This document shows, one piece after another, positions 1 to 64,000 of a stretch of DNA of 64,000 bases. The translations under genes were made by a program, and so were the position numbers. Under the pieces are notes generated by a model. That model worked only from the letters and a program-made list of their open reading frames with translations. It had not been told where the DNA came from and ran no database searches. Positions within the stretch are counted from its first letter, which is position 1. Every line of letters begins with the position of its first letter. Source of the DNA: Armatimonadota bacterium (GTDB lineage: Bacteria; Armatimonadota; Fimbriimonadia; Fimbriimonadales; Fimbriimonadaceae); the NCBI GenBank assembly GCA_018268255.1, contig JAFDWX010000001.1, forward strand, positions 496,001 through 560,000, written 5' to 3'.

Positions 1-646
1 CGATAACTTCCGGCATGTGATTTTCGACAGCCTCGATCATCACCGCGTGCTGTTCGCTGGTTCGGCGGACCTGCATGCGCCGGGCCGATCCTATTCCCGG
101 ATGAGGAACATCGCCATCGCCTGCGATTTCGTTGGAGGTGTCCACGATCACGACGCGACGGTTCACCTCATCAGCCAAGACGCGAGCCACCTCGCGAAGC
201 TTCGTGGTTTTTCCGACGCCTGGACGTCCCAAAAGCAAAATCGACTGGCCCGACCGAACAATATCGTCTATGATGTCGATCGTGCCTTCCAAGGCACGGC
301 CGACGCGGCATGTGAGGCCGATGACCCGTCCATGCCGATTGCGCATAGCCGAGATCCGGTGCAAAGTTCTCTCGATTCCGGCGCGATTGTCGTCACCGAA
401 TTCGCCAACTGCCTTCACCACGTACTCGATGTCATGCTCGGACACCATGACGTTCTGCATCCGTTCGACTCGGTCGCGAAATCGAAGTTCAGCCGGGCGG
501 CCATAATCCATCACCACCTCGATCAGTGAATCCAGGTCTGGTGCGATTTGGAGCTTTTCTCGTACGACTGGGGGAAGAATGTCCAGAAACTGCGGAAGTC
601 CGTCAGAAAAAATCGACATGAAAATTGTCGTCGAGGCATTCGCCAT
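1..646 (-). CDS. Ycf45/SpoIIIAA-like AAA ATPase (R3H-protein family), 3' part cut by window edge
   Basis: Reading the minus strand from ATG at 646 gives 215 codons with no stop before the window edge. A P-loop (GRPGVGKTTK, about residues 140-149) is followed by a Walker B-like strand (VVIVDTSNE). The layout matches the Ycf45/SpoIIIAA-like ATPases, which in cyanobacteria, plastids and related bacteria carry a C-terminal R3H nucleic-acid-binding domain. That domain would lie off the left edge and cannot be checked. An in-frame ATG at 619 is a possible alternative start, and neither start has a strong ribosome binding site. The ATPase assignment is firm; the family name rests on the N-terminal half only. 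The cellular role of the family is poorly known. Confidence 0.75.
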   Translation of the reverse strand, partial: MANASTTIFMSIFSDGLPQFLDILPPVVREKLQIAPDLDSLIEVVMDYGRPAELRFRDRVERMQNVMVSEHDIEYVVKAVGEFGDDNRAGIERTLHRISAMRNRHGRVIGLTCRVGRALEGTIDIIDDIVRSGQSILLLGRPGVGKTTKLREVARVLADEVNRRVVIVDTSNEIAGDGDVPHPGIGSARRMQVRRTSEQHAVMIEAVENHMPEVI

Positions 647-689
647 ATGAGTTAGACGTCGGCCTCGACCAGTATTCTCCAGAGCTATG

Positions 690-1847
690 TTAAAGGTTCG
701 CTAAATCTGCCAAAGTTACTGTGGCGGTAGCGGTTTTGCCCGCTGTCCAAAAAGTGATTGAGAGTTTGTCGCCCGGCCGTTTGTCAGCTAGAGCGCGCTG
801 AAAATCCATCTGATTCTTAATATCAATACTACCAATTTTTTGGATCACCGACAAACTCTTAAGGCCAGCAATGGAAGCAGGACTTCCGGGACTTACGGAC
901 TGGACCAGAATTCCGTTGCGAGGTGGTTCTGCACCCACTTCGTTGAGGATCTGAGCCCTCGCCTCAGCAATGTCGAGCACTCCAGGATAGGAATAGGTCT
1001 GAACTCCCAGCACTCCGTACCTCGCCCGACCGGATTCGATGATGTCCTTTGATATTTGGCGCACACGCTCGACCGGGATGGCGAATCCAATGCCAGCTGA
1101 TTGCCCGGTCTGGCTTGCGATGGCCGAGTTGATTCCGATTAACTTCCCACCCGCATCTGCCAGTGCTCCACCGGAGTTGCCCGGATTGATGGCAGCATCA
1201 GTTTGGATGGCACCAATTAAGTACATTCCTTCGGGATTTTGACCGCCGTTTGTAAGGTCGACCTCCCTGTTCAAGCTACTCACCACACCAACGCTGAGCG
1301 TCTGATCAAATCCTAGCGGGTTGCCTGCAGCCATGACCCACTCTCCTACTTCGAGACTCTTGCTGCTTCCGATTTCCGCCGGAACGAGGTTGGTTGCGTC
1401 GACCTTAAGTACAGCCAGGTCCGAACGGGGATCTCGACCCTTCAGCTGCGCGGTATAGACCTTACCGTTGCCCAAGTGGACCCGGATAGCCTCTGCCGTG
1501 TCGCCGGTCGATGGATTGATGACGACGTGGTTATTGGTGACGATGTAGCCATCAGAGCTCAGAACAACCCCGGAACCTTTGCCGATGGGGCCAGTATAGG
1601 ACTGAAAGAAGCCTCGACGAACGGTACCGGCTGTGTCAATACTCACGACCGAATCCAAAATTTTCCTTGCCGCAGCCCGAAAATCGGGAGGTGCCGCCCC
1701 AGCAATCTCAGCCGAAGCGTACTTCCCTTGAACTGCAGAAGGCTCGAACATCCTGCCGGTCTTCCGATCCTGAATGTACTGGTTCACCTGCAATGCCGCA
1801 AGTGTGCCCACCAAGCATGCGGCGAAAATTCCAATCAGCTTTTTCAT
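690..1847 (-). CDS. HtrA/DegP-family serine protease with PDZ domain
   Basis: This is a 385-residue periplasmic quality-control protease. The N-terminus (MKKLIGIFAACLVGTLAAL) is a signal or signal-anchor helix, so I start at ATG 1847; the open frame continues upstream but that part is not protease-like. The trypsin-type triad is visible as His107 (TNNHVV), Asp143 (RSDLAVLKVD) and Ser225 (GNSGGAL). One C-terminal PDZ domain (about 275-380) should bind unfolded C-termini. A single PDZ places it with DegS/HhoA-type members rather than two-PDZ DegP. It is divergent from the NTF2-like gene and ends 43 bp from the start of the Ycf45-like gene, which is on the same strand. Function is assigned by family; the substrate is unknown. 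Confidence 0.93.
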   Translation of the reverse strand: MKKLIGIFAACLVGTLAALQVNQYIQDRKTGRMFEPSAVQGKYASAEIAGAAPPDFRAAARKILDSVVSIDTAGTVRRGFFQSYTGPIGKGSGVVLSSDGYIVTNNHVVINPSTGDTAEAIRVHLGNGKVYTAQLKGRDPRSDLAVLKVDATNLVPAEIGSSKSLEVGEWVMAAGNPLGFDQTLSVGVVSSLNREVDLTNGGQNPEGMYLIGAIQTDAAINPGNSGGALADAGGKLIGINSAIASQTGQSAGIGFAIPVERVRQISKDIIESGRARYGVLGVQTYSYPGVLDIAEARAQILNEVGAEPPRNGILVQSVSPGSPASIAGLKSLSVIQKIGSIDIKNQMDFQRALADKRPGDKLSITFWTAGKTATATVTLADLANL

Positions 1848-1998
1848 CTGGTTGATAAAACTCCATACGTCCCGCGCATGGTTCCCAAACGCAAGTGGGA
1901 CAATTTTCTGCGAACTCCGTAATTTTAACACTTTATGTAGACAAACGGTGATATTATATGCGTCCGGCTGCAAGTGCGGCCTCAGGAGAACTAACTAT

Positions 1999-2358
1999 AT
2001 GGATGCAAAACAAGTTGGAACCGAACTCGTCAATCTGTGCCGCGAGGGCCGAGATCGCGAGGCAATCGAAAAGTTTTATCATGCCGACGTCGTTTGTTCA
2101 GAACCGATGGGAGAGAATCCCCAAAAGCGAGGCATCGACGAAGCGTACAAGAGCGTTGAGATGTTTCAGAACATGATGGAAGTGCACAGTGGCGATTTGA
2201 AAGGGCCGTTCCCTCACGGCAATCAGTTCACCACGTACGCCAATTACGACGTGACTGAGAAGCAATCGGGTAATCGCTTCAACATGGAAGAAGTAGCGCT
2301 TTACACCGTTGAAGACGGCAAAATCACCGAAGCCAAATTCTATTACGACATGGGCTAA
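1999..2358 (+). CDS. NTF2/SnoaL-like domain protein
   Basis: A 119-residue single-domain protein with the cone-shaped alpha+beta pattern of the NTF2-like superfamily. It has N-terminal helices (VNLCREGRDREAIEKFY), a pocket-lining segment around SEPMGENP and C-terminal strands (VALYTVEDGKITEAKFYY). Members include small isomerases, dehydratases and stress-related ligand binders, so no reaction can be assigned. The start is fixed by AGGAGA at 1984-1989, nine bases before ATG. It is 46 bp upstream of a Gfo/Idh/MocA gene and may be co-transcribed with it. The 150-bp gap to the divergent htrA-like gene probably carries both promoters; a TATTAT box at 1952-1957 is a weak candidate for this gene. 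Confidence 0.8.
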   Translation: MDAKQVGTELVNLCREGRDREAIEKFYHADVVCSEPMGENPQKRGIDEAYKSVEMFQNMMEVHSGDLKGPFPHGNQFTTYANYDVTEKQSGNRFNMEEVALYTVEDGKITEAKFYYDMG

Positions 2359-2404
2359 ACGCAATCCGGCGAACGTACGCGTTCCTGCGCTATCTTGGGA
2401 GTGT

Positions 2405-3379
2405 ATGGAACGCGTGCGCATTGCCGTTATCGGCTCAGGTGGCATCACCCGGTGGCACCTAGGAGAACTTCTCAAAAGCAAAGAAGCTGAGATCGTCGCC
2501 CTGTGCGATCCCAACCCCGACCAGGTCGATTCGACCAAAGTCCAGTTTCCCCAACTGGCAGAGGTTCCCGTTTACTCCGCGTCGTCTGCGGTATACGAAA
2601 TGGCCAAACCCGATGCGGTGCTCATCATGTCGCCGCACAAATTCCATCACGATCAGATCGTTGAAGCGTTTGAAGCCAAATGCCATGTGATGGCTGAAAA
2701 GCCCTTGGTCGGCAATGCAGATGAAGCTCAATCGGTCATCAACGCGCGGGACAAATCCGGCAAGATCGGTTTTCTCAGCTACCAGCGGCACTTGGACGGA
2801 GAGTTTCGCTACGTTCGAGAGCAGGTTCTTTCAGGGAAATACGGACCTTTGAAGATGATCACCATGCTGCTCTGCCAATCGTGGAAGCAGTTTACGGTTG
2901 GATCGTGGCGACAGGTTCCAGATCTCTCGTGCGGCGGGATGCTGAATGACTCGGGAAGCCACATGATGGATATGCTTCTCTGGACCAGCGGAATGACTCC
3001 CGAATCAGTGACGGCGGTCATCGACAATTGCGATTCACCAGTCGATATCAACGCTGTCGTGACCGTGCGGTTTAAAGAGGGGGCGATCGGTGCTGTGACC
3101 GTCGTCGGCGATGCTGCGCTTTGGCATGAAGAGAACAGCTGGTCTTTGGAAGGCGCAACCCTGCTAAGTCGAGAAGGCAAAGTCCAAATTCACGAAGCTG
3201 GAGGCAGAAAATTCACCTCAAACGCTTTGCCAGGGATGGGCTCCCCTGCGCAGCACTTCATCGACGTGATCAAGGGCCGCGCTGAACTCCAGTCGAGCTT
3301 TGAGCACGGCAAAATGGTTGCGGAATTGACTGCGGCTGCCTACAAGGCTGCGGAAACTGGATCGGTGGTGAAGCTCTAG
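2405..3379 (+). CDS. Gfo/Idh/MocA-family NAD(P)-dependent oxidoreductase
   Basis: A 324-residue enzyme. The Rossmann motif GSGGITRWHLGEL opens the protein and the family signature AEKPLV lies near residue 98, so the N-terminal half binds NAD(P). The C-terminal alpha/beta domain (from about 120) should bind a sugar, inositol or related polyol. I start at ATG 2405 because GGGAG lies just upstream and the dinucleotide fold begins at residue 4. The next gene is a second, distinct member of the family, an arrangement typical of sugar-derivative catabolism. The substrate cannot be read from sequence. It is slightly shorter than the usual 340-380 residues but shows no obvious loss. Confidence 0.88.
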   Translation: MERVRIAVIGSGGITRWHLGELLKSKEAEIVALCDPNPDQVDSTKVQFPQLAEVPVYSASSAVYEMAKPDAVLIMSPHKFHHDQIVEAFEAKCHVMAEKPLVGNADEAQSVINARDKSGKIGFLSYQRHLDGEFRYVREQVLSGKYGPLKMITMLLCQSWKQFTVGSWRQVPDLSCGGMLNDSGSHMMDMLLWTSGMTPESVTAVIDNCDSPVDINAVVTVRFKEGAIGAVTVVGDAALWHEENSWSLEGATLLSREGKVQIHEAGGRKFTSNALPGMGSPAQHFIDVIKGRAELQSSFEHGKMVAELTAAAYKAAETGSVVKL

Positions 3380-3452
3380 GGTACGGCAGGTTCGCTGATT
3401 ACCCGTGTAATCTTGAATGGTAAAGGGGTTCGCCCCTCTCATAGGAATTGGA

Positions 3453-4526
3453 ATGGCAAAAAAGCTAAAAATCGGACTTATCGGCGCTGGGGGAATTGCC
3501 CGGGGCGCCCACGTACCAGGATACAAATCGGTCTCGGAAAAGTGTGAAATCGTCGCCGCTTGCGATCCCAGCGAATCGGCAATCGAGGAACTGAAAAAGG
3601 AGGTCGGTGAGGTCAAAGTCTACAGCGAGTACAAAGACTTGCTGGCGGACAAGGAAATTGACGCAGTCTCAGTGACCACCCCGAACGCGTTTCACATGCA
3701 ACCGACGATCGACGCCCTGAAAGCCGGCAAGCACGTCCTTTGCGAAAAGCCGTTGGCGATGAACGGAGAAGAGGCTCGTCACATGTGCGCGGCTGCACGC
3801 GAAAGCGGAAAAATCCTGCAAGTGGCTCTGCAAATGAGATTTGGCTCTGGTGCTCAGTTCCTGCACAAGTTCATTGAAAATGGGCACTTGGGAGACGTGT
3901 ATTACGCTCGCGCCAAAGCTCTGCGCCGCCGAGGAGTACCGCACTGGGGCGTTTTCATCGACAAGGAAAAGCAGGGCGGTGGTCCACTCATCGATATCGG
4001 CGTTCATATCTTGGACCTGACGTTGTTCCTCATGGGCTATCCCAAGCCGATCAGCGCAACAGGGAAAACCTGGGACACGCTCGCTAAAGATCCGAAGAAC
4101 GCCAACTTCTGGGGAGATTTCGACAGGAGTAAGTTTACGGTCGAAGACTTTGCGGTCGGTTTTATCCGATTCGATAATGGAGCTTGCGTGACGCTCGAAA
4201 GCTCATTCATGGCCAACATTGAAGGCGATCCATTTGAGACGCAGCTTTTTGGTACCGAGGCTGGAGCTATCGTAAAGGGCTGGGGCGATGAGCCAGTCAC
4301 CATCTTTAAGGAGATGGATCAGCAATACTTCGAAATGAAGCCGCAGCGGCTGCCGCACGTACCATCGTCGCACACGGCTGAAGTCCAAGCGTTTGTGGAT
4401 GCGATCCTCGAAGGCAAGCCGTCACCTGTGCCGGGAGAGAATGGCTTGACCCTAAACGCCATTTTCGACGCGCTCTACAAGAGTAGCGAAACTGGCAAGG
4501 AAGAAGCCGTTAACGTGAAGTTCTAG
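3453..4526 (+). CDS. Gfo/Idh/MocA-family NAD(P)-dependent oxidoreductase (second copy)
   Basis: A 357-residue paralogue of the preceding enzyme. It has a Rossmann loop (GAGGIARGAHVPG), the conserved CEKPLAMN segment and an IDIGVHILDL helix that carries the family's active-site His in the second domain. ATG 3453 is preceded by AGGA at suitable spacing and begins directly with the NAD-binding strand. The gap to the previous gene is 73 bp, so the pair probably forms one transcription unit. The two proteins differ strongly outside the motifs and are unlikely to be isozymes. The physiological substrate is unknown, probably a sugar or inositol derivative. Confidence 0.88.
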   Translation: MAKKLKIGLIGAGGIARGAHVPGYKSVSEKCEIVAACDPSESAIEELKKEVGEVKVYSEYKDLLADKEIDAVSVTTPNAFHMQPTIDALKAGKHVLCEKPLAMNGEEARHMCAAARESGKILQVALQMRFGSGAQFLHKFIENGHLGDVYYARAKALRRRGVPHWGVFIDKEKQGGGPLIDIGVHILDLTLFLMGYPKPISATGKTWDTLAKDPKNANFWGDFDRSKFTVEDFAVGFIRFDNGACVTLESSFMANIEGDPFETQLFGTEAGAIVKGWGDEPVTIFKEMDQQYFEMKPQRLPHVPSSHTAEVQAFVDAILEGKPSPVPGENGLTLNAIFDALYKSSETGKEEAVNVKF

Positions 4527-4539
4527 GCAATAAAGTCAC

Positions 4540-4577
4540 AAGTCTCATGTTCCTTGCCGATTAGGAACATGAGACTT
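4540..4577. promoter_or_regulatory. Perfect 15-bp inverted repeat over the start of the PEP-CTERM gene
   Basis: The left arm 4540-4554 (AAGTCTCATGTTCCT) is exactly complementary to the right arm 4563-4577, with an 8-base loop. The right arm contains the likely ATG (4569-4571) and the AGGA that could serve as its ribosome binding site. The repeat begins 14 bp after the stop of the upstream oxidoreductase. No T-run follows, so a standard intrinsic terminator is not supported. In RNA the hairpin would hide the start codon. Confidence 0.75.
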
Positions 4578-5402
4578 CGATTTGTGGCGAGCATGCTCGC
4601 GATTCCCTTGGGCAGCGCGATGAGCGCGGCTTCCATTGTCAGCATCACGAACGGGACCAACCAGGTCGCCCTTTCGCTGAGCAACTTGATCACCAACGGG
4701 AGCTTCGAGGCGCAGGTATCTTCTGTGCCCTTGAACTCGTTCTGGGCAACGGGTACCTCGATGAGTCCCACCGTTTCCCTGACAGGTTGGACTGGTGCTG
4801 GTCAGACCAACGCCTACGCAACCTGGGGCAACGACGGAAGTCCCGCCTTGGGAATCAAGGGAAGTGCTCCGATCCCAGATGGGCAGGTAGGTTTGTACTT
4901 TGGCGCGTTCATCGTGTCGGGCATGTCCGCCGCGCCGATCTTTCATCCAAACGGCACGATTACGTTTGCATCCAACCCAAATATTCAGGCTGATCCGCTC
5001 TACGGGCCGGTAACGCTAGAGCAAACCCTAACAGGTTTGATTCCAGGGGACAACTACCTGCTTGACTTTTGGGCCAGTGGCGAAGCGGCCGTTACCGGAG
5101 CGTGGCAGGAGGGTTTGTTCGGTCTGGATATCACGGGTGAGGCGACGACTTATTTGGCGGTGCCCAGTGGAGGCGGACCTCAAGGGGCATTCCAACGATA
5201 CAAAGTGCTGTTCAAACCCACGTTTTCCACCACTACTATCAAGTTCACCAACTGGGGGCACATCACGTCGAATGGCTTTGCCAGCGAACTATGCCTGGAC
5301 GATGTGATTCTGAATCACCAGGCTGTGCCGGAGCCACCCGAGTGGGCCGCCCTTGCACTGGGGACCATCGGAATCCTAGTGGGCCGGCGACGCTCAGTGT
5401 AG
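4569..5402 (+). CDS. PEP-CTERM sorting-signal protein
   Basis: A 277-residue secreted protein. The N-terminal hydrophobic stretch (about residues 4-20, ending AMSAAS) is a signal peptide. The C-terminus is a textbook PEP-CTERM tripartite tail: VPEPPEW, a hydrophobic helix, then GRRRSV. Family knowledge says such tails are recognised by an exosortase for export and attachment; no exosortase gene is in this window. The middle part, rich in Gly, Thr, Asn and beta-strand patterns with NLITNGSFE near the N-terminus, resembles a carbohydrate-binding-type jelly roll, but that is a guess. An in-frame TTG at 4554 is an alternative start. The start region lies in a perfect hairpin. Confidence 0.85.
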   Translation: MRLRFVASMLAIPLGSAMSAASIVSITNGTNQVALSLSNLITNGSFEAQVSSVPLNSFWATGTSMSPTVSLTGWTGAGQTNAYATWGNDGSPALGIKGSAPIPDGQVGLYFGAFIVSGMSAAPIFHPNGTITFASNPNIQADPLYGPVTLEQTLTGLIPGDNYLLDFWASGEAAVTGAWQEGLFGLDITGEATTYLAVPSGGGPQGAFQRYKVLFKPTFSTTTIKFTNWGHITSNGFASELCLDDVILNHQAVPEPPEWAALALGTIGILVGRRRSV

Positions 5403-5406
5403 ATCG

Positions 5407-7020
5407 CTACATTCGAAACATGGTGAATGCCGGAGGCTCGGGTGGAGCATTCCGGCTCGCCTCGATACCTAGGGCAACGACTCTCCGCGTATCAACCGGG
5501 TCGATGATTCCGTCATCCCAAATCCGAGCAGTGGAGAAAAATGCGCTGGACTCCTCACCGTACTTTTGAAGGGTTGGAGCCTTGAAGCTCTCCTGCTCTT
5601 CGGGCGACATCGATTGTCCTTGTGCCGCTAACTGGTCCATCTTCACCGTCAGAAGCACGTTTGCCGCCTGTTCCCCACCCATAACCGAGATCCTTGCATT
5701 GGGCCACATCCAGAGCATGCGTGGTCCGTACGCGCGGCCGCACATTCCATAATTGCCAGCACCATAGCTCCCGCCCACGATCACGGTGAATTTCGGAACG
5801 GTGGCTGTCGATACTGCGGAAACGAGCTTGGCCCCATTTTTTGCGATCCCCTCGTTTTCGTACCGTTTTCCAACCATAAAGCCGGTGATGTTCTGAACAA
5901 ACAGGAGTGGTACGTTGCGTTGGCAGCAGAGCTCGATAAAGTGGGCACCTTTGAGGGCGGATTCGCTGAACAGGATTCCGTCGTTGGCCAAAACGCCCAC
6001 CAGATGTCCGCCAACTCTCGCGAAGCCGCAGATCAGTGTCTTGCCGTAGTTCGCCTTGAACTCGTGCATTCGCGAGCCATCCAAGATGCGCGCGAGAACT
6101 TCCCGCATCGCCATGGGCTTTTTGGAATCGGAAGGTACGAGAGAGTACAGATCTTCGGCTGGATAGTGCGGATCTTCGGGAGCAATGGGATCGGGCCACT
6201 GCCGATTCACCGGCTTGTCGGCAGTGCTCTCGACGATGTTTCGTACGAGTTGCAGAGCATGATGGTCGTCCTCTGCGAAGTGGTCAGCTACTCCGCTCAA
6301 CCTCGTGTGGACATCCGCACCACCCAATTCTTCAGCGGTGACTTCCTCGCCGGTGGCGGCTTTTACCAGGGGTGGTCCACCCAGAAAGATGGTGCCCTGG
6401 TTCTTGACGATGATGCTCTCGTCGCTCATAGCGGGAACGTAAGCTCCCCCCGCCGTGCACGATCCCATGACGGCGGCGATCTGAGCAATTCCAGCAGCGC
6501 TCATCCGCGCCTGGTTGTAAAAGATCCGTCCGAAGTGTTCCTTGTCGGGAAACACCTCGCTCTGGAGTGGCAAGAATGCTCCGCCGGAATCGACAAGGTA
6601 AATCGTGGTGAGGCGATTCTCCAGTGCAATTTCCTGAGCCCGGAGGTGCTTCTTGACCGTTATGGGGAAATACGTGCCGCCCTTAACTGTCGCGTCGTTG
6701 GCGACGATCATACATTCGCGACCGTGAATGCGACCGATTCCGGTGACGATGCCTGCGCATGGAGCATCTCCACCGTACATTCCTGTGGCCGCGAGGGTCG
6801 AGAACTCAAGGAACGGAGACCCATCGTCGAGAAGGGCATCGATCCGATCTCGCGCCAAGAGTTTGCCTCGCTTCTCGTGTTTGGCAACGGCTTCCGGACC
6901 GCCGCCTTCGAGAGCTTTGTCTGTCGCGCGGCGCCACTCCTCCAAGATGGCATCCATCGCTTTGCGATTGGCTCGGTGTTCCTCGTCGTTGAGATGCGCC
7001 AGCGTAGAGATAGGCTCCAT
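5407..7020 (-). CDS. Methylcrotonyl-CoA carboxylase beta subunit (carboxyltransferase)
   Basis: A 537-residue acyl-CoA carboxylase beta chain. Two crotonase-like carboxyltransferase domains are present: the N half holds [12 protein letters not shown] and [16 protein letters not shown], the C half [16 protein letters not shown]. The segment [17 protein letters not shown] together with ELGGADVH and DDHHAL fits methylcrotonyl-CoA carboxylase better than propionyl- or acetyl-CoA carboxylase. The predicted reaction is carboxyl transfer from biotin to 3-methylcrotonyl-CoA in leucine breakdown. ATG 7020 is preferred over TTG 7050, which lies inside the T-run of an upstream terminator. The biotin carboxylase/biotin-carrier alpha subunit is not adjacent and must be encoded elsewhere. 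The gene is convergent with the PEP-CTERM gene. Confidence 0.88.
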
Positions 7021-7048
7021 GGTTGAAATCTGAGAATACCGGTTGGGC

Positions 7049-7076
7049 AAAAAAATGCCCCGACCGAAGTCGGGGC
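7049..7076 (-). terminator. Intrinsic terminator with UUCG tetraloop
   Basis: On the minus strand an 8-bp GC-rich stem (GCCCCGAC / GTCGGGGC) closes a C(UUCG)G tetraloop and is followed by A and seven T. It lies downstream of tRNA-Pro and directly upstream of the carboxylase gene, so it should end tRNA transcription and insulate that gene. Confidence 0.92.
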
Positions 7077-7244
7077 CATCTAGGTCTTGTGCTTGTCGTC
7101 TTGCTAAAATCTTCTCTGACTTCGTGGCTTAGTCACCACTAACTCTGTTTTACAACATTAGATACCGAACGGGTCCGCCAATAGTTCCATCTTAGTAAAG
7201 ATTGTGGTGAAAACCCACGGTACGCGGGATTCTTGCGGAAAAAA
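7077..7244 (-). other. Transcribed spacer between tRNA-Pro and its terminator; no gene seen
   Basis: These 168 bp separate the tRNA 3' end from the terminator. No open frame of note and no second tRNA could be folded by eye. A T6 run follows the tRNA CCA within two bases and might already end most transcripts. If it does not, this is a 3' trailer or a small RNA of about 170 nt with its own terminator. Confidence 0.4.
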
Positions 7245-7321
7245 TGGTCGGGGCAGCAGGATTCGAACCTGCGGCCTTCTGGTCCCAAACCAGACGCGCT
7301 ACCAAACTGCGCCATGCCCCG
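7245..7321 (-). tRNA. tRNA-Pro (anticodon UGG)
   Basis: A 77-nt cloverleaf with a 7-bp acceptor stem (CGGGGCA / TGCCCCG), discriminator A and an encoded CCA. The anticodon arm is TCTGG-TTTGGGA-CCAGA, giving UGG, and the T loop is GTTCGAATC. All expected features are present. It reads on the minus strand and is followed by a T-run and then a strong terminator. Confidence 0.97.
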
Positions 7322-7371
7322 CAGGAACGTGAGGATACCAGATTGGGGCGCGCAAAGGGTAATTTTTCTCC

Positions 7372-9516
7372 GTGCCGCCATTTGCTCGAAAGCATCTTCC
7401 CTGGATTTTTGTCCTATTCGTCGCACTGGTGCCGTTTATGGGAAGGTTGGCAAACGGTGAAGTGCTTGGACCGTGGGATCAGATTTCCACCATGATTCCG
7501 GGAGCCGAACCGGTTGCCACCGAGCGCCCGTGGGATGTGCTCCAGGCAGACGCTTGCCTCCAGTTCTACCCATGGCGTGATCTTGTTTTTTCGTCGTGGC
7601 GGGAGTTCAAAATTCCATTCTGGAATCCGTACCAGTTTGGCGGAACTCCGCTGCTGGCGAATTCCCAGTCTGCCGGGCTTTATCCGCCGCACATTCTCGC
7701 TGGAATTTTGCATTTGTCCACGCCCGTGGCGATGAACCTCTTGGCAGCTTTGCATCTGTTTATCGCCGGATGGGGCGTGTCGCGTCTAGCGATGGCTCTG
7801 GGAGCAGGAAAGTGGAGTGCGACGGTGGGAGGTGCCCTGTTTGCTTCCTCTCCGTTTATGTTTGCTTGGGCATCTCTTCCAAGCGTCATTAGCACGGTCG
7901 CTTGGATTCCATGGGTCCTTCTGGCAGTCACCCGAATGTTTCAACCTGATTCGGGACTTCGCCCCGCCGCATGGGGCTCGATTTGCGTAGGCATGATGGT
8001 TTTTGCCGGGCACCTGCAATTCGCGTTTTATGGCTTTTTGGCGGCGGGAATCCTAGCGGTGGTCGAGGCTGTCCGGACTCGCCGGTGGATGGGACTGGCA
8101 AAATGTGCGGCGGCTGTCGCCATCGGGCTGGGGATTGCATTCGTCCAGCTAAAGCCGGTGCTCGAGTACTCGCAGGAGTCCCATCGTCGGGCGCCAGCTA
8201 GTGCCGAGGGCTACAAGGCCTATCTGGGTGGCGCGCTCTCAAGCCAGGAATATCCTGGCCTGCTCAACCCAAATCTCTACGGTGACCCTCGCTCCAAGAT
8301 CGATGTTCTCCCCTTCAAGGACGTAATGGGTTTTTGGCCGATGTACACACGGCCGGGTGCAAACTTCGCCGAGAACGCGGTTGGGCTCAGTGGTCCGATT
8401 TTGGGAGGTCTGCTGCTGTGGCTGGGGTTGCGCAAACAGCGTATGGCAAAAACCGCAGGGATCGGCGTGATCGGAATTGTGGGGGTGTTAGGCGCTATGG
8501 GCACACCGATCCTTTCGGTGCTTTACTTCGGCGTGCCGGGGTTCTCAGCGACGGGTTCTCCGAGCCGAATGGGCGTACTTTGGGTTCTGGCCAGCGCAGT
8601 TCTCGCGGGGTTGGGGTACGGCCCGCTCCGAAGGCGGCTCAACCACGCAGGTGCCAAGCAGAGGCTGGCTATCGGGCTGGGCATCGCGCTCGTTGTGGTT
8701 GCGATGGGGATCCGGCAAGTGGGCGAGTTCGGACTTTCCGTGGGCTTCGGATTGGTACCGATCCTCTTGATGGCATTGTTCATCGGAGCCTTGTTGCTCA
8801 AAAGACCCCTCCGTGTACCCTCACTCTTGGCGTTGGGGGTTGCTTGGGCCGGGATTTCCAGTTCCACCTTGGTTTTCGGTACGCCGCCGCGTTCCTCGGT
8901 CCAAACCAACGGAGAGCGCGTGGCGTTCTTCAACAACCGTTGGAATCTCTATGCAATACCGCATGCGACCATGCCTGGGAACCTTGCGAGTCTGTATCGG
9001 GTACAGGATATCGCCGGATACGACTCGCTGGTGAGTAAGAGTGTCGTGGAGCATTTGAGCGCAATCGACAGAGGTTCCCCTACTCCCCCGGAGAACGGCA
9101 ACATGATGCTCGTGAAACTGGATGCGGACGAAAACCAGTTGATCGACGCGGGCGTGACCAAAGTGTACGAGCGCACCGCCCAAGGAGTTGAGGAACGAAG
9201 TCTTCCTGGGCTGCCGTTAGCCCAACCGAACCAGGGCAACGCGACCTTCAAAATCGTTGACCTCAACACCATCCAAATTCAACACTCGGGGGCAACGGAG
9301 CTGATCGTCCGCGAACGGTTTCGACCTGGTTGGAGCGCGACCGCAGGTGGCAAGCCAGTCACCATCGAAAAGCACGGAATCTGGTTGCTGGTGAGCGGAA
9401 TCCCAACCGGCTCAAACCAAATCACATTGAGATACAGCCCACCAGGCTTCTCTACATATCTCGGTGTTTCTGCTGTGTGCTTGCTGCTGGCCGCGGTCGG
9501 GTTGAAGGTTAAGTAA
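7372..9516 (+). CDS. YfhO-like polytopic membrane protein
   Basis: A 714-residue integral membrane protein. The first helix begins at residue 8, a loop with QFYPWRDLVFSSWREF and PFWNPYQFGGTPLLANSQSAG follows, then about eleven more hydrophobic segments up to residue 500. A C-terminal extracytoplasmic domain precedes one last helix. The first-loop pattern is typical of the YfhO / GT-C glycosyltransferase-fold family, whose best studied members act in cell-surface glycan or teichoic-acid glycosylation. The substrate here is unknown. The GTG start at 7372 puts the first helix at the N-terminus. It is followed closely by a hairpin and the ClpS-like pair. Confidence 0.78.
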   Translation: MPPFARKHLPWIFVLFVALVPFMGRLANGEVLGPWDQISTMIPGAEPVATERPWDVLQADACLQFYPWRDLVFSSWREFKIPFWNPYQFGGTPLLANSQSAGLYPPHILAGILHLSTPVAMNLLAALHLFIAGWGVSRLAMALGAGKWSATVGGALFASSPFMFAWASLPSVISTVAWIPWVLLAVTRMFQPDSGLRPAAWGSICVGMMVFAGHLQFAFYGFLAAGILAVVEAVRTRRWMGLAKCAAAVAIGLGIAFVQLKPVLEYSQESHRRAPASAEGYKAYLGGALSSQEYPGLLNPNLYGDPRSKIDVLPFKDVMGFWPMYTRPGANFAENAVGLSGPILGGLLLWLGLRKQRMAKTAGIGVIGIVGVLGAMGTPILSVLYFGVPGFSATGSPSRMGVLWVLASAVLAGLGYGPLRRRLNHAGAKQRLAIGLGIALVVVAMGIRQVGEFGLSVGFGLVPILLMALFIGALLLKRPLRVPSLLALGVAWAGISSSTLVFGTPPRSSVQTNGERVAFFNNRWNLYAIPHATMPGNLASLYRVQDIAGYDSLVSKSVVEHLSAIDRGSPTPPENGNMMLVKLDADENQLIDAGVTKVYERTAQGVEERSLPGLPLAQPNQGNATFKIVDLNTIQIQHSGATELIVRERFRPGWSATAGGKPVTIEKHGIWLLVSGIPTGSNQITLRYSPPGFSTYLGVSAVCLLLAAVGLKVK

Positions 9517-9522
9517 GGTGCA

Positions 9523-9544
9523 GAACTTGGCGATTTCCAAGTTC
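9523..9544 (+). terminator. Hairpin after the YfhO-like gene, possible terminator
   Basis: A perfect 8-bp stem (GAACTTGG / CCAAGTTC) with a 6-base loop starts seven bases after the YfhO-like stop codon. No T-run follows, so termination is uncertain. A TAAACT box at 9551-9556, with TTGGCG 18 bases upstream inside the stem, could be the promoter of the first ClpS-like gene. Confidence 0.4.
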
Positions 9545-9574
9545 CCGTGATAAACTATTCATGTCCCAAGAACC

Positions 9575-9862
9575 ATGAGCAGCACGATCGAGCAACTGGA
9601 CCTGAACCTCAATCCGGTCAAAACAGGCCGATGGATGGTGGTGATCCACAATAACGACTACAACTCCATCGATCAAGTCGTATCCATCCTTATGAAAGCG
9701 ACTGCCTGCACTTTGGAAGAGGCGGCGATCGAAACTTGGGAGGCCCATCACTACGGAAAGGCAAACGTGCATTTTTCAAGCAAGGACGAGTGCGAATCAG
9801 CAGCCCGCGTGATCAATTCCATCGGAGTGGTGACGGACGTTTGTCCTGAATGGAACGACTAA
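9575..9862 (+). CDS. ClpS-like Clp protease adaptor, copy 1
   Basis: A 95-residue ClpS-family protein, close to the usual length of about 100. A flexible N-terminus leads into the core (WMVVIHNNDYNSIDQVV) and the helix ending EAHHYGK. ClpS delivers proteins with N-terminal Phe, Leu, Trp or Tyr to ClpAP. By eye alignment with E. coli ClpS, the pocket His66 is kept (His58), Asn34 is kept (Asn26), but Asp35 is Asn27. The next gene is a second ClpS-like copy overlapping this one by 13 bp. No clpA lies nearby. The start at ATG 9575 is forced, because the ATG at 9561 runs into a stop. Confidence 0.8.
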   Translation: MSSTIEQLDLNLNPVKTGRWMVVIHNNDYNSIDQVVSILMKATACTLEEAAIETWEAHHYGKANVHFSSKDECESAARVINSIGVVTDVCPEWND

Positions 9863-10164
9863 TACCCGCCTGCGCAAGTCCGGACACGATTGAGCGTCCG
9901 GAACTTTTCGACACGCCCGAAATCAATCAGGATTCGGGGTGGATCGTCACGGTTTTTGACAACGACTTCAACACGGTTGAGGAAGTCATTACGATTTTGC
10001 TCGTAGCGACCAAGTGCACGCTGGACGAGGCTCAGATCGAGACATGGGAAGTCCACCACCTCGGCAAGTCCGTGGTCCATCACGGTGCGGAAGAGGAATG
10101 CCGAGGCGTGGCAAAAGTCATCGGGACAATCGGAATCCGCGTCGAAGTCTCGAAAGAAGACTAA
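9850..10164 (+). CDS. ClpS-like Clp protease adaptor, copy 2
   Basis: A 104-residue second ClpS-like protein starting inside the end of copy 1 (13-bp overlap, different frame), so the two are probably translationally coupled. The core is WIVTVFDNDFNTVEEVI with the helix ending EVHHLGK. The positions matching E. coli Asn34 and Asp35, which hold the alpha-amino group of the N-degron, read Asp37 and Asn38. The pocket His is kept (His69). It therefore looks like an adaptor with changed substrate selection rather than a plain duplicate. It ends convergently with the FmdB gene in a 4-bp stop overlap (CTAA). Confidence 0.78.
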   Translation: MERLIPACASPDTIERPELFDTPEINQDSGWIVTVFDNDFNTVEEVITILLVATKCTLDEAQIETWEVHHLGKSVVHHGAEEECRGVAKVIGTIGIRVEVSKED

Positions 10165-10424
10165 CTGGGCTCCGGTCCGGCGGAGCAAGGGCACGTGGCA
10201 GGCGTCCCTGTGCAATCGGCTCGCTCAGATTTCGCGCTGGAAACCCCAGCCATGTCGTTGACGTAAAACCCAGAACCCTTGAACATCATTGCCGTGGGCT
10301 GGATCAGTCTCCGCAGACTTCCCGAGGCTCCGCACGAGCAGTCGGTCAGGGCGTTTTCGGTGATACGTTGTTCGACCTCAAAGGTCTTTTCACAGGTCTT
10401 GCATTCGTATACGTACGTAGGCAT
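10161..10424 (-). CDS. FmdB-type zinc-ribbon protein
   Basis: An 87-residue protein opening with MPTYVYECKTCEKTFE and continuing to CSCGASGSLRRLI, a zinc ribbon with two Cys pairs as in the FmdB regulatory-protein family (CxxC...CxC). The FKGSGFYVNDM segment is also typical. Further Cys residues (DCTGTPATCPC) lie in the low-complexity tail. Members are widespread but functionally undefined; a transcriptional role was proposed for the founding protein. It reads towards the ClpS pair and overlaps its last codon. Confidence 0.9.
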   Translation of the reverse strand: MPTYVYECKTCEKTFEVEQRITENALTDCSCGASGSLRRLIQPTAMMFKGSGFYVNDMAGVSSAKSERADCTGTPATCPCSAGPEPS

Positions 10425-10449
10425 AGTCGTTTCTCAGATCAATTCAGAT

Positions 10450-10485
10450 GCCGTTTTCTACGGCTCAAACAAGCCACATTGTGGC
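10450..10485. promoter_or_regulatory. Two short palindromes upstream of the TerC gene
   Basis: In the 86-bp divergent gap between the FmdB and TerC genes are GCCGT-tttct-ACGGC (10450-10464) and GCCACA-t-TGTGGC (10473-10485). The second ends 25 bp before the TerC start and has the compact symmetry of a repressor operator. There is no match to a yybP-ykoY manganese riboswitch, which often precedes TerC-like genes. Confidence 0.4.
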
Positions 10486-10510
10486 AGAATGAACCCAATT
10501 CCCTCTAGAG

Positions 10511-11323
10511 ATGTTTGGCCAAACTGTCCAGCTTGCTGATTTTGCGGTCGTCGCCGTGTTGGTGGGGCTGGAGATTCTGCTTTCAGCCGACAACGCCTTG
10601 GTGCTGGCGATCATGGTCAAGCACCTTCCCAAAAAGCTCCAGCAGAAAGCACTGCTGTACGGGTTGGGTGGCGCGTTCGTCTTTCGCTTGATCGCAATCC
10701 TGTTCGCCAAGCAGATCATGGCACTGTGGTGGCTCCAAGCGATCGGAGCGGTGTATCTGCTCATTCTGCCCATCAAACACTTTGTAAAGAAATCAGCTGG
10801 CAAAGATGTCAAGCCCGTTGGTTCGAGTTTTTGGGGCACGGTGGTGGCTGTAGAGGTCACTGACATTGCTTTTGCGGTGGATAGCGTGTTGGCCGGCGTC
10901 GCGGTCGTCAAGAGTCAGGACAAGATCTGGGTGGTGTATCTGGGCGCGATCATCGGCGTGATTGCACTGAGATTTGCTGCTGGCTACTTCGTGCGGCTCT
11001 TGGAGCGTTTTCCTGCGCTCGATCACGTGGCGTATCTGTTGGTGGGTTGGGTCGGCGTCAAGCTGAGCTTTATGGCTGGGCACAACTATGGAGTCAACGA
11101 GGTCAAACTAGGCCGGACTCCTGCATTCTCCGTCCACGAACTCTCTCCCGCGATCTTTTGGGGCGTTCTCGCGCTGATTGCTGTGGCAGGAGCAACTTAT
11201 GCTTATCTCCATAAAGCGACCCCAGAGGAAGTCTCCGAGATCGATGAACTGGAAGAGCGGGCGGATACGCTCGAGGATGCGATGGAGCGTCGTACCGAGG
11301 ATCTCTCGGCTGACGCTCCTTAG
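10511..11323 (+). CDS. TerC-family integral membrane protein
   Basis: A 270-residue inner-membrane protein with about seven to eight helices. The two acidic family motifs lie in helices: EILLSADNALVLAIM (about 17-31) and VEVTDIAFAVDSVLAGVA (about 114-131). TerC/YkoY-type proteins are implicated in metal export, notably manganese, and in metalation of exported proteins. A charged C-terminal tail (EEVSEIDELEERAD) is cytoplasmic coiled coil. The gene is convergent with the AAA ATPase, with only seven bases between the stops. The metal specificity is inferred from homologues only. Confidence 0.88.
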   Translation: MFGQTVQLADFAVVAVLVGLEILLSADNALVLAIMVKHLPKKLQQKALLYGLGGAFVFRLIAILFAKQIMALWWLQAIGAVYLLILPIKHFVKKSAGKDVKPVGSSFWGTVVAVEVTDIAFAVDSVLAGVAVVKSQDKIWVVYLGAIIGVIALRFAAGYFVRLLERFPALDHVAYLLVGWVGVKLSFMAGHNYGVNEVKLGRTPAFSVHELSPAIFWGVLALIAVAGATYAYLHKATPEEVSEIDELEERADTLEDAMERRTEDLSADAP

Positions 11324-11330
11324 CTGCTGG

Positions 11331-12590
11331 TCACTCCCGATCTGCCTCATCCGCATCGGAGTCCAAATTCTCGTCGGAATCGGCATGGACCATCCCGATC
11401 TTCAACTGCTCTTGGAGCAACCTCGCTTGGTCGATCATGACCTCGTCCATTGAACGCCCCTCGCCGTTGTGAAACCAGGACACGATGCAAGATCGGGTGA
11501 ATTCCTGGAGGTAAGCAAAGGAGAACCCTTCACATCCTACGGCCGCTTTCTCGAGCCCAGCCTCGCTGGGTCGCATCTCGTGTTCCCAACCCCCTGTTTT
11601 CTTGCGGAGGTACTCCGCGATCAGTTCGGGTGATGGATTTCGAAAACAAAGTTTGCGATCAAACCGAGAAGGACGTTGTATGAGAGCTGGCCCGAGCCTC
11701 TCGGGGTAGTTGGTTGTCGCGAGAGTGAGGATGCCATCGTTTGACGACATTCCATCCATCTCGTTGAGGAAGACTGACAACGAGGTTTTGTCCACGCGAG
11801 AATCGAGGTCCTCAAGCACAACAATGACGGGTGCAAGCTCCCGTGCCTTCCTGTACATCCTCACAAAAGCATCTTGTCCGTCCGAATCTCTACTCCCTAC
11901 TTTGCCCGCGATGATCGATGGAATCTGCATCGAATTGAGGAGAGCTCGAACTGCATGAGTTTTGCCATTTCCAGGAGGTCCATAGAGTAACAAACCTCGC
12001 TTCCAAGGTATTCCATAGCGCTCATACTTCTCCTTGCCAGAAAAGAACTCCTGAGCGCTTTGCTCAAGTTCAATCCGGACACCTCTTTCGATGATCAAAT
12101 CATCGAAACTGGAGTTCTTGATTGCAGCTTCAATACCAGGGTGCTTTCTGAAGTAGCCCCGTTCAAAGACCGAGACTAACTGCGGTTTTTCGCTAGAGTA
12201 CTTGCAGACGGCGAAGAAGAAGTCTTCCAGCACACGTCGCACCGGTCCAATAAGCAAGAAGCAGTCGCCGTTTTCATGGGACTGCACTTGCAGGATTTTG
12301 AATCGGTGCCCACACCACAAAGTTTCCATGAGAGCAAAGTCGTATAGTTGCTCTGATGACTTTGTGAAGTGGTTGTAACTCAGCCAAGAGACGGGTACCG
12401 GGTAATCGGCCACCACCAAGATGCACTTACCAGCATCAGCGAAGTGTTCGAGTTCAAAGTCCCCGTCTCGAGTTGCAAGGATCGAGTCGTTCGGAAATAG
12501 TTCGTGGACGCTGTTCAGGAGATCAAATGACTGAGCAGCCTCATTAAGTCGAGAAGTACGTTCGATTAGTTGTCTTAGTTTTGTGCTCAT
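11331..12590 (-). CDS. BCS1-like AAA ATPase
   Basis: A 419-residue protein. An N-terminal half of unknown fold (1-165) precedes a single AAA domain with Walker A GPPGNGKT (204-211), Walker B VVLEDLD and a second-region-of-homology stretch TTNYPERLGPALIQRPSRFDRK. The domain resembles bacterial relatives of BCS1 and CDC48-type ATPases, which remodel or move protein substrates. No membrane segment is evident, unlike mitochondrial BCS1. I prefer ATG 12590, since the upstream extension to 12629 has no support. The neighbour on the far side, the CtlX-like gene, is on the same strand 192 bp away. The substrate is unknown. Confidence 0.8.
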   Translation of the reverse strand: MSTKLRQLIERTSRLNEAAQSFDLLNSVHELFPNDSILATRDGDFELEHFADAGKCILVVADYPVPVSWLSYNHFTKSSEQLYDFALMETLWCGHRFKILQVQSHENGDCFLLIGPVRRVLEDFFFAVCKYSSEKPQLVSVFERGYFRKHPGIEAAIKNSSFDDLIIERGVRIELEQSAQEFFSGKEKYERYGIPWKRGLLLYGPPGNGKTHAVRALLNSMQIPSIIAGKVGSRDSDGQDAFVRMYRKARELAPVIVVLEDLDSRVDKTSLSVFLNEMDGMSSNDGILTLATTNYPERLGPALIQRPSRFDRKLCFRNPSPELIAEYLRKKTGGWEHEMRPSEAGLEKAAVGCEGFSFAYLQEFTRSCIVSWFHNGEGRSMDEVMIDQARLLQEQLKIGMVHADSDENLDSDADEADRE

Positions 12591-12782
12591 AAAGCGCTTG
12601 CCGTTTAGGCGCAAGCATCCCTGTGACACAGAGGAAGTTCACCTCCGAGAAGATAGGAAATGTGTGTTCGGGCATCGCGCCCGAGACTTAAGAAGCTGAG
12701 CGCGCGCCAGAAAGTTGAATAAGGTAATTGATTCGGCGCATAGCGAAGCAATGATATTCAAAATGTGCACGAAAATGCAAGT
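12591..12782. other. Intergenic region with one hairpin, likely promoter of the AAA ATPase gene
   Basis: This 192-bp gap lies between the CtlX-like stop and the AAA start, both on the minus strand. A 6-7-bp stem (TCGGGC / GCCCGA, loop ATCGC) near 12679-12696 could be a weak terminator. I found no convincing open frame. AT content is higher than in the flanking genes. Confidence 0.35.
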
Positions 12783-13655
12783 CTATCGAAAGACTTCGCA
12801 GATCATACAGCGCGCGGAGCCACCACCCACGGTCTCAATGCTATCGATCGCTAGAATGCAAGGTTCTCCATCTTGAGCCAATTTCCGTCGTTGGGAGTCC
12901 TCAAGAGACGACCACGCTCGTTCGGAGAGGATCCATCGAGGCTTTCGGCCTTGGACCAGCAGGAGATTCCCCGCGAAGCACTCCATCTGGCGCTCGGAGA
13001 TCTCAATGATTTCTCGACCGCTCTTTCGGAGGGATTCGACCAACGATCCCGTTGGAAGAGCCTCCGAACAAAGCACGGCGACGGATCGGCCGAGAGACAT
13101 GACGACATTGGTGTGGTAAACGGGTGAGCCCAAGTAATCCGTCTCAAATAGGAGCAGCTGATAACCCATTTTCCGGGACCAAAGCGCTGCCAAATCAGGG
13201 TCCGTTCGCGGTGAGATTGCAGCATAAGCCATCCTATTCTCGTGGTCCAGTACTAAACTTCCCGTTCCTTCCAGATATCTTCCTTTGTCTTCGAATTCGG
13301 TGAGGTCAAGCCAATCACGGTCTCGCAATCCACAAAGATCGACGGATCGCTCCAACCTCCGATTGGGTGCGAGCATGGGATAGAGAACCGCCCGTCCGCC
13401 TGCGTGGAATGAAACCCAATTGTTGGGAAACACCGCATCAGGCTTGGTAGGCATGGATGAATCCTGCATCACGTGAACCCTGACACCGGCATTTCGAAGC
13501 GCGGCAACCGCCGCGTCGAACTCAGCCTGCACGGTTTCCAGGCTAACGCTTTCCGACCGCTGAAAGACGTTGGAGTCGGCCGTTTCTGGATTGGCCAGGG
13601 CCGATCCTGGACGGACCATCAAGACCTCGTTTGCCAGATGGGAAGTTGCGCTCAC
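12783..13655 (-). CDS. CtlX-like citrulline/arginine-type hydrolase (guanidino-modifying enzyme fold)
   Basis: A protein of about 290 residues in the amidinotransferase / arginine-deiminase superfamily, closest to the CtlX citrulline utilisation hydrolases. The signatures appear in order: VLMVRPGS...NPETA, FPNNWVSFH, NRRLERS, YHTNVVMSLG (catalytic His) and GGGSARCM (nucleophile Cys). The start is uncertain. GTG 13655 gives a natural MSATSHLANEVLMVRP. ATG 13619 has a better ribosome binding site (GAGG) but would cut the first strand. ATG 13703 would share its CATG with the divergent glycosidase start. The likely role is nitrogen scavenging from citrulline or related ureido compounds. Confidence 0.8.
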   Translation of the reverse strand: MSATSHLANEVLMVRPGSALANPETADSNVFQRSESVSLETVQAEFDAAVAALRNAGVRVHVMQDSSMPTKPDAVFPNNWVSFHAGGRAVLYPMLAPNRRLERSVDLCGLRDRDWLDLTEFEDKGRYLEGTGSLVLDHENRMAYAAISPRTDPDLAALWSRKMGYQLLLFETDYLGSPVYHTNVVMSLGRSVAVLCSEALPTGSLVESLRKSGREIIEISERQMECFAGNLLLVQGRKPRWILSERAWSSLEDSQRRKLAQDGEPCILAIDSIETVGGGSARCMICEVFR

Positions 13656-13701
13656 CAAGGCCAAGTATGCGCTACCGAAGATGACGGGTAACGTGACAAT
13701 C

Positions 13702-15231
13702 ATGCAGCTCCGGATGTGGATGTACGACTTGGCACGGGAACAGTGCCCGACCATGGACCATCTCTATCAGATTGCCGGGCTGACTCTGGATGCAGGGTTC
13801 GATTCGCTGGGGCTTTATCTGGAGCATCGCTACGCCTATCCCAGCACGCCCTGGTCGCACGGCCGCGGAATTCTCACCCCAGAAATGGTCGATCGGCTCC
13901 AGAGTGAGTTCCCCAGCCTTCGAATCATCCCATTTATCAACCTCTTGGGCCATTTCGAGGGAATGCTCTATACCGAGCCGGGCAAGAAGTATCACGAGGA
14001 TCTGTTTACGGGTATGCAAGCCTGTCCCAGCAAGGACGAATTCTTAGGGCTTTGCGAACGAATCATCGATGATACGGTCCGGACTTTTCGGAGCGACATC
14101 ATCCACATCGGTGGCGACGAAACGTGGCAGCTAGGCTCTTGTCCCATATGCAAGGACAAAGTTGAATCCGTTCCCGAAGGCCAAGATGGGAAGGCCAAGT
14201 TGTACGGTGAACACTTTGGGCCGCTGGCAGAATTGGTCCAAAAGAAAGGCAGACGTCCAGCGGTGTGGGGAGATATGTACCTTCAGCATCCTGACGCGCT
14301 GAACGCGATGCCGAAGGAAACTCTGATCTTCGACTGGCAGTATTTCAACGGCCTCAAGGAATCTGCTCCGACCTTCACTCAGGCGGGATTCGATGTCGTC
14401 GGCTGTCCAGCCATCCAAACGTACAACGCCACCTGGATGCACATGGAGGCATCCGAAAAGAATGTGCTGGAAGTACTGCGAGATGTGCGCGACATGGATC
14501 TTTACGGAGTCTGCGTCACAACTTGGGAGTGCGGACTTTTCGGGAGCTATGACACGCTTTACCCAGCCATTGAGGCGTGCGGTGCTTATTCCCAACCGAA
14601 TTCCGATTTGGCACCAGGCCTTTTCCAACAAAAGTACGACGAGGCAGGCAACGGCAAGTGGGCCAACCAAATGAGTGCTGCTCTGGCAGAGTGCGGTGGG
14701 ACCTTCAAACCAGGCCGAATCCGGAGTTCTTTGAAAGTGCGCCTTCTGCTCAACTCCAATCCGTTCCTTGCCTGGCTCCATCACGGAGAAGAACTTGCCG
14801 GAGAGGTCGGATTTGATGCTCTGGCCGTGTTTGAAAAGGCAATGGCACTGGGTCCGGGAGATGCTGAGAAGGGGATCACTCTTTTCGGTCGTAGCGCCGT
14901 GGAATTTGTTCGGATCGTCGAGGAAGCGAAGATACTCTACGCCCAAGGTCGAGCCGAAGCCGCGATCACCAAACTCGCTTTGACCCGACGACTTTTCGAT
15001 GACCTAGCGAAGGTGGCCGAAAGAACCACCGCACGATGCGGAGGTTCATTGGCTGATGCGGAGCGCTGTCGGATCGCAAAGGAGCACGTGGAACGTGTAA
15101 TTCAACGGATTAGGCAGTATGGAGACGGGTCGCTGGGATATTTGCCCGCATTCGAGGTCATTACACACCCGAAATTTGTCCCTCATGACCAGGCGTGTTG
15201 GTGGCTCATCAACCGCTGGGCTAATCAGTAG
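13702..15231 (+). CDS. GH20-like glycoside hydrolase (beta-N-acetylhexosaminidase fold)
   Basis: A protein of about 509 residues with no signal peptide. A TIM barrel begins at once (MYDLAREQCPTMDHL, LGLYLEHRYAYP) and the GH20 catalytic pair is clear in HIGGDE (Asp139-Glu140). The predicted substrate is a terminal beta-linked GlcNAc or GalNAc with substrate-assisted catalysis. The C-terminal 150 residues are helical. Lack of a signal sequence suggests it acts on imported oligosaccharides in the cytoplasm. ATG 13681 is an alternative start. The 5' end faces the divergent CtlX-like gene with essentially no room for a separate promoter. Confidence 0.82.
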   Translation: MQLRMWMYDLAREQCPTMDHLYQIAGLTLDAGFDSLGLYLEHRYAYPSTPWSHGRGILTPEMVDRLQSEFPSLRIIPFINLLGHFEGMLYTEPGKKYHEDLFTGMQACPSKDEFLGLCERIIDDTVRTFRSDIIHIGGDETWQLGSCPICKDKVESVPEGQDGKAKLYGEHFGPLAELVQKKGRRPAVWGDMYLQHPDALNAMPKETLIFDWQYFNGLKESAPTFTQAGFDVVGCPAIQTYNATWMHMEASEKNVLEVLRDVRDMDLYGVCVTTWECGLFGSYDTLYPAIEACGAYSQPNSDLAPGLFQQKYDEAGNGKWANQMSAALAECGGTFKPGRIRSSLKVRLLLNSNPFLAWLHHGEELAGEVGFDALAVFEKAMALGPGDAEKGITLFGRSAVEFVRIVEEAKILYAQGRAEAAITKLALTRRLFDDLAKVAERTTARCGGSLADAERCRIAKEHVERVIQRIRQYGDGSLGYLPAFEVITHPKFVPHDQACWWLINRWANQ

Positions 15232-15235
15232 AGCA

Positions 15236-15892
15236 CTAAATCACCGGTACGGGGTTTGGGCTGGCAAAGTGCGAATTATCGAAGAACTTCAGCCCCAGAA
15301 TCTGGGCAAAATAGTTCCCACGAGCGGCAATCTGGGCAGAACTGGAGTTGAGCGCCATGCCTTGGACAAACGGAAACATCGCCGTCTCCAACACCAGCAG
15401 TGGATGGACTGCGTTCTTCCAATGCAGCACCAGGCGGTAGATCATCTTTCCGTGAAACGAGGGTGGGTTGACTTCTGTGATCAAGACTATTGCGTCGAGC
15501 TCGGCTAGGCTTCCGCGCAGGATGCGATTGGCTTCGAATCGAAGGTAAGTCCCCTTGCGAAGATCGCAGACGAGCCGTTCGTTCGATAGGTAAGCCCAAA
15601 GTCCGGCTCCGGCCAAAGCCAACCCCAGTATCATCCAGTATCCGCCTGTGTTGATGCTCCAAAACGGCAGCCAATCCGTTCCAAGCGTTGGGAAAAAGCC
15701 TTTGATCAGGCAAAGCCCAGCAACGACAAAGACCCCTCGAACCAGCATTTCGTACCATAGGGGAGGTGCGAAAGAGAGGATCCGCCTCTCCTCCAGATAT
15801 CGCGCCACCAAGGGCGTTTCCAATCCGGCTTTTCTACGGCGAAATCCGGGTATAAGGCTCTCCAATCCAGAGGTTTCTCGCTGGGGAATCAT
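15236..15892 (-). CDS. Two-helix membrane protein of unknown function
   Basis: A 218-residue protein. A basic N-terminus is followed by two transmembrane segments (about 46-66 and 80-102), then a cytoplasmic-type beta-rich domain (LVCDLRKGTYLRFEANRI onward) that could be a bacterial PH-like fold. I do not recognise a family. Its architecture resembles the protein at 24945-25589 (two helices, then a beta-rich domain), though the sequences are not clearly alike. It is convergent with the GH20 gene, four bases apart. Confidence 0.65.
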   Translation of the reverse strand: MIPQRETSGLESLIPGFRRRKAGLETPLVARYLEERRILSFAPPLWYEMLVRGVFVVAGLCLIKGFFPTLGTDWLPFWSINTGGYWMILGLALAGAGLWAYLSNERLVCDLRKGTYLRFEANRILRGSLAELDAIVLITEVNPPSFHGKMIYRLVLHWKNAVHPLLVLETAMFPFVQGMALNSSSAQIAARGNYFAQILGLKFFDNSHFASPNPVPVI

Positions 15893-15948
15893 GGCTCTTT
15901 AGTCTGGACGGATGAAGCCGCCGGTTCTATGCTACGCTAATCCGGTCG

Positions 15949-16938
15949 ATGAGGGTTGCGGTACTCGGTGTCGGAAGTTGGGGTACAGCGTTGGCGACGC
16001 TGCTGGCGCGAAATGGACTGGAAGTAACTCTGGCGGGGCGAGAAAGTCTCGCGCTTGAGCAGGTGCAATCCGTCCGCGAGAATCTCCACTATCTCCCTGG
16101 CTTTGTGTTGCCTAAAGATATTCGGGCGGTCGCCCTTGAGAAGGTGGAACCCGACCACGACGTTTGGATTGTGGCAACGCCGTCCGGCGGAGTCCGCGAA
16201 GTCCTCCAATTTGTTGCGGGCGATGCGCCACGGGTCCTCGTCGCCAGCAAGGGCCTGGAGCCCATGACTGGGGCTCTACTTTCAGACGTCGTGAGGCAGG
16301 TCCACCCGTCCGCCAAGATTTCCGCGATCAGCGGACCCAACTTGGCTATCGAGATTATGCGGAGCATTCCCACGGCTGCCGTGGTCGCCTCCGAGGATGA
16401 GGAGGACGCAGCGAAGTTGGCGCATATGTTCAACTGCGTTCATTTCCGAGCCTACGTAAGCAATGACCTCCGTGGAGTGGAGCTTGCCGGAGCCCTCAAG
16501 AACGTCTTGGCGATCGCCGCTGGCATGTCCGACGGACTGGGATTCGGGGATAACACGAAGGGAGCATTGGTTGCTCGGGGTCTGCTGGAAATGAGTCGAT
16601 TTGGAAAGCACTATGGAGCCCGTTCCGAAACCTTTCTGGGGATTGCTGGCGTGGGTGACCTTTTTGCCACAGCCAATTCCAAATTAAGCCGGAATTACCG
16701 TGTGGGCTACGGAATTGGACGAGGGGAAACCCTGCGCTCGGTGCTCGACGAGATCGGCCAAGTTGCCGAGGGCGTCGGCACAGCAGAGGTGGCGGCGGTC
16801 ATCTCGCGCCAGCATATGCTTCCCACTCCGATCTTCGAAATGACGGATGCCGTACTCCGAAGCCGAATATCGCCGATGGATGGAGTTTCCCGCTTGATGC
16901 AAAACATGCCCAAGCGGGAAGGTTGGGAAGAGATTTAG
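15949..16938 (+). CDS. gpsA: Glycerol-3-phosphate dehydrogenase [NAD(P)+]
   Basis: A 329-residue cytosolic enzyme reducing dihydroxyacetone phosphate to sn-glycerol 3-phosphate for phospholipid synthesis. The N-terminal nucleotide loop is GVGSWGTA (7-14). The family motifs SGPNLAIEI and VELAGALKNVLAIAAG follow, with GDNTKGALVARGL in the C-terminal domain. The length is typical. The stop overlaps the stop of the convergent beta-propeller gene (TTAG, 16935-16938). A TACGCT box 10 bp before the ATG may be a -10 element, implying a very short leader. Confidence 0.95.
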   Translation: MRVAVLGVGSWGTALATLLARNGLEVTLAGRESLALEQVQSVRENLHYLPGFVLPKDIRAVALEKVEPDHDVWIVATPSGGVREVLQFVAGDAPRVLVASKGLEPMTGALLSDVVRQVHPSAKISAISGPNLAIEIMRSIPTAAVVASEDEEDAAKLAHMFNCVHFRAYVSNDLRGVELAGALKNVLAIAAGMSDGLGFGDNTKGALVARGLLEMSRFGKHYGARSETFLGIAGVGDLFATANSKLSRNYRVGYGIGRGETLRSVLDEIGQVAEGVGTAEVAAVISRQHMLPTPIFEMTDAVLRSRISPMDGVSRLMQNMPKREGWEEI

Positions 16939-18332
16939 TCTCCGTTCACATCGAAGTTGTTGCTGAGCACCAGGTAGTCGAAGATGGTCACTGATCCATC
17001 GCCATCCAAGTCGGCATCGGCAGGAGCCCAGCCATTAGTTCCAACTGTATGCCAATCGCTTTGAGATTCGTTCCTATCGAAGTAGTTGGAGAGCACCACG
17101 TAATCAAAAATGGTCACGGTGTTGTCTCCGTCGATGTCGCCGTTGATGAGGCTAGCGTTCACACCGCCGACATTCGTGGCTTCAACGAAGTTGAAAGTCC
17201 CCGTCGCTGCTGACCGAAGCCAGTGCGAGCCTTTGACGAGCACTTGGTGAGTACCGCGACGTGTGGTCTGGAAGCTGAAGTTACCGCTGGTATCCAAGGA
17301 AACGCCCTTCACGGTCTCCATCTCGATGCCATTCTGTTTGAACGTGATGTCGACTTTCTGGGAGGCTGGATCCCCGAAATAGTCCTGCAAGTCCACATTG
17401 CCCGATATAGTGATCGCCGTTGGTACACGGCTTACCACTGCCATCGAGCCAACGTTCCATCCGAAGTTGATGTCTCCGGTATGCACCCATGTTCCAGAGC
17501 CAGAGTCGAGCATGAAGCGTCCAATTTTGTTGCCGGTGTGCGAGCCAACATACATCTCCTTGCCGTCGGGACTGAAAGCAACCGAAATTGCAACAGGATA
17601 ATTGGCCACTTTGACGCTGCTGACCGGCATGCCACCACTGAAAGTAATCTTGTAGACCTCGCTCGTGCTGGCAGACGCAATGTAGATGTCATTGCCAAGC
17701 CAAGCTCCCCAGTGAACGCCTCCGCTTCCCGCAATATTGAAGTTGGTCTCGGTGTTTGCCGCGATATTATGGATTCGTAGCAGTCCATCTGTGCCTGCAG
17801 CGTAGAACATCTTGTTCGGATCGCTGCCAAACGTGCACCAGCGTGTTGAAGACTTGCTGATCGTACCGTTGGGTGTCGGAACTCCACCCGGAAACGTAAA
17901 TCGCGAAAAACCACTGAACGCATCGGCAACGAACATCTCGCCGCTGCTGTTAAACGCGACTGCATGACACGCGGAGAGACCGTTTCCCGTAATGGAACCA
18001 TTCGGAATAAACGTGTCGGTCGAGAGATTATAGGTGAACCTGCTAACCAGCGAGTTGCCCGTATTTCCCGAACGGTTACCAACAAAGAATTCGCCGAGCG
18101 AATTCTCTGTGATCGACGCTGGATCTGCGACCAGGGATTTATCGATCCCGATCCGTTCAGCAGCGGGAGCTCCACTACTAGTGAAGTAATAGCGCTTGAT
18201 GCCATTCCACTGCGATTGGCTGGCGAACCCGGCGAATGTTTGAGTAACCAGAAGCTGGTAATCAGCCTGAGCGACGGCCGATAGTGCCAACGTGCCGAGC
18301 ACTGCCAAGCCAACTAAATTGGATTTTTGCAT
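16935..18332 (-). CDS. Secreted beta-propeller-like protein with dockerin-like C-terminus
   Basis: A 465-residue exported protein. The signal peptide MQKSNLVGLAVLGTLALSAVAQA is clear. Residues about 40-310 contain repeated short beta motifs (GEFFVGNRSG, GEMFVADAFSG, KEMYVGSHTG) that suggest an SMP/NHL-like propeller. A carboxypeptidase-regulatory-like Ig fold (about 310-390) comes next. The last 69 residues are two dockerin-type calcium loops, DIDGDNTVTIFDY and DLDGDGSVTIFDY, 43 residues apart. AAAGGGGA upstream is a good ribosome binding site. The dockerin-like tail is shared with the protein at 22951-24849. The ligand of the propeller is unknown. Confidence 0.85.
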   Translation of the reverse strand: MQKSNLVGLAVLGTLALSAVAQADYQLLVTQTFAGFASQSQWNGIKRYYFTSSGAPAAERIGIDKSLVADPASITENSLGEFFVGNRSGNTGNSLVSRFTYNLSTDTFIPNGSITGNGLSACHAVAFNSSGEMFVADAFSGFSRFTFPGGVPTPNGTISKSSTRWCTFGSDPNKMFYAAGTDGLLRIHNIAANTETNFNIAGSGGVHWGAWLGNDIYIASASTSEVYKITFSGGMPVSSVKVANYPVAISVAFSPDGKEMYVGSHTGNKIGRFMLDSGSGTWVHTGDINFGWNVGSMAVVSRVPTAITISGNVDLQDYFGDPASQKVDITFKQNGIEMETVKGVSLDTSGNFSFQTTRRGTHQVLVKGSHWLRSAATGTFNFVEATNVGGVNASLINGDIDGDNTVTIFDYVVLSNYFDRNESQSDWHTVGTNGWAPADADLDGDGSVTIFDYLVLSNNFDVNGD

Positions 18333-18482
18333 AGTGAGTCCCCTTTAAGACAGATAACTTCTCCATATCCATTCTAGTGGATCGAAAAGCATGTTACGCA
18401 AATTTTGCGCAGATTCCTAATGGGTTCCAGCACTATTGCGGAGGATCCGTGGCACCCCACCGATCTGGAAGAGCGTTGCTCC

Positions 18483-21056
18483 TCAGACTTGCTGCTTGAG
18501 AGATTCCAGGAGTGCCAATGCTTGCACCGGTGTCATTGTGTTCACATCGACATTGCGTAAGGTGCGGACGACTTCTTGTTCTTCGGACTCGAATAATGTC
18601 AGCTGAAGCTTCTGGACTTTTGGTGCAACGGGTTTTGGCGAGTCTTCTCGATGCTCCAGTTCGCTCAGGATTTCGGTAGCCCGAGCCAGTACGGTGGGTG
18701 GCATCCCGGCAGCCTTGGCCACGTGGATCCCGTAACTCCGGTCCGTGCCGCCCTTTAGGACTTTGTGCGTCCAGATCACCTGATCGCCGACCTCTTGGAC
18801 ACTCACTCGATAGTTGTGAATCGAGTGGATTTCATCGGCAAGGACGTTCAACTGATGATAGTGGGTGGCAAACAGCGTTTTGGCACCGATCTCCGCAAGT
18901 CGCTCCACCAGCGCCCATGCGATAGCCAAGCCATCGTAAGTGCTGGTGCCGCGACCCACCTCGTCGAGCACCACCAAGCTGCGTGGGGTCGCATGGTGAA
19001 GGATGTATGCGCTTTCCAGCATCTCGACCATAAACGTGCTGTGGCCCATGGCGAGCTCGTCCTTCGCCCCGATCCGAGCAAAAACCGAATCGCACACTCC
19101 CAGGGTGGCTTTTCGAGCCGGAACAAACCCACCCATTTGGGCCATCACAGCGATGAGCGCATTTTGCCTGAGATAAGTGCTTTTTCCGCTCATGTTCGGG
19201 CCGGTGAGAACCATCAGCCTCATTCCCGATTCCGATTCGGGCCGTTCGAAGTGAGCATCGTTGGGCACGAATGCGGGACCGTGAATTTCCACCACCGGAT
19301 GGCGACCGGATTCCACCTCGAACAGGTCCTCCTCGATCATCTCGGGTCTGGTGTATGCACGATCAGAAGCAACTTGAGCCAACGCAGCCAAAAAGTCGAA
19401 ATCGGCCACCGCTTGGGCGGCCTGCAAGATCGTGCGGCTACTGCCAGAAATCTCGAGTCTCAGCCTGTGGAACAAGTCTGCTTCAAGTGCGGTGGCCTTT
19501 TCCTTGGCTCCAAGAACAGCCGATTCCTGGTCCTTGAGCTCTGCCGTGATGTACCTCTCCGCGTTCGCCGTGGTTTGCTTCCGGATGTAGTGCTCGGGCA
19601 CCTTGGAGGTATGAGCCTTACCCACTTCGAGGAAGTACCCAAAGACCGAGTTGAAGCCGACTTTGAGCGTGGAAATTCCCGTACACGCTCGCTCCTGCGC
19701 CTCAAGCCGGGCGATGAATTCCCGACCTTCGCGGCTGAGCTTCCGCAAGGCATCGAGTTCAAAATCGAATCCATCTTGGATCACGCCGCCGTCTCGAAGC
19801 GTCAGTGGAGGTTCGGGAACGATGGCCTGCTGGAGCCGGAGAGCCAGAGCACGGTGATCGCCCAACTGCTGGAGGCGATCGTGAATCGTTCCGAAGCCTA
19901 TCGGCAAGCAGATTTCTTGGAGTTCTGGAAGCTGAGCGAGTGACCTGCCAAGAAGTGCCAGGTCTCGGGGATTGGCATAGCCAGTCGCACATCGAGAAAC
20001 CAGGCGCTCCAAGTCCGCGATCCCTTTGAGACAAGCCCGAAGATCGGCACGGAGGAGCGAATTCTCGACAAGCCTCCCCACAGCATCATGTCGCGCCCGA
20101 ATCTGTTCGACATCGAGCAGCGGACGCTCAATTTGCTTTCGCATCCGACGGGACCCCAACGGAGTCATCGTCGTATCGAGCACGCTCAGCAGCGTGAGTT
20201 TTCGCGATCCATCGGCCAGATTCTGTGTGAGCTCTAGCGACCGCATCGCCCCCGGATCGATCGCCATCCAACCTTCAGAAGAGTAACTGGAGATGGATTC
20301 CACGTGGCTTAGGTTCAGGCAAGTCCGCTGGGCATAGCCGATCACCATGCCTGCCGCCACCACACCGCATGCCTTGTCGCCGATTCCGAAGCCATCTAGG
20401 CTGGAGACCGCGAACTGCTTCATCAGATCCCGAGCCGCACGGTCAGTGGTGGGCAAATCTTGCTGCGAGACCGCCAGCCCCAAGTTGTTCCTCAATGAGT
20501 CCACAAGGGATTCCGATGGATCAGGAGCGAGGAGTTCCGCTGGGCGAATTCTTGCCAACTCGCGCATCAAATCCTCTTGCCATCGCTCGCCGCCCAATTC
20601 GGTGACCAGAAACTCTCCCGTGGATACATCGAGCGTGGCGATTCCGGCCTTGCCATTTTGGATGCACAGAGCCGCAAGAAAGTTGTTTTGTCCGGCGGGG
20701 AGCATGGAGTCCTCCACCAAGGTGCCCGGTGTGAAAACTCGGGTGACAGCACGCCGAACCAGGCCCTTCGCTTGTTTTGGATCTTCGATTTGGTCGCAAA
20801 GCGCCACCTTTTTTCCCGCCTGCACAAGCCTGGCTAGGTATTTCTCGACCGAGTGGAAGGGCACTCCTGCCATCGGGATTTTGCCATTGGTTCCGTCCTC
20901 CCGCCCAGTAAGCGTTATATCGAGGATTTCGGTGGCTTGAACGGCATCTTCGCCGTAAAACTCATAAAAATCTCCCACCCGCATGGCAAGCAGCACGTCG
21001 GGATGCTCGGCTTTGGCCTGGAAATACTGCCGAAGCATGGGAGTTTGTGCTTGCAC
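18483..21056 (-). CDS. mutS: DNA mismatch repair protein MutS
   Basis: An 857-residue MutS1-type protein. It has the N-terminal mismatch-reading motif GDFYEFY (Phe30, Glu32), the connector and lever domains, the clamp with KVGFNSVFGYFLEV, and the C-terminal ABC-type ATPase with Walker A GPNMSGKST (619-626) and DEVGRGTSTYDG. It recognises base mismatches and small loops and recruits MutL. MutL is not in this window. The start is GTG 21056; ATG 21038 (TPM) is possible. The gene stands alone between a divergent small gene and the propeller gene. Confidence 0.97.
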   Translation of the reverse strand: MQAQTPMLRQYFQAKAEHPDVLLAMRVGDFYEFYGEDAVQATEILDITLTGREDGTNGKIPMAGVPFHSVEKYLARLVQAGKKVALCDQIEDPKQAKGLVRRAVTRVFTPGTLVEDSMLPAGQNNFLAALCIQNGKAGIATLDVSTGEFLVTELGGERWQEDLMRELARIRPAELLAPDPSESLVDSLRNNLGLAVSQQDLPTTDRAARDLMKQFAVSSLDGFGIGDKACGVVAAGMVIGYAQRTCLNLSHVESISSYSSEGWMAIDPGAMRSLELTQNLADGSRKLTLLSVLDTTMTPLGSRRMRKQIERPLLDVEQIRARHDAVGRLVENSLLRADLRACLKGIADLERLVSRCATGYANPRDLALLGRSLAQLPELQEICLPIGFGTIHDRLQQLGDHRALALRLQQAIVPEPPLTLRDGGVIQDGFDFELDALRKLSREGREFIARLEAQERACTGISTLKVGFNSVFGYFLEVGKAHTSKVPEHYIRKQTTANAERYITAELKDQESAVLGAKEKATALEADLFHRLRLEISGSSRTILQAAQAVADFDFLAALAQVASDRAYTRPEMIEEDLFEVESGRHPVVEIHGPAFVPNDAHFERPESESGMRLMVLTGPNMSGKSTYLRQNALIAVMAQMGGFVPARKATLGVCDSVFARIGAKDELAMGHSTFMVEMLESAYILHHATPRSLVVLDEVGRGTSTYDGLAIAWALVERLAEIGAKTLFATHYHQLNVLADEIHSIHNYRVSVQEVGDQVIWTHKVLKGGTDRSYGIHVAKAAGMPPTVLARATEILSELEHREDSPKPVAPKVQKLQLTLFESEEQEVVRTLRNVDVNTMTPVQALALLESLKQQV

Positions 21057-21155
21057 GATTCAGAGTTTACTGCCCACGGCTGGCGTGGCTCCAACAGAAT
21101 TGCTGGCTAACTCTGAACGCCATTTGTGGAACACCCGCAATGACAGGTGGATGGG

Positions 21156-21710
21156 ATGAAGAAGAAGATATTCGTGATGACGGCGATGCTATGCCTGCTG
21201 GGAGTTGCGGGCGCCAACAACGAGTCGATGCACAGGGTCAAAGGTGCACCCATTCAGGTGATGATGCCGCAGACTCCGATCAGTATTGCGAAGTACATCA
21301 AAAACCACAATCAAATCAAACTTCTGGAAGCGTATGCATCGGTCCTCCCAGGGGGCAGACAGGATGAACCTGCAGTCGTTGTGTACTCATTTTCCGCTGC
21401 CTTGAAAGTGAAAGAGTCGCAAAGGGATGAAATGGTCAAGTCATTTTGCAGCGGATTTGTTTACGGAGCGGTCAAAAACTTCAAGGGAATTCGCGATTAT
21501 CACGAAAACCAGCAGTACAAATCCAAAAATCTAACCTATTACGTCAGCTCGATGAATCTGGAAACAGACCATGGCAACTACGGAATGCGGCTGGTGGTCG
21601 TGCCAACCGGCAATTCTTTTGCGATGGTTGGCGTTATGCACCGGCTGAATGATCGGGACGCCGCCGAGGCTGCCGACCGATACTGGAACAGCGTTTCCTT
21701 GGCGAAGTAA
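21156..21710 (+). CDS. Exported protein of unknown function
   Basis: A 184-residue protein with signal peptide MKKKIFVMTAMLCLLGVAGA. The mature part is an alpha+beta domain without recognisable family motifs. A central segment (KSFCSGFVYGAVKNFKGI) and C-terminal strands (MRLVVVPTGNSFAMVGVMH, RYWNSVSL) recall small stress-response or lipid-binding periplasmic domains, but I cannot name one. ATG 21156 is chosen because AGGTGG lies five bases upstream; GTG 21147 is also in frame. It is divergent from mutS and only 35 bp upstream of the aminotransferase gene. Confidence 0.7.
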   Translation: MKKKIFVMTAMLCLLGVAGANNESMHRVKGAPIQVMMPQTPISIAKYIKNHNQIKLLEAYASVLPGGRQDEPAVVVYSFSAALKVKESQRDEMVKSFCSGFVYGAVKNFKGIRDYHENQQYKSKNLTYYVSSMNLETDHGNYGMRLVVVPTGNSFAMVGVMHRLNDRDAAEAADRYWNSVSLAK

Positions 21711-21730
21711 TCGCCTGATTTCGGGGCGAT

Positions 21731-21739
21731 TGGTACAAT
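21731..21739 (+). promoter_or_regulatory. Extended -10 promoter directly before the aminotransferase ATG
   Basis: TG-G-TACAAT is an extended -10 element ending six bases before ATG 21746. No -35 box or ribosome binding site is visible. Transcription would begin at or near the A of the ATG, giving a leaderless or nearly leaderless message. Confidence 0.45.
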
Positions 21740-21745
21740 GAAAGC

Positions 21746-22954
21746 ATGCCAGTCGCCTCCCAGCGGGCCCAACAAATGCCCGCTTCTCCCATCCGCAAAC
21801 TGATGCCCTATGCCGATGCGGCGAAGGCACGCGGCATTGATGTAATCCACCTGAACATCGGCCAGCCGGATGTACTGCCGCCAGCCGAATTCTGGGAAGC
21901 GATTATCGAAAAGCGACCTCCGGTTCTGGAGTACACGCACTCGGCTGGCAACGCCACGTTGAGAGCCAAGGCTCGTGCCTATTACGAGCGTGTTCTAGGA
22001 GTTCAACTGGATGATTCCCAGCTTCTAGTGACAACCGCTGGATCAGAAGCCATCATTTTTGCGATGACCGCGTGTCTCAATCCGGGAGATGAGGTGATTA
22101 TTCCGGAACCCTTGTACGCCAATTACCTTGGGTTTGCGGTTCAGTCGGGCGTAAAAGTTGTACCGATTCCTACGAAAATCGAGGAGAACTTCGCACTGCC
22201 TCCTGCTTCAGTTTTTGCCGACTACATCACGCCTCGGACCAAGGCGATTCTTATCTGCAATCCGAGCAATCCCACAGGCACAATCTATGGCAACGAACAA
22301 CTGCAAGGGTTGCGTCAAATTGTGCTGGATAACGACTTGTTCTTGTTTGCGGACGAAGTCTATCGTGATTTTTACTACACCGACTCTCCTGTTACTTCGA
22401 TCTTGCAGCTTAAGGGTTTAGAAAACCATGCCATTATGATCGATTCGGTTTCCAAGAGGTTTTCGCTTTGCGGCGCAAGGCTCGGATTCTTGGTTTCGAA
22501 AAACGCTGAAATCATGCAGGGAGCGCTTCGTATGGCTCAGGCAAGGCTCTCTCCTCCTGGGTTGGCACAGTTGGGAGTTGAAGCTGCCTTGGATGCTTCC
22601 GAATCATACTATGCAAATGTTCGGGAGGAGTACCGTTCTCGGCGAGACTTATTGATCACGAAACTAGCCGATATCCCAGGGATCCTTGTTCCACAAATCG
22701 ACGGTGCGTTTTACGCTACCGTGCGATTGCCGATCGATGACAGCGATCGGTTCTGCCAATGGCTCCTTGAATCCTTCAGCTATGAAGGAAAGACCGTCAT
22801 GCTTGCTCCTGCGAGTGGATTCTATTCAACGCCAGGAATGGGCAAGGATGAAGTCAGGATAGCTTATGTCCTCAAGAAGGAGCGAATCGAGCTCGCAGTC
22901 GAATGCCTATCCAAAGCTTTGGCTGCATATCCTGGTTTGAAGGTTACGGCTTAG
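21746..22954 (+). CDS. Class I/II PLP-dependent aminotransferase (aspartate-aminotransferase type)
   Basis: A 402-residue fold-type I enzyme. The motifs are NIGQPD (substrate binding), TTAGSEAI, CNPSNPTGT, DEVYRDF and the PLP lysine in SVSKRF (Lys237) followed by GARLG. A C-terminal Arg in DEVRIAYVL would bind the alpha-carboxylate. It resembles the Igamma aspartate aminotransferase group, but pyridoxal enzymes of this branch vary in substrate, so aspartate is only likely. The stop overlaps that of the convergent GHL10-like gene (TTAG). Confidence 0.88.
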   Translation: MPVASQRAQQMPASPIRKLMPYADAAKARGIDVIHLNIGQPDVLPPAEFWEAIIEKRPPVLEYTHSAGNATLRAKARAYYERVLGVQLDDSQLLVTTAGSEAIIFAMTACLNPGDEVIIPEPLYANYLGFAVQSGVKVVPIPTKIEENFALPPASVFADYITPRTKAILICNPSNPTGTIYGNEQLQGLRQIVLDNDLFLFADEVYRDFYYTDSPVTSILQLKGLENHAIMIDSVSKRFSLCGARLGFLVSKNAEIMQGALRMAQARLSPPGLAQLGVEAALDASESYYANVREEYRSRRDLLITKLADIPGILVPQIDGAFYATVRLPIDDSDRFCQWLLESFSYEGKTVMLAPASGFYSTPGMGKDEVRIAYVLKKERIELAVECLSKALAAYPGLKVTA

Positions 22955-24849
22955 TCGTCGCCGAATTTGTCAAAGTTCTGGCTCAGAATCACGTAGTCAA
23001 AGATCGTCACTGCGCCATCATCGTCCAGGTCGGCGTCGGCCGTATACCCGCTATCGCCCAGCGTCGAATCAAAGGAATCGCTGAGCGAGGAATAGTCGAA
23101 AATGGTGATTGCATTATCGCCATCAATGTCTCCGTTAATCGGTGAAATCAACACATTAACCTTGTCGTTTCCATCTACATCTAATGGAATAGATTGACGG
23201 AGATAGTGCACAGGCTTGACGCTGAGAGCTGCCGCACCAAGCACGTTCGGCATCGGTAGTAAAACCTTTCCATCGGTATCGGGAGTCATTCTGGCTTGAT
23301 ACAGAAGTAATCCAGACGTGTCTCGGTATTCAAAGTCAATCGGCTGACTCGGACCCAAAACCGAGTCGGCCAGAGTCACGGACGCGAACACGATACCGTA
23401 TTCTGAACCTGCACGCTCCATCCATTCCCGATCTGCCGTATCAACATCCCCGTCGATGTCGAAGTCGTAAAGATCAAATGGTGCGGTTCCAAATCCTGAA
23501 CCAGCACCTGTGTAACTGCTCTCAAACGATAGCCGGTCGGAATTATTCAGATGGCCAGATTCGCCAAGGCGATATTGTCTTAGCTTTTGGCGAAACAGCG
23601 AGTGGTCCGTTGAGTCCAGAAAACCATCATTGTTCAAATCAAATCTGGCTGCGCCATTGGGCACCGTAATTTTGGATCCTGCGTACACCAATAAGAACCT
23701 CGCCCAGTCTTTTGCGTCGATTGTTCCATTATTGGTGTAGTCTGCGCGCATCTTAGTGCTTGTCGTCACCCAGTTTTTAATGGCGGTTTGATTCGCAGAT
23801 TGGATTGCTGTACCTGCATCGAAAATTACAAAATCCTCTTGACCATTGGCCTTGATGGCACTGAGTTGATCGGCGACGGCAGGATGCCCCGACGTAATAG
23901 CCAACCCGGGGACAACGCGCACTGACCCAGCTTGAGTTAGAGTTGCATTGATATCAGCAACGACAGAACTAGTTGTACTGCCATAGCACATGGGCACAAC
24001 CTGATTAACGTACCCATTGCTACACCACGCCGGCCAGTTTTGGCACTTGGCAATTTGCGCGGAACTGGTCATGGCGGTGGGGAAGATCGCTCCAGAAAAG
24101 ACAACGTCACTGCTGCTTTCCAAGATCCCTTGATGCATCTGATTGGCTGCTTCGCTGATTCCGTTTCGCCTCCAAGTTAGGAACTGATTCCAATAAGGTC
24201 TGCCTGGCTTATCCGCTTGAGTGTTGATGTCGACAGTTGTTCCATACAGAGCTTTGAAAGCTGCCTGAGAGTAGGTATCGTAACTCCACGGTGCGGTGTA
24301 GGAATCGCTGGTGTTGTTATCGATAGGCATTCGATGGTAATCCGTTTGAATGCCCCAGAGTCCCGGATAGGCTGCCAGTTCTTTGGTGTAGGCTCTGAGC
24401 TTCGCTTGCACATCTGGATGGCATAGATTGGCAAATACTTGACCTGAAGCATCGCCGCCTGTGGTGCCAGTGGCAATGTTCAAGACTTGATATTCAGGAT
24501 GCCCCGTAAAGTTATATGCGCCCGTTGTTCCGTATTGCCAATAAGATGCTTCGATCCATGCGTGGATTCTTATGTTGTAGCGAGCAGCCAATGGGATAGC
24601 TTGTTGAAGATAATCGAATCCGAATCGTGCATCGAAGACGCCAGCTTTGCCAGTGGAGAGTCCGTGATAGAAAGTCTCCAAGTACAGATCTGTGATCCCT
24701 GCGGTGCTCAGCGCCTGAGCAGTCGCTTCAAACTCGGCCAATGTCGCAGGAGGCCGGAGCCACGCGCCTCGAATTGGCCGGGTATCTCGGTACTGCGCCG
24801 AGACTCCAACCACCATTGCACAAGTCGCCATTGCCGCAAGCCATCGCAT
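22951..24849 (-). CDS. Secreted GHL10-like glycosidase with dockerin-like repeats
   Basis: A 632-residue exported protein. Signal peptide MRWLAAMATCAMVVGVSA; the open frame extends further upstream but lacks sense. Residues about 20-350 are a TIM-barrel-type GHL10/DUF187 domain (RGAWLRPPATLAEFE, ITDLYLETFYHG, GIQTDYHRMP). Three calcium-loop regions follow: DYTNNGTIDAKDW with DLNNDGFLDSTDH, DFDIDGDVDTADREW, and the terminal pair DIDGDNAITIFDY plus DLDDDGAVTIFDY. The glycosidase activity of GHL10 proteins is largely predicted, not shown. The last 61 residues match the tail of the propeller protein, so both may be carried by the same surface partner. Confidence 0.85.
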   Translation of the reverse strand: MRWLAAMATCAMVVGVSAQYRDTRPIRGAWLRPPATLAEFEATAQALSTAGITDLYLETFYHGLSTGKAGVFDARFGFDYLQQAIPLAARYNIRIHAWIEASYWQYGTTGAYNFTGHPEYQVLNIATGTTGGDASGQVFANLCHPDVQAKLRAYTKELAAYPGLWGIQTDYHRMPIDNNTSDSYTAPWSYDTYSQAAFKALYGTTVDINTQADKPGRPYWNQFLTWRRNGISEAANQMHQGILESSSDVVFSGAIFPTAMTSSAQIAKCQNWPAWCSNGYVNQVVPMCYGSTTSSVVADINATLTQAGSVRVVPGLAITSGHPAVADQLSAIKANGQEDFVIFDAGTAIQSANQTAIKNWVTTSTKMRADYTNNGTIDAKDWARFLLVYAGSKITVPNGAARFDLNNDGFLDSTDHSLFRQKLRQYRLGESGHLNNSDRLSFESSYTGAGSGFGTAPFDLYDFDIDGDVDTADREWMERAGSEYGIVFASVTLADSVLGPSQPIDFEYRDTSGLLLYQARMTPDTDGKVLLPMPNVLGAAALSVKPVHYLRQSIPLDVDGNDKVNVLISPINGDIDGDNAITIFDYSSLSDSFDSTLGDSGYTADADLDDDGAVTIFDYVILSQNFDKFGDD

Positions 24850-24944
24850 CACACTCGTATTGTGCACCGAGATTGGGCCGCCAGCACCATAAATGTCTAG
24901 GCAATATTTCTGGTTCAGGAAGATTGGGGTGAGGATTAGGTCTA

Positions 24945-25589
24945 TCAAGATGAGGGATCGGAAGGGGTTTGGTCTGGAAATCGCGCAATCGGACTCGGAG
25001 TTGCGTGCCACCAGGGTTCGTCTGGTCTTGGCGGCAGCGACTTGGGGTTGGTCCATTCAGTTCTCCATTCTCCTTCGAAACTGTCAATAGATCTTGTCTC
25101 GATAGCTCGTTTTCTATCTTCGAGGGACATCACAGCAAGTTCGCTGAAAATTGCCGGCAATTTGAGCCAGTGCTGGAGCCCTGGCCCAATCCGTACTACA
25201 TACCCTTTTCCAAGAAGAACGATATTCGTACCTGTTCGACCAGTCTCGGAGCTATATTCGACCTTGAACCCTGTCAAGTCTTCCCAGGAGAGTGCTTCTC
25301 GAAAGTCGCCGAAGAACTCAATTTTGCTTGGGGTGATTCTAAGTGAGTCATGGCGAGATTCTGCATAGTCCTGCTCGACACTCAATCCAAATCTGTACCC
25401 GCCGCCGATCAACGCGAACACGGCGAACCAAGCCCAAGGTTGCTTCATGGCATAGACGCCAACTGGGATCGCGAAAACCACAAACAACAACACCGCCGCG
25501 ACGCGGTCAGACCTTTGAGGCGTGCGCTCAGTCAGAACCAGGCACGGTTCCTCCGGTGCGGAATCTTCGTCAGTCTGCGGATTTGACAT
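24945..25589 (-). CDS. Two-helix membrane protein of unknown function
   Basis: A 214-residue protein. After a hydrophilic N-terminus (1-30) come two transmembrane helices (about 31-50 and 55-72). A beta-rich cytoplasmic domain follows (SLRITPSKIEFFGDFREALSW..., GTNIVLLGKGYVVRIG), which looks like a bacterial PH-like domain, and then a Pro-rich tail. I recognise no named family. ATG 25589 lies 10 bases downstream of a perfect 11-bp hairpin and is preceded by GGGG. An in-frame GTG at 25598 overlaps the hairpin and is less likely. It sits just after the cyclophilin gene on the same strand. Confidence 0.65.
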   Translation of the reverse strand: MSNPQTDEDSAPEEPCLVLTERTPQRSDRVAAVLLFVVFAIPVGVYAMKQPWAWFAVFALIGGGYRFGLSVEQDYAESRHDSLRITPSKIEFFGDFREALSWEDLTGFKVEYSSETGRTGTNIVLLGKGYVVRIGPGLQHWLKLPAIFSELAVMSLEDRKRAIETRSIDSFEGEWRTEWTNPKSLPPRPDEPWWHATPSPIARFPDQTPSDPSS

Positions 25590-25598
25590 AGTCCCCAC

Positions 25599-25627
25599 GA
25601 TCCGGCTCTCACTGGAAGAGCCGGATC
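25599..25627 (-). terminator. Perfect 11-bp hairpin between cyclophilin gene and downstream membrane-protein gene
   Basis: GATCCGGCTCT (25599-25609) pairs exactly with 25617-25627 around a 7-base loop. It follows the cyclophilin stop by 17 bases and precedes the next start by 10. No T-run follows on the minus strand, so it is either a U-less terminator, an RNA-stabilising 3' end or an attenuator of the downstream gene. Confidence 0.55.
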
Positions 25628-25644
25628 AAAACGACTTACAGAAC

Positions 25645-26199
25645 TTAGACAGGGAAGGTTGCGATCGTTGCTGATTCAATAATCGCAGGGTTGTCTTCCA
25701 GGGGGTTGTCCCTACCATCGCGAGGCAGATTGACGATGGTCTCGACGACGTCCATGCCCTCGATGACCTGCCCGTAAACAGAGTACTGGCGATCGAGGTG
25801 CGGCGAGGTCTTGTGCATCAAAAAGAACTGTGAACCGGCGCTGTTGGGGTCGCTGGTTCGGGCCGCGCTCAAAATGCCCGGTGTGTGCTTGATATCGTTG
25901 AATTCGGCCGGGAGTTGGTATCCAGGTCCACCCGTACCGTGCATTTCGCGCGGCTTGGTCTTGGTGTTCGGGTCTCCGCCTTGAATCATGAATCCAGGGA
26001 TGACTCGATGGAATCGTATGCCGTCGTAAAAGCCCTCGCGCGTGAGCTTTTTAAACGCTTCGACGTGCTTTGGAGCAACCTCCGGGAAAAACTTCAGCAC
26101 GATTCGGCCGTGATTGGTTTGCAGTACGGCAACCTCGTCGCCAACGTTGGGTACGACCGCTCCGGGAGCGGCTGTTGCAGATAGAGCCTGTTCAGACAT
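25645..26199 (-). CDS. Cyclophilin-type peptidyl-prolyl cis-trans isomerase
   Basis: A 184-residue cyclophilin without signal peptide, so cytoplasmic. The catalytic-site motifs are FHRVIPGFMIQGGDP (Arg of FHR), GPGYQLPAEF, SAGSQFFLMHK and LDRQYSVYGQVIEGMDVV. It speeds prolyl isomerisation during folding. The start lies 14 bases after the stop of the Ycf46-like ATPase on the same strand, so the two are probably one operon. The 16-residue N-terminal extension before the core is low complexity. Confidence 0.94.
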   Translation of the reverse strand: MSEQALSATAAPGAVVPNVGDEVAVLQTNHGRIVLKFFPEVAPKHVEAFKKLTREGFYDGIRFHRVIPGFMIQGGDPNTKTKPREMHGTGGPGYQLPAEFNDIKHTPGILSAARTSDPNSAGSQFFLMHKTSPHLDRQYSVYGQVIEGMDVVETIVNLPRDGRDNPLEDNPAIIESATIATFPV

Positions 26200-26213
26200 G
26201 CTCTGGTGATACC

Positions 26214-27770
26214 CTAGGGAGCAACCGCCGGATTGAGTTCACCCGTTCGGGTGGCACTGGGTCTTGCCCGCAAACTCGCCCACCGGCGCAACTCCAGAAT
26301 TTCCTCAGACATCATGACGCTCAAAGGTACTTGTGCCTTGGCCTCTTGCAGAATGTCCTCCTGTTGCAGATCGCGCTTTTGGTCGAAAGCCAGATAAAGC
26401 GCTCCAACCACAACTTGCTCTATTTCTGCGCCGGAAAAGCCCTTGGTTGCATCGGCGAGTGCGCCGATGTTGAAGTTTTTGGGGTCTCGCTTCCTCTTGT
26501 TCAAGTGAATCGTAAAGATCTCTTCGCGTTCCTGTTTTTCGGGGAGATCGATGAAGAAAATCTCGTCGAAGCGACCCTTTCGCAGGAGTTCCGGAGGCAG
26601 TTTGGAAACGTCGTTGGCCGTCGCAATCAGGAATACGGGCTTGGTTTTCTCCTGCATCCAGGTGATGAACGTCGCGAATACGCGAGCCGTGGTTCCGCTG
26701 TCCCCTGCGCCGCTCCCAGCCACTCCAGCAAAACCCTTTTCCAGCTCGTCCGCCCATAGGCAGCACGGAGCGACGGATTCCGCAATGCGAATCGCCTTTC
26801 TAATGTTCTCCTCGCTTTGCCCGACCAGGCTCCCAAAAATTCGACCCACGTCCAGTTTGAGCAGCGGCAGGCTCCAGCTTGAAGCGATCGATTTGGCGAC
26901 GAGGGACTTACCGCAGCCTTGCACACCCAACATCAGCACACCTTTGGGTGCCGGAATTCCAAAATCTTTCGCGCGTTCGGTAAAAGCTTCGCGACGTCTC
27001 TTGAGCCAGTCTTTGAGGAGGTCGTGTCCGCCCACGTCGGAGAAAGTCTGCTCCGCGGGATAGAACTCCAGCAAGCCTGATTTCCGGACGATCTGCTTCT
27101 TCTCTTCCAATACCGTCTCGACAACGATCTTCCGTTTCTCCACGATCGAACGGGCAAATGCGCTTTCGATTTCTTCTTCGGTAAGACCCTGGGCGGATTT
27201 GATAATCAGCTCTCGATCCGCGTCCGCCACGGAACAGTCGATCTTTTCGTTGTCCTTGACCGCGTCGAGAACCCCGTCTAGCTGCTTTTCGATCTCCTTT
27301 GGACCCGGTAGCGGGTACTCGAGCACGGTCACATCCTTTTCGAGTTCTGTCGGAAGGGTAAGCGTGGGAGAAACCAGTACAAGCGTCTGGGCCTTGCCTC
27401 GGAGCTTCTCGGCGAGATCGCGCAACAGACGGACCACCCGTGAGTCCCGCAGATAGGGGTGGAAGTCTTTGATGAGAAAGATGGTCTGCTCCGGAGCCTC
27501 GTGGATCTGAGCGAGCACTTCGAGTTCCGATGGCAGTTTGGCAGCATCTGGTCGAGGTGACGCCAAGGCTGGGCGCATCCCCTGAGTCACCGACCACGTG
27601 TAGAGCTTTCGGTTGAGTTTCGTCGCGATCTCAGTCAAGCTGGCTTCAACCCGAGTCTCCTCCCAGGTCGTGACGTAGATCACAGAGAACTTCGCTCGGA
27701 TCAAGATTTCGATTTCGTGGGCAGCATCAAAAATAGACACGGGTTTGGCTTGTTGTACCTCTGTGGGCAA
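26214..27770 (-). CDS. Ycf46-like AAA ATPase
   Basis: A 518-residue protein of the Ycf46 group known from cyanobacteria and red-algal plastids. The N-terminal domain (1-240) has a P-loop-like core without a Walker A. The AAA domain has Walker A GVQGCGKS (282-289), Walker B CCLWADELEK and RKGRFDEIFFIDLP with the arginine-finger region. FSGAEIEQVV marks the lid helix. Family work links Ycf46 to low-CO2 responses in cyanobacteria; the role here is unknown. The start is TTG 27770, the only sensible initiator before the conserved region, with a 7-bp inverted repeat just upstream. It is probably co-transcribed with the cyclophilin gene. Confidence 0.88.
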   Translation of the reverse strand: MPTEVQQAKPVSIFDAAHEIEILIRAKFSVIYVTTWEETRVEASLTEIATKLNRKLYTWSVTQGMRPALASPRPDAAKLPSELEVLAQIHEAPEQTIFLIKDFHPYLRDSRVVRLLRDLAEKLRGKAQTLVLVSPTLTLPTELEKDVTVLEYPLPGPKEIEKQLDGVLDAVKDNEKIDCSVADADRELIIKSAQGLTEEEIESAFARSIVEKRKIVVETVLEEKKQIVRKSGLLEFYPAEQTFSDVGGHDLLKDWLKRRREAFTERAKDFGIPAPKGVLMLGVQGCGKSLVAKSIASSWSLPLLKLDVGRIFGSLVGQSEENIRKAIRIAESVAPCCLWADELEKGFAGVAGSGAGDSGTTARVFATFITWMQEKTKPVFLIATANDVSKLPPELLRKGRFDEIFFIDLPEKQEREEIFTIHLNKRKRDPKNFNIGALADATKGFSGAEIEQVVVGALYLAFDQKRDLQQEDILQEAKAQVPLSVMMSEEILELRRWASLRARPSATRTGELNPAVAP

Positions 27771-27775
27771 CTACG

Positions 27776-27793
27776 GCGACGAGCGGTCGTCGC
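27776..27793. promoter_or_regulatory. 7-bp inverted repeat upstream of the Ycf46-like gene
   Basis: GCGACGA (27776-27782) and TCGTCGC (27787-27793) flank a 4-base loop, six bases upstream of the TTG start. It could be an operator in the divergent region shared with the sulfurtransferase gene, or a leader hairpin. Confidence 0.35.
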
Positions 27794-27876
27794 GTTGCAG
27801 TAGGCGCAGGTCCATTTCCTTGCCCTAACTGTCGTATTTGTCGATTAGGGAGGGGTTCATCTACGTAGTATCGTGC

Positions 27877-28746
27877 ATGGCATCGATGATCATTGAGCAG
27901 AGAGGCTATGCGCCGACCCACAACCTAGTATCGACCGAGTGGGTCGAGGACCATTTGGAGGATTCGAACCTTCGAATCATCGAATCCAACGAGGACCCGT
28001 TACTTTACGTGTCTGGGCATATTCCGGGAGCGGTGGAGGTGGATTGGACGCGCGACCTCAACGACCCGCTGCGTCGTGATTACGTGGATTCCGCGGGCTT
28101 CCAGGCACTCTGTGAGCGGATCGGCATCACCCCCGATACCACGCTCGTTTTCTACGGCGACAAGTCGAATTGGTGGGCCGCCTACGCATTGTGGGTGTTT
28201 TCTCTTTTTGGTCATCGAAAGTGCTTGCTGATGGACGGAGGGCGGTTGAAATGGGAATCGGAAGGACGGCCGACTTCGCGCGAATCGGCCACTGTTGCGC
28301 CGACCCAATATCCGCGTTCCGAACGGGATGACTCCGCGATCCGCGCGTTTCGATCCCAAGTTCTCGACCACGTCGCCAGGTCTGGGAAGTTGATCGACGT
28401 CCGGTCACCTCAGGAGTTCTCGGGTGAGCGTCTCCACATGGCTGATTACCCAAACGAAGGAGCATTGCGGGGCGGTCACATTCCCCACGCCAAAAACATC
28501 CCGTGGGCACGAGCTGTGAACCCCAACACGGGTGAATTCAGGAGTGCCGAAGAACTTCGGGCTCTTTACGAAGAGGAGGCAGGACTCGCGTCGACGGACG
28601 ATGTGATTGTCTATTGCCGAATCGGAGAAAGGTCTGCTCACACATGGTTTGCGCTCAAGCACTTGCTCGGTTACCAGAACGTGCGAAACTATGACGGAAG
28701 TTGGACTGAATGGGGCAATTCAGTGGGGCTTCCCATCGAGCGATGA
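27877..28746 (+). CDS. Thiosulfate/3-mercaptopyruvate sulfurtransferase (two rhodanese domains)
   Basis: A 289-residue tandem rhodanese. The first domain is the inactive one ([13 protein letters not shown]). The second ends in the active loop CRIGERS, with Cys247 as sulfur carrier. The loop charge pattern (CRxGxR) is the thiosulfate type, as in mycobacterial CysA, rather than CG[S/A]GVT of mercaptopyruvate enzymes. A TAGTAT box ends five bases before ATG 27877, hinting at a leaderless start; TTG 27838 is an alternative with a distant GGGAGGGG. The stop overlaps the SufE start (ATGA), so the sulfur it carries is probably handed to SufE. Confidence 0.87.
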
Positions 28747-29186
28747 ACTTTTATCCGGCAAAACTGCAGAGCATTCTCGACGATCTTGCGATGTTTCCAG
28801 ATCGGGTCGAGAGAATTCAGGTTCTGATTTCAATCGCCGATCGGTTCAAGAACCCAACTGAAGGCGAGCATCCAAAGCCCTACCCTGACGACCATAAAGT
28901 GCCCGCCTGCGAGTCCGAAGCCTTTGTCTGGGTTTCTTTGGATGACGAAAGGAAGCTGAAACTCGAGGTAGCTGTTCTGAATCCGCAAGGGATGAGCGCC
29001 ATGGCGATGGCGATGATTCTGAAGGACAGCTTGGATGGCGAGTCCCCTGAAACCGCCGCACATGTGAGCGAAGACGTGATTTATGACATCTTCGGCAAAG
29101 AACTGTCCATGGGCAAGAGCATGGGGCTTATGGGAATGGTGAGGCTCGTCAAACACTTCGCACGCGACCTCGCGGGTACAAAATAA
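28743..29186 (+). CDS. SufE-family sulfur acceptor
   Basis: A 147-residue SufE-like protein. The reactive Cys lies in [11 protein letters not shown] (Cys56), matching the sulfur-accepting loop of SufE. SufE normally takes persulfide from SufS for Fe-S assembly. No sufS or sufBCD is nearby; instead the gene is translationally coupled (ATGA) to a sulfurtransferase, the same pairing seen in actinobacteria. I infer a rhodanese-to-SufE sulfur relay. The end is two bases from the next ATG. Confidence 0.88.
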
Positions 29187-29188
29187 GG

Positions 29189-31015
29189 ATGCGGTCCTTG
29201 TTCCTATGTGCCCTGGTGGGTGTAAGCGGAGTTGCCACTTCCCAGGCAGATCCCAATGTGCGACCTCGGGAGGGCCGATACGATCTCGAGGCACCACTTC
29301 CCGCTCTGCCATCGGTGGTTTTGGATGTCGATGGGGACCGAGTAGGTATCGCCCAACAAACGGCTCGGGCAAAGAATTTGCAGGCTCGAATTCTGTGGAT
29401 CGACGCGACCGCCAACCTGGACCGAACCAACTCCGCAGAGAAGATCACCGCTCTGGTGCAAAAGATCAAATCAGTCGGGTTCAACACCATCGTCATGGAT
29501 GTGAAGCCGATCGTTGGTTACACCATCTATCCCAGCAAGCTTACGGAAAAACTCCCGCGGTGGAAGGGGCAAACCATGCCTCTGAGCTTCGATCCGCTCA
29601 AGGCCATGGCGGCAACGTGCAAGCGGGAAGGTATTCCGCTGTTTGTGAGCATGAACGCCTTTAGCGAGGGCCACCGTATGGCCAAGCAGGCGGAAGGGCC
29701 GAATAATCAGTTTTTCAAGCCAGGGCCAGGATTCGAAAAGCCAGATCAACAGACCGTTTTGTATGAACCCATCCCGACTCTCGCCTCTCCGTACGGACAA
29801 AAATTCCCGCTGAATGAGACCGTTAACACGTTGTCCAAAGATGGCAAGACAGTATCGGTTTTCACCCAAAATCCGAAGACTCCACCGACCGGAAGCTATG
29901 GCGTCGTAGTTTCTGCGGGCGGGGAAATCCTCATGGACGTGGAGCCGGGTCGCTGGAACATTCCCGGAATTCCCATGGGCGGCGCGGTCTATTTGGGAAC
30001 TGGCGAAGCGGGTCAGTTTCTCAAGGAGCTCTATCGCGTCACCCGGCGCACTAAAATTGAAGCAACCCCGCGGTTTGTGCCAATCAGCGAACGGCTTGAG
30101 CAGCAGATTCCTTTGATGATGAATCCAAACCACCCGGAGGTGGTCAAACGCTCGCTGGCCTTTATTGACGAGGTGGCTCGCAATTACGACATCAACGGCG
30201 TGATTTTCGACGATCGTTTGCGCTATGGCAACATCAACGCCGATTTCAGCGAAGTTACAAGAGCCAAGTTTGATCAATTCGTCGGACAGAAGCTGAATTG
30301 GCCCAACGACGTCTTCGAGTTCACGTTCAACGCAGACATGACCAAGGGTATCAAGGCTGGGCGATTCTATGACACGTGGTTTGCCTGGCGGGCTCAGGTG
30401 ATTCGGGATTGGGTCATTCAGGCGGAGCAAACGCTCCACAACGCTCGTCCAGAAGCCCAGCTTGGGATTTATGCAGGTTCGTGGTACGGCGAATATGTTC
30501 GCTACGGGTCCAACTACGCCTCCCAGCAGTTGTTTGCCGGGTTTTCCTTCCTGAACGACAATTATCGAAAGACCGGGTTCGCGCCGCATATCGACTTCTT
30601 GATCACCGGCTGCTACTATCCCATTGCCACGATGGACGAAGCGCTTCGTCGAAACCTGCCTGCGGGCCGGACGGTGGAATCCGCGGGTCAGCTTTCCAAC
30701 CGAGTGGTTCGCGACCAAACCTGGGCATACGCGGGAATCTCTCTGGATAACTTCAAGAATCGGCCCCGTGCGTTGATGGATGCACTCCAAGCTGCAACCG
30801 GGTCAACGCAAGGCGTGATGGTCTTCGATCTATCGCATGACATTCAAGACTTCTGGGACATCTTTGCCCGAGCGTTCAAATTTCCTGCAAAAGCTCCCCA
30901 TATGGTCCCCGGCTTGCTGGCCGAGGTTCGGACCAAGCGCGCATTGCGAGATCAGCAAGGGGTGCAAGATCCACCACTGGTAATCCGTGAAGGTGCCGCT
31001 GGAACGGGCCTCTAG
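29189..31015 (+). CDS. Exported GHL10/DUF187-family glycosidase-like protein
   Basis: A 608-residue protein with signal peptide MRSLFLCALVGVSGVATSQA. A TIM-barrel region begins near residue 65 (ARILWIDATANLDR, VGFNTIVMDVKPIVGYTIYPS). It continues through YDINGVIFDDRLRYGNIN, FYDTWFAWRAQVIRDWV and LGIYAGSWYGEY, the pattern of family-10-like glycosyl hydrolases. Acidic residues in DDRLRY are candidates for catalysis. No dockerin or PEP-CTERM tail is present, unlike other exported proteins here. It starts two bases after sufE, so it may share that transcript even though the functions seem unrelated. Confidence 0.82.
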   Translation: MRSLFLCALVGVSGVATSQADPNVRPREGRYDLEAPLPALPSVVLDVDGDRVGIAQQTARAKNLQARILWIDATANLDRTNSAEKITALVQKIKSVGFNTIVMDVKPIVGYTIYPSKLTEKLPRWKGQTMPLSFDPLKAMAATCKREGIPLFVSMNAFSEGHRMAKQAEGPNNQFFKPGPGFEKPDQQTVLYEPIPTLASPYGQKFPLNETVNTLSKDGKTVSVFTQNPKTPPTGSYGVVVSAGGEILMDVEPGRWNIPGIPMGGAVYLGTGEAGQFLKELYRVTRRTKIEATPRFVPISERLEQQIPLMMNPNHPEVVKRSLAFIDEVARNYDINGVIFDDRLRYGNINADFSEVTRAKFDQFVGQKLNWPNDVFEFTFNADMTKGIKAGRFYDTWFAWRAQVIRDWVIQAEQTLHNARPEAQLGIYAGSWYGEYVRYGSNYASQQLFAGFSFLNDNYRKTGFAPHIDFLITGCYYPIATMDEALRRNLPAGRTVESAGQLSNRVVRDQTWAYAGISLDNFKNRPRALMDALQAATGSTQGVMVFDLSHDIQDFWDIFARAFKFPAKAPHMVPGLLAEVRTKRALRDQQGVQDPPLVIREGAAGTGL

Positions 31016-31064
31016 GTTCGATTGGGGGGGATTGGTCGTACCAAAAGGTAGACTATAGGTTCGT

Positions 31065-32156
31065 TTGGCCACCCCTATGACCGTGCTTTCTTCCGAACTT
31101 CCGGCTCTTGCCGGGTTGAACTCACAGGAGCTGAGCACATTAATGGTGGAACTCGGCGAAAAGAAGATGCGCGGTCGCCAGATCGCCAACCACCTGTACA
31201 AACGGTTTGAGAACTCGTTCAACTCGATGGACGACCTTCCGCAGGCGTTCAGAACTCTTTTGGAATCTCAATATCGGGTGTCCCCGTTGCACGTCGCTCG
31301 CCACCTGAAATCCCGCGACGGTGTGGAGAAACTCCTGGTTCACGGCGGGGATGAACAAGTATTTGAGTGCGTTCTCCTGCCCTACTCGGATCGGGTGAGT
31401 TGTTGCCTGAGCACGCAGGTGGGCTGCCCTATGGGATGCACGTTCTGTGCAACGGGCTTGGGCGGATTTGATCGCAATCTGAGCGTCGGCGAAATCATCG
31501 GGCAGTATTTGCTCCTCTCTGCGCTTTCCATTCGACCGATCAGCCATGTGGTGTTCATGGGCATGGGCGAGCCGCTTCTGAATTTCGGAAACCTGCTCAA
31601 GGCCATCCAGCTTCTCCATGATGAGGTCGGCATATCGCATCGCCGAATCACGGTGTCCACCGTGGGAATTGCTCCCCAGATCCGAGAACTAGCCAAGCTG
31701 AAGCTTCCGATCCACCTCGCGCTTTCGCTCCACTCGCCCTTCGACGATATTCGCAGCCGCCTCATGCCGGTCAACAAGAAATGGTCGGTCGCGGAAATCA
31801 TGGGTGAGATGCGCAACTACCAGCGGGCGACGGGCCGGAAAATTACGATCGAGTATCTGCTGATTGCGGGAGTCAACGATTCCAAAGAGCAGGCGTTGGA
31901 GCTTGCACGATTGGTGCAGGGAGTGCCCAGCGTGATCAATCTCATCCCGTGGAATTGGGTGGATACTGGGAATGGGTTCGCACGTCCTACACGGGAACAG
32001 GTGCGCGCATTTCGTCAAATCTTGGAATCTCGCGGCGCAAACGTGACGGAACGCACGGAGCGGGGCCATGACATTGCAGCTGCGTGCGGGCAGTTGGCCG
32101 GCCAACACCAAGGGAAGTTTGCAAAGCGCGGCACCCCGTTGCAGGTGACGACTTGA
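31065..32156 (+). CDS. rlmN: Dual-specificity RNA methyltransferase RlmN
   Basis: A 363-residue radical-SAM enzyme methylating C2 of A2503 in 23S rRNA and A37 of some tRNAs. The cluster motif CPMGCTFC gives Cys121, Cys125 and Cys128. The C-terminal RGHDIAAACGQL contains the Cys that is methylated in catalysis. TTG 31065 has AGG five bases upstream; ATG 31077 is an alternative. The stop TGA overlaps the TTG of the LptC-like gene, so rlmN heads the lpt run at least in translation. Confidence 0.96.
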   Translation: MATPMTVLSSELPALAGLNSQELSTLMVELGEKKMRGRQIANHLYKRFENSFNSMDDLPQAFRTLLESQYRVSPLHVARHLKSRDGVEKLLVHGGDEQVFECVLLPYSDRVSCCLSTQVGCPMGCTFCATGLGGFDRNLSVGEIIGQYLLLSALSIRPISHVVFMGMGEPLLNFGNLLKAIQLLHDEVGISHRRITVSTVGIAPQIRELAKLKLPIHLALSLHSPFDDIRSRLMPVNKKWSVAEIMGEMRNYQRATGRKITIEYLLIAGVNDSKEQALELARLVQGVPSVINLIPWNWVDTGNGFARPTREQVRAFRQILESRGANVTERTERGHDIAAACGQLAGQHQGKFAKRGTPLQVTT

Positions 32157-32710
32157 AATCGGGTCTGATTGTGGGATGTGCCCTGCTCACCATCGGATGC
32201 GGTTCAGGCCCATCCGGGCAAAAAGCGGAGACTTCAACCAGCGCTAAGCCCAACGCTCCCCAAGAGCCCGAACGGGCGGTCGCAAGTGGAAAAGTCGAGA
32301 TGGTCCAGCGCGACGAGCAACGAGAACCCCAGTGGGCGGTCAAGGCCCAGTCCGCAGAACTAAATTTCGACAGCGAGAAAAAAGCAAGCGGGAACCTCCA
32401 AGGCGTATCAGGTGATTTGTACGACAAGGGAAAAGTCGTGAGCACATTCAAATCCAATGCGGGAGATGTTGACCAAAAACAAAGTGTTCTCAACTTGCGA
32501 GGGCAGGTCGTGGTCCAATCCAAAGAGCAGGATGCCGTCCTCACCGCCGACAGCGTCAAGTGGTTGGCAAAGCTCCGGCTCGTCAAAGCGGAGGGAGCTG
32601 TTCAAGTGATCGGCAAAGGCTACAAGATGGGTCCGTTTCCCGCTCTGCTCGCAACTCCCGATCTCAAAAAAGTGGGAACCCCAGATCGGTTTCCGGCGGT
32701 GACGCCTTGA
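32153..32710 (+). CDS. LptC-like lipoprotein of the lipopolysaccharide bridge
   Basis: A 185-residue lipoprotein starting at TTG 32153, which overlaps the rlmN stop (TTGA) with AGGTG at good spacing. The lipobox is LLTIGC. The mature part is mostly short beta strands with the repeating pattern of OstA/LptC folds (GNLQGVSGDLYDKGKVVSTFKSNAGD, VLTADSVKWLAK). LptC links the inner-membrane LptBFG transporter to LptA; a lipid anchor in place of a helix would be unusual but workable. The call leans on gene order (LptA-like, lptB and LptF/G follow). Confidence 0.7.
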   Translation: MKSGLIVGCALLTIGCGSGPSGQKAETSTSAKPNAPQEPERAVASGKVEMVQRDEQREPQWAVKAQSAELNFDSEKKASGNLQGVSGDLYDKGKVVSTFKSNAGDVDQKQSVLNLRGQVVVQSKEQDAVLTADSVKWLAKLRLVKAEGAVQVIGKGYKMGPFPALLATPDLKKVGTPDRFPAVTP

Positions 32711-33810
32711 AGAAATGGCTATCGGTGGCATCTCTGGTGATCGCGGGCGTGGCGATTGCCCAAATCCATTCGGTCCAGTTCCGCGACGATAACCAAACGA
32801 TGGTATTGGGCGACTTTACGTCGCTAATGCTCGAAGTCGTGGATGCCAATACTCGATCTTTCAAGGGCTCCGGCAATCCCGCAGTGGGCATCTTTAAGAA
32901 TCAAGGCTTGACAGTCAAAGCGAAGAACATATCAGGAATCGCTAAACAGACCAAGCCAGGCACTTACGAACTAAAATCGGGTGAATTGAGGGGTAACGTC
33001 GTTCTGGTGCTAGAGACCCCCAAGGGCGATAACTCAAGTTCGGAGAACACGACAACCCTCACGTGCCCCAAGGTGAGTCTTGTCTCAGGAGAAACGCGAT
33101 CCACCATCACGCTTTTGGGCTCCACCAGCATCGTACGGCAGTCCAACACCCTCAAGAACGGTATCCGCGAAGTTCAAAAGCTCACTTTGAACGGAAGCGG
33201 AGGCACTGTGCACATGGCTCCCATCGGATCGAACAACCGCAAGCCACTTCAAATCGCCAACCTTAGCGGACCCATTGCTTTCCGGCAGTCGGTTGACCGA
33301 TCCGGCAAGGGCGGGACCAGTAACACGGTGCTGACGGGAACTGCCGGATCCGTCGGATTCGAAGAGAGCCGACGCGAAATAACTGCAAAGGGAGGGCTCG
33401 CCATGGAAGGGCAAACCGTCGCCACCGATCAACCCACGGTGAGCTACACGCTCCGATCGAGTTCAGGTTCAGTCCAGCTATTCCCCGAAGGAACGGCGAC
33501 CGCGTTTCCGATTCTCGCTGCTGATCTCGATGGATCGGTTCAGTTGACCTACAAGACCAAGAAAAAGGCCAAGGATGGAACGATGCAGCCCGTCACCTTG
33601 ACTGGAACAGGAGCCAAGTTGGTCTATGACGACGCGTCTCGAATCATGCGCCTATCGGGCAATGTGGTTCTCAAGGGTAATGACACCGTTCTCGGCGGAA
33701 CTGTGACCGCTGATGAAGCCATTCTGGTTCTGGATGGCGACCATACGATCCTTCGCATCGAACTCAAAGGAAGCCCTGGCGCGAGCGAACTTCGGGAGGA
33801 GAAACCTTGA
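32707..33810 (+). CDS. LptA/OstA-like periplasmic lipopolysaccharide transport protein
   Basis: A 367-residue exported protein. It starts at TTG 32707, inside the LptC-like stop (TTGA), giving a signal peptide LKKWLSVASLVIAGVAIAQ. Many short strands in OstA style follow: TLTCPKVSLVSGETRSTI, LVYDDASRIMRLSGNVVL, TVTADEAILVLDG. It is about twice the size of E. coli LptA (185), so it may hold two OstA domains and span more of the periplasm. It should form the beta-jellyroll bridge carrying lipopolysaccharide to LptD, which is not in this window. Confidence 0.72.
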   Translation: MKKWLSVASLVIAGVAIAQIHSVQFRDDNQTMVLGDFTSLMLEVVDANTRSFKGSGNPAVGIFKNQGLTVKAKNISGIAKQTKPGTYELKSGELRGNVVLVLETPKGDNSSSENTTTLTCPKVSLVSGETRSTITLLGSTSIVRQSNTLKNGIREVQKLTLNGSGGTVHMAPIGSNNRKPLQIANLSGPIAFRQSVDRSGKGGTSNTVLTGTAGSVGFEESRREITAKGGLAMEGQTVATDQPTVSYTLRSSSGSVQLFPEGTATAFPILAADLDGSVQLTYKTKKKAKDGTMQPVTLTGTGAKLVYDDASRIMRLSGNVVLKGNDTVLGGTVTADEAILVLDGDHTILRIELKGSPGASELREEKP

Positions 33811-34577
33811 AGATCGTCGCAGAAAGCTTGGTCAAGGAGTACAAGAAGAGGCGCGTGGTCAATGGCGTCTCCATCGAAGTCTCACAAGGCGAAATTGTTG
33901 GACTCCTGGGACCGAACGGCGCTGGAAAGACCACGACCTTCTACATGGTGACGGGACTGGTCAAGCCCAACGGCGGCCGGGTGCTGTTCGATGACCAGGT
34001 GGTGACCAATCTGCCGATGTATCAGCGCGCGCGCGCTGGTGTGGGCTATCTCCCCCAAGAAACGAGCGTCTTTCGGCGGCTAAGCGTGGAAGACAACATC
34101 CGCTTGGTCATGGAAATGGTGGGAAAGTCGAAGAGTGAGATTCGGGCAAAGACCGATGAACTTTTCGAAGAATTGCATATCAAGGAGAAGATCCGGAAGG
34201 CCCAAGCCGGCGTGCTGAGTGGTGGCGAGCGGCGTCGCGTTGAAATAGCGCGCGCTATGGCGACCGAACCCAAGTTCATCTTGCTCGATGAGCCATTCAC
34301 CGGAATCGATCCGGTGACCATCGAAGAAATCCAAGCCATTATTCGTAAGCTGCGAGACCGTGGGATTGGGATTCTCATCACCGACCACAATGTTGGCGCG
34401 ACTCTCAAGATCACAGACCGAAACTACATCCTGATCGATGGCGAGATCCGGGCAGAGGGCAAGGCGCGGGACATTGTTGCCGACATGCATGTTCGGGAAC
34501 ACTATCTCGGCCAAGACTTCAACGATGAGGGATGGACCTCGGGACCGTACGAAGGCGAAGGGGACGATACCGATTGA
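33807..34577 (+). CDS. lptB: Lipopolysaccharide export ABC transporter ATPase LptB
   Basis: A 256-residue ABC ATPase. The Walker A is GPNGAGKTT (35-43), Q-loop YLPQE (Gln84), signature LSGGERRR, Walker B FILLDEPF and H-loop TDHNV. The LDEPFTGIDPVTIEEIQ stretch is diagnostic for LptB. The start TTG 33807 overlaps the previous stop (TTGA). It powers extraction of lipopolysaccharide from the inner membrane through the LptF/G permease encoded next. A short acidic C-terminal tail (YEGEGDD) is extra. Confidence 0.95.
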   Translation: MKIVAESLVKEYKKRRVVNGVSIEVSQGEIVGLLGPNGAGKTTTFYMVTGLVKPNGGRVLFDDQVVTNLPMYQRARAGVGYLPQETSVFRRLSVEDNIRLVMEMVGKSKSEIRAKTDELFEELHIKEKIRKAQAGVLSGGERRRVEIARAMATEPKFILLDEPFTGIDPVTIEEIQAIIRKLRDRGIGILITDHNVGATLKITDRNYILIDGEIRAEGKARDIVADMHVREHYLGQDFNDEGWTSGPYEGEGDDTD

Positions 34578-35704
34578 AGCGGCTCGATGTCCTCATCATC
34601 AACGAAATTCGTGGTCCTTGGGTATTTGGCGTGGCCATGTTCACCGCGCTGATCATGGCGGGCAGCTTCCTATTCAAGCTGACAGACTACGTGGTGAAGG
34701 GCATCGATATGGTGACCATATCCAAGCTCACCGCCTACCTAATGCCCGGAATCATGGCGAAAACACTGCCGATGGCTGTGCTTCTGGCGGCACTTCTGGC
34801 GTTTGGCCGACTTAGCGGAGACAGCGAGATCGTCGCGGTGCGAGCCTCGGGGGCAAGTCTGTGGCGAATTATGGGCCCGGTTGCAGCGTTCGGTGCTTTT
34901 GTCGCTGCACTGACTTTCGGTTTCAACGAACTTTTGGTGCCCTGGGCCGCCTTTAAGGCGAACGAACTCCAACAAGAAATCGCCAGCAAACTGGACCAAT
35001 CTGCCTCTCGCCCCACGAGCTACCCCATTTACGGAAGCGATGGAAAGATCAGCGCCCAGATCATGGCAAAGGACTTCAGCATTGCTGACCGAACTCTATC
35101 CGGAGTGACCGTTACCGTGTATGACAAGCAATCTCGGCCGTCATTCCTGATGGTGGCTCCACGCTTGCGATTTGAACTGGTCAACGGCAAGTTCGACCTG
35201 GATCGGAGTTGGCGAGTGGAGGGCGGCAGCACCCTTTTATCCGTCGATGGCACCACGTTCCTCAGATCCGAAGAGGACATTTGGCCGCGCGAGGTGCCTC
35301 ACATCAATGCGAGTGCGGATGATCTGGTCGCAGCCAATCTCAAGGACCTCGACGCGTTTCCTATGCGCGATATGAAAGCGAAAATCGATAAAGCGAAACG
35401 CGACAAGCTGGATCCTAAACAAATCGCTAATTTGGAATATGGATTTTGGAATAAGGTTGCCGTTCCGCTCGCTGCACTCGTCTATGCATTGGTGGGAGCG
35501 CCGCTGGCAATCCGCAGTCATCGCACCAGCAACGCGACAGGATTCGCGATAGCGGTAGTGATTATCTTCGGGTACATGATGCTGGCAAACTTCATGGCGA
35601 TCTTCGCACAAGGTGGATCGATTCCGGCATGGGTTGCGAGTTTCCTGCCGCTGGTCATCGGACTGCTCGTGGCGGCGGTGACCATCTACCGAAAGAATGG
35701 CTGA
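34574..35704 (+). CDS. LptF/LptG-family permease
   Basis: A 376-residue permease that begins at TTG 34574, overlapping the lptB stop (TTGA). Three N-terminal helices (GVAMFTALIMAGSFLFKL, TLPMAVLLAALLAFGRL, MGPVAAFGAFVAALTF) and three C-terminal helices bracket a periplasmic beta-jellyroll (about 125-265), the standard LptF/G layout. SGDSEIVAVRASGASLWRI is the LptB-coupling helix region. Only one permease gene is present where proteobacteria have two, so it either works as a homodimer or has a partner elsewhere. Confidence 0.88.
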   Translation: MKRLDVLIINEIRGPWVFGVAMFTALIMAGSFLFKLTDYVVKGIDMVTISKLTAYLMPGIMAKTLPMAVLLAALLAFGRLSGDSEIVAVRASGASLWRIMGPVAAFGAFVAALTFGFNELLVPWAAFKANELQQEIASKLDQSASRPTSYPIYGSDGKISAQIMAKDFSIADRTLSGVTVTVYDKQSRPSFLMVAPRLRFELVNGKFDLDRSWRVEGGSTLLSVDGTTFLRSEEDIWPREVPHINASADDLVAANLKDLDAFPMRDMKAKIDKAKRDKLDPKQIANLEYGFWNKVAVPLAALVYALVGAPLAIRSHRTSNATGFAIAVVIIFGYMMLANFMAIFAQGGSIPAWVASFLPLVIGLLVAAVTIYRKNG

Positions 35705-35707
35705 ATT

Positions 35708-37216
35708 GTGGATCTCTTAAGCCTGGGTTTTGTGTTTGCGATGTGTGTGGCCGGTGCGGTGATTGCATGGGTTGCAGACAACCTTGGGCGACACATCGGT
35801 AAGAAGAAGAAGAGCCTCGCCGGAATCCGGCCACGCCACTTTGCCACCGTTACCACGATGGTGACCGGATTCTTTCTGCCTCTCATCACCATCCTGATCG
35901 CCTCGGCAGCCAGCACCGATTTACGGCGAATCTTGGTGGAAGGGCGATCGCTTATCAACCAGACCGAAAATGCGAAGCAGAACCTGGGCAACGCGCAAAG
36001 GGATCTGAAAAAGGTGAGCGCGTCGCTCAAGGACTCCACCGAAAAGCTCAAAACTGAATCGAAACGGACTGAGGCAGCGATCAAGCAGCGGGAAGATGTT
36101 CAAGACCAGTTGAAAACCGCAAGCCAGGAGATCAGAACCAAGCAGGCCGATCTTCAGCGCATCCGCGGCGAAGTTTCAAATATGGCTTCCACGCTCAGCT
36201 CCATGCGAAGGGAACTGGGAGCAGCCAGGACGTCACTGAAGACGTCCCAGAACATGTTGGCCACTTCACAGGCGCAAGTCAAGACTTTGGGCACCCAAGG
36301 CGCTTCGCTCCAAAAGAAGATCGACTACCAGACCCGACAGCTGAACGACAACATGCGGCGAGGAACTGAACTCGACATCCAGCTGAGGGAGACAGAGAAG
36401 CAGGTCGACGGCCTCAAGAAAGAGATTGAAGATCTCACGATCACCAAGAACTACTACAGCAACCAAAAGAACCAACTCGAAACCCAGATCGACGATCTAA
36501 GAGGCAAAATCCGGGAGAGCAACGAGCGATTGGAAGTTCTCCAGGAAGCGGCAAATCAGTTTGCCCAAGTCGCCATGTCGGCTCGGGTTGGTGATATGAT
36601 TTTCCGCCAGAACGACGAATTGGCCCGTGTCATCCTGCCGCCTAACATTAGTGCCGATCAAGCGGAAGCCTATCTGCGATCAGCTATGAAATCTGCGGGT
36701 CTGCTTGCCGAATCCCATGGCGCAAAAGAGAGTGATGGCAACAAGATCGTCGAGTTCCGTAACCTCACAGCAGAACGTACTGCAGAGGCTCAGATTGCTG
36801 AATTGGTGAAAGCAGCCAGTTCCAAAAACGAGCCCCAGTTCCTCTCGTTGTTTGCTGTGTGGAATGTTTTTGAAGGAGAATCGGTGCCTATCGCGGGCAA
36901 AGTCTTTGCCAATAAGCTCGTATATCGAGCCGGAGATGTCATATTGGAAGGCCGCGTGGATGGAACCAAGTCGGATGGCGAAATCCTCCAGACGCTGAAC
37001 CGACTGGTGGCGTACTCACTTGCCGCAGAAGTCCGACGCAACGGAGTTATCCCGCCACAAGGTTCGCAAGGCGCAGCTGGCCAGGTTTCGCTGGAGGATT
37101 TGGTGAAGCTGGGCAAACAAATCAAAGAGGAGGGTCGTCCGATCCGCGTGCAGATACTCGCGAAGTCAGAAGTTCGCGCCGCGGGACCGGTCGAGATCGT
37201 ATTTAGACTAAGGTGA
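35708..37216 (+). CDS. DUF3084-type membrane-anchored coiled-coil protein
   Basis: A 502-residue protein. Two N-terminal helices (about 4-24 and 46-68) anchor it. Residues 75-295 form a long, uninterrupted coiled coil (heptads rich in Lys, Glu, Gln, Ser), followed by a globular C-terminal domain (from about 296: RVGDMIFRQNDELARVILPP). This matches DUF3084 proteins of cyanobacteria and related phyla, whose function is unknown. GTG 35708 lies three bases after the permease stop, and the end overlaps the YqgF-like start (GTGA). Envelope organisation is a reasonable guess from context. Confidence 0.8.
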   Translation: MDLLSLGFVFAMCVAGAVIAWVADNLGRHIGKKKKSLAGIRPRHFATVTTMVTGFFLPLITILIASAASTDLRRILVEGRSLINQTENAKQNLGNAQRDLKKVSASLKDSTEKLKTESKRTEAAIKQREDVQDQLKTASQEIRTKQADLQRIRGEVSNMASTLSSMRRELGAARTSLKTSQNMLATSQAQVKTLGTQGASLQKKIDYQTRQLNDNMRRGTELDIQLRETEKQVDGLKKEIEDLTITKNYYSNQKNQLETQIDDLRGKIRESNERLEVLQEAANQFAQVAMSARVGDMIFRQNDELARVILPPNISADQAEAYLRSAMKSAGLLAESHGAKESDGNKIVEFRNLTAERTAEAQIAELVKAASSKNEPQFLSLFAVWNVFEGESVPIAGKVFANKLVYRAGDVILEGRVDGTKSDGEILQTLNRLVAYSLAAEVRRNGVIPPQGSQGAAGQVSLEDLVKLGKQIKEEGRPIRVQILAKSEVRAAGPVEIVFRLR

Positions 37217-37638
37217 GTGTAGGGCCCCTGAAAACCGTCATGGCGATCGATCCCGGCAGCTCCAAAATGGGGATGGCCGTGGTTCGCCGTGTCGAGCCGC
37301 AGAAAACCGAAGTGCTTTGGCGTTGCGTGTGTTCCAGCGAGGAGTTGGAGAAGCACATCGACGAGGCCCGAGATCAAGCGCCATATTCGATGGTGATCGT
37401 TGGGAATGGCACCAAATCCAAGGAGGTTGTCTCCAGGCTGCGTGAGCATATGCCAAGCATCGGAATTCTGGTGGTTGATGAGCGTGACACTTCCCAGCAA
37501 GCTCGGGAAAAGTACTGGGAATACAACCCTCGACGCGGGTGGAGAAGGCTCCTGCCAGCATCGCTGCAAACACCTCCGGCTCCTGTAGATGACTTTGTTG
37601 CGATCATTCTCGCCGAGAGGGTCCTCCTAGAGGAATAG
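37213..37638 (+). CDS. YqgF/RuvX-like RNase H-fold protein
   Basis: A 141-residue RNase H-fold protein. Asp13 (AIDPGSSKMGMAV), Glu90 (VVDE) and Asp126/127 (PVDDFVAIILAE) occupy the acidic positions used by YqgF/RuvC-type nucleases. YqgF proteins process pre-16S rRNA ends, but this is a divergent member commonly paired with DUF3084 genes, so its substrate is unclear. The GTG start overlaps the previous stop (GTGA). It ends the lpt run; nadA begins 54 bp later with its own likely promoter (TAAAAT at 37673). Confidence 0.8.
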   Translation: MSVGPLKTVMAIDPGSSKMGMAVVRRVEPQKTEVLWRCVCSSEELEKHIDEARDQAPYSMVIVGNGTKSKEVVSRLREHMPSIGILVVDERDTSQQAREKYWEYNPRRGWRRLLPASLQTPPAPVDDFVAIILAERVLLEE

Positions 37639-37692
37639 GTCTCAGCGACCAAATCCATCAGCCGACGTAGACTAAAATAGACAGAACGTCTC

Positions 37693-38682
37693 ATGGCGAC
37701 TCCCACAACTGCCACGCAACTGGATGCGATTTTTGATCGAGTGAAGCGCGTCATCCCACCGCTTGAATGGGAAATCCAAAAGCCGCTTGTCGCCCGAATT
37801 CTGGAGCTGAAGCAGGAACGCAACGCGGCGATCCTCGCCCATACCTATCAAGTCCCGGAGATCTACCACACGATTGCGGATATTCAGGGAGATAGCCTTC
37901 AGCTTGCACGCGAGGCGATGGACGTTTCGGCAGACGTCATTGTGATGTGCGGCGTGCGATTCATGGCCGAGACAGCCAAGATCCTCAACCCATCCAAGAC
38001 TGTCCTTCTGCCGGATTTGCGCGCGGGCTGCTCCATGGCGAACTCCATCACCGCAGACGATGTTCGCCGACTGAAGGCTGAAAATCCCGGGGTCCCTGTC
38101 GTGACCTACGTCAACACGAATGCGGACGTTAAGGCCGAAAGTGACATCTGCTGCACCAGTTCCAACGCCAGGCAAGTGGTGGAATCGCTCGGCGTGGACA
38201 AGATCATCTTCATCCCTGATCCCTACCTCGGAAAGTGGGTTCAGAGCCAGCTTCCCCATATCCAGATGGTGCTCTGGAACGGTCCCTGCGAGGTCCACAT
38301 TCGGTTCACCGGCGAGCAGGTTCGGGAACTCAAGCAGAAATATCCCGGAATGCCAGTTCTGGTTCACCCTGAGTGCCCCGAGGACGTGATCGCGGAAGCC
38401 GATTACACCGGTTCCACCAGCGGAATGTCGCGGTGGGTAGGCGACCATAAGCCAGCCCGTGTGGCTCTTATCACCGAGTGCACCATGGCCGACAACGTTT
38501 CGGTATTGAACCCTGGGGTGGAGATGATCCGGCCCTGCAATCTGTGTCCTCACATGCAGCGCATCTCGCTTCGATCGGTGGTGAATTCGCTTGAGCGTAT
38601 GGAGCACACCATCGAAATCGAGGAAAATATTCGCGTTAGGGCGAAGCAGTCCCTTGATCGAATGCTGACCGTAAGAATCTAG
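37693..38682 (+). CDS. nadA: Quinolinate synthase A
   Basis: A 329-residue [4Fe-4S] enzyme that condenses iminoaspartate with dihydroxyacetone phosphate to quinolinate. The three-domain layout is intact. Cluster cysteines are visible at Cys113 (RAGCSMAN), Cys199 (NGPCEVH) and the Cys282/Cys285 pair (PCNLCPHM), one of which is the third ligand. It begins the nadA-nadB-nadC operon, with nadB two bases after its stop. A TAAAAT box 14 bp before the start is a likely -10. Confidence 0.96.
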   Translation: MATPTTATQLDAIFDRVKRVIPPLEWEIQKPLVARILELKQERNAAILAHTYQVPEIYHTIADIQGDSLQLAREAMDVSADVIVMCGVRFMAETAKILNPSKTVLLPDLRAGCSMANSITADDVRRLKAENPGVPVVTYVNTNADVKAESDICCTSSNARQVVESLGVDKIIFIPDPYLGKWVQSQLPHIQMVLWNGPCEVHIRFTGEQVRELKQKYPGMPVLVHPECPEDVIAEADYTGSTSGMSRWVGDHKPARVALITECTMADNVSVLNPGVEMIRPCNLCPHMQRISLRSVVNSLERMEHTIEIEENIRVRAKQSLDRMLTVRI

Positions 38683-38684
38683 CC

Positions 38685-40262
38685 ATGGAAACTGTTTCAG
38701 CCGACGTCGTGGTGATCGGAAGCGGGATCGCCGGTCTATGCACGGCTCTATCCATCAACCAGGGATCTGTCCACGTGGTCACCAAGGCGACACTTCAAAC
38801 CGGGGCGAGCAGTCTTTGGGCTCAGGGTGGTCTTGCTGCGGCCATTGGCCAGTACGATTCGCCCAAGGTGCATGCGGTGGACACCATTTCGGCTGGAGCG
38901 GGATTGACGGAGCCGGAGGTCGCTGCAGTCTTGACCGAGGAAGCTTCCGAAGCTGTGGCCTTTCTCCGCGAGGTCGGAACTCGCTTCGATCTGGATTCAC
39001 AGGGAAACTTCGCGCTAGCTCGCGAGGCTGCACACCAGTTCCCCCGAGTTCTCCATGCCAATAAGGATGCCACCGGTAAGGAACTCATGCGTGCGCTGGC
39101 TATGGCTGCCGATCGAGCGCAGAACGTCACCATCCACCAGCACACCAGAGCCCTTGAGATCTTGCTCGACGAGGACCAGCGAGCCTGTGGAGTCGTCGTT
39201 TTGCGAGACGACGAACTTTACGTAATTCGAGCCAAATCTGTCGTTTTGGCAACAGGAGGCGCAGGGCAGCTATTCCGATACACCACCAATCCGATTGAAG
39301 CCATGGGAGAAGGACTTTCGCTGGCAGCTCGGATCGGTGCTCGCTTTAGCGATATCGAGTTTGTTCAGTTCCACCCGACTGCTCTCCACACCAACAAGGA
39401 CCCTCTGCCCTTGGTGACTGAGGCTCTCCGGGGTGCAGGTGGAATTTTGGTGGACGAGAACGGACGGCGGTTCATGACGACGCTCCATCCGTTGGGAGAA
39501 CTCGCTCCGCGAGACATTGTGGCGCGAGGCGTGTGGCAGACTCAAAAAGAGGGTCATCGCACCTTCTTGGATGCAACCGAGGCGGTGGGCGTACGATTTC
39601 CAGCCGAGTTTCCGACCGTATGGGACCACTGCCAGGAGATGGGTCTCGACCCTCGTACACAACCGATTCCGATTGTCCCTGCCGCGCATTATCACATGGG
39701 TGGAGTCGATGTGGACCTTAGCGGGCGTTCCAGCATTTCCGGTCTCTGGGCTTGTGGAGAAGTGTCTTCAACGGGAGTTCACGGCGCAAATCGTCTGGCG
39801 TCGAACTCCCTCTTGGAGGCTGTGGTATTCGGTAAGCGGGTCGCCGAGGACATCAGCAGTCATCTTGCTGATACTGAGTGCTCGTCACCTGCCAAGAACC
39901 TTGAGACAACCGAGTATCAGACCCATGACGTGCCGGATCCGGCACGGGTTCAGGAGCTTCGCAATCTCATGTGGGACGAGGTCGGCTTGGTGCGAAACGA
40001 AATGGGTCTCGCCGGTGCCACAGAGCGCTTTCACGAGGTCTACGATCAAAATGGCCCCGGTCGCGTGCGTGACCAGGCACGAATGTGCTGGGTCATCGCT
40101 GCTGCTGCTCGTGCTAGGCGAGAGAGTCGTGGCGCACATTTCAGAAGCGACTACCCTGAGCAGAGCGCCGCTTTTCGGCGCCATAGCCAAGTCTGGTGGG
40201 ACAAATCAGCCAAGAGTTGGCATGTCGAATTTGAGGATGCCTTCGTGCCCGCTTTACCATGA
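38685..40262 (+). CDS. nadB: L-aspartate oxidase
   Basis: A 525-residue flavoprotein converting aspartate to iminoaspartate for NadA. The FAD-binding loop is VIGSGIAGLCTAL (11-23). ASSLWAQGGLAAAIG, RFSDIEFVQFHPTAL and GEVSSTGVHGANRLASNSLLEA are family hallmarks, and the last closes over the flavin. The C-terminal helical domain is complete. ATG 38685 follows the nadA stop by two bases. The stop overlaps the nadC start (ATGA). It shares the fold of fumarate reductase, but motifs and neighbours settle the call. Confidence 0.96.
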   Translation: METVSADVVVIGSGIAGLCTALSINQGSVHVVTKATLQTGASSLWAQGGLAAAIGQYDSPKVHAVDTISAGAGLTEPEVAAVLTEEASEAVAFLREVGTRFDLDSQGNFALAREAAHQFPRVLHANKDATGKELMRALAMAADRAQNVTIHQHTRALEILLDEDQRACGVVVLRDDELYVIRAKSVVLATGGAGQLFRYTTNPIEAMGEGLSLAARIGARFSDIEFVQFHPTALHTNKDPLPLVTEALRGAGGILVDENGRRFMTTLHPLGELAPRDIVARGVWQTQKEGHRTFLDATEAVGVRFPAEFPTVWDHCQEMGLDPRTQPIPIVPAAHYHMGGVDVDLSGRSSISGLWACGEVSSTGVHGANRLASNSLLEAVVFGKRVAEDISSHLADTECSSPAKNLETTEYQTHDVPDPARVQELRNLMWDEVGLVRNEMGLAGATERFHEVYDQNGPGRVRDQARMCWVIAAAARARRESRGAHFRSDYPEQSAAFRRHSQVWWDKSAKSWHVEFEDAFVPALP

Positions 40263-41101
40263 ACTCCGTCGAATTTCCCGGATTAGATGCTCTCATCCAT
40301 CGCGCGCTTGAGGAAGACCTTGGGTTGGCAGGAGATGTAACTTCAGCAGCCACCATTCCACCCGAGACTCGAGCCACCGGCCGAATTTTCGTTAGGAAAC
40401 GAGGCGTGGTGGCTGGGATTCCGATCGCCCAGCGAGTTTTCGAGTTGGTCGATCCCAAAATCGATATTCGACTGGAATACAGCGATGGGACTCTGGCGGA
40501 TCCTGGGACAACAATTCTGAAGCTGGAGGGACCCGCAAGATCAATTCTGAGCGGCGAACGGACGGCTCTGAATTTTTTGGGGCATCTGAGCGGAATTGCC
40601 ACTGCAACCTACCAGCTCGTGGAGAGAATCGCCGGAACATCGGCCCAGGTGATCGATACTCGAAAGACCACTCCTGGCTTGAGGTCGCTGGAGAAATACG
40701 CGGTTCGTTGTGGCGGTGGAAAGAACCACCGATTTGGGCTCTTTGATGCGGTCCTTATCAAAGATAACCACCTTCGAGCCGCAGGAGGCGTCATCCCGGC
40801 CGTGCAGCGCGCCAAAGCCCACGTCGGGCACATGACCAAAGTCGAGGTGGAAGTCGAATCGATGGAACAGTTGGAGGAAGCGCTCCAAGCGAAAGCCGAC
40901 ATCATCATGCTCGACAACATGACTCCAGCCCAGACACGGCAGGCTGTCCAATATGTTCGGGGGCGTGCTCTGTTGGAGTCTTCGGGTGGAATTACGCTTG
41001 ATACCATTCGCGAATATGCGGAAACAGGCGTGGACCTTATTTCGGTAGGATGGATCACTCACAGTGCAACCAATTTGGACGTCTCGCTGGACTTGACGTA
41101 A
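40259..41101 (+). CDS. nadC: Nicotinate-nucleotide pyrophosphorylase (carboxylating)
   Basis: A 280-residue quinolinate phosphoribosyltransferase making nicotinate mononucleotide, the last step of the operon's pathway. Motifs include ERTALNFLGHLSGIAT, DTRKTTPGLRSLEKYAVRCGGGKNHR (catalytic Arg, Lys and His), LIKDNH and ESSGGI. The length is typical. The start overlaps nadB (ATGA). The frame ends just before a small GC-rich hairpin. Together the three genes provide de novo NAD synthesis from aspartate. Confidence 0.97.
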   Translation: MNSVEFPGLDALIHRALEEDLGLAGDVTSAATIPPETRATGRIFVRKRGVVAGIPIAQRVFELVDPKIDIRLEYSDGTLADPGTTILKLEGPARSILSGERTALNFLGHLSGIATATYQLVERIAGTSAQVIDTRKTTPGLRSLEKYAVRCGGGKNHRFGLFDAVLIKDNHLRAAGGVIPAVQRAKAHVGHMTKVEVEVESMEQLEEALQAKADIIMLDNMTPAQTRQAVQYVRGRALLESSGGITLDTIREYAETGVDLISVGWITHSATNLDVSLDLT

Positions 41102-41102
41102 A

Positions 41103-41117
41103 TCGGGGCACCCCCGA
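41103..41117 (+). terminator. Short GC-rich hairpin after nadC
   Basis: TCGGGG-cac-CCCCGA starts two bases past the nadC stop. The stem is 6 bp and no T-run follows, so it is at best a weak or factor-assisted terminator. Confidence 0.35.
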
Positions 41118-41149
41118 GAACTCAGACTCGTCTACTTCATAAGCAAACT

Positions 41150-41884
41150 ATGATCACCGCGATGCTCCTTCCGCTCCTGATGGCACAGCCCGCTGCTCCC
41201 AAGAGCTTCGAGGACATGATGGCTCAGACCCGGGCGGCTTACCGCAGTTTGAAGAGCTATCGCGATTCATGGTTTATGAAGACTACCGCTGGGGATCAAG
41301 AGCAGCTTCTCAAGTTCGAACGCCAAATCGATGGCGAAAGAGGCTCCATGAAAGCGACCTTGGATGGCGAGGTCATCTTGCAGTTGGGGTCGGATGGAAA
41401 GGCGAGCTTCTTCATGGTCCCGGGATTCAGCAAGTACGCCGAATTCAGTGGCAAAAACCCTTGGATAACGCGCGACCCGAAGGACGACGAGAAGCTTATG
41501 CAGGACGGCGACTTCAATGTAACGGTTGATGGGATCTACGACATCCTCGTCACGAGCAAGCCGAGCCTCAAGTTGCTGACCTTTACGCCCGGCAAGTTTG
41601 AGGGGCAAGATGTGCGCGTGGCCAAATGTGAAGTGCGACGTCCCGATACCAAATCTGGCGTGGATATGACCATCACCTTTGAAAAAGGCAAGATGCTGAT
41701 CGTTCGCCTCGAGTGCGACGTGATCGGGCGCGATAGCTCCAAAGCGAATATGGTTCTGCTTCGGGAGAGTTCCGCCGAGGGTGCCAAGCTTGATCCAACG
41801 CAATTTGAGATGCCAAAAAGCGTGACGTCCAGTTACTCAAAAGCTCCTTGGGAAGAGATCGTCCCCGGGTTTTATAAGCACTAA
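41150..41884 (+). CDS. Exported LolA-like/DUF2092-like protein
   Basis: A 244-residue protein. A short N-terminal signal (MITAMLLPLLMAQPAA) precedes a helix with FEDMMAQTRAAYRSLKSYRDSW. A run of amphipathic strands follows (MKATLDGEVILQLGSDGKASFFM, VDMTITFEKGKMLIVRLECDV). This is the half-barrel pattern of LolA/LolB/DUF2092 lipid-carrier folds. It may carry a lipid or lipoprotein in the periplasm; that is inferred from fold only. It follows the nad operon and converges with the TPR gene in a 4-bp stop overlap (CTAA). Confidence 0.6.
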   Translation: MITAMLLPLLMAQPAAPKSFEDMMAQTRAAYRSLKSYRDSWFMKTTAGDQEQLLKFERQIDGERGSMKATLDGEVILQLGSDGKASFFMVPGFSKYAEFSGKNPWITRDPKDDEKLMQDGDFNVTVDGIYDILVTSKPSLKLLTFTPGKFEGQDVRVAKCEVRRPDTKSGVDMTITFEKGKMLIVRLECDVIGRDSSKANMVLLRESSAEGAKLDPTQFEMPKSVTSSYSKAPWEEIVPGFYKH

Positions 41885-42915
41885 TTGGGCTGCTCTGGAG
41901 CGGGCGTCTCTGCGGGAGTTTCCGGCGCGGGTGCAGGTTGACTCGGCCACTCATTCTTCATCGGCTCGGTTGGATTGCCCGAGGAATCAAGCGCCGCACG
42001 ATCGAGCTCCCCAATGTAGATCAGTCTTCCGGTATTCATTGCCCGGCAGATCACCTTTGCAACGCCCGGTTGCGCCGCCAGAAGCTTTCCGGCGAGGGTA
42101 AGGGCTTCTGACCTCACCTGACCTGGGTCCCGTGGAACAAACGTTGCAGTGAGCGTGGCTGATCGTGGATCTGAGATAGCACCAAGCAAGTCGGTTTCAG
42201 CTCCAATTTTCCCTTGGAGGGAGGCAAGTAGTTCGGTGTCCTCGTTCGTCGGTTGAGCAGGCGCCGGATGTGGCACCTCGGGCTTGGTTTCCTCTGGTTT
42301 GGTGTCTGGTGTTGGCGGCGGAGCAACGGGCTGGTTTCCGATGCTAATGGCTTGCTGCCGAGGAATCGAGTTTCCGTTTCCTGGATCTGAGCGAAGGACT
42401 CGGCCGGCAAAGAACCCACTCAAGCCGACGGCGATGATAAAGAACGCGGTTGCAGCAAGGACGAGGCGAGTTTTTGGCTTGGCGATAGGGATGCCAAGCT
42501 GCTTCATGGTCGACGCGGCCTGCTGCTCTTCCAAGCGACGGGTGATCTGGTCGAGCTTGGATCGTTCGGCTACCGAATCAGGCCGCAGGTCGAGAGCCAA
42601 TTCGTACCATTCTTTGGCTTCTTCGATTTGGTCTTGCTCATAGGATATGTCGCCCAAAAGGGTGTGCGCCACAAAGTCTCCGGGGGATTTTCGAAGGACA
42701 GCGAGACATGCCTGACGAGCAGCCCCGTACTCCCGCCGCATCCTGTGAAGATTGGCTTCAGCCAATTCAAGGGAAGTATCCTGTGCTGCTAGCTCGCCCA
42801 TGGCTGTCATCGGGCAGGCCGGATCAGGGCAATCCGTGACCGGTCGGGTCACCTGCATCAGACAGGTTTTGCATGTTTCAGTGCTAATTTGTGCCGGTAC
42901 TTCCAAAGCCGCCAT
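41881..42915 (-). CDS. TPR-containing membrane protein with N-terminal zinc-ribbon-like motif
   Basis: A protein of about 344 residues. The N-terminus has CKTCLMQV...DCPDPAC, a CxxC...CxxxxC zinc-ribbon-like motif. TPR helices follow (about 45-125; AHTLLGDISYEQDQIEEAKEWYELALDLRPDS), then one transmembrane helix (about 150-170), a Pro-rich periplasmic linker and a C-terminal domain (about 225-320). The tail is Pro/Glu rich. The start is uncertain: ATG 42915 has AGGAG touching it, and TTG 42906 would be better spaced. It overlaps the end of dut by about 30 bp. Function unknown; probably a scaffold. Confidence 0.7.
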   Translation of the reverse strand: MAALEVPAQISTETCKTCLMQVTRPVTDCPDPACPMTAMGELAAQDTSLELAEANLHRMRREYGAARQACLAVLRKSPGDFVAHTLLGDISYEQDQIEEAKEWYELALDLRPDSVAERSKLDQITRRLEEQQAASTMKQLGIPIAKPKTRLVLAATAFFIIAVGLSGFFAGRVLRSDPGNGNSIPRQQAISIGNQPVAPPPTPDTKPEETKPEVPHPAPAQPTNEDTELLASLQGKIGAETDLLGAISDPRSATLTATFVPRDPGQVRSEALTLAGKLLAAQPGVAKVICRAMNTGRLIYIGELDRAALDSSGNPTEPMKNEWPSQPAPAPETPAETPAPEQPN

Positions 42916-43327
42916 CTCCTCGCTCAGATTCGGGAAGAGAATCCACAATCTCGAAGATCCCACGAACCACCGGACAGACGACCATTTGGGCTACCCGTTC
43001 GCCAGCCTCAAAGCGAATCGGCTCAGAACCAAAGTTGATCAGGATCACCCCGATCTCACCACGATAGTCGCTGTCGATAGTCCCGGGCGAATTCACCATC
43101 CCGAGTCCAGACCGAATGGCAGTTCCGGAACGGGGGCGGATCTGGACTTCGTACCCTTCCGGAATCGCCATTCGGAGTCCAGTAGGAATTAGTCTGCGCT
43201 CTTGCGGATTAAGTTCCCACGATTCTGAACAAAAGATGTCAGCCCCGGCCGCTCCGGGTGTGGCGTAAAGTGGGACTTTGGCATTGCTCGACAGTTGAAG
43301 CTGAATCGTAACCTGCGATACGGTCAT
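42884..43327 (-). CDS. dut: Deoxyuridine 5'-triphosphate nucleotidohydrolase
   Basis: A 147-residue trimeric-type dUTPase hydrolysing dUTP to dUMP and pyrophosphate. All five motifs are seen: AGADIFC, RPRSGTAIRSGLG, GTIDSDYRGEIGVIL, GERVAQMVV and the flexible C-terminal RGDGGFGSTGTN that closes the site. The start overlaps the stop of the sugar dehydratase gene (ATGA), so it is translated as part of that operon although its role is in DNA metabolism. Confidence 0.97.
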   Translation of the reverse strand: MTVSQVTIQLQLSSNAKVPLYATPGAAGADIFCSESWELNPQERRLIPTGLRMAIPEGYEVQIRPRSGTAIRSGLGMVNSPGTIDSDYRGEIGVILINFGSEPIRFEAGERVAQMVVCPVVRGIFEIVDSLPESERGDGGFGSTGTN

Positions 43328-45255
43328 GCCGACTCACTTGGTTCTGTGGACTGGGCTTCTTCGATAACCGCAAACTGGTAAGGGACCACCGATTTGTCCC
43401 ACGCCAGCTCCATCAGCGACTGGCGAAGCTTCTCGGTCTCGCCCACCGCTGCAAGTTCCTTCAGCCTGTTCAATTCCGACCTGAGCCATTCTTCATTGAT
43501 CGGCTGTCCCTGTTTGACAACTCGAATTTTCGGGTGGCTGGTGGGCTGAAGTTCCTCTCCCTTATAGACAAGTTCCTCGTGGGTCTTTTCGCCCGGACGC
43601 ACTCCCGTGAACTGGATTTCAATATCCTCGCCGGGAACCAGTCCGTGGAGGCGAATGAGGTCTCGCGCCAAGTCGACGATTTTGACCGGCTCGCCCATAT
43701 CCAGAATAAACAGCTCAGCCGAGCTTCCCATTGCACCAGCTTGCAGGATCAGCTGAACAGCCTCAGGAATCGTCATGAAGTAGCGCGTCATGTCGGGATG
43801 GGTGAGCCGGACCGGACCACCTTTCGCGATTTGCTTTTTAAGCAGAGGGATCAACGACCCACGACTTCCCAGAACATTGCCAAACCGGACGATTGCGAAT
43901 TGGGTCTCTGACCTTTGGGCATAGAGCCGAACGATCATTTCTCCCACACGCTTGGTGGCACCCATCACACTGCTGGGACGCACGGCCTTGTCCGTCGAGA
44001 TGTAGACGAAATTGCGTACGCCGAACTTTGCGGCTAGCTCACAGAGCAATTCTGTCGCGATGATGTTATTTTTCACCGCTTCAATCGGGTTGCTTTGCAT
44101 GAGCGGCACGTGCTTGTGCGCCGCTGCGTGAAAGACCACGGTAGGACCGTAGGTTGAAAATACGTGCTCTAGGGCTTGGCGATCTCGAATGTCGCCGATG
44201 ATGCATACCGGTGCATAGCCAAGCTCTTGCTTGAGCTCTTGCTCGATCTCATAAACGGAGTTTTCACCCTTGCCAAACAGGATCAGATGCGTCGGTGAGA
44301 GACGTGCAATCTGCCGTGCCAATTCTGCGCCGATGGAACCACCGCCGCCCGTGACCAGAACGGTCTCGGCGGCGACGTACTCTCGCGCGCGGTCGAAATC
44401 CGCCGCAGCGGGCTCGCGCCTGAGGAGATCCTCGATCTCGACGTGCCGGAGCGCATGCTGCAGTCTGAAATCGCTGTTCAATACCTGGGCAACCGGTGGA
44501 ATCGTGCGGACCTTGACAGCCGCCTCATCACAGAGGCCCACCAATCGACGGACTGTCGAACCATTGGCAGAGGGAATAGCAATAACGACCTCATCCACAT
44601 TGTGCTTTTGCACCAGATGCGGGAGTTGCCCGGTTGTGCCGAATACGCGCACTCCGTGAATTCTCAAATATCTCTTGCTGGGGTCGTCATCCACGAATCC
44701 AACGGGCAAATGCTCGCTGTGTGAACTTCGGGTCATTTCACGGACGATCAATTCTCCTGCATCGCCTGCGCCAACAATCAAAGTTCTTTTCTTGCCCCGG
44801 CGACCGCTGATCGCCACTTGCCAGTCGTACTGCCGCTGGATAATGCGAACTCCAGAGAGAAAACTGACGGCGATGAACCCGAACATTAGCGGCAGAAGTA
44901 CGAGCCCGCGAATCGATTGAGTGAATGCGAGAAGCTGTTCGATCGCCACGAGCGCACCCGATGCGATCACGACCACGACTACGAGATTGACAAAATCATA
45001 AAGTCCCAGATAGCGAGCGTTGATTCGGTGGGCGCCGCGCCAAGTCAGAGCCAACAGGCTCACACCGGTGATCGGCAAGCCGAATTTGAGAAGAAGCTGC
45101 CCGACAGGAAGGGGCAGGTTGAATTCGTAAACAAGAGCAAACGATACAAGCAGGGCAGCAACAATGAGCGCTAAGTCCAGAGCCATGTCCTGGAAAAAAC
45201 GCAGCCAGCGCCATCCTGGCTTACTGAGCGATTCGCGCCATCCTATACCATCCAT
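43324..45255 (-). CDS. FlaA1/CapD-type membrane nucleotide-sugar dehydratase/epimerase
   Basis: A 643-residue protein. Four N-terminal transmembrane helices (about 24-135) are followed by a CoA-binding-like Rossmann domain (TLIVGAGDAGELI) and then the extended SDR catalytic domain with GGGGSIGAELARQ and STDKAVRPSSVMGATKR. The usual Tyr of YxxxK is replaced by Met, as known in the PglF/WbpM-type 4,6-dehydratases. It probably makes UDP-2-acetamido-2,6-dideoxy-4-keto sugars for surface polysaccharide. It is the largest gene in a minus-strand run with split transketolase, methyltransferase and dut. Confidence 0.88.
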   Translation of the reverse strand: MDGIGWRESLSKPGWRWLRFFQDMALDLALIVAALLVSFALVYEFNLPLPVGQLLLKFGLPITGVSLLALTWRGAHRINARYLGLYDFVNLVVVVVIASGALVAIEQLLAFTQSIRGLVLLPLMFGFIAVSFLSGVRIIQRQYDWQVAISGRRGKKRTLIVGAGDAGELIVREMTRSSHSEHLPVGFVDDDPSKRYLRIHGVRVFGTTGQLPHLVQKHNVDEVVIAIPSANGSTVRRLVGLCDEAAVKVRTIPPVAQVLNSDFRLQHALRHVEIEDLLRREPAAADFDRAREYVAAETVLVTGGGGSIGAELARQIARLSPTHLILFGKGENSVYEIEQELKQELGYAPVCIIGDIRDRQALEHVFSTYGPTVVFHAAAHKHVPLMQSNPIEAVKNNIIATELLCELAAKFGVRNFVYISTDKAVRPSSVMGATKRVGEMIVRLYAQRSETQFAIVRFGNVLGSRGSLIPLLKKQIAKGGPVRLTHPDMTRYFMTIPEAVQLILQAGAMGSSAELFILDMGEPVKIVDLARDLIRLHGLVPGEDIEIQFTGVRPGEKTHEELVYKGEELQPTSHPKIRVVKQGQPINEEWLRSELNRLKELAAVGETEKLRQSLMELAWDKSVVPYQFAVIEEAQSTEPSESA

Positions 45256-45290
45256 GTTGCTTCAGTGTGGTTGACCCCCAAGCCAGCCAT

Positions 45291-45310
45291 TCCGAGTCCT
45301 CTCACTCGGA
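45291..45310 (-). promoter_or_regulatory. 7-bp hairpin between the methyltransferase and dehydratase genes
   Basis: TCCGAGT-cctctc-ACTCGGA lies in the only real gap (71 bp) of the minus-strand sugar cluster. No T-run follows on the minus strand. It may protect or partly terminate the upstream transcript and so change the ratio of the two halves of the operon. Confidence 0.4.
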
Positions 45311-45326
45311 TTGTTGAGTTTACTTG

Positions 45327-46148
45327 CTAAGAGACGATTGCTGACACTTTATCGGTAGGTTTTCGGCCAATCGCATAGATGACCTTATAGTCCGAAGGTG
45401 TCTCGTCAGGCTTTAGCTCCACTGGCTCCACCACCTCGCCCGTCGAATCATCAATTTCCCTGGGAAGTGGCGGCAAGGGTCCAAAGATCAGACGCTTGAG
45501 TTTCTCTTTCCCTTCCATCGTATCGGGGATCAGTCTGAAAGTCACCGCAACTTTGCGCAAGATGTTCACCGCAGTGTTCTTCAATCCGCCAGTTTCTTCC
45601 TTAAAACCTTTCTTGAGTTCAACTTCCAACCCGGCCTTTTCCATTTCAGCTTTGAGTTCTTTCGCGGACAAATATCGAGTCGAAAATGGGGCCGGGTTAA
45701 AGCTCGTCCACTCTCGATTTGCGGAAGCAACGAAGACAGCTCCACCGGGCCGGACAACGCGAGCAGCTTCTTGAATCACTTTCCCAGCGTCGGGCATGAA
45801 ATAGATGGATTCGAGAACCAGAGCCAGATCGAAGGAGTTGTCTGAGAACTGCAGGTTCATCGCATCGAGGCGGTCCACTTGGAGCCGGTTACCATAGGTC
45901 GACTTCGCCGTGGAAACCATGTCCTCGTCGTAGTCTCCTGCCTGAACGGATTTACATCGCTTGAGAAGATAGCCCAGCCCCATCCCAGGACCGCACGCAA
46001 CCTCGACTACGTCTTTTCCCTCCCCGAGTCGGGCGGCAATTTCGTATCGGGTTCGGAGCATGTCCAATCCCTCCTGAGTAGACCCCTGCCCGGGCATTTC
46101 TGTTACGGAAGTAAAGCTCGCGTGTCGATCGATTGTTTGTGTGCTCAT
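45327..46148 (-). CDS. Class I SAM-dependent methyltransferase
   Basis: A 273-residue enzyme of the Methyltransf_11 type. The SAM-binding motif I is VVEVACGPGMGLGYLL (about 63-78), motif II LQVDRLDAMNLQF and the post-motif DLALVLESIYFMPDAG. The C-terminal part (from about 165) is variable and probably binds the acceptor. Its start overlaps the transketolase C-half stop (ATGA). In this context a sugar or lipid-linked glycan acceptor is likely, but small-molecule methylation cannot be excluded. Confidence 0.85.
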   Translation of the reverse strand: MSTQTIDRHASFTSVTEMPGQGSTQEGLDMLRTRYEIAARLGEGKDVVEVACGPGMGLGYLLKRCKSVQAGDYDEDMVSTAKSTYGNRLQVDRLDAMNLQFSDNSFDLALVLESIYFMPDAGKVIQEAARVVRPGGAVFVASANREWTSFNPAPFSTRYLSAKELKAEMEKAGLEVELKKGFKEETGGLKNTAVNILRKVAVTFRLIPDTMEGKEKLKRLIFGPLPPLPREIDDSTGEVVEPVELKPDETPSDYKVIYAIGRKPTDKVSAIVS

Positions 46149-47095
46149 CGGATTGCCCCTTCAACCACTGCGCGCTGGCCGGCCTCGACGAACTTTCGCG
46201 AAGTCTCGACGATTGCGGGTGCATCCAGTTTGTAGATAGATCGCAAATACTCTTGAGATCCGACCACCTTACTAAAGACGTCTTGAAGTCCCATTCGAAC
46301 GAAGAAACCAGGGATCCACCGTTTTTCTAGACAAGTTTCCGCCACTGCGCCTCCAAGTCCGCCAAGCACCGTGTGCTCCTCAAGGGTGATGATGCCCCCT
46401 GTTTCCACGGCAGCAAGCCGGATGGCCTCGGTATCGAGCGGCTTAATCGTGTGGAGACTCACGACGCGGGCCTCGATTCCGCATTCTGAGAGCTTATTTG
46501 CTGCGATCAGGGCCTCGCCTAACATTCCACCGGTTGAAATCAGAGTCAGATCGGTTCCTTCCCTTACGACTCGCGCTCTGCCGAGTTCGAAGGGCTGAGC
46601 CGCGTCGACGATCATCGAACTGCGGTCGAGTCTGAGATACCCTGCACCGGATTTGTTGACCAGGGCCTTCGTTGCCTCCATGGTCTCATAATCGTCCCCA
46701 GGAGCTACCACCGTCAGTTCGGGTAGCGCTCGCAGAATCGAAAGATCCTCTGTAGCGTGGTGACTGATTCCGAGCGATCCATAGCTGAATCCACCACCGA
46801 TGCACACCACATTCACATTTGCGTGGTGATAACAGGCATCATTTCGAATGAACTCCAGCGGCCTGAGCGTCGGGAAGTTTCCGATCGAGTAAGTGAACAC
46901 CACGCGACCTTCCATGGCCAGCCCAGTTGCGAGCATGGTCATGTTTTGTTCGGCAACGCCTGCATTTAAGAATTGATTGGGAAACTCCTCAGCGAATTTA
47001 TTGAGGACCCCAAAGCCCAGGTCGCCTGTGATCAAGAAAATGCGTGGGTCTGTTCGGGCCAATTCTGTAAGTTGTGCGATAAATGCATCTCTCAT
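46145..47095 (-). CDS. Transketolase C-terminal half (pyrimidine-binding subunit)
   Basis: A 316-residue protein carrying the transketolase pyrimidine domain (FLNAGVAEQNMTMLATGLAMEG; the Glu activates thiamine diphosphate) and the C-terminal domain (GIEARVVSLHTIKPLD). It must pair with the preceding gene product to form an active enzyme. Split transketolases often sit in sugar-biosynthesis clusters rather than acting in the main pentose phosphate pathway. The start overlaps the N-half stop and the stop overlaps the methyltransferase start (both ATGA). Confidence 0.93.
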   Translation of the reverse strand: MRDAFIAQLTELARTDPRIFLITGDLGFGVLNKFAEEFPNQFLNAGVAEQNMTMLATGLAMEGRVVFTYSIGNFPTLRPLEFIRNDACYHHANVNVVCIGGGFSYGSLGISHHATEDLSILRALPELTVVAPGDDYETMEATKALVNKSGAGYLRLDRSSMIVDAAQPFELGRARVVREGTDLTLISTGGMLGEALIAANKLSECGIEARVVSLHTIKPLDTEAIRLAAVETGGIITLEEHTVLGGLGGAVAETCLEKRWIPGFFVRMGLQDVFSKVVGSQEYLRSIYKLDAPAIVETSRKFVEAGQRAVVEGAIR

Positions 47096-47919
47096 CTCAC
47101 AGCCTCCAGTTCCGCCAGCGCGCGATCAAACTCCTCGCCTCGAGCGGTGCGGTAATGCCACAGCACTGTGTTCTCCATGAAGCTCACCCCTTTGCCTTTG
47201 GTCGTATGCGCCAAGAGCACTTTGGGCTTGCCCTTCTCCTCTTTCATCGCGGCGAATTGGGCGCGCAGGGCATCGTGTTCGTGCCCGTTACACTCGTAAA
47301 CAGCCCACCCAAATACGCGGAATTTGTCTGCCAACGGTTCCAATGCGATGGTGTCCGAAACAGGAGCTAAGGATTGAATCTTGTTGTAGTCGATCACAGC
47401 AATGAGGTTCGAGAGCTTGTGGTGCCCAGCAAAGAGAATCGGCTCCCAATTTGAGCCTTCGTCGAGTTCGCCATCGCTGCAAAGCACGACAACTCGGTGG
47501 TTTTTGCCGTCCAGTTTTGCTCCATACGCCATGCCACATCCAACGCCGAGCCCATGACCCAGTGAGCCGGTGGAAAGCTCGACACCGGGCATATCGACAT
47601 GGGTCACGTGACCCGAAAGGCGACTGCCGTCTTGGTAGTGGGTCTCCAGCCACTGGATGTCAAAAAAGCCGCTTTCAGCGAGCGCGGCGTAGACCCCTGC
47701 TCCTGCATGGCCCTTGCTGAGAATAAAGCGATCTCGATCTGGCCACTTGGGCTCGCTGGGTCGGACATCGAGTACGCCACCATAGAGGACGGCGAGGATA
47801 TCGGCGATGCTGAAAACGGCACCAATATGGGAGCTGCCCCCACGGCTGGTCATTCTTAAAGCGTGAATTCGGATCCTTTTCGCCAAATCGGACGAAGAAA
47901 TCTCCTGGTTGGAGTTCAT
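47092..47919 (-). CDS. Transketolase N-terminal half (pyrophosphate-binding subunit)
   Basis: A 275-residue protein with the thiamine-diphosphate pyrophosphate domain. SSHIGAVFSIADILAVLY, DRFILSKGHAGAGVYAAL, TGSLGHGLGVGCGMAYG and the metal-binding CSDGELDEGSNWE...NKIQ are all typical. It heads the minus-strand cluster. With the C-half it would transfer two-carbon ketol units, here perhaps to build an unusual sugar. Its promoter must lie in the 90-bp divergent gap; TATTAT at 47935-47940 (minus strand) is a candidate -10. Confidence 0.93.
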   Translation of the reverse strand: MNSNQEISSSDLAKRIRIHALRMTSRGGSSHIGAVFSIADILAVLYGGVLDVRPSEPKWPDRDRFILSKGHAGAGVYAALAESGFFDIQWLETHYQDGSRLSGHVTHVDMPGVELSTGSLGHGLGVGCGMAYGAKLDGKNHRVVVLCSDGELDEGSNWEPILFAGHHKLSNLIAVIDYNKIQSLAPVSDTIALEPLADKFRVFGWAVYECNGHEHDALRAQFAAMKEEKGKPKVLLAHTTKGKGVSFMENTVLWHYRTARGEEFDRALAELEAVR

Positions 47920-48009
47920 GAATGATGGAGATAATATCCGATATGCGCCTGCGTGCTGGGTGTAACGCCCCAGTGGGCTGAATCGTCTGGGTGGCTGAGG
48001 GTACCAAAA

Positions 48010-49416
48010 ATGAGCAAATCCTACACGAAGTCACTGGGCATGACAAGCCTCATCGTCCTTTCCACGTTGGTGAGCAACGGCATTCAGGAAAGAAGTAAGC
48101 CAGATGAAGGCTATTTGCAGGCTGTGGAGCGAACGGCGAGCATGGTGGGCAACGACGAGGTCAGGAGTGCGTTTGCGCAGCACAAGTTGGATCTGCTCAA
48201 TCTGACTTGGGAAGACACGGGCCGCTTTAAGAACTCTGCCGTAGGGCCAAATATCAGCGACATGACGATTCAAGTGGGGATCAAACAGTCCAACGGACGA
48301 TTTGAAGCTCATCTTATGCCTGTGATCCGATTTCCGAATTTCAGCGACATTACGGGCGAAGCTGATCCGCGAGCCTTCACGCTTTTGGTCGGCAACGAAA
48401 AGGGCAAGCCCCTTCGTCGTGTGAGCTTGTACGACTATCTTGCCAATCCGAGTCTCTTCATGTCCAAGGCCGCGTCATGGGGTGGGAGAGTTCCACGAAC
48501 CCTCTTGGCACCTCGCGATACCAAAGTCCTGGTGAGCGCACAAGCGTGCTTTTTGCCAGTGCCCAAAGGGAGCAAAGCGACATTCAATCCCGTGTTGTTC
48601 AACTACCAGTCGATGAAAGGCGATCCGGGAGTTGCGGCGCTGCTGGCGAGCCGAGAGGGGAGCTCCATCACCGTGACCGATCCGGCAATTCAGGAGTCGG
48701 AAGGATGGAATTGGGGACAAAGGCTCTATCACAACATGAACGGCGAACGGGCCTCCTTTACGGGCCAGCGCATGTCGGATTATGTGGAAGGCGGACGGCA
48801 GGGACCTAAAGTCGGCGGCGTCAAGACACGCGATGAAGCACTCAACATGGTTTTGCTGATTCAAATTCCTCTCAAGCAGAAACCACGGGGTCGCTATAAA
48901 TTCGAGGGCGGTTTTGGAGGAGGCGCAGGCGGAGCCGATATGGCCACCCCGTCAATGGCTCCTGCCTCACCAGCAAAAGAAGAAGAACGTACCGAGAACG
49001 CGGTCATCAGCTTTGGCGACATCGAAGGTCCATTCACGGAGTTCAACAACTTGCCCATCGAACGCGACCCGAACTTCCCGGTCCGGGTAACGATCCAGTT
49101 CTACCAAGCCACGACTTCGGGCCAGCCGAATCGCGCCGAAATCGATAGAATCTCCAACCAGATCGAGAATGTCTATAAGGGCCTCTCCGATGTCGGCAGT
49201 TTGGTGACTGGTGGGGAAACCGGCCGTGCGACCGAGTATTACGGCAGCAAAGTCCAACCTCAATCGTGGTGGAACGATTTTTGGGCTGACTATGAACAAA
49301 CCTACGGCATTTCGCGCCACGTGGCCCGCCGCCGGCTGCGGGAGTTGATCGGCAAGGATTATCCCTCGCGACCTGTCTGCAGACTGTATCTCGAAAACGT
49401 GTTGCGACAACCGTAA
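48010..49416 (+). CDS. Exported protein of unknown function
   Basis: A 468-residue protein. MSKSYTKSLGMTSLIVLSTLVSNG is a probable signal sequence, and GAGGG eight bases before ATG 48010 supports this start. The body is beta-rich with no family I can name. A Gly-rich stretch (GGFGGGAGGAD, about 298-308) and a following Ala/Pro linker divide it into a larger N-terminal and a smaller C-terminal part. The conserved-looking tail (YGISRHVARRRLRELIGKD) is basic and helical. It precedes DNA polymerase IV by 37 bp, but a functional link is doubtful. Confidence 0.65.
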   Translation: MSKSYTKSLGMTSLIVLSTLVSNGIQERSKPDEGYLQAVERTASMVGNDEVRSAFAQHKLDLLNLTWEDTGRFKNSAVGPNISDMTIQVGIKQSNGRFEAHLMPVIRFPNFSDITGEADPRAFTLLVGNEKGKPLRRVSLYDYLANPSLFMSKAASWGGRVPRTLLAPRDTKVLVSAQACFLPVPKGSKATFNPVLFNYQSMKGDPGVAALLASREGSSITVTDPAIQESEGWNWGQRLYHNMNGERASFTGQRMSDYVEGGRQGPKVGGVKTRDEALNMVLLIQIPLKQKPRGRYKFEGGFGGGAGGADMATPSMAPASPAKEEERTENAVISFGDIEGPFTEFNNLPIERDPNFPVRVTIQFYQATTSGQPNRAEIDRISNQIENVYKGLSDVGSLVTGGETGRATEYYGSKVQPQSWWNDFWADYEQTYGISRHVARRRLRELIGKDYPSRPVCRLYLENVLRQP

Positions 49417-49453
49417 GCGTTGGAGCGGAGTTGCCGTACAATAGTTAGTAGAC

Positions 49454-50803
49454 GTGCAACTACCATTCGAGCAGCGAGATGATCGCCCGCTAAGGTCGAT
49501 CTATCTGGATCTGAATGCCTACTTCGCTTCGGTGGAGCAGGCAGAGGATCCTTCGTTGCGCGGTATCCCCGTCGGCGTTTGTCCGGTGATGGCAGATACC
49601 AGCTTCATCATCGCGGCCAGCTACGAAGCCAAGAAGTTTGGCGTGAAAACGGGCACACAGATTGGGCAAGCCAAACAGATGTGCCCCGACATCAAGTTGG
49701 TTCCGGCACACCCATCGATGTACGTCTCGTACCACCAGCGGGTCCTGGACGTGGTGGAAACCGTGCTGCCGATTCAAAAGGTCTGCAGCATCGATGAGAT
49801 GAAGTTCCAGTTGATCGGCGAGGAACGAGAGCCCTGGCGTGCCAAGTCCATCGCTTTGGAGCTCAAAGATGCTCTGCGAGAGCTTGTGTCGCCAGTTCTC
49901 ACGGCAAGCATCGGCATAGCACCCAACTCGTTCTTGGCCAAACTCGGCACGGATCTCCAGAAACCGGATGGACTGGTGGTGATCGAGTCCAAAGATCTCC
50001 CTGGCCGCATCGAGGGATTGGACCTCACCGAATTCTGCGGAATCAACCGAAGGATGGCTGCCAGGCTCAATTCGGCTGGGCTGTTCAGTTCAACGGACCT
50101 CGTTCATGCATCCCGATCAGAACTCGTGCGAGCTTTCGGAAGCTTGGTAGGAGAGCGATGGTACTACTTACTGCGAGGCTATGAGGTGGAACTTGCGGAG
50201 ACCGAGCGCAAATCGCTGGGTCACTCGCACGTCCTCCCGCCAGACCTTCGTAACGACGAGGGAACCCGTGAAGTGCTCTTGCGTCTGGCGAGCAAGGCAA
50301 CCGCAAGGCTCAGGGCCAACAACTTGTACGCCACCGCAATTGCCGTGCGGGTGAGCGGTTTCGACCGAACTTGGCAGGCCAAAGCCAGGATCGACCCTAC
50401 CCATGACACCGTCAAAGTGGTAAGCGAGGTGCTGCGGCTATGGGAAAGTCGGGATTTCGCCCGACCGCGATCCGTTGGGATTACCTTCTACGATCTCGTT
50501 GAACCCGATGGGGTGACCTTCTCCCTGTTCGATACCACGCAGGGGCGAGAGACCTTCAATCGGGCGATGGATGACATCAACCAGAGGTTCGGCAAGAACA
50601 CCATCTATTTGGCGGGCTTGCATCGGGCGAGGGACACGGCAAAGGAGAAGATAGCCTTCAACAAAACCTGGCTGTTCAAGGAAGGCAAAGATGATCATGC
50701 CTGGCCCGACACCTTCCGAGGTATTCCCAGGCCCCCAATCCAGGAACTCGTTCCCGCAGATCTCGCCGAAGAACTGGATTTTGACCCGTACGAGGATTGG
50801 TGA
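49454..50803 (+). CDS. dinB: Y-family DNA polymerase IV
   Basis: A 449-residue translesion polymerase. The palm carboxylates are in YLDLNAYFASVEQ (first Asp) and CSIDEMKF (Asp-Glu pair). The thumb helix-hairpin-helix (LTEFCGINRRMAARLNSAG) and little-finger domain (about 245-360) follow. After the polymerase core comes an 80-residue tail ending in ELDFDPYEDW; no clear beta-clamp motif was recognised by eye. GTG 49454 begins 11 bases after a TACAAT box. The family bypasses damaged bases with low fidelity. No LexA box was found by eye. Confidence 0.93.
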   Translation: MQLPFEQRDDRPLRSIYLDLNAYFASVEQAEDPSLRGIPVGVCPVMADTSFIIAASYEAKKFGVKTGTQIGQAKQMCPDIKLVPAHPSMYVSYHQRVLDVVETVLPIQKVCSIDEMKFQLIGEEREPWRAKSIALELKDALRELVSPVLTASIGIAPNSFLAKLGTDLQKPDGLVVIESKDLPGRIEGLDLTEFCGINRRMAARLNSAGLFSSTDLVHASRSELVRAFGSLVGERWYYLLRGYEVELAETERKSLGHSHVLPPDLRNDEGTREVLLRLASKATARLRANNLYATAIAVRVSGFDRTWQAKARIDPTHDTVKVVSEVLRLWESRDFARPRSVGITFYDLVEPDGVTFSLFDTTQGRETFNRAMDDINQRFGKNTIYLAGLHRARDTAKEKIAFNKTWLFKEGKDDHAWPDTFRGIPRPPIQELVPADLAEELDFDPYEDW

Positions 50804-50843
50804 TCGGTTTTTGTGATATTTTCTACAACAGAGGGTATCAACG

Positions 50844-51107
50844 ATGACTATCTCTTTAACACCTGAACTTGACAAGTACGTGGATGACCTTGTCAAGCGA
50901 GGTTTGTTCCTAGACCACAGCGACGTGGTGCGAGCCGGTTTGCGGCTTCTCATGGAGCGCGACAAGGTCAAAGAAGCCAAGCTCCAAGCACTTCAGAAAG
51001 AACTCCGTGCGAGCATCGATGCGCTTGATTCCGGCCAATACCTAGAATTGATGTCGGATGAGGCTCTAGATATCGTCAAAGATAGGCGAAAAACTGGCAA
51101 TCGATAG
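50844..51107 (+). CDS. ParD/CopG-like ribbon-helix-helix antitoxin, no toxin partner seen
   Basis: An 87-residue protein. The N-terminal MTISLTPELDKYVDDLV...HSDVVRAGLRLLMERD is a ParD-type ribbon-helix-helix DNA-binding domain, with a helical, disordered-type C-terminus that in ParD wraps the toxin. GAGGG eight bases upstream sets the start. ParD genes are normally followed by parE with a few bases' overlap; the 97 bp after this gene hold no toxin-like frame before the convergent tryptophanase. It may be an orphan, a solo regulator, or the remnant of a lost module. Confidence 0.82.
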   Translation: MTISLTPELDKYVDDLVKRGLFLDHSDVVRAGLRLLMERDKVKEAKLQALQKELRASIDALDSGQYLELMSDEALDIVKDRRKTGNR

Positions 51108-51204
51108 CTGCACGCTGGCGATCTGGTCCGAGCGGGATCGGAACGCTCAGACGACCCCAAAAGTTGTTTCAGGGCCGCCCGAACCTAGTTGTGCCGAGCC
51201 AGCC

Positions 51205-52578
51205 CTAATTCAGCGGTTCGAACCACGCGGTGAAGTGCCTGAGAATGGGAGCCTGCTTCAGGATTTTCAGCCCAGAAACCTGTTCCCGCTCTTTGAGGAG
51301 GACTTCGAACACCTCGATCATGTAGTTCATATGGGCCTGGGTGTAAACCCGCCTCGGCATGGCGAGTCGGACGAGTTCCTTGTCCGCTGGGATCTCCACA
51401 CCATCCACAGACCGGCCGAACATCGCGGAGCCGATCTCCACGCCCCGGATCCCTCCGTGACGATACAGCTCGCACACCAACACCTGTGCTGGGAACGCCG
51501 ATTGCGGTAACTGGGGGTAGAAAGAGCGAGCGTCAACGTACACCGCGTGGCCCCCAGCGGGGCGGACCGTCTGGACTCCCAATTTGTTGAGCCGCTCGAC
51601 CACGTACTCCACGGTACGGACTCGGTACCGAAGATAGTCTTCCTGGAGAGTCTCTTCCAGACCGACCGCCAGAGCTTCCATATCTCGTCCCGCCATTCCG
51701 CCATAGGTCGGGAATCCCTCGGTAAGGATCAGGAGGTTGCGGCACTGCTCGGCCAGTTTCTCTTCGTTGAGAGCCAAGAAACCTCCAATATTGCCGAACC
51801 CGTCCTTCTTCAGCGACATGGTTGCGCCATCCGCAAGCGAGAAGATCTCTTGGGCAATTTCCTTAGGGCTCTTGTGGCCGTAACCGGGCTCGCGTTGCTT
51901 TATAAACCAGGCGTTCTCGGCGAACCGGCACGAGTCGATAATAAACGGCACGCCGAATTCGCGATACGTTGCGCTGATTTCTCGCAGATTCGCCATGCTT
52001 ACGGGTTGTCCGCCGCCCGCATTGTTCGTGATGGTCACCATCCCGAACGGCACATCGCCGCGATTCGCCGCAAGAAATTCCCGCAAACGAGGGATGTCGA
52101 TATTGCCCTTGAACGGGTAGTCGCTTCCTAGGTCCTTTGCTTCGGAGCACACCAAATCGATGGCCTCTGCGCCGGAATACTCGATATTCGCTCGAGTTGT
52201 GTCGAAGTGGTTATTGTTCGGAATCTTGTGCCCAGGTCCGCCGAGTAGGGTCGCCAACAGCTTCTCGGCAGCGCGCCCCTGGTGGGTGGGGATCACAAAA
52301 TTGAATCCAAAAATCTCTTGGACCTTTTCTTGGAATCGGTAGAAGCTTCTCGAACCGGCGTAGCTTTCGTCGCCGACCATCACAGCGGCCCATTGGGCAG
52401 CCGACATGGCACTGGTGCCGGAATCGGTCAAAAGGTCGATCAGGACATCATCCGCGTGGATCAAAAAGGGGTTGTAGTGGGCGTCCGCCAGAATCTGGCA
52501 TCGCTCATCCGTCGTCGTTGATCGGATCGGCTCAACAGCCTTAATCCGGAAGGGCTCAATGATCTCCGGCATGACCAC
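51205..52578 (-). CDS. tnaA: Tryptophanase (PLP beta-eliminating lyase)
   Basis: A 457-residue fold-type I enzyme splitting tryptophan into indole, pyruvate and ammonia. The PLP lysine is in MSLKKDGFGNIGGF (Lys257 or Lys258). Residues that separate tryptophanase from tyrosine phenol-lyase favour tryptophanase: FDTT (Asp126, Thr in the phenol-lyase) and VEIGS (Ile382, Arg in the phenol-lyase). LVRLAMPRRVYTQAHM is shared by both. GTG 52578 has AGG at better spacing than ATG 52572. No tnaC-like leader or tnaB permease is adjacent, so classical tryptophan induction is not indicated. Confidence 0.88.
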   Translation of the reverse strand: MVMPEIIEPFRIKAVEPIRSTTTDERCQILADAHYNPFLIHADDVLIDLLTDSGTSAMSAAQWAAVMVGDESYAGSRSFYRFQEKVQEIFGFNFVIPTHQGRAAEKLLATLLGGPGHKIPNNNHFDTTRANIEYSGAEAIDLVCSEAKDLGSDYPFKGNIDIPRLREFLAANRGDVPFGMVTITNNAGGGQPVSMANLREISATYREFGVPFIIDSCRFAENAWFIKQREPGYGHKSPKEIAQEIFSLADGATMSLKKDGFGNIGGFLALNEEKLAEQCRNLLILTEGFPTYGGMAGRDMEALAVGLEETLQEDYLRYRVRTVEYVVERLNKLGVQTVRPAGGHAVYVDARSFYPQLPQSAFPAQVLVCELYRHGGIRGVEIGSAMFGRSVDGVEIPADKELVRLAMPRRVYTQAHMNYMIEVFEVLLKEREQVSGLKILKQAPILRHFTAWFEPLN

Positions 52579-52655
52579 AGTTTTACCTGTCCGCTGAATT
52601 TTGCCCCGTCAGAGCGCAACGCAACGGTAACATAGCCCGGAGAGATTAAGGGGAT

Positions 52656-53219
52656 ATGCGATATTACGTGGTGATGCCCGATGGGCAAAAATACGGCCCG
52701 GCTGACGTGGACATGCTGACGCAGTGGGCCAACGAGGGCCGGTTGACGCCCGGAACGACGGTCGAGGTTGACGGGTCCGGTCAGCGGCTCTCGGCTCAGC
52801 AAGTTCCTGGGATCCTTTGGCCCAACTACGGCGGTCCCCAGATGCAGCAGCCGATGCAGCCGCCTCCAACTCCGTTCGCCCCTCCCACATCTGGGCCGCA
52901 AAATCCCTATTCGCCCGGGTATCAGCAAGCGCCGAACCAGTACAACCCCTATTCGCAGGCTCCCAGTCCGTACACGAGGCCAGGTGCCATTCCGGGAGAT
53001 GACGGGAGTAAAGAGCTGAGAAATGCCTACGTCTTCTCCGTTTTGGGACTGCTCTGCTGTCCATTGGTTTTTGGCGGATTGGGGATTTGGCAGGCAAGCG
53101 TGGCCAAACAAAAGGGCCATCCGCAAGCTCAATCCGCGCTCACGGTGGCGATTGTGCTCACCGTCATTGGGTTTGCGATTGGGATCGGCTTTAACACGCT
53201 GAGTCACTTTATCCGTTGA
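52656..53219 (+). CDS. GYF-domain protein with Pro-rich linker and two C-terminal membrane helices
   Basis: A 187-residue protein. Residues 1-55 form a GYF_2 domain (YYVVMPDGQKYGPADVDMLTQW), a predicted module for Pro-rich ligands. Residues 56-115 are a Pro/Gln/Tyr-rich linker, which could itself be a ligand. Two helices follow (about 123-143 and 158-180) with a short Cys-containing loop, the DUF4190 layout. AAGGGGAT precedes ATG. The last base of its stop is the first base of the next ATG (TGATG), so it is coupled to the Ppx/GppA phosphatase. Confidence 0.82.
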   Translation: MRYYVVMPDGQKYGPADVDMLTQWANEGRLTPGTTVEVDGSGQRLSAQQVPGILWPNYGGPQMQQPMQPPPTPFAPPTSGPQNPYSPGYQQAPNQYNPYSQAPSPYTRPGAIPGDDGSKELRNAYVFSVLGLLCCPLVFGGLGIWQASVAKQKGHPQAQSALTVAIVLTVIGFAIGIGFNTLSHFIR

Positions 53220-54145
53220 TGGGAATTCCAGAACGACGTGCGGTGCTCGACGTTGGGTCGAACTCGGTTCTGCTCCTGGTTGCCGAGCGCGATGGGGACC
53301 ACTGGCGACCGATCTACGAAGCCACCCAGGTCACCGGGCTGGGTCGCGACACCAAGGTCACGGGCCTCCTGCAACCAGATGCGATGGAAGACACGCTGGC
53401 TGCGCTTCGTACGTTCTTTGATGCTGCTCGGGAACACAAGGCGACCCGTATTTTGGCGGGAGGCACAATGGCGCTCCGCATCGCGCACAATGCGGCAGAG
53501 TTTCAGGATCGGGCAACCGCGCAGGGAACCCCGGTCGAAATTGTCAGCGGCGACCAAGAAGCGGAGCTCGGTTTCCATGCGGTCGCCGATGATCCGGCGT
53601 TCGCAGACCACAGCCGGATATCGATTGTCGACCCAGGAGGGCAAAGCACGGAGCTGGTTACCGCCGATCGCAATCCGGAGGGAGCGTGGGAGATCCGGTT
53701 TCGCAAGAGTTACTCCGTTGGCGCGCTCGGATTGCGGGAGACTTTGCTCAAGGCCGAGTCACCCGAGCCTCCGGCGCGATTGGCAGCGTCGGCTTTCATC
53801 GATGATCTCATCGGCATGGCCTATCGCCCGAACCAGGCGGGCCACGTGGTCACCCTCGGAGCCACCGGAACCAACCTCATTTCGATTCGCGAAAAGCTGC
53901 TCACCTGGCAGCCTGAGAAGGTCCACGGAGCGTGGCTGGATTACGAAGAGATCGGGCGTGCGGTGGGCTGGATGTTCGATATGAGCGATGCTGGTCGAGC
54001 AGCCATTCCTGGAATCGAACCAGGGCGCGAGAAGACTCTGCATATCGGCTGCCTGATTCTGGAGCGCTTCCTTCAGTCGCTTCACGTGCTGGGGTGCTCG
54101 GTCAGCGTGCGCGGCTGGCGTCACGCGTTGCTGGAACGGATGTAA
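53219..54145 (+). CDS. Ppx/GppA-family phosphatase
   Basis: A 308-residue protein of the ASKHA fold. The two phosphate loops appear as AVLDVGSNSVLLLVAE and SIVDPGGQSTELV, with Glu in the first domain (DQEAELGFHAV). Members hydrolyse polyphosphate or convert pppGpp to ppGpp. It is the short two-domain form (about 300), as in many bacterial GppA/Ppx2 proteins, so the substrate cannot be told apart. ATG 53219 shares one base with the previous stop; TTG 53216 is also in frame. It is the second gene of a GYF-Ppx pair. Confidence 0.88.
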   Translation: MGIPERRAVLDVGSNSVLLLVAERDGDHWRPIYEATQVTGLGRDTKVTGLLQPDAMEDTLAALRTFFDAAREHKATRILAGGTMALRIAHNAAEFQDRATAQGTPVEIVSGDQEAELGFHAVADDPAFADHSRISIVDPGGQSTELVTADRNPEGAWEIRFRKSYSVGALGLRETLLKAESPEPPARLAASAFIDDLIGMAYRPNQAGHVVTLGATGTNLISIREKLLTWQPEKVHGAWLDYEEIGRAVGWMFDMSDAGRAAIPGIEPGREKTLHIGCLILERFLQSLHVLGCSVSVRGWRHALLERM

Positions 54146-54166
54146 CCTCTCCTTCGCGATTGGGAC

Positions 54167-54195
54167 TTGGAACACCCAAGATTCAGTTGTACACT
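54167..54195 (+). promoter_or_regulatory. Sigma70-like promoter of the second PEP-CTERM gene
   Basis: TTGGAA (54167-54172) and TACACT (54190-54195) are separated by 17 bp. The -10 box ends six bases before ATG 54202, so the transcript would be leaderless or have a leader of one or two bases. No ribosome binding site sits at normal distance. Confidence 0.5.
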
Positions 54196-54201
54196 TGGGG
54201 T

Positions 54202-55245
54202 ATGAGGGTTGTTTGGACAGTGGCGCTCTGTGTTGCCTTGGGAGAGGCGGGTTTTGCTGTTCCGCACTACAAATACACACCGATGGCGCAGCCTGGCGCC
54301 AATACGGGTCTATACTCTGTGGGGGATTCAACCTACCTTTGTGCAACGAATATTGGAACTTCCGATGTGAAGCAGCTTTGGGTGACTCCGGAGAGGACCT
54401 ATGATTTCGTAAAGGACTTTTCACTGAGTGTTGGATCGCAAGCAGGCGTCGGCTCCAAAGACTTCCTCTGGTTGGGGACCCATTTGCACAACGGTGTTTA
54501 CAGCGACGCAGGCTATATATACAAGGGCCAGTACGGCGATCCGAGAACAACTCGCTCGCTCCACGCCATGTCGGGTTTCGGCGATGGCTTCCTGGGGGGA
54601 AGGACCGGCACGGCAGGTTCCCTGGTTTATGCCACCGTCTACGATCTCCACACCGGAGTTTTTCAGGATTACGCCTTCGGCCCGAAGAACTGGGTTCCCT
54701 GCGGAAACCGGAACGGGGCGTTTTTGGTCAGTTCCGGGGATGAGATTCTGACCGTCTTCGGCTCGCCGGAGACTTACCTGGTGACAACCAGTGGGTACCA
54801 GTATCTTGGCCGGGGCATGGGAGAGGACATCAACGACCACAATGTCGCACTCACTGTAACACTTGGGGGTCTCTTCAAGTTTGAACCCGGAAAGGCGATC
54901 GTTCGCCTCGGCGGTGACGGCCAATGGGCGAGCAGCCAAATCTCCAATTCCGGCATAGTCATTTCTGCGGTGAACATCAATGGAGTGGTGTACGAAAGGC
55001 TCTTTGAGGCAGACGGCACAGAACACAATTTCTACGACCTCATCGAAGGGGTCCCTTCGAATCTGACGGTCCAGGCCGTAAATCTGGACCACGACACCGA
55101 CGAGATCTACTGCACGTTCAAAAACAGTTCCACAAACCTGTATGAGATCGGCAATCTGAGCCCTGTGCCCGAGCCCGCCACGCTCCTCGCTCTGGGCGGT
55201 GGCCTTGCCGCCATTCTCCGCCGCCGGCGAAAGTTGGCTGGCTAG
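54202..55245 (+). CDS. PEP-CTERM sorting-signal protein (second)
   Basis: A 347-residue secreted protein. The signal peptide is MRVVWTVALCVALGEAGFA. The C-terminus carries the PEP-CTERM tail: VPEPATLLALGGG, a short hydrophobic helix and ILRRRRKLAG. The body shows about six repeats of short beta-hairpins (SLVYATVYDLHTGVF, AFLVSSGDEIL, GLFKFEPGKAIVRL), consistent with a beta-propeller of the HAF-repeat kind. An exosortase elsewhere should process it. It has its own promoter, apparently leaderless, and its stop overlaps that of folP (CTAG). Confidence 0.87.
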   Translation: MRVVWTVALCVALGEAGFAVPHYKYTPMAQPGANTGLYSVGDSTYLCATNIGTSDVKQLWVTPERTYDFVKDFSLSVGSQAGVGSKDFLWLGTHLHNGVYSDAGYIYKGQYGDPRTTRSLHAMSGFGDGFLGGRTGTAGSLVYATVYDLHTGVFQDYAFGPKNWVPCGNRNGAFLVSSGDEILTVFGSPETYLVTTSGYQYLGRGMGEDINDHNVALTVTLGGLFKFEPGKAIVRLGGDGQWASSQISNSGIVISAVNINGVVYERLFEADGTEHNFYDLIEGVPSNLTVQAVNLDHDTDEIYCTFKNSSTNLYEIGNLSPVPEPATLLALGGGLAAILRRRRKLAG

Positions 55246-56072
55246 CGCTTGCGCAGCCCCATCCGGCCCGCCGTGAACTTCATCGCCCGAACAGAGGGTG
55301 CGACATCATGCGCCCGGAGAATACGTGCTCCATTCTTCTGCGCCTCGCTTTGAATGAGCAGGGTTCCCTCTAAGCGCTCTTGGGGAGGTGCAGGGTCATG
55401 CTCGCCGCCCATCAGCCTGCCGATAAAAGTCTTGCGGCTGGCTCCGTACAGCACAGGAAACCCCAACTCGGTGAGTTCCTCCAGCCGTTCCGTGAGTTCC
55501 ACATTGTGCAATGTAGTTTTGCCGAATCCGATGCCAGGGTCAATCCAAATTGCCTCCTTTTCGATCCCGTGGGATTGGGCGTAAGCCGCACGCTCGATCA
55601 GGAACGTCTTCACGTCGAGCACCACGTCATCGTAGGTCGGCGCTAACTGCATGGTCCCGGGAGTCCCCTGCATATGCATCAGGCAGACCGTGCAACGGAA
55701 TCGGGCACAGACTTCAGCCATGTTGAGGTCGGAAAGCGCTGTGACATCATTGACAATCCGTGCGCCCACCAGCAGAGCAGCCTCAGCGACCTCGGCCTTG
55801 GAGGTGTCCACTGAAACGGGGATTCTTTTGGCAGCAAGCTTTTCGATGATCGGGATCACGCGCTCGATTTCTTCCTTCGCCGACACCGGAACCGCTCCCG
55901 GGCGAGTGGACTCCCCTCCGACGTCGATGATATCCGCGCCCTGCGCGAGCATCTCCCTGGCGTGATGAAGAGCTGCCCTCGGCTCAAGAAATCGGCCACC
56001 ATCGGAAAAGCTGTCGGGCGTCACATTGAGGATGCCCATGATCGCGGGTCGGCCGAGAGGGAGCTCGAACAT
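55242..56072 (-). CDS. folP: Dihydropteroate synthase
   Basis: A 276-residue TIM-barrel enzyme joining p-aminobenzoate to the pterin diphosphate in folate synthesis. The motifs are MGILNVTPDSFSDGG (13-27 region), DIIDVGGESTRPGA, PVSVDTSKAEV and YGASRKTFIG. The length is standard. Its ATG follows the aspartokinase stop with no gap, so it is the third gene of an ACT protein-aspartokinase-folP run. Sulfonamides are the classic inhibitors of the family. Confidence 0.96.
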   Translation of the reverse strand: MFELPLGRPAIMGILNVTPDSFSDGGRFLEPRAALHHAREMLAQGADIIDVGGESTRPGAVPVSAKEEIERVIPIIEKLAAKRIPVSVDTSKAEVAEAALLVGARIVNDVTALSDLNMAEVCARFRCTVCLMHMQGTPGTMQLAPTYDDVVLDVKTFLIERAAYAQSHGIEKEAIWIDPGIGFGKTTLHNVELTERLEELTELGFPVLYGASRKTFIGRLMGGEHDPAPPQERLEGTLLIQSEAQKNGARILRAHDVAPSVRAMKFTAGRMGLRKR

Positions 56073-57425
56073 CTATCTGGCCTCGGCAAGCCCCAACGTT
56101 TGGTGCAGGGTGTGAACCGCGCGCCCGAGTTCGGATTCCGGAACCAAGCAGCTGAGCGAAAGGTCGCTGTCGCTTGTCTGGAGCACGGGAACCTGCTCCT
56201 CGTGAAGGGCTGTGAGAATTCGGTGGAAGACGCCAGGCTGCTGCATCGTGTCCACTCCAACCACGCTCACCATCGTGCAAGATTCCGTGATCTCGATCGG
56301 AACGGTGCGAACCTCACCTAGCGCACTGAGCAGCTCCGCCTGTGTTTCGGCTTCTAGAGTGGGCGTTTCCCCAAGCTGGATCATGTAAACCGCGCCATTC
56401 TCGCCGGGAAGTGGGATCACCAGACCGTCGAGCAGAGCCTGGACCGTCGCATATTGATCGCGCGGAACCGCAAAGCCAAAGCCTTCGTCGCTCAGGTTCA
56501 TCATGTAGAGATTCAGGTTGTACCGAGCCATCATCTGATACACCCTGGATTGCACCTGGGTGGCGTGGGTGCCCGGAGCTCCCTCCAAATCGAACTGGAG
56601 ATAGACCAGCTTGCCGGTATGGGTAACTCCCGTCACGCGGCTCCCGGAGGCAGTGTCCGAGTTCACGATTTGGGTTCCTGGTGCCTGACTGAAGGTGCTC
56701 TTGACCCAAAGCGGGATGTTGAACTTCATCGCAATCTCCGCCGCGCGCGGGTGGAGCACTTTTGCGCCAAGGTGGGCGATCTCAGCGACTTCGTCGTAGC
56801 TCATCAGGCTCAGAGTGGGGGCGTAATCTACATAGTCCGGGTCGGCGGTCTTCACTCCCTCGACATCGGTGAATATTTCGACCGCTTCGGCTTTGAGCGC
56901 CGCTCCAACCGCGGCCGCTGTGGTATCGCTTCCCCCACGGCCCAAGGTTGTGAGCTCTCCGCCGGGATAGCCTTTTTCGGGAACGAATACGCCCTGAAAT
57001 CCGCAGACCACGGGAATCGCATCTTCTTCCAAACATCGCCGCAGAGCGATGGGATTGATTCCGACGACGCGCGCATTGCCATAGACGCCATCGGTTCGGA
57101 TTCCGGCTTGGCCCCCTCGATACGCACGAGCCTGAACGCCGAGGGTCTTCAGTGTGTGGGCAAAGATGACAGCAGAGAGAATCTCGCCACATGCGATCAT
57201 GAGATCGAGTTCTCGGTCATCCGGTTTGATGGTGGGATCGATTTCGTGGAGAAGCTGGATCAGCGTGTCTGTTGCGTAGGGCGCGCCCCGACGTCCGATT
57301 GCGCTGACCACGACCACGGGTGAATAACCCTGCTCGCGGGTCGAAACCACTCGCATGGCGGCTTGGAGTCGAGCCTCGTTGCTGGCGACGCTCGTGCCGC
57401 CGAACTTCATGACCTTGATCTTCAC
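56073..57425 (-). CDS. Aspartate kinase
   Basis: A 450-residue aspartokinase making aspartyl-4-phosphate for lysine, methionine and threonine synthesis. The nucleotide-binding start is VMKFGGTSVAS (5-15). The catalytic domain continues to about 260 (GRGGSDTTAAAVGAAL, FTDVEGVKTADP). Two ACT domains (about 275-345 and 365-440) provide its own allosteric site. GTG 57425 overlaps the stop of an ACT-only protein (GTGA), which is unusual because the kinase already has regulatory domains. No homoserine dehydrogenase is fused. Confidence 0.95.
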   Translation of the reverse strand: MKIKVMKFGGTSVASNEARLQAAMRVVSTREQGYSPVVVVSAIGRRGAPYATDTLIQLLHEIDPTIKPDDRELDLMIACGEILSAVIFAHTLKTLGVQARAYRGGQAGIRTDGVYGNARVVGINPIALRRCLEEDAIPVVCGFQGVFVPEKGYPGGELTTLGRGGSDTTAAAVGAALKAEAVEIFTDVEGVKTADPDYVDYAPTLSLMSYDEVAEIAHLGAKVLHPRAAEIAMKFNIPLWVKSTFSQAPGTQIVNSDTASGSRVTGVTHTGKLVYLQFDLEGAPGTHATQVQSRVYQMMARYNLNLYMMNLSDEGFGFAVPRDQYATVQALLDGLVIPLPGENGAVYMIQLGETPTLEAETQAELLSALGEVRTVPIEITESCTMVSVVGVDTMQQPGVFHRILTALHEEQVPVLQTSDSDLSLSCLVPESELGRAVHTLHQTLGLAEAR

Positions 57426-57973
57426 GCTCGGCCTCCATTGGCGTCTTGCTCGATGGCCGATTTGAGCTTGGTTGCGCCTGCGCTGGTGGTGACTAGGTAG
57501 ATCCGGTCGTGCATGTCACCCAGGTGGTCGATGTGGATCCCCGTGGCGATGGCGACACTCACGACCCGCGCGACGAGCCCTTCTTCATCGCGCATGTTCA
57601 CCGCGTGAATCAGCACGATGCACCGCTCATGTTCGATCTGAACATGTGAACCTTGGTTGCTGAGCGCCTCTTCAACGGCTTCGGCATCGTTCTCGGAAAC
57701 CAAAAAGCTCAGTCCCTGCTGAGTCAATTTCAAGAAGTCGATGCTGACTTGTGCGTTCCGAACATGCTCCAAAACGTCCAATCGGGTTTCTGTCAGCGGT
57801 TCCGGAAGCCCGTTCACGCGGACTTGGGCGTATCCCGTTTTGATCTCGACTTTGGAGATTCCGCGCGGCTTCTCAAACTCGGTTTCAGTGGAAGCCGGAG
57901 CGTTTGTGGGCGCTTCGTCGACGGTGCAGGAGAGCGGATCACCCGCTCCAACCTTTCTGATGTTGATGGGCAT
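57422..57973 (-). CDS. ACT-domain-like regulatory protein coupled to aspartokinase
   Basis: A 183-residue protein. After a flexible N-terminus (1-40), two ACT-like beta-alpha-beta-beta-alpha-beta units are visible. The first runs from KVEIKTGYAQVRVNGLPEP to FLVSENDAEAVEEALSNQG and the second from CIVLIHAVNMRDEEGLVARVVSVAIATGI to IYLVTTSAGATKLKSAI. The same pattern forms the tail of aspartokinases. Its stop overlaps the aspartokinase GTG, so the two are made together. I infer a regulatory partner, perhaps adding sensitivity to a second amino acid. This is not established for any homologue I know. Confidence 0.75.
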   Translation of the reverse strand: MPINIRKVGAGDPLSCTVDEAPTNAPASTETEFEKPRGISKVEIKTGYAQVRVNGLPEPLTETRLDVLEHVRNAQVSIDFLKLTQQGLSFLVSENDAEAVEEALSNQGSHVQIEHERCIVLIHAVNMRDEEGLVARVVSVAIATGIHIDHLGDMHDRIYLVTTSAGATKLKSAIEQDANGGRA

Positions 57974-58057
57974 GGTTGTTTTTCGGTCCGGCGACGATGG
58001 CGGTTCAACTCAGATTTTGACCGATTCGACACGAATGTTGGCGGGTAGGCTCGGGTT

Positions 58058-60598
58058 ATGAAGTGGGTGCTGGCAATGTTGGCAGTGATGTCTTGTGTTA
58101 CGGCTTCGGCGACGCCTCAGGAGAATGCCGCCAAAGGGGTTCTGCAACGGCTCATCGGGAAGCGGGCAGCACAGTTTTCGTTCAAGCAGATCGACTCGAC
58201 CGAGGGGCGAGACCGGTATACCGTCTCGGCATCTCAAGGCAAGGTTCAGGTGGTCGGCACGACCGCTGTCGCGATGTGCCGCGGCGCCTACGACTACCTG
58301 AAAGATTATTGCCACTGTTTGGTGACTTGGGATGGCGATCAGCTCGCTTTGCCGACCACCTTTCCGGACGCCCAGCTTGATTCAGGTCCAAACCCGAATA
58401 TTTACCGGCACTACTTCAACGTTTGCACCTTCGGCTACACCACGGCCTTCTGGGATTGGAAGCGGTGGCAACGCGAAATCGACTGGATGGCGCTGCACGG
58501 CATCAATATGCCGCTTTCCATGAACGGATTGGAAAAGGTATGGCAAACGGTTTGGCGGCAGTATGGGCTGACCGACGCCCAGATTCGTGCGCATTTTGTG
58601 GGACCGGCATTTAGGCCCTGGCAATGGATGGGCAACGTGGATTCCCATGGTGGGCCGATGCCTCAGGATTGGATCGATCGCCAAGCGGCGCTGCAACAGA
58701 AAATTCTCAATCGCGAGTTCGAGCTTGGAATGAAGCCCGTAACTCCCGCATTCGCGAGCTTTATCCCTGCTGCGTTCGCCGCCAAACTCGATCCAAATCA
58801 AGTTCGACGAAGCAGCGGATGGTGCTATTTTGAGCCGACCTACATGCTCGATCCGCGCAATCCGCTTTTCGAAGAGATCGGGACGAAGTTCATCCAGGCT
58901 TACAAGAAGCAATTTGGCAGAACGGCTGGACTTTATCTTGCCGACATCTACAACGAAATGTCTCCGCAGGTGAAGGAGGACACCAAACTCCAAGAACTGC
59001 GGGAGATCGCCCAAGCCGTCCACCGAACGATCAAATCGGGAGATCCAAAGGGAACTTGGGTCATGCAGGGCTGGCTGTTCTTCAACGAACGAAATTTCTG
59101 GAAGGATCCGGAAGTCGAGGCGTATCTCGACGGCGTTCCCGACCAAGATATGGTGCTGCTGGATCTGGCCTCGGAGGCCTATGAAGTTTGGAGGGTGCAT
59201 GCTGCGTTCCGCAAGAAGCCGTACATCTGGAACATGCTCCACAACTATGGCCAAAACACGGTGCTGTCCGGTGATCTTCGAAACATCGCGACCAAGCCTA
59301 TTGCGGCCTTGAACGATCCCAATCACGGCCAGATGGCGGGGATGGGGATTACGATGGAGGGCATTGAACAGAATGCGGTGATGTACGAACTGATGACCGA
59401 CATGATGTGGCGAAAGACGGCGGTCGATCCGGAGAAGTGGATCGAACAATACGGCGTCAACCGCTACGGATTGGATTCGCCTGAGGTTCGGAAGGCCTGG
59501 CGAGAGACCATCGGCGACATTTACCTCGGCAAGGTGCAAACGGAAGCCGCGGCCTATACTCGGCGCCCCAGTATGGATCAGCTTGGCGAGCCTGGTGATG
59601 AGGCGACCGACTGCCGTTCCCGAATCAAAGCTCTTCTTGCCCTTCCGACCATGCTCCACCAATCTCCTCTCTGGCGGCGCGACGTGGTCGATATTGCCAA
59701 AAGGTACGGAGACTTCGCGGTTCGAGGCGCGATGGCAAATGTCGTCGAAAAAATTGAATCGAAGGACAATGCGAAGATCCAAGGCGCGCGCGCTCAGTTC
59801 GACGCTTTGATGAGTGCATTGGACTCGCTTTTGTCCGTGGTTCCTGAGCATCGGATGAGTCGATGGATCGAAATGGCTCGGTCTACGGTGGGGAAAACGG
59901 ATCAAGACTTACTGGAGCGAAATGCGCGGCTTCAGGTGACCGTCTGGGGCGGTCCGATTCTCTACGACTACGCTGCTAAGGAGTGGTCGGGCCTGGTTTG
60001 GGACTACTATCGCCCACGGTGGGACCACTACTTTGATGGGTTGGAAGCAGGGAAAGAAGTGACTGACCTTCCGCAATGGGAACTCGAATGGTGTGGTCGA
60101 ACCGACCTTCCCAATCCTCGTTGGGTCAGTGTTGAATCGGGTGTTGAAGAGCTTCTCCGCCGTGGAGAGGAATTTGAGACAAGCTCGGTAGACCGCGGGA
60201 TCGCTGTTGGGAAACCTGTCACGAGTGACGGCGGGACCGAAGGCAGTTCTGTCCCGAACATCATCACCGACGGCCGCTCAAGTGGACGATACTGGGCTGC
60301 TGGTCCCGGACCCCATTGGGTCCAAATCGACCTGGAGAAGCCAGTAGAAATTTCACGGGTCCAAGTTTTCCCGTATGTGGATGGGAGCCGTTATTACCAA
60401 TACACGGTATCTGTCTCGGGAGACGGGCAGAATTGGACTCAGGTCGCTGATTTCTCGAAGAACAAACTTGCATCTCCTCGGCGAGGATTTACGCACGAAT
60501 TCAGCTCTCAATCTGCTCGCTATGTCCGGGTCGCGATGACTTATAATTCGGCCAATCCAAGCATGCATTTGTATGAAGTCCGGGTCTTTGTTAAGTAA
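58058..60598 (+). CDS. GH89 alpha-N-acetylglucosaminidase with F5/8-type C domain
   Basis: An 846-residue secreted enzyme. The signal peptide is MKWVLAMLAVMSCVTASA. The small N-terminal domain is followed by the GH89 TIM barrel. The predicted acid/base is Glu300 in LADIYNEMSP and the nucleophile is Glu434 in GITMEGIEQN, matching the two glutamates of human NAGLU. An all-helical domain (about 450-690) and a discoidin-type carbohydrate-binding module (about 705-845) end it. It should remove alpha-linked terminal GlcNAc from heparan-type glycans or mucin O-glycans. A TAGGCT box ends six bases before the ATG. Confidence 0.93.
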   Translation: MKWVLAMLAVMSCVTASATPQENAAKGVLQRLIGKRAAQFSFKQIDSTEGRDRYTVSASQGKVQVVGTTAVAMCRGAYDYLKDYCHCLVTWDGDQLALPTTFPDAQLDSGPNPNIYRHYFNVCTFGYTTAFWDWKRWQREIDWMALHGINMPLSMNGLEKVWQTVWRQYGLTDAQIRAHFVGPAFRPWQWMGNVDSHGGPMPQDWIDRQAALQQKILNREFELGMKPVTPAFASFIPAAFAAKLDPNQVRRSSGWCYFEPTYMLDPRNPLFEEIGTKFIQAYKKQFGRTAGLYLADIYNEMSPQVKEDTKLQELREIAQAVHRTIKSGDPKGTWVMQGWLFFNERNFWKDPEVEAYLDGVPDQDMVLLDLASEAYEVWRVHAAFRKKPYIWNMLHNYGQNTVLSGDLRNIATKPIAALNDPNHGQMAGMGITMEGIEQNAVMYELMTDMMWRKTAVDPEKWIEQYGVNRYGLDSPEVRKAWRETIGDIYLGKVQTEAAAYTRRPSMDQLGEPGDEATDCRSRIKALLALPTMLHQSPLWRRDVVDIAKRYGDFAVRGAMANVVEKIESKDNAKIQGARAQFDALMSALDSLLSVVPEHRMSRWIEMARSTVGKTDQDLLERNARLQVTVWGGPILYDYAAKEWSGLVWDYYRPRWDHYFDGLEAGKEVTDLPQWELEWCGRTDLPNPRWVSVESGVEELLRRGEEFETSSVDRGIAVGKPVTSDGGTEGSSVPNIITDGRSSGRYWAAGPGPHWVQIDLEKPVEISRVQVFPYVDGSRYYQYTVSVSGDGQNWTQVADFSKNKLASPRRGFTHEFSSQSARYVRVAMTYNSANPSMHLYEVRVFVK

Positions 60599-60630
60599 AG
60601 TTTCGCGATAATCCGGTGCTGTTCGGGAAT

Positions 60631-60690
60631 AGCTGAATGGTACTTTCAGCTGTCATGTGGTGAATTGTGGTGCATGGCCGTAAATGCACC
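60631..60690. terminator. Two hairpins between the convergent GH89 and small membrane-protein genes
   Basis: AGCTGAA (60631-60637) pairs with TTCAGCT (60645-60651), and GGTGCAT (60669-60675) pairs with ATGCACC (60684-60690). Both stems are 7 bp with 7-8-base loops and lie in the 178-bp convergent gap, where bidirectional termination would be expected. Neither has a T-run. I see nothing else in this gap. Confidence 0.45.
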
Positions 60691-60776
60691 CCTCTTCAAA
60701 ACGCGTGTGCCAGGAGAGGGAGATCGCTTCCACAGCAGTGGCGCTAATCCTACAAATGGCCGTTCATCCACTTGGG

Positions 60777-61061
60777 TTAGGGCTTTGCGGAGCGGCTCTT
60801 GAGCAAGACGTGAAACAGCCCGAAGGAGGAGCCGAATCCCAGTCCGAGGATCAGGGCAGGGATGGCCACTGGGACTTTGCCTCCGGTGGCGAAGCCGACC
60901 AGAAGCAGGATCATTCCCACTCCTTCGATGAGTGAAGCCCGAAGCAGGCGACCCACACGGGTCGCCTGCTCTTCGTTTTTGTCGATGGCACCAGAAATGC
61001 CGAGGTACGAACCCCAAGCAAGAAACACTGCTGCCAGACCAAAGATCGAGGAAGGAATCAC
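60777..61061 (-). CDS. Small three-helix membrane protein of unknown function
   Basis: A 94-residue protein with three hydrophobic stretches (about 5-25, 43-61 and 65-84) and a basic end. GTG 61061 overlaps the stop of the sugar-isomerase gene (GTGA), which decides this start over TTG 61094. I recognise no family. It is likely to be co-translated with the isomerase-like protein but gives no hint of its task. Confidence 0.65.
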   Translation of the reverse strand: MIPSSIFGLAAVFLAWGSYLGISGAIDKNEEQATRVGRLLRASLIEGVGMILLLVGFATGGKVPVAIPALILGLGFGSSFGLFHVLLKSRSAKP

Positions 61062-61942
61062 TTCGGATTTTCGACGAATGGGCCGCCGCGACAAGCCTTG
61101 AGGTAGTTGAGCGCGTAGACCTGACCCGTCATCTCAAGGTCATCCCGATACACTGGGTCGTGCCAACCTTCGATATCGATGGTGCCGGTATATCCTTCTC
61201 GGCGGAGAATCGTGATGACATCGTGCCAATTGGTGTCGCCGAATCCAGGGGTGCGATGCCAAACCACATTCACCCCGCTGCGCGTGCCGAGTTCGCGAAC
61301 CATGTCCTTGTCCACGGTTGCGTCCTTTCCGTGGACGTGGTACACACGCTTCACGTATTTTCTGAGGTTGGCGATGGGATCGACGAAGCTCACCATCTGG
61401 TGGCACGGCTCCCACTCGAGGCCAAGCGTATCGCCTGGCACTTCGTTGAACATCATGTCCCAGGCGCGCGGGCTGTGTGCGATATTCCATGCTGGTCGGT
61501 TCCACGATCCGCCCATGTCGCAGTTTTCGAAGGCAATCTTGACGCCCTCGCCTTCGGCGACCTTTGCGATCTCACCGAAAACTTCCTTGAACCGCGGCAT
61601 ATTTTCATCCACGGGTCTGTCTTCTTGGGCGCCAGCGAATCCGCAGACAATCGACGCGCCGAAGTGCTTGACGCCACGGATCACCTTCTTCCAGTCCTCG
61701 GCGGTTTTTTCGTCCGTCAGCGGGTTACCGTAGATTCCGAGCGAGGAGATGATCGCCTTATCGCCGATCACATCCTTCACTGCCTTAGCCGTTTCCTCCA
61801 GATTGATGTCGCCGAGATACTGCCACATGGTCAGTTCGAACGACTCAAATCCGTGGGGCAGAACCTGGCGCAGATAATCCGGTGCGCCACTCAGGCCAGC
61901 GAGAGTTCCAATTCTCAAATCTTGATGTTGGGTGCGAGACAT
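61058..61942 (-). CDS. Sugar phosphate isomerase/epimerase-like TIM-barrel protein
   Basis: A 294-residue protein of the xylose-isomerase-like AP-endonuclease-2 superfamily. Candidate metal ligands are spread as expected: a Glu in KIAFENCDMGGSW, the Glu/His in LEWEPCHQ, the His in YHVHGKDA and the Glu in IDIEGWHDPV. Members isomerise or epimerise inositols, tagatose or ulose derivatives. With Gfo/Idh/MocA enzymes elsewhere in the window it could serve the same class of sugar derivatives, but no direct link is visible. It is co-translated with a small membrane protein. Confidence 0.83.
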   Translation of the reverse strand: MSRTQHQDLRIGTLAGLSGAPDYLRQVLPHGFESFELTMWQYLGDINLEETAKAVKDVIGDKAIISSLGIYGNPLTDEKTAEDWKKVIRGVKHFGASIVCGFAGAQEDRPVDENMPRFKEVFGEIAKVAEGEGVKIAFENCDMGGSWNRPAWNIAHSPRAWDMMFNEVPGDTLGLEWEPCHQMVSFVDPIANLRKYVKRVYHVHGKDATVDKDMVRELGTRSGVNVVWHRTPGFGDTNWHDVITILRREGYTGTIDIEGWHDPVYRDDLEMTGQVYALNYLKACRGGPFVENPK

Positions 61943-61985
61943 GTCAATTCAGGTTACCATCGGGCCCAAAATAGCGACCGCAGAG

Positions 61986-62351
61986 TCACCCGGCACTGGG
62001 GAGCTTCTCGGTCTGGTTCACGACGAGTTCTCCCTCAATTAGGTCTCGGAAAAAGCACGAACGGTAGTTTTCATGACAAGCTGCTCCGACCTGATCCACT
62101 TTGATGAGGAGCGTATCTTGGTCGCAGTCGACGGAGATCGACTGAACGTGCTGCACGTGGCCACTCGATTCGCCCTTAACCCAAAATTTCGCTCTTGACC
62201 GACTCCAATAAGTGCAGAGCTTCGTCTTGATGGTCTGCTCCAGCGATGCTTCATTCATCCAGGCCATCATCAGAACCTCGCCGTTGGCAGCGTCTTGAAT
62301 AATGGCGGGGATCAGACCATCGGAGTTGTACTTGAGGGAGTCTAAATTCAC
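61986..62351 (-). CDS. hisI: Phosphoribosyl-AMP cyclohydrolase
   Basis: A 121-residue single-domain HisI, third step of histidine synthesis. [17 protein letters not shown] and [19 protein letters not shown] carry the metal-binding Asp, Cys and His residues. No HisE domain is fused. It stands apart from any other his gene. The start is GTG 62351. The 7-bp palindrome at 62352-62372 sits immediately upstream and includes a TACCCT box seven bases from the start. Confidence 0.95.
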
Positions 62352-62372
62352 GGTGCAGAGGGTACCTGCACC
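62352..62372. promoter_or_regulatory. Operator-like palindrome at the hisI start
   Basis: GGTGCAG-agggtac-CTGCACC is a perfect 7-bp inverted repeat touching the hisI start codon, in the 132-bp divergent gap with the GntR-LacI regulator gene. Its size and position suit binding by a dimeric regulator, possibly the neighbouring one. It could alternatively be an RNA hairpin. Confidence 0.45.
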
Positions 62373-62483
62373 TTTGAATGCGATAAATCGATTTCCCTAA
62401 GGTACGATGGCGGCAACAAATTTGAGCAATTTGGCGAGACTCCCCCGTGACGTGCTCGGCCGTTGCCGAAAATGGGAATTTGG

Positions 62484-63554
62484 ATGTTCAGCGACGCAAT
62501 CGACAAGCTTAATGCCACACCTGCCTACCGCCAGGTGAAGTTGCACATCCGCTCGCTGATCGAAGGCGGCCAACTGGTCCCTGGAGATCGTCTGCCACCC
62601 GAACCGGAGTTTGCTCGGGCGCTCGGCGTTTCCCGAATGACCGCCAATCGAGCCCTCAACGAACTGGCGGCGGAAGGATTTCTGGAGCGCAGAAAGGGAT
62701 ACGGCACCTACGTTTTAGGGACCGTTCGGAGCAATGCCGACGTCGCCGTGCTCTGTCATGAGGATATCATCGCTGCCAGCGACAACCACTATTTCGGGAA
62801 GCTCCTGCTAGGTATCCACAGCAATTTGGTTCATTCGGGCCATAAGGTCCGCATGGAAAGGTGGGAAGAGGAGTTCCCCGAATCAGCGCTGGGTGCTCAC
62901 GCAGCGGTTCTCATCTGCCCACGCCAAGCTGCTTTGACGATGTGGGAGCGCCGAGCATCGATCCCCACCGTGGTAGTCGGCGCATCGTGGGATACCGACA
63001 CGTCCGCTGTGGTAGATACCAACAACCGCTCAGGGATCCAGATTGCCTTTGAGCATCTCCGCTCACTGGGGCACACCCGAATTACGTTCGTTGGAGCTCT
63101 CCCTAGAGACGCCAACACGATCGATCGTATTCAGGCATTTCGAGAACTCCGGCAGCACCACCACTTGGAGAAGGCTCATCCAGCGCTGGTTTTTGAATAC
63201 GCTATTCACTTTTCGGATGAAGAACGCCAAGAGGTTGCGGCCATGCTTCAATCCCCCGATCGACCGACCGCGGTCATCGCAGCGGGGGCCCACGTAGCCA
63301 TGATGGTGGTGAGAGAAGCAGCTCGGGTAGGGCTATCAATTCCGGACGATCTATCCGTCGTCGGCTTTGACGATCCGCCATTTTTGAGCTTGATCGATCC
63401 GCCCATAACGACCGTGAAACAGCCTCTGGAGAAAATGGCCAAAGTGACAGCTGATCTTTGTCAGAAGTTGCTGTCCGACCCTCTTGCGAAGCCAACGATC
63501 ACCATCATCGATCCTGAACTGGTTGTTCGGGGAAGCACTGCGCCCGCCCCCTGA
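62484..63554 (+). CDS. GntR-LacI hybrid transcriptional regulator
   Basis: A 356-residue regulator. Residues about 9-75 are a GntR-type winged helix (AYRQVKLHIRSLIEG, LPPEPEFARALGVSRMTANRALNEL, RRKGYGTYV). The rest is a LacI/GalR-type periplasmic-binding-like sensor (VVVGASWDTDTSAVVDTNN, LGHTRITFVG, IPDDLSVVGFDDPPFLSLIDPPITTV). AraR of Bacillus has this architecture, so a sugar effector is likely. ATG 62484 has GGGA at good spacing; ATG 62472 and TTG 62463 are alternatives. Targets are unknown, and the nearest candidates are the sugar isomerase gene and itself. Confidence 0.9.
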   Translation: MFSDAIDKLNATPAYRQVKLHIRSLIEGGQLVPGDRLPPEPEFARALGVSRMTANRALNELAAEGFLERRKGYGTYVLGTVRSNADVAVLCHEDIIAASDNHYFGKLLLGIHSNLVHSGHKVRMERWEEEFPESALGAHAAVLICPRQAALTMWERRASIPTVVVGASWDTDTSAVVDTNNRSGIQIAFEHLRSLGHTRITFVGALPRDANTIDRIQAFRELRQHHHLEKAHPALVFEYAIHFSDEERQEVAAMLQSPDRPTAVIAAGAHVAMMVVREAARVGLSIPDDLSVVGFDDPPFLSLIDPPITTVKQPLEKMAKVTADLCQKLLSDPLAKPTITIIDPELVVRGSTAPAP

Positions 63555-63575
63555 AGAGGGTGCCACAATCCAGTC

Positions 63576-64000
63576 GTGAATCATCGTCCGAATCCGCTGG
63601 ACTCCTTGGGCAAGATTCCTGCTTGGATTTGGGCAGTATTGCCCCTGTTGGGCTGGTGGACTTACGGCCTTTTTGATCTGGACGAAGGCTTCTACGCGGC
63701 AATTTCGGGAGAGATGATCCGCCGCAACGACTGGATCACCCCGTATTACAACGGAACTCCCTGGTTTGAAAAGCCAATTCTGCTGTACTGGGCTGCGGTT
63801 CCGTGCATCAAGGTGTTTGGGATCTGGCTTGGTCCGAGACTTCCCTCGATTTTGGCGACGCTCTGCACCTATTGGCTCGTCAACCGGTGGTCGAACCGAA
63901 TGCTAACGAAGGGATCTGCGAGCATGCTCGTGCTGGCAACCAGTCTCTTGGTAATCGGCGTGGGCCGGATGATGATGACCGATGCGTTGTTCGTCCTGAT
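63576..64000 (+). CDS. GT39/ArnT-like membrane glycosyltransferase, 5' part only
   Basis: A frame open from GTG 63576 to the window edge (141 codons). The first helix (IPAWIWAVLPLLGWWTYGLF) is followed by DLDEGFYAAISGEMIRRNDWITPYYNGTPWFEKP, the acidic first loop of the GT-C fold family 39 (polyisoprenyl-phosphate sugar transferases such as ArnT). Further helices begin before the cut. The DxDE-type motif (Asp-Glu) is the expected metal/donor site. It should move a sugar from an undecaprenyl carrier to a lipid or protein at the outer face of the inner membrane. It starts 21 bp after the regulator gene. Confidence 0.85.
   Translation, partial: MNHRPNPLDSLGKIPAWIWAVLPLLGWWTYGLFDLDEGFYAAISGEMIRRNDWITPYYNGTPWFEKPILLYWAAVPCIKVFGIWLGPRLPSILATLCTYWLVNRWSNRMLTKGSASMLVLATSLLVIGVGRMMMTDALFVL

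Follow-up and report, generated by a model that had tools for sequence, protein, structure and literature searches.

The perfect hairpin at positions 4540-4577 of the window, i.e. the whole 64,000-nucleotide stretch of Armatimonadota DNA analysed here, is probably (probability of about 0.6) a hairpin of the terminator type at the 3' end of the upstream Gfo/Idh/MocA family oxidoreductase gene; it overlaps and would insulate the start of the following PEP-CTERM gene. Computation gave the position of the hairpin, its class, its stability and its absence from orthologous PEP-CTERM starts; termination or 3'-end formation, and insulation, are inferred. In the proposed mechanism, the hairpin would fold in the nascent RNA just beyond the Gfo/Idh/MocA stop codon and would help to end or trim this transcript, its right arm falling on the beginning of the following gene because the intergenic gap is only 42 nt. 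Since the start codon would stay paired in RNA that reads through, translation of such RNA should not begin at ATG 4569, leaving the PEP-CTERM gene insulated from the upstream promoter.

The Gfo/Idh/MocA gene (3453-4526, forward strand; Pfam PF01408/PF02894) has orthologs in nearly all searched relatives. The left arm of the hairpin (AAGTCTCATGTTCCT, 4540-4554) begins 13 nt past its stop codon and is followed by an 8-nt loop (TGCCGATT, 4555-4562) and by the right arm (AGGAACATGAGACTT, 4563-4577), all on the forward strand. The right arm holds AGGA (4563-4566) and the start codon (4569-4571) of a gene for a 277-aa PEP-CTERM surface/export protein (4569-5402, forward strand). The arms are complementary at 15/15 positions with no mismatch, exactly as and where the earlier note had described them. 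In-silico folding of the hairpin alone at 37 C gave a dG of -23.2 kcal/mol, and its 141-nt context folded at -57.5 kcal/mol (z = -4.5 versus dinucleotide shuffles). It is the longest perfect-armed inverted repeat within the window, and order-1 Markov sequence yields about 0.3 stems of at least 14 bp per 464 kb, hence a chance origin of the 15-bp stem is unlikely. A repeat or mobile element was ruled out, as a search of the genome allowing up to 3 mismatches gave no more copies of either arm than chance would, and so was a known RNA family, the Rfam search being without match.

As expected of an intrinsic terminator, a stable hairpin thus lies shortly past a stop codon. The U-tract that should directly follow the stem was not found in the 8-nt tail (CGATTTGT), and the hairpin is therefore called terminator-type rather than a canonical intrinsic terminator. 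The absence of a T-run, pointed out previously, is strictly right, but the tail still has 4 T of 8 without a run of 4, which is typical among the post-stop hairpins of this genome.

These were surveyed in 40 stretches of 20 kb (L070-L109) together with the window, 864 kb in total from the 3.19-Mb genome, in which genes were called by a small codon-based script, crude and with unreliable start sites. Perfect stems of at least 11 bp are about 10 times commoner than in Markov sequence, the majority without a T-run. Stems of at least 10 bp are densest in convergent gaps (1.81 per kb), while co-directional gaps have 0.38, divergent gaps 0.07 and gene interiors 0.02 per kb (p = 0.001 for convergent plus co-directional versus divergent gaps). 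In this sample, the median distance from the stop codon to the beginning of such a stem is 19 nt, and the tails hold a mean of 3.4 T of 8 versus 1.8 in the background, with TTTT in only about 1/7. Stop-linked stems with weak U-tracts are, as judged from sequence, the signature of transcript-end hairpins; with its 13 nt after the stop and 4 T of 8, the hairpin at 4540-4577 is an ordinary member of this class.

Comparison with relatives points the same way. Strong post-stop hairpins of unrelated sequence were found at several Gfo/Idh/MocA orthologs (G001, G004, G005, G007 and G010 among others); G001 has a textbook terminator with a T-run, and one of these hairpins carries a T7 run. Clear orthologs of the PEP-CTERM gene, on the other hand, were found in four relatives only (G002, G018, G011 and G086; about 50-55% identity), and the start hairpin was absent in 4/4. 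Because post-stop hairpins recur at Gfo/Idh/MocA orthologs and none was found at the orthologous or other correctly assigned PEP-CTERM starts that were scored, the hairpin was assigned to the upstream 3' end, with which it seems to go better than with the PEP-CTERM start. The PEP-CTERM orthologs adjoin different genes in the three relatives whose flanks were read, and the Gfo/PEP-CTERM junction was found in no searched relative. Position, class membership and relatives thus favour the alternative that the earlier note had put second, namely a terminator that extends into the start of the following gene. Several points go against this reading: a classic U-run is missing, the A+T content of the stem is rather high for a terminator, and strong post-stop hairpins were absent at several other Gfo/Idh/MocA orthologs. 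It also leaves the expression of the PEP-CTERM gene unexplained, ATG 4569 being without a leaderless -10 element.

The identity of the downstream gene, proposed earlier from the sequence, was borne out by its PEP-CTERM signal (VPEPPEWAALALGTIGILVGRRRSV) at the C-terminal end of the protein, above the TIGR02595 cut-off; about 70 motifs above this cut-off were counted in the whole 3.2-Mb genome. ATG 4569 is likely the true start codon, judging from the short signal peptides of the orthologs, which align at the same point. This start is also supported by a PEP-CTERM paralog from this genome, whose beginning reads MRLRFLSAAALG where the gene at 4569 has MRLRFVASMLAI. The end of AGGA is only 2 nt from ATG 4569, a poor Shine-Dalgarno spacing; many other PEP-CTERM genes of the genome have AAGGAG-type sites at a good distance.

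The expectation that the hairpin blocks initiation unless melted agrees with folding of RNAs that contain the left arm. In every RNA that begins no later than about 4545, ATG 4569 was fully paired, with an unpaired probability of 0.001. The footprint of a ribosome terminating at the upstream stop codon would barely reach the stem, whose left arm lies 13 nt beyond, and simple translational coupling between the Gfo/Idh/MocA gene and ATG 4569 is therefore unlikely.

Among the alternatives, the hairpin may be a neutral by-product, i.e. the left arm may have arisen recently as an inverted copy of the start of the gene, without function, for instance when the template was switched at a shorter imperfect repeat. 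The perfect identity of the arms, the lack of a copy elsewhere and a junction seen in no searched relative are all consistent with this, and such a hairpin would carry no cost if the PEP-CTERM mRNA lacks the left arm. The strong tie of the hairpin class to stop codons genome-wide and the location of this hairpin at the usual stop distance of the class argue against it, and the explanation is considered rather unlikely.

A dedicated translational switch of the PEP-CTERM gene, in which the hairpin would be opened as an RNA thermometer, as a protein-bound leader or as a small-RNA target, had been the preferred option of the earlier note and is now unlikely. In its favour, in-silico folding leaves the start codon wholly sequestered, and this masking is unusual since the other PEP-CTERM starts of the genome are open. 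RNA thermometers such as ROSE, fourU and similar elements are imperfect, marginally stable stems. The hairpin resembles them in pairing the ribosome-binding region and the start codon, but its stem has no mismatch and remains closed at temperatures far beyond those of growth: only 2% of the start region was unpaired at 75 C and 5% at 85 C by in-silico folding. Melting within the physiological range was thus not observed, which argues against a thermometer. A conserved cis-regulatory leader should retain its structure, but none was found in the four orthologs and Rfam gave no match. A hairpin common to PEP-CTERM starts was likewise rejected, being absent at 27/28 scored starts in the genome; the sole start with a stem (L016) is a mis-assigned one. 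Finally, no enclosing stem was found at any of 260 divergent starts, where a leader-based switch would be equally useful.

How the PEP-CTERM gene could be expressed was considered from promoter motifs. In the sampled stretches and the window, the occurrence of TANNNT (often GGTANACT) ahead of divergent genes is highest at -12/-13 relative to the start codon, and an SD-like motif is present at only about 1/3 of starts in the genome sample. The motif position suggests leaderless-type promoters and abundant leaderless transcription in this Armatimonadota genome. Leaderless-type TANNNT promoters are described for Deinococcus-Thermus (PMC12340547). No leaderless -10 element was found at ATG 4569, and a sigma-70 consensus scan gave no match near the hairpin. 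A weak candidate only is the TANNNT-type -10-like element TAAAGT (4531-4536, forward strand), from which RNA would start inside the left arm, too early to free the ATG, most of the stem still forming. It lies 16 nt upstream of another ATG, that of a speculative 5-codon leader ORF (4547-4564, forward strand; MFLAD and stop) spanning the left arm and the loop and ending 4 nt ahead of ATG 4569.

It is improbable that one young gene-specific palindrome serves both to end the upstream transcript and to gate the surface protein, with a masking relieved only by translation of the 5-codon leader ORF or by mRNA starting inside the hairpin. Least probable, with very little chance of being right, is a gate in which RNA from TAAAGT carries the open leader ORF and its translation melts the stem for reinitiation at ATG 4569: the distance from TAAAGT to ATG 4547 is near the leaderless spacing of the genome, but the CATG palindrome by itself brings about this ATG, chance alone yields many TANNNT matches, and the orthologs do not have the element.

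The putative terminator-type hairpin at 4540-4577 is of a kind already known, and it is a new instance of modest interest. From many bacteria, hairpins without U-tracts that lie at stop codons or close to them are described at transcript ends derived from RNA-seq (PMC8355165). Like these intrinsic terminators without a full U-tract, it combines a strong stop-near stem with a weak or degenerate U-tract; unlike them, its right arm also holds the next start codon. In Bacillus subtilis, a large hairpin between spoIIGA-sigE and sigG was proposed to mask sigG initiation in read-through RNA (PMC5942855). The large intergenic hairpin described here would similarly mask initiation of the next gene, the start being sealed in RNA coming from upstream as far as in-silico folding goes. 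RNA from sigG's own promoter cannot form the large hairpin, whereas RNA from the candidate TAAAGT at 4531-4536 would still form most of the stem. In a compact genome, what looks like a translational switch can thus be a hairpin that belongs to the 3' end of the gene before it. The results also suggest that in the phylum Armatimonadota U-poor terminator-type hairpins lie close to leaderless-type promoters, and because of this closeness a single hairpin could insulate neighbouring genes.

Hairpins overlapping start codons were also counted elsewhere. Start-enclosing stems of at least 11 bp were found at about 4/145 co-directional starts with gaps of 20-100 nt, none of the 260 divergent starts and 4/3,210 random coding positions, counts that comprise few cases in a post hoc test and include ATG 4569 by hand, since the script had picked a later start. 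The four co-directional cases are ATG 4569 and ATG 2405 of the window, a deoB-like gene in L109 and tatC in L088. The hairpin at 2374-2418 of the window (12 bp with one G-T, and a 21-nt loop with GGGAG and TATCTT) lies 15 nt past the stop at 2358, and the edge of its right arm holds ATG 2405, the start of a Gfo/Idh/MocA paralog. The L109 hairpin (10171-10202, minus strand; 12-13 bp) lies 9 nt past the upstream stop, and the first letters of its right arm are the ATG start codon of a phosphopentomutase (deoB)-like gene (Pfam Metalloenzyme). CATAAT is present 7 nt before this ATG, inside the hairpin, and a leaderless deoB-like mRNA without the left arm could escape it. Neither hairpin was found in the respective orthologs.

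The tatC 5'-end hairpin (L088:2020-2052; G000:C7, about 92020-92052), of 9-18 bp and coding RNSS..DPEEFR, lies 35-50 nt past the stop of a conserved secreted-type gene of about 480 aa. It is kept in most family members (orthologs L137-L143, L147 and L150) and covaries strongly, with 8/15 pairs changed on both sides and a covariation score of 0.448, compared with 0.19 in shuffled and at most 0.17 in slid controls (11 sequences), and it is the sole start-proximal hairpin found conserved by covariation. It thus appears to exemplify a retained element, nothing comparable being seen at the PEP-CTERM gene. Possibly a terminator or a translational element of tatC, it looks more interesting than the hairpin at 4540-4577.
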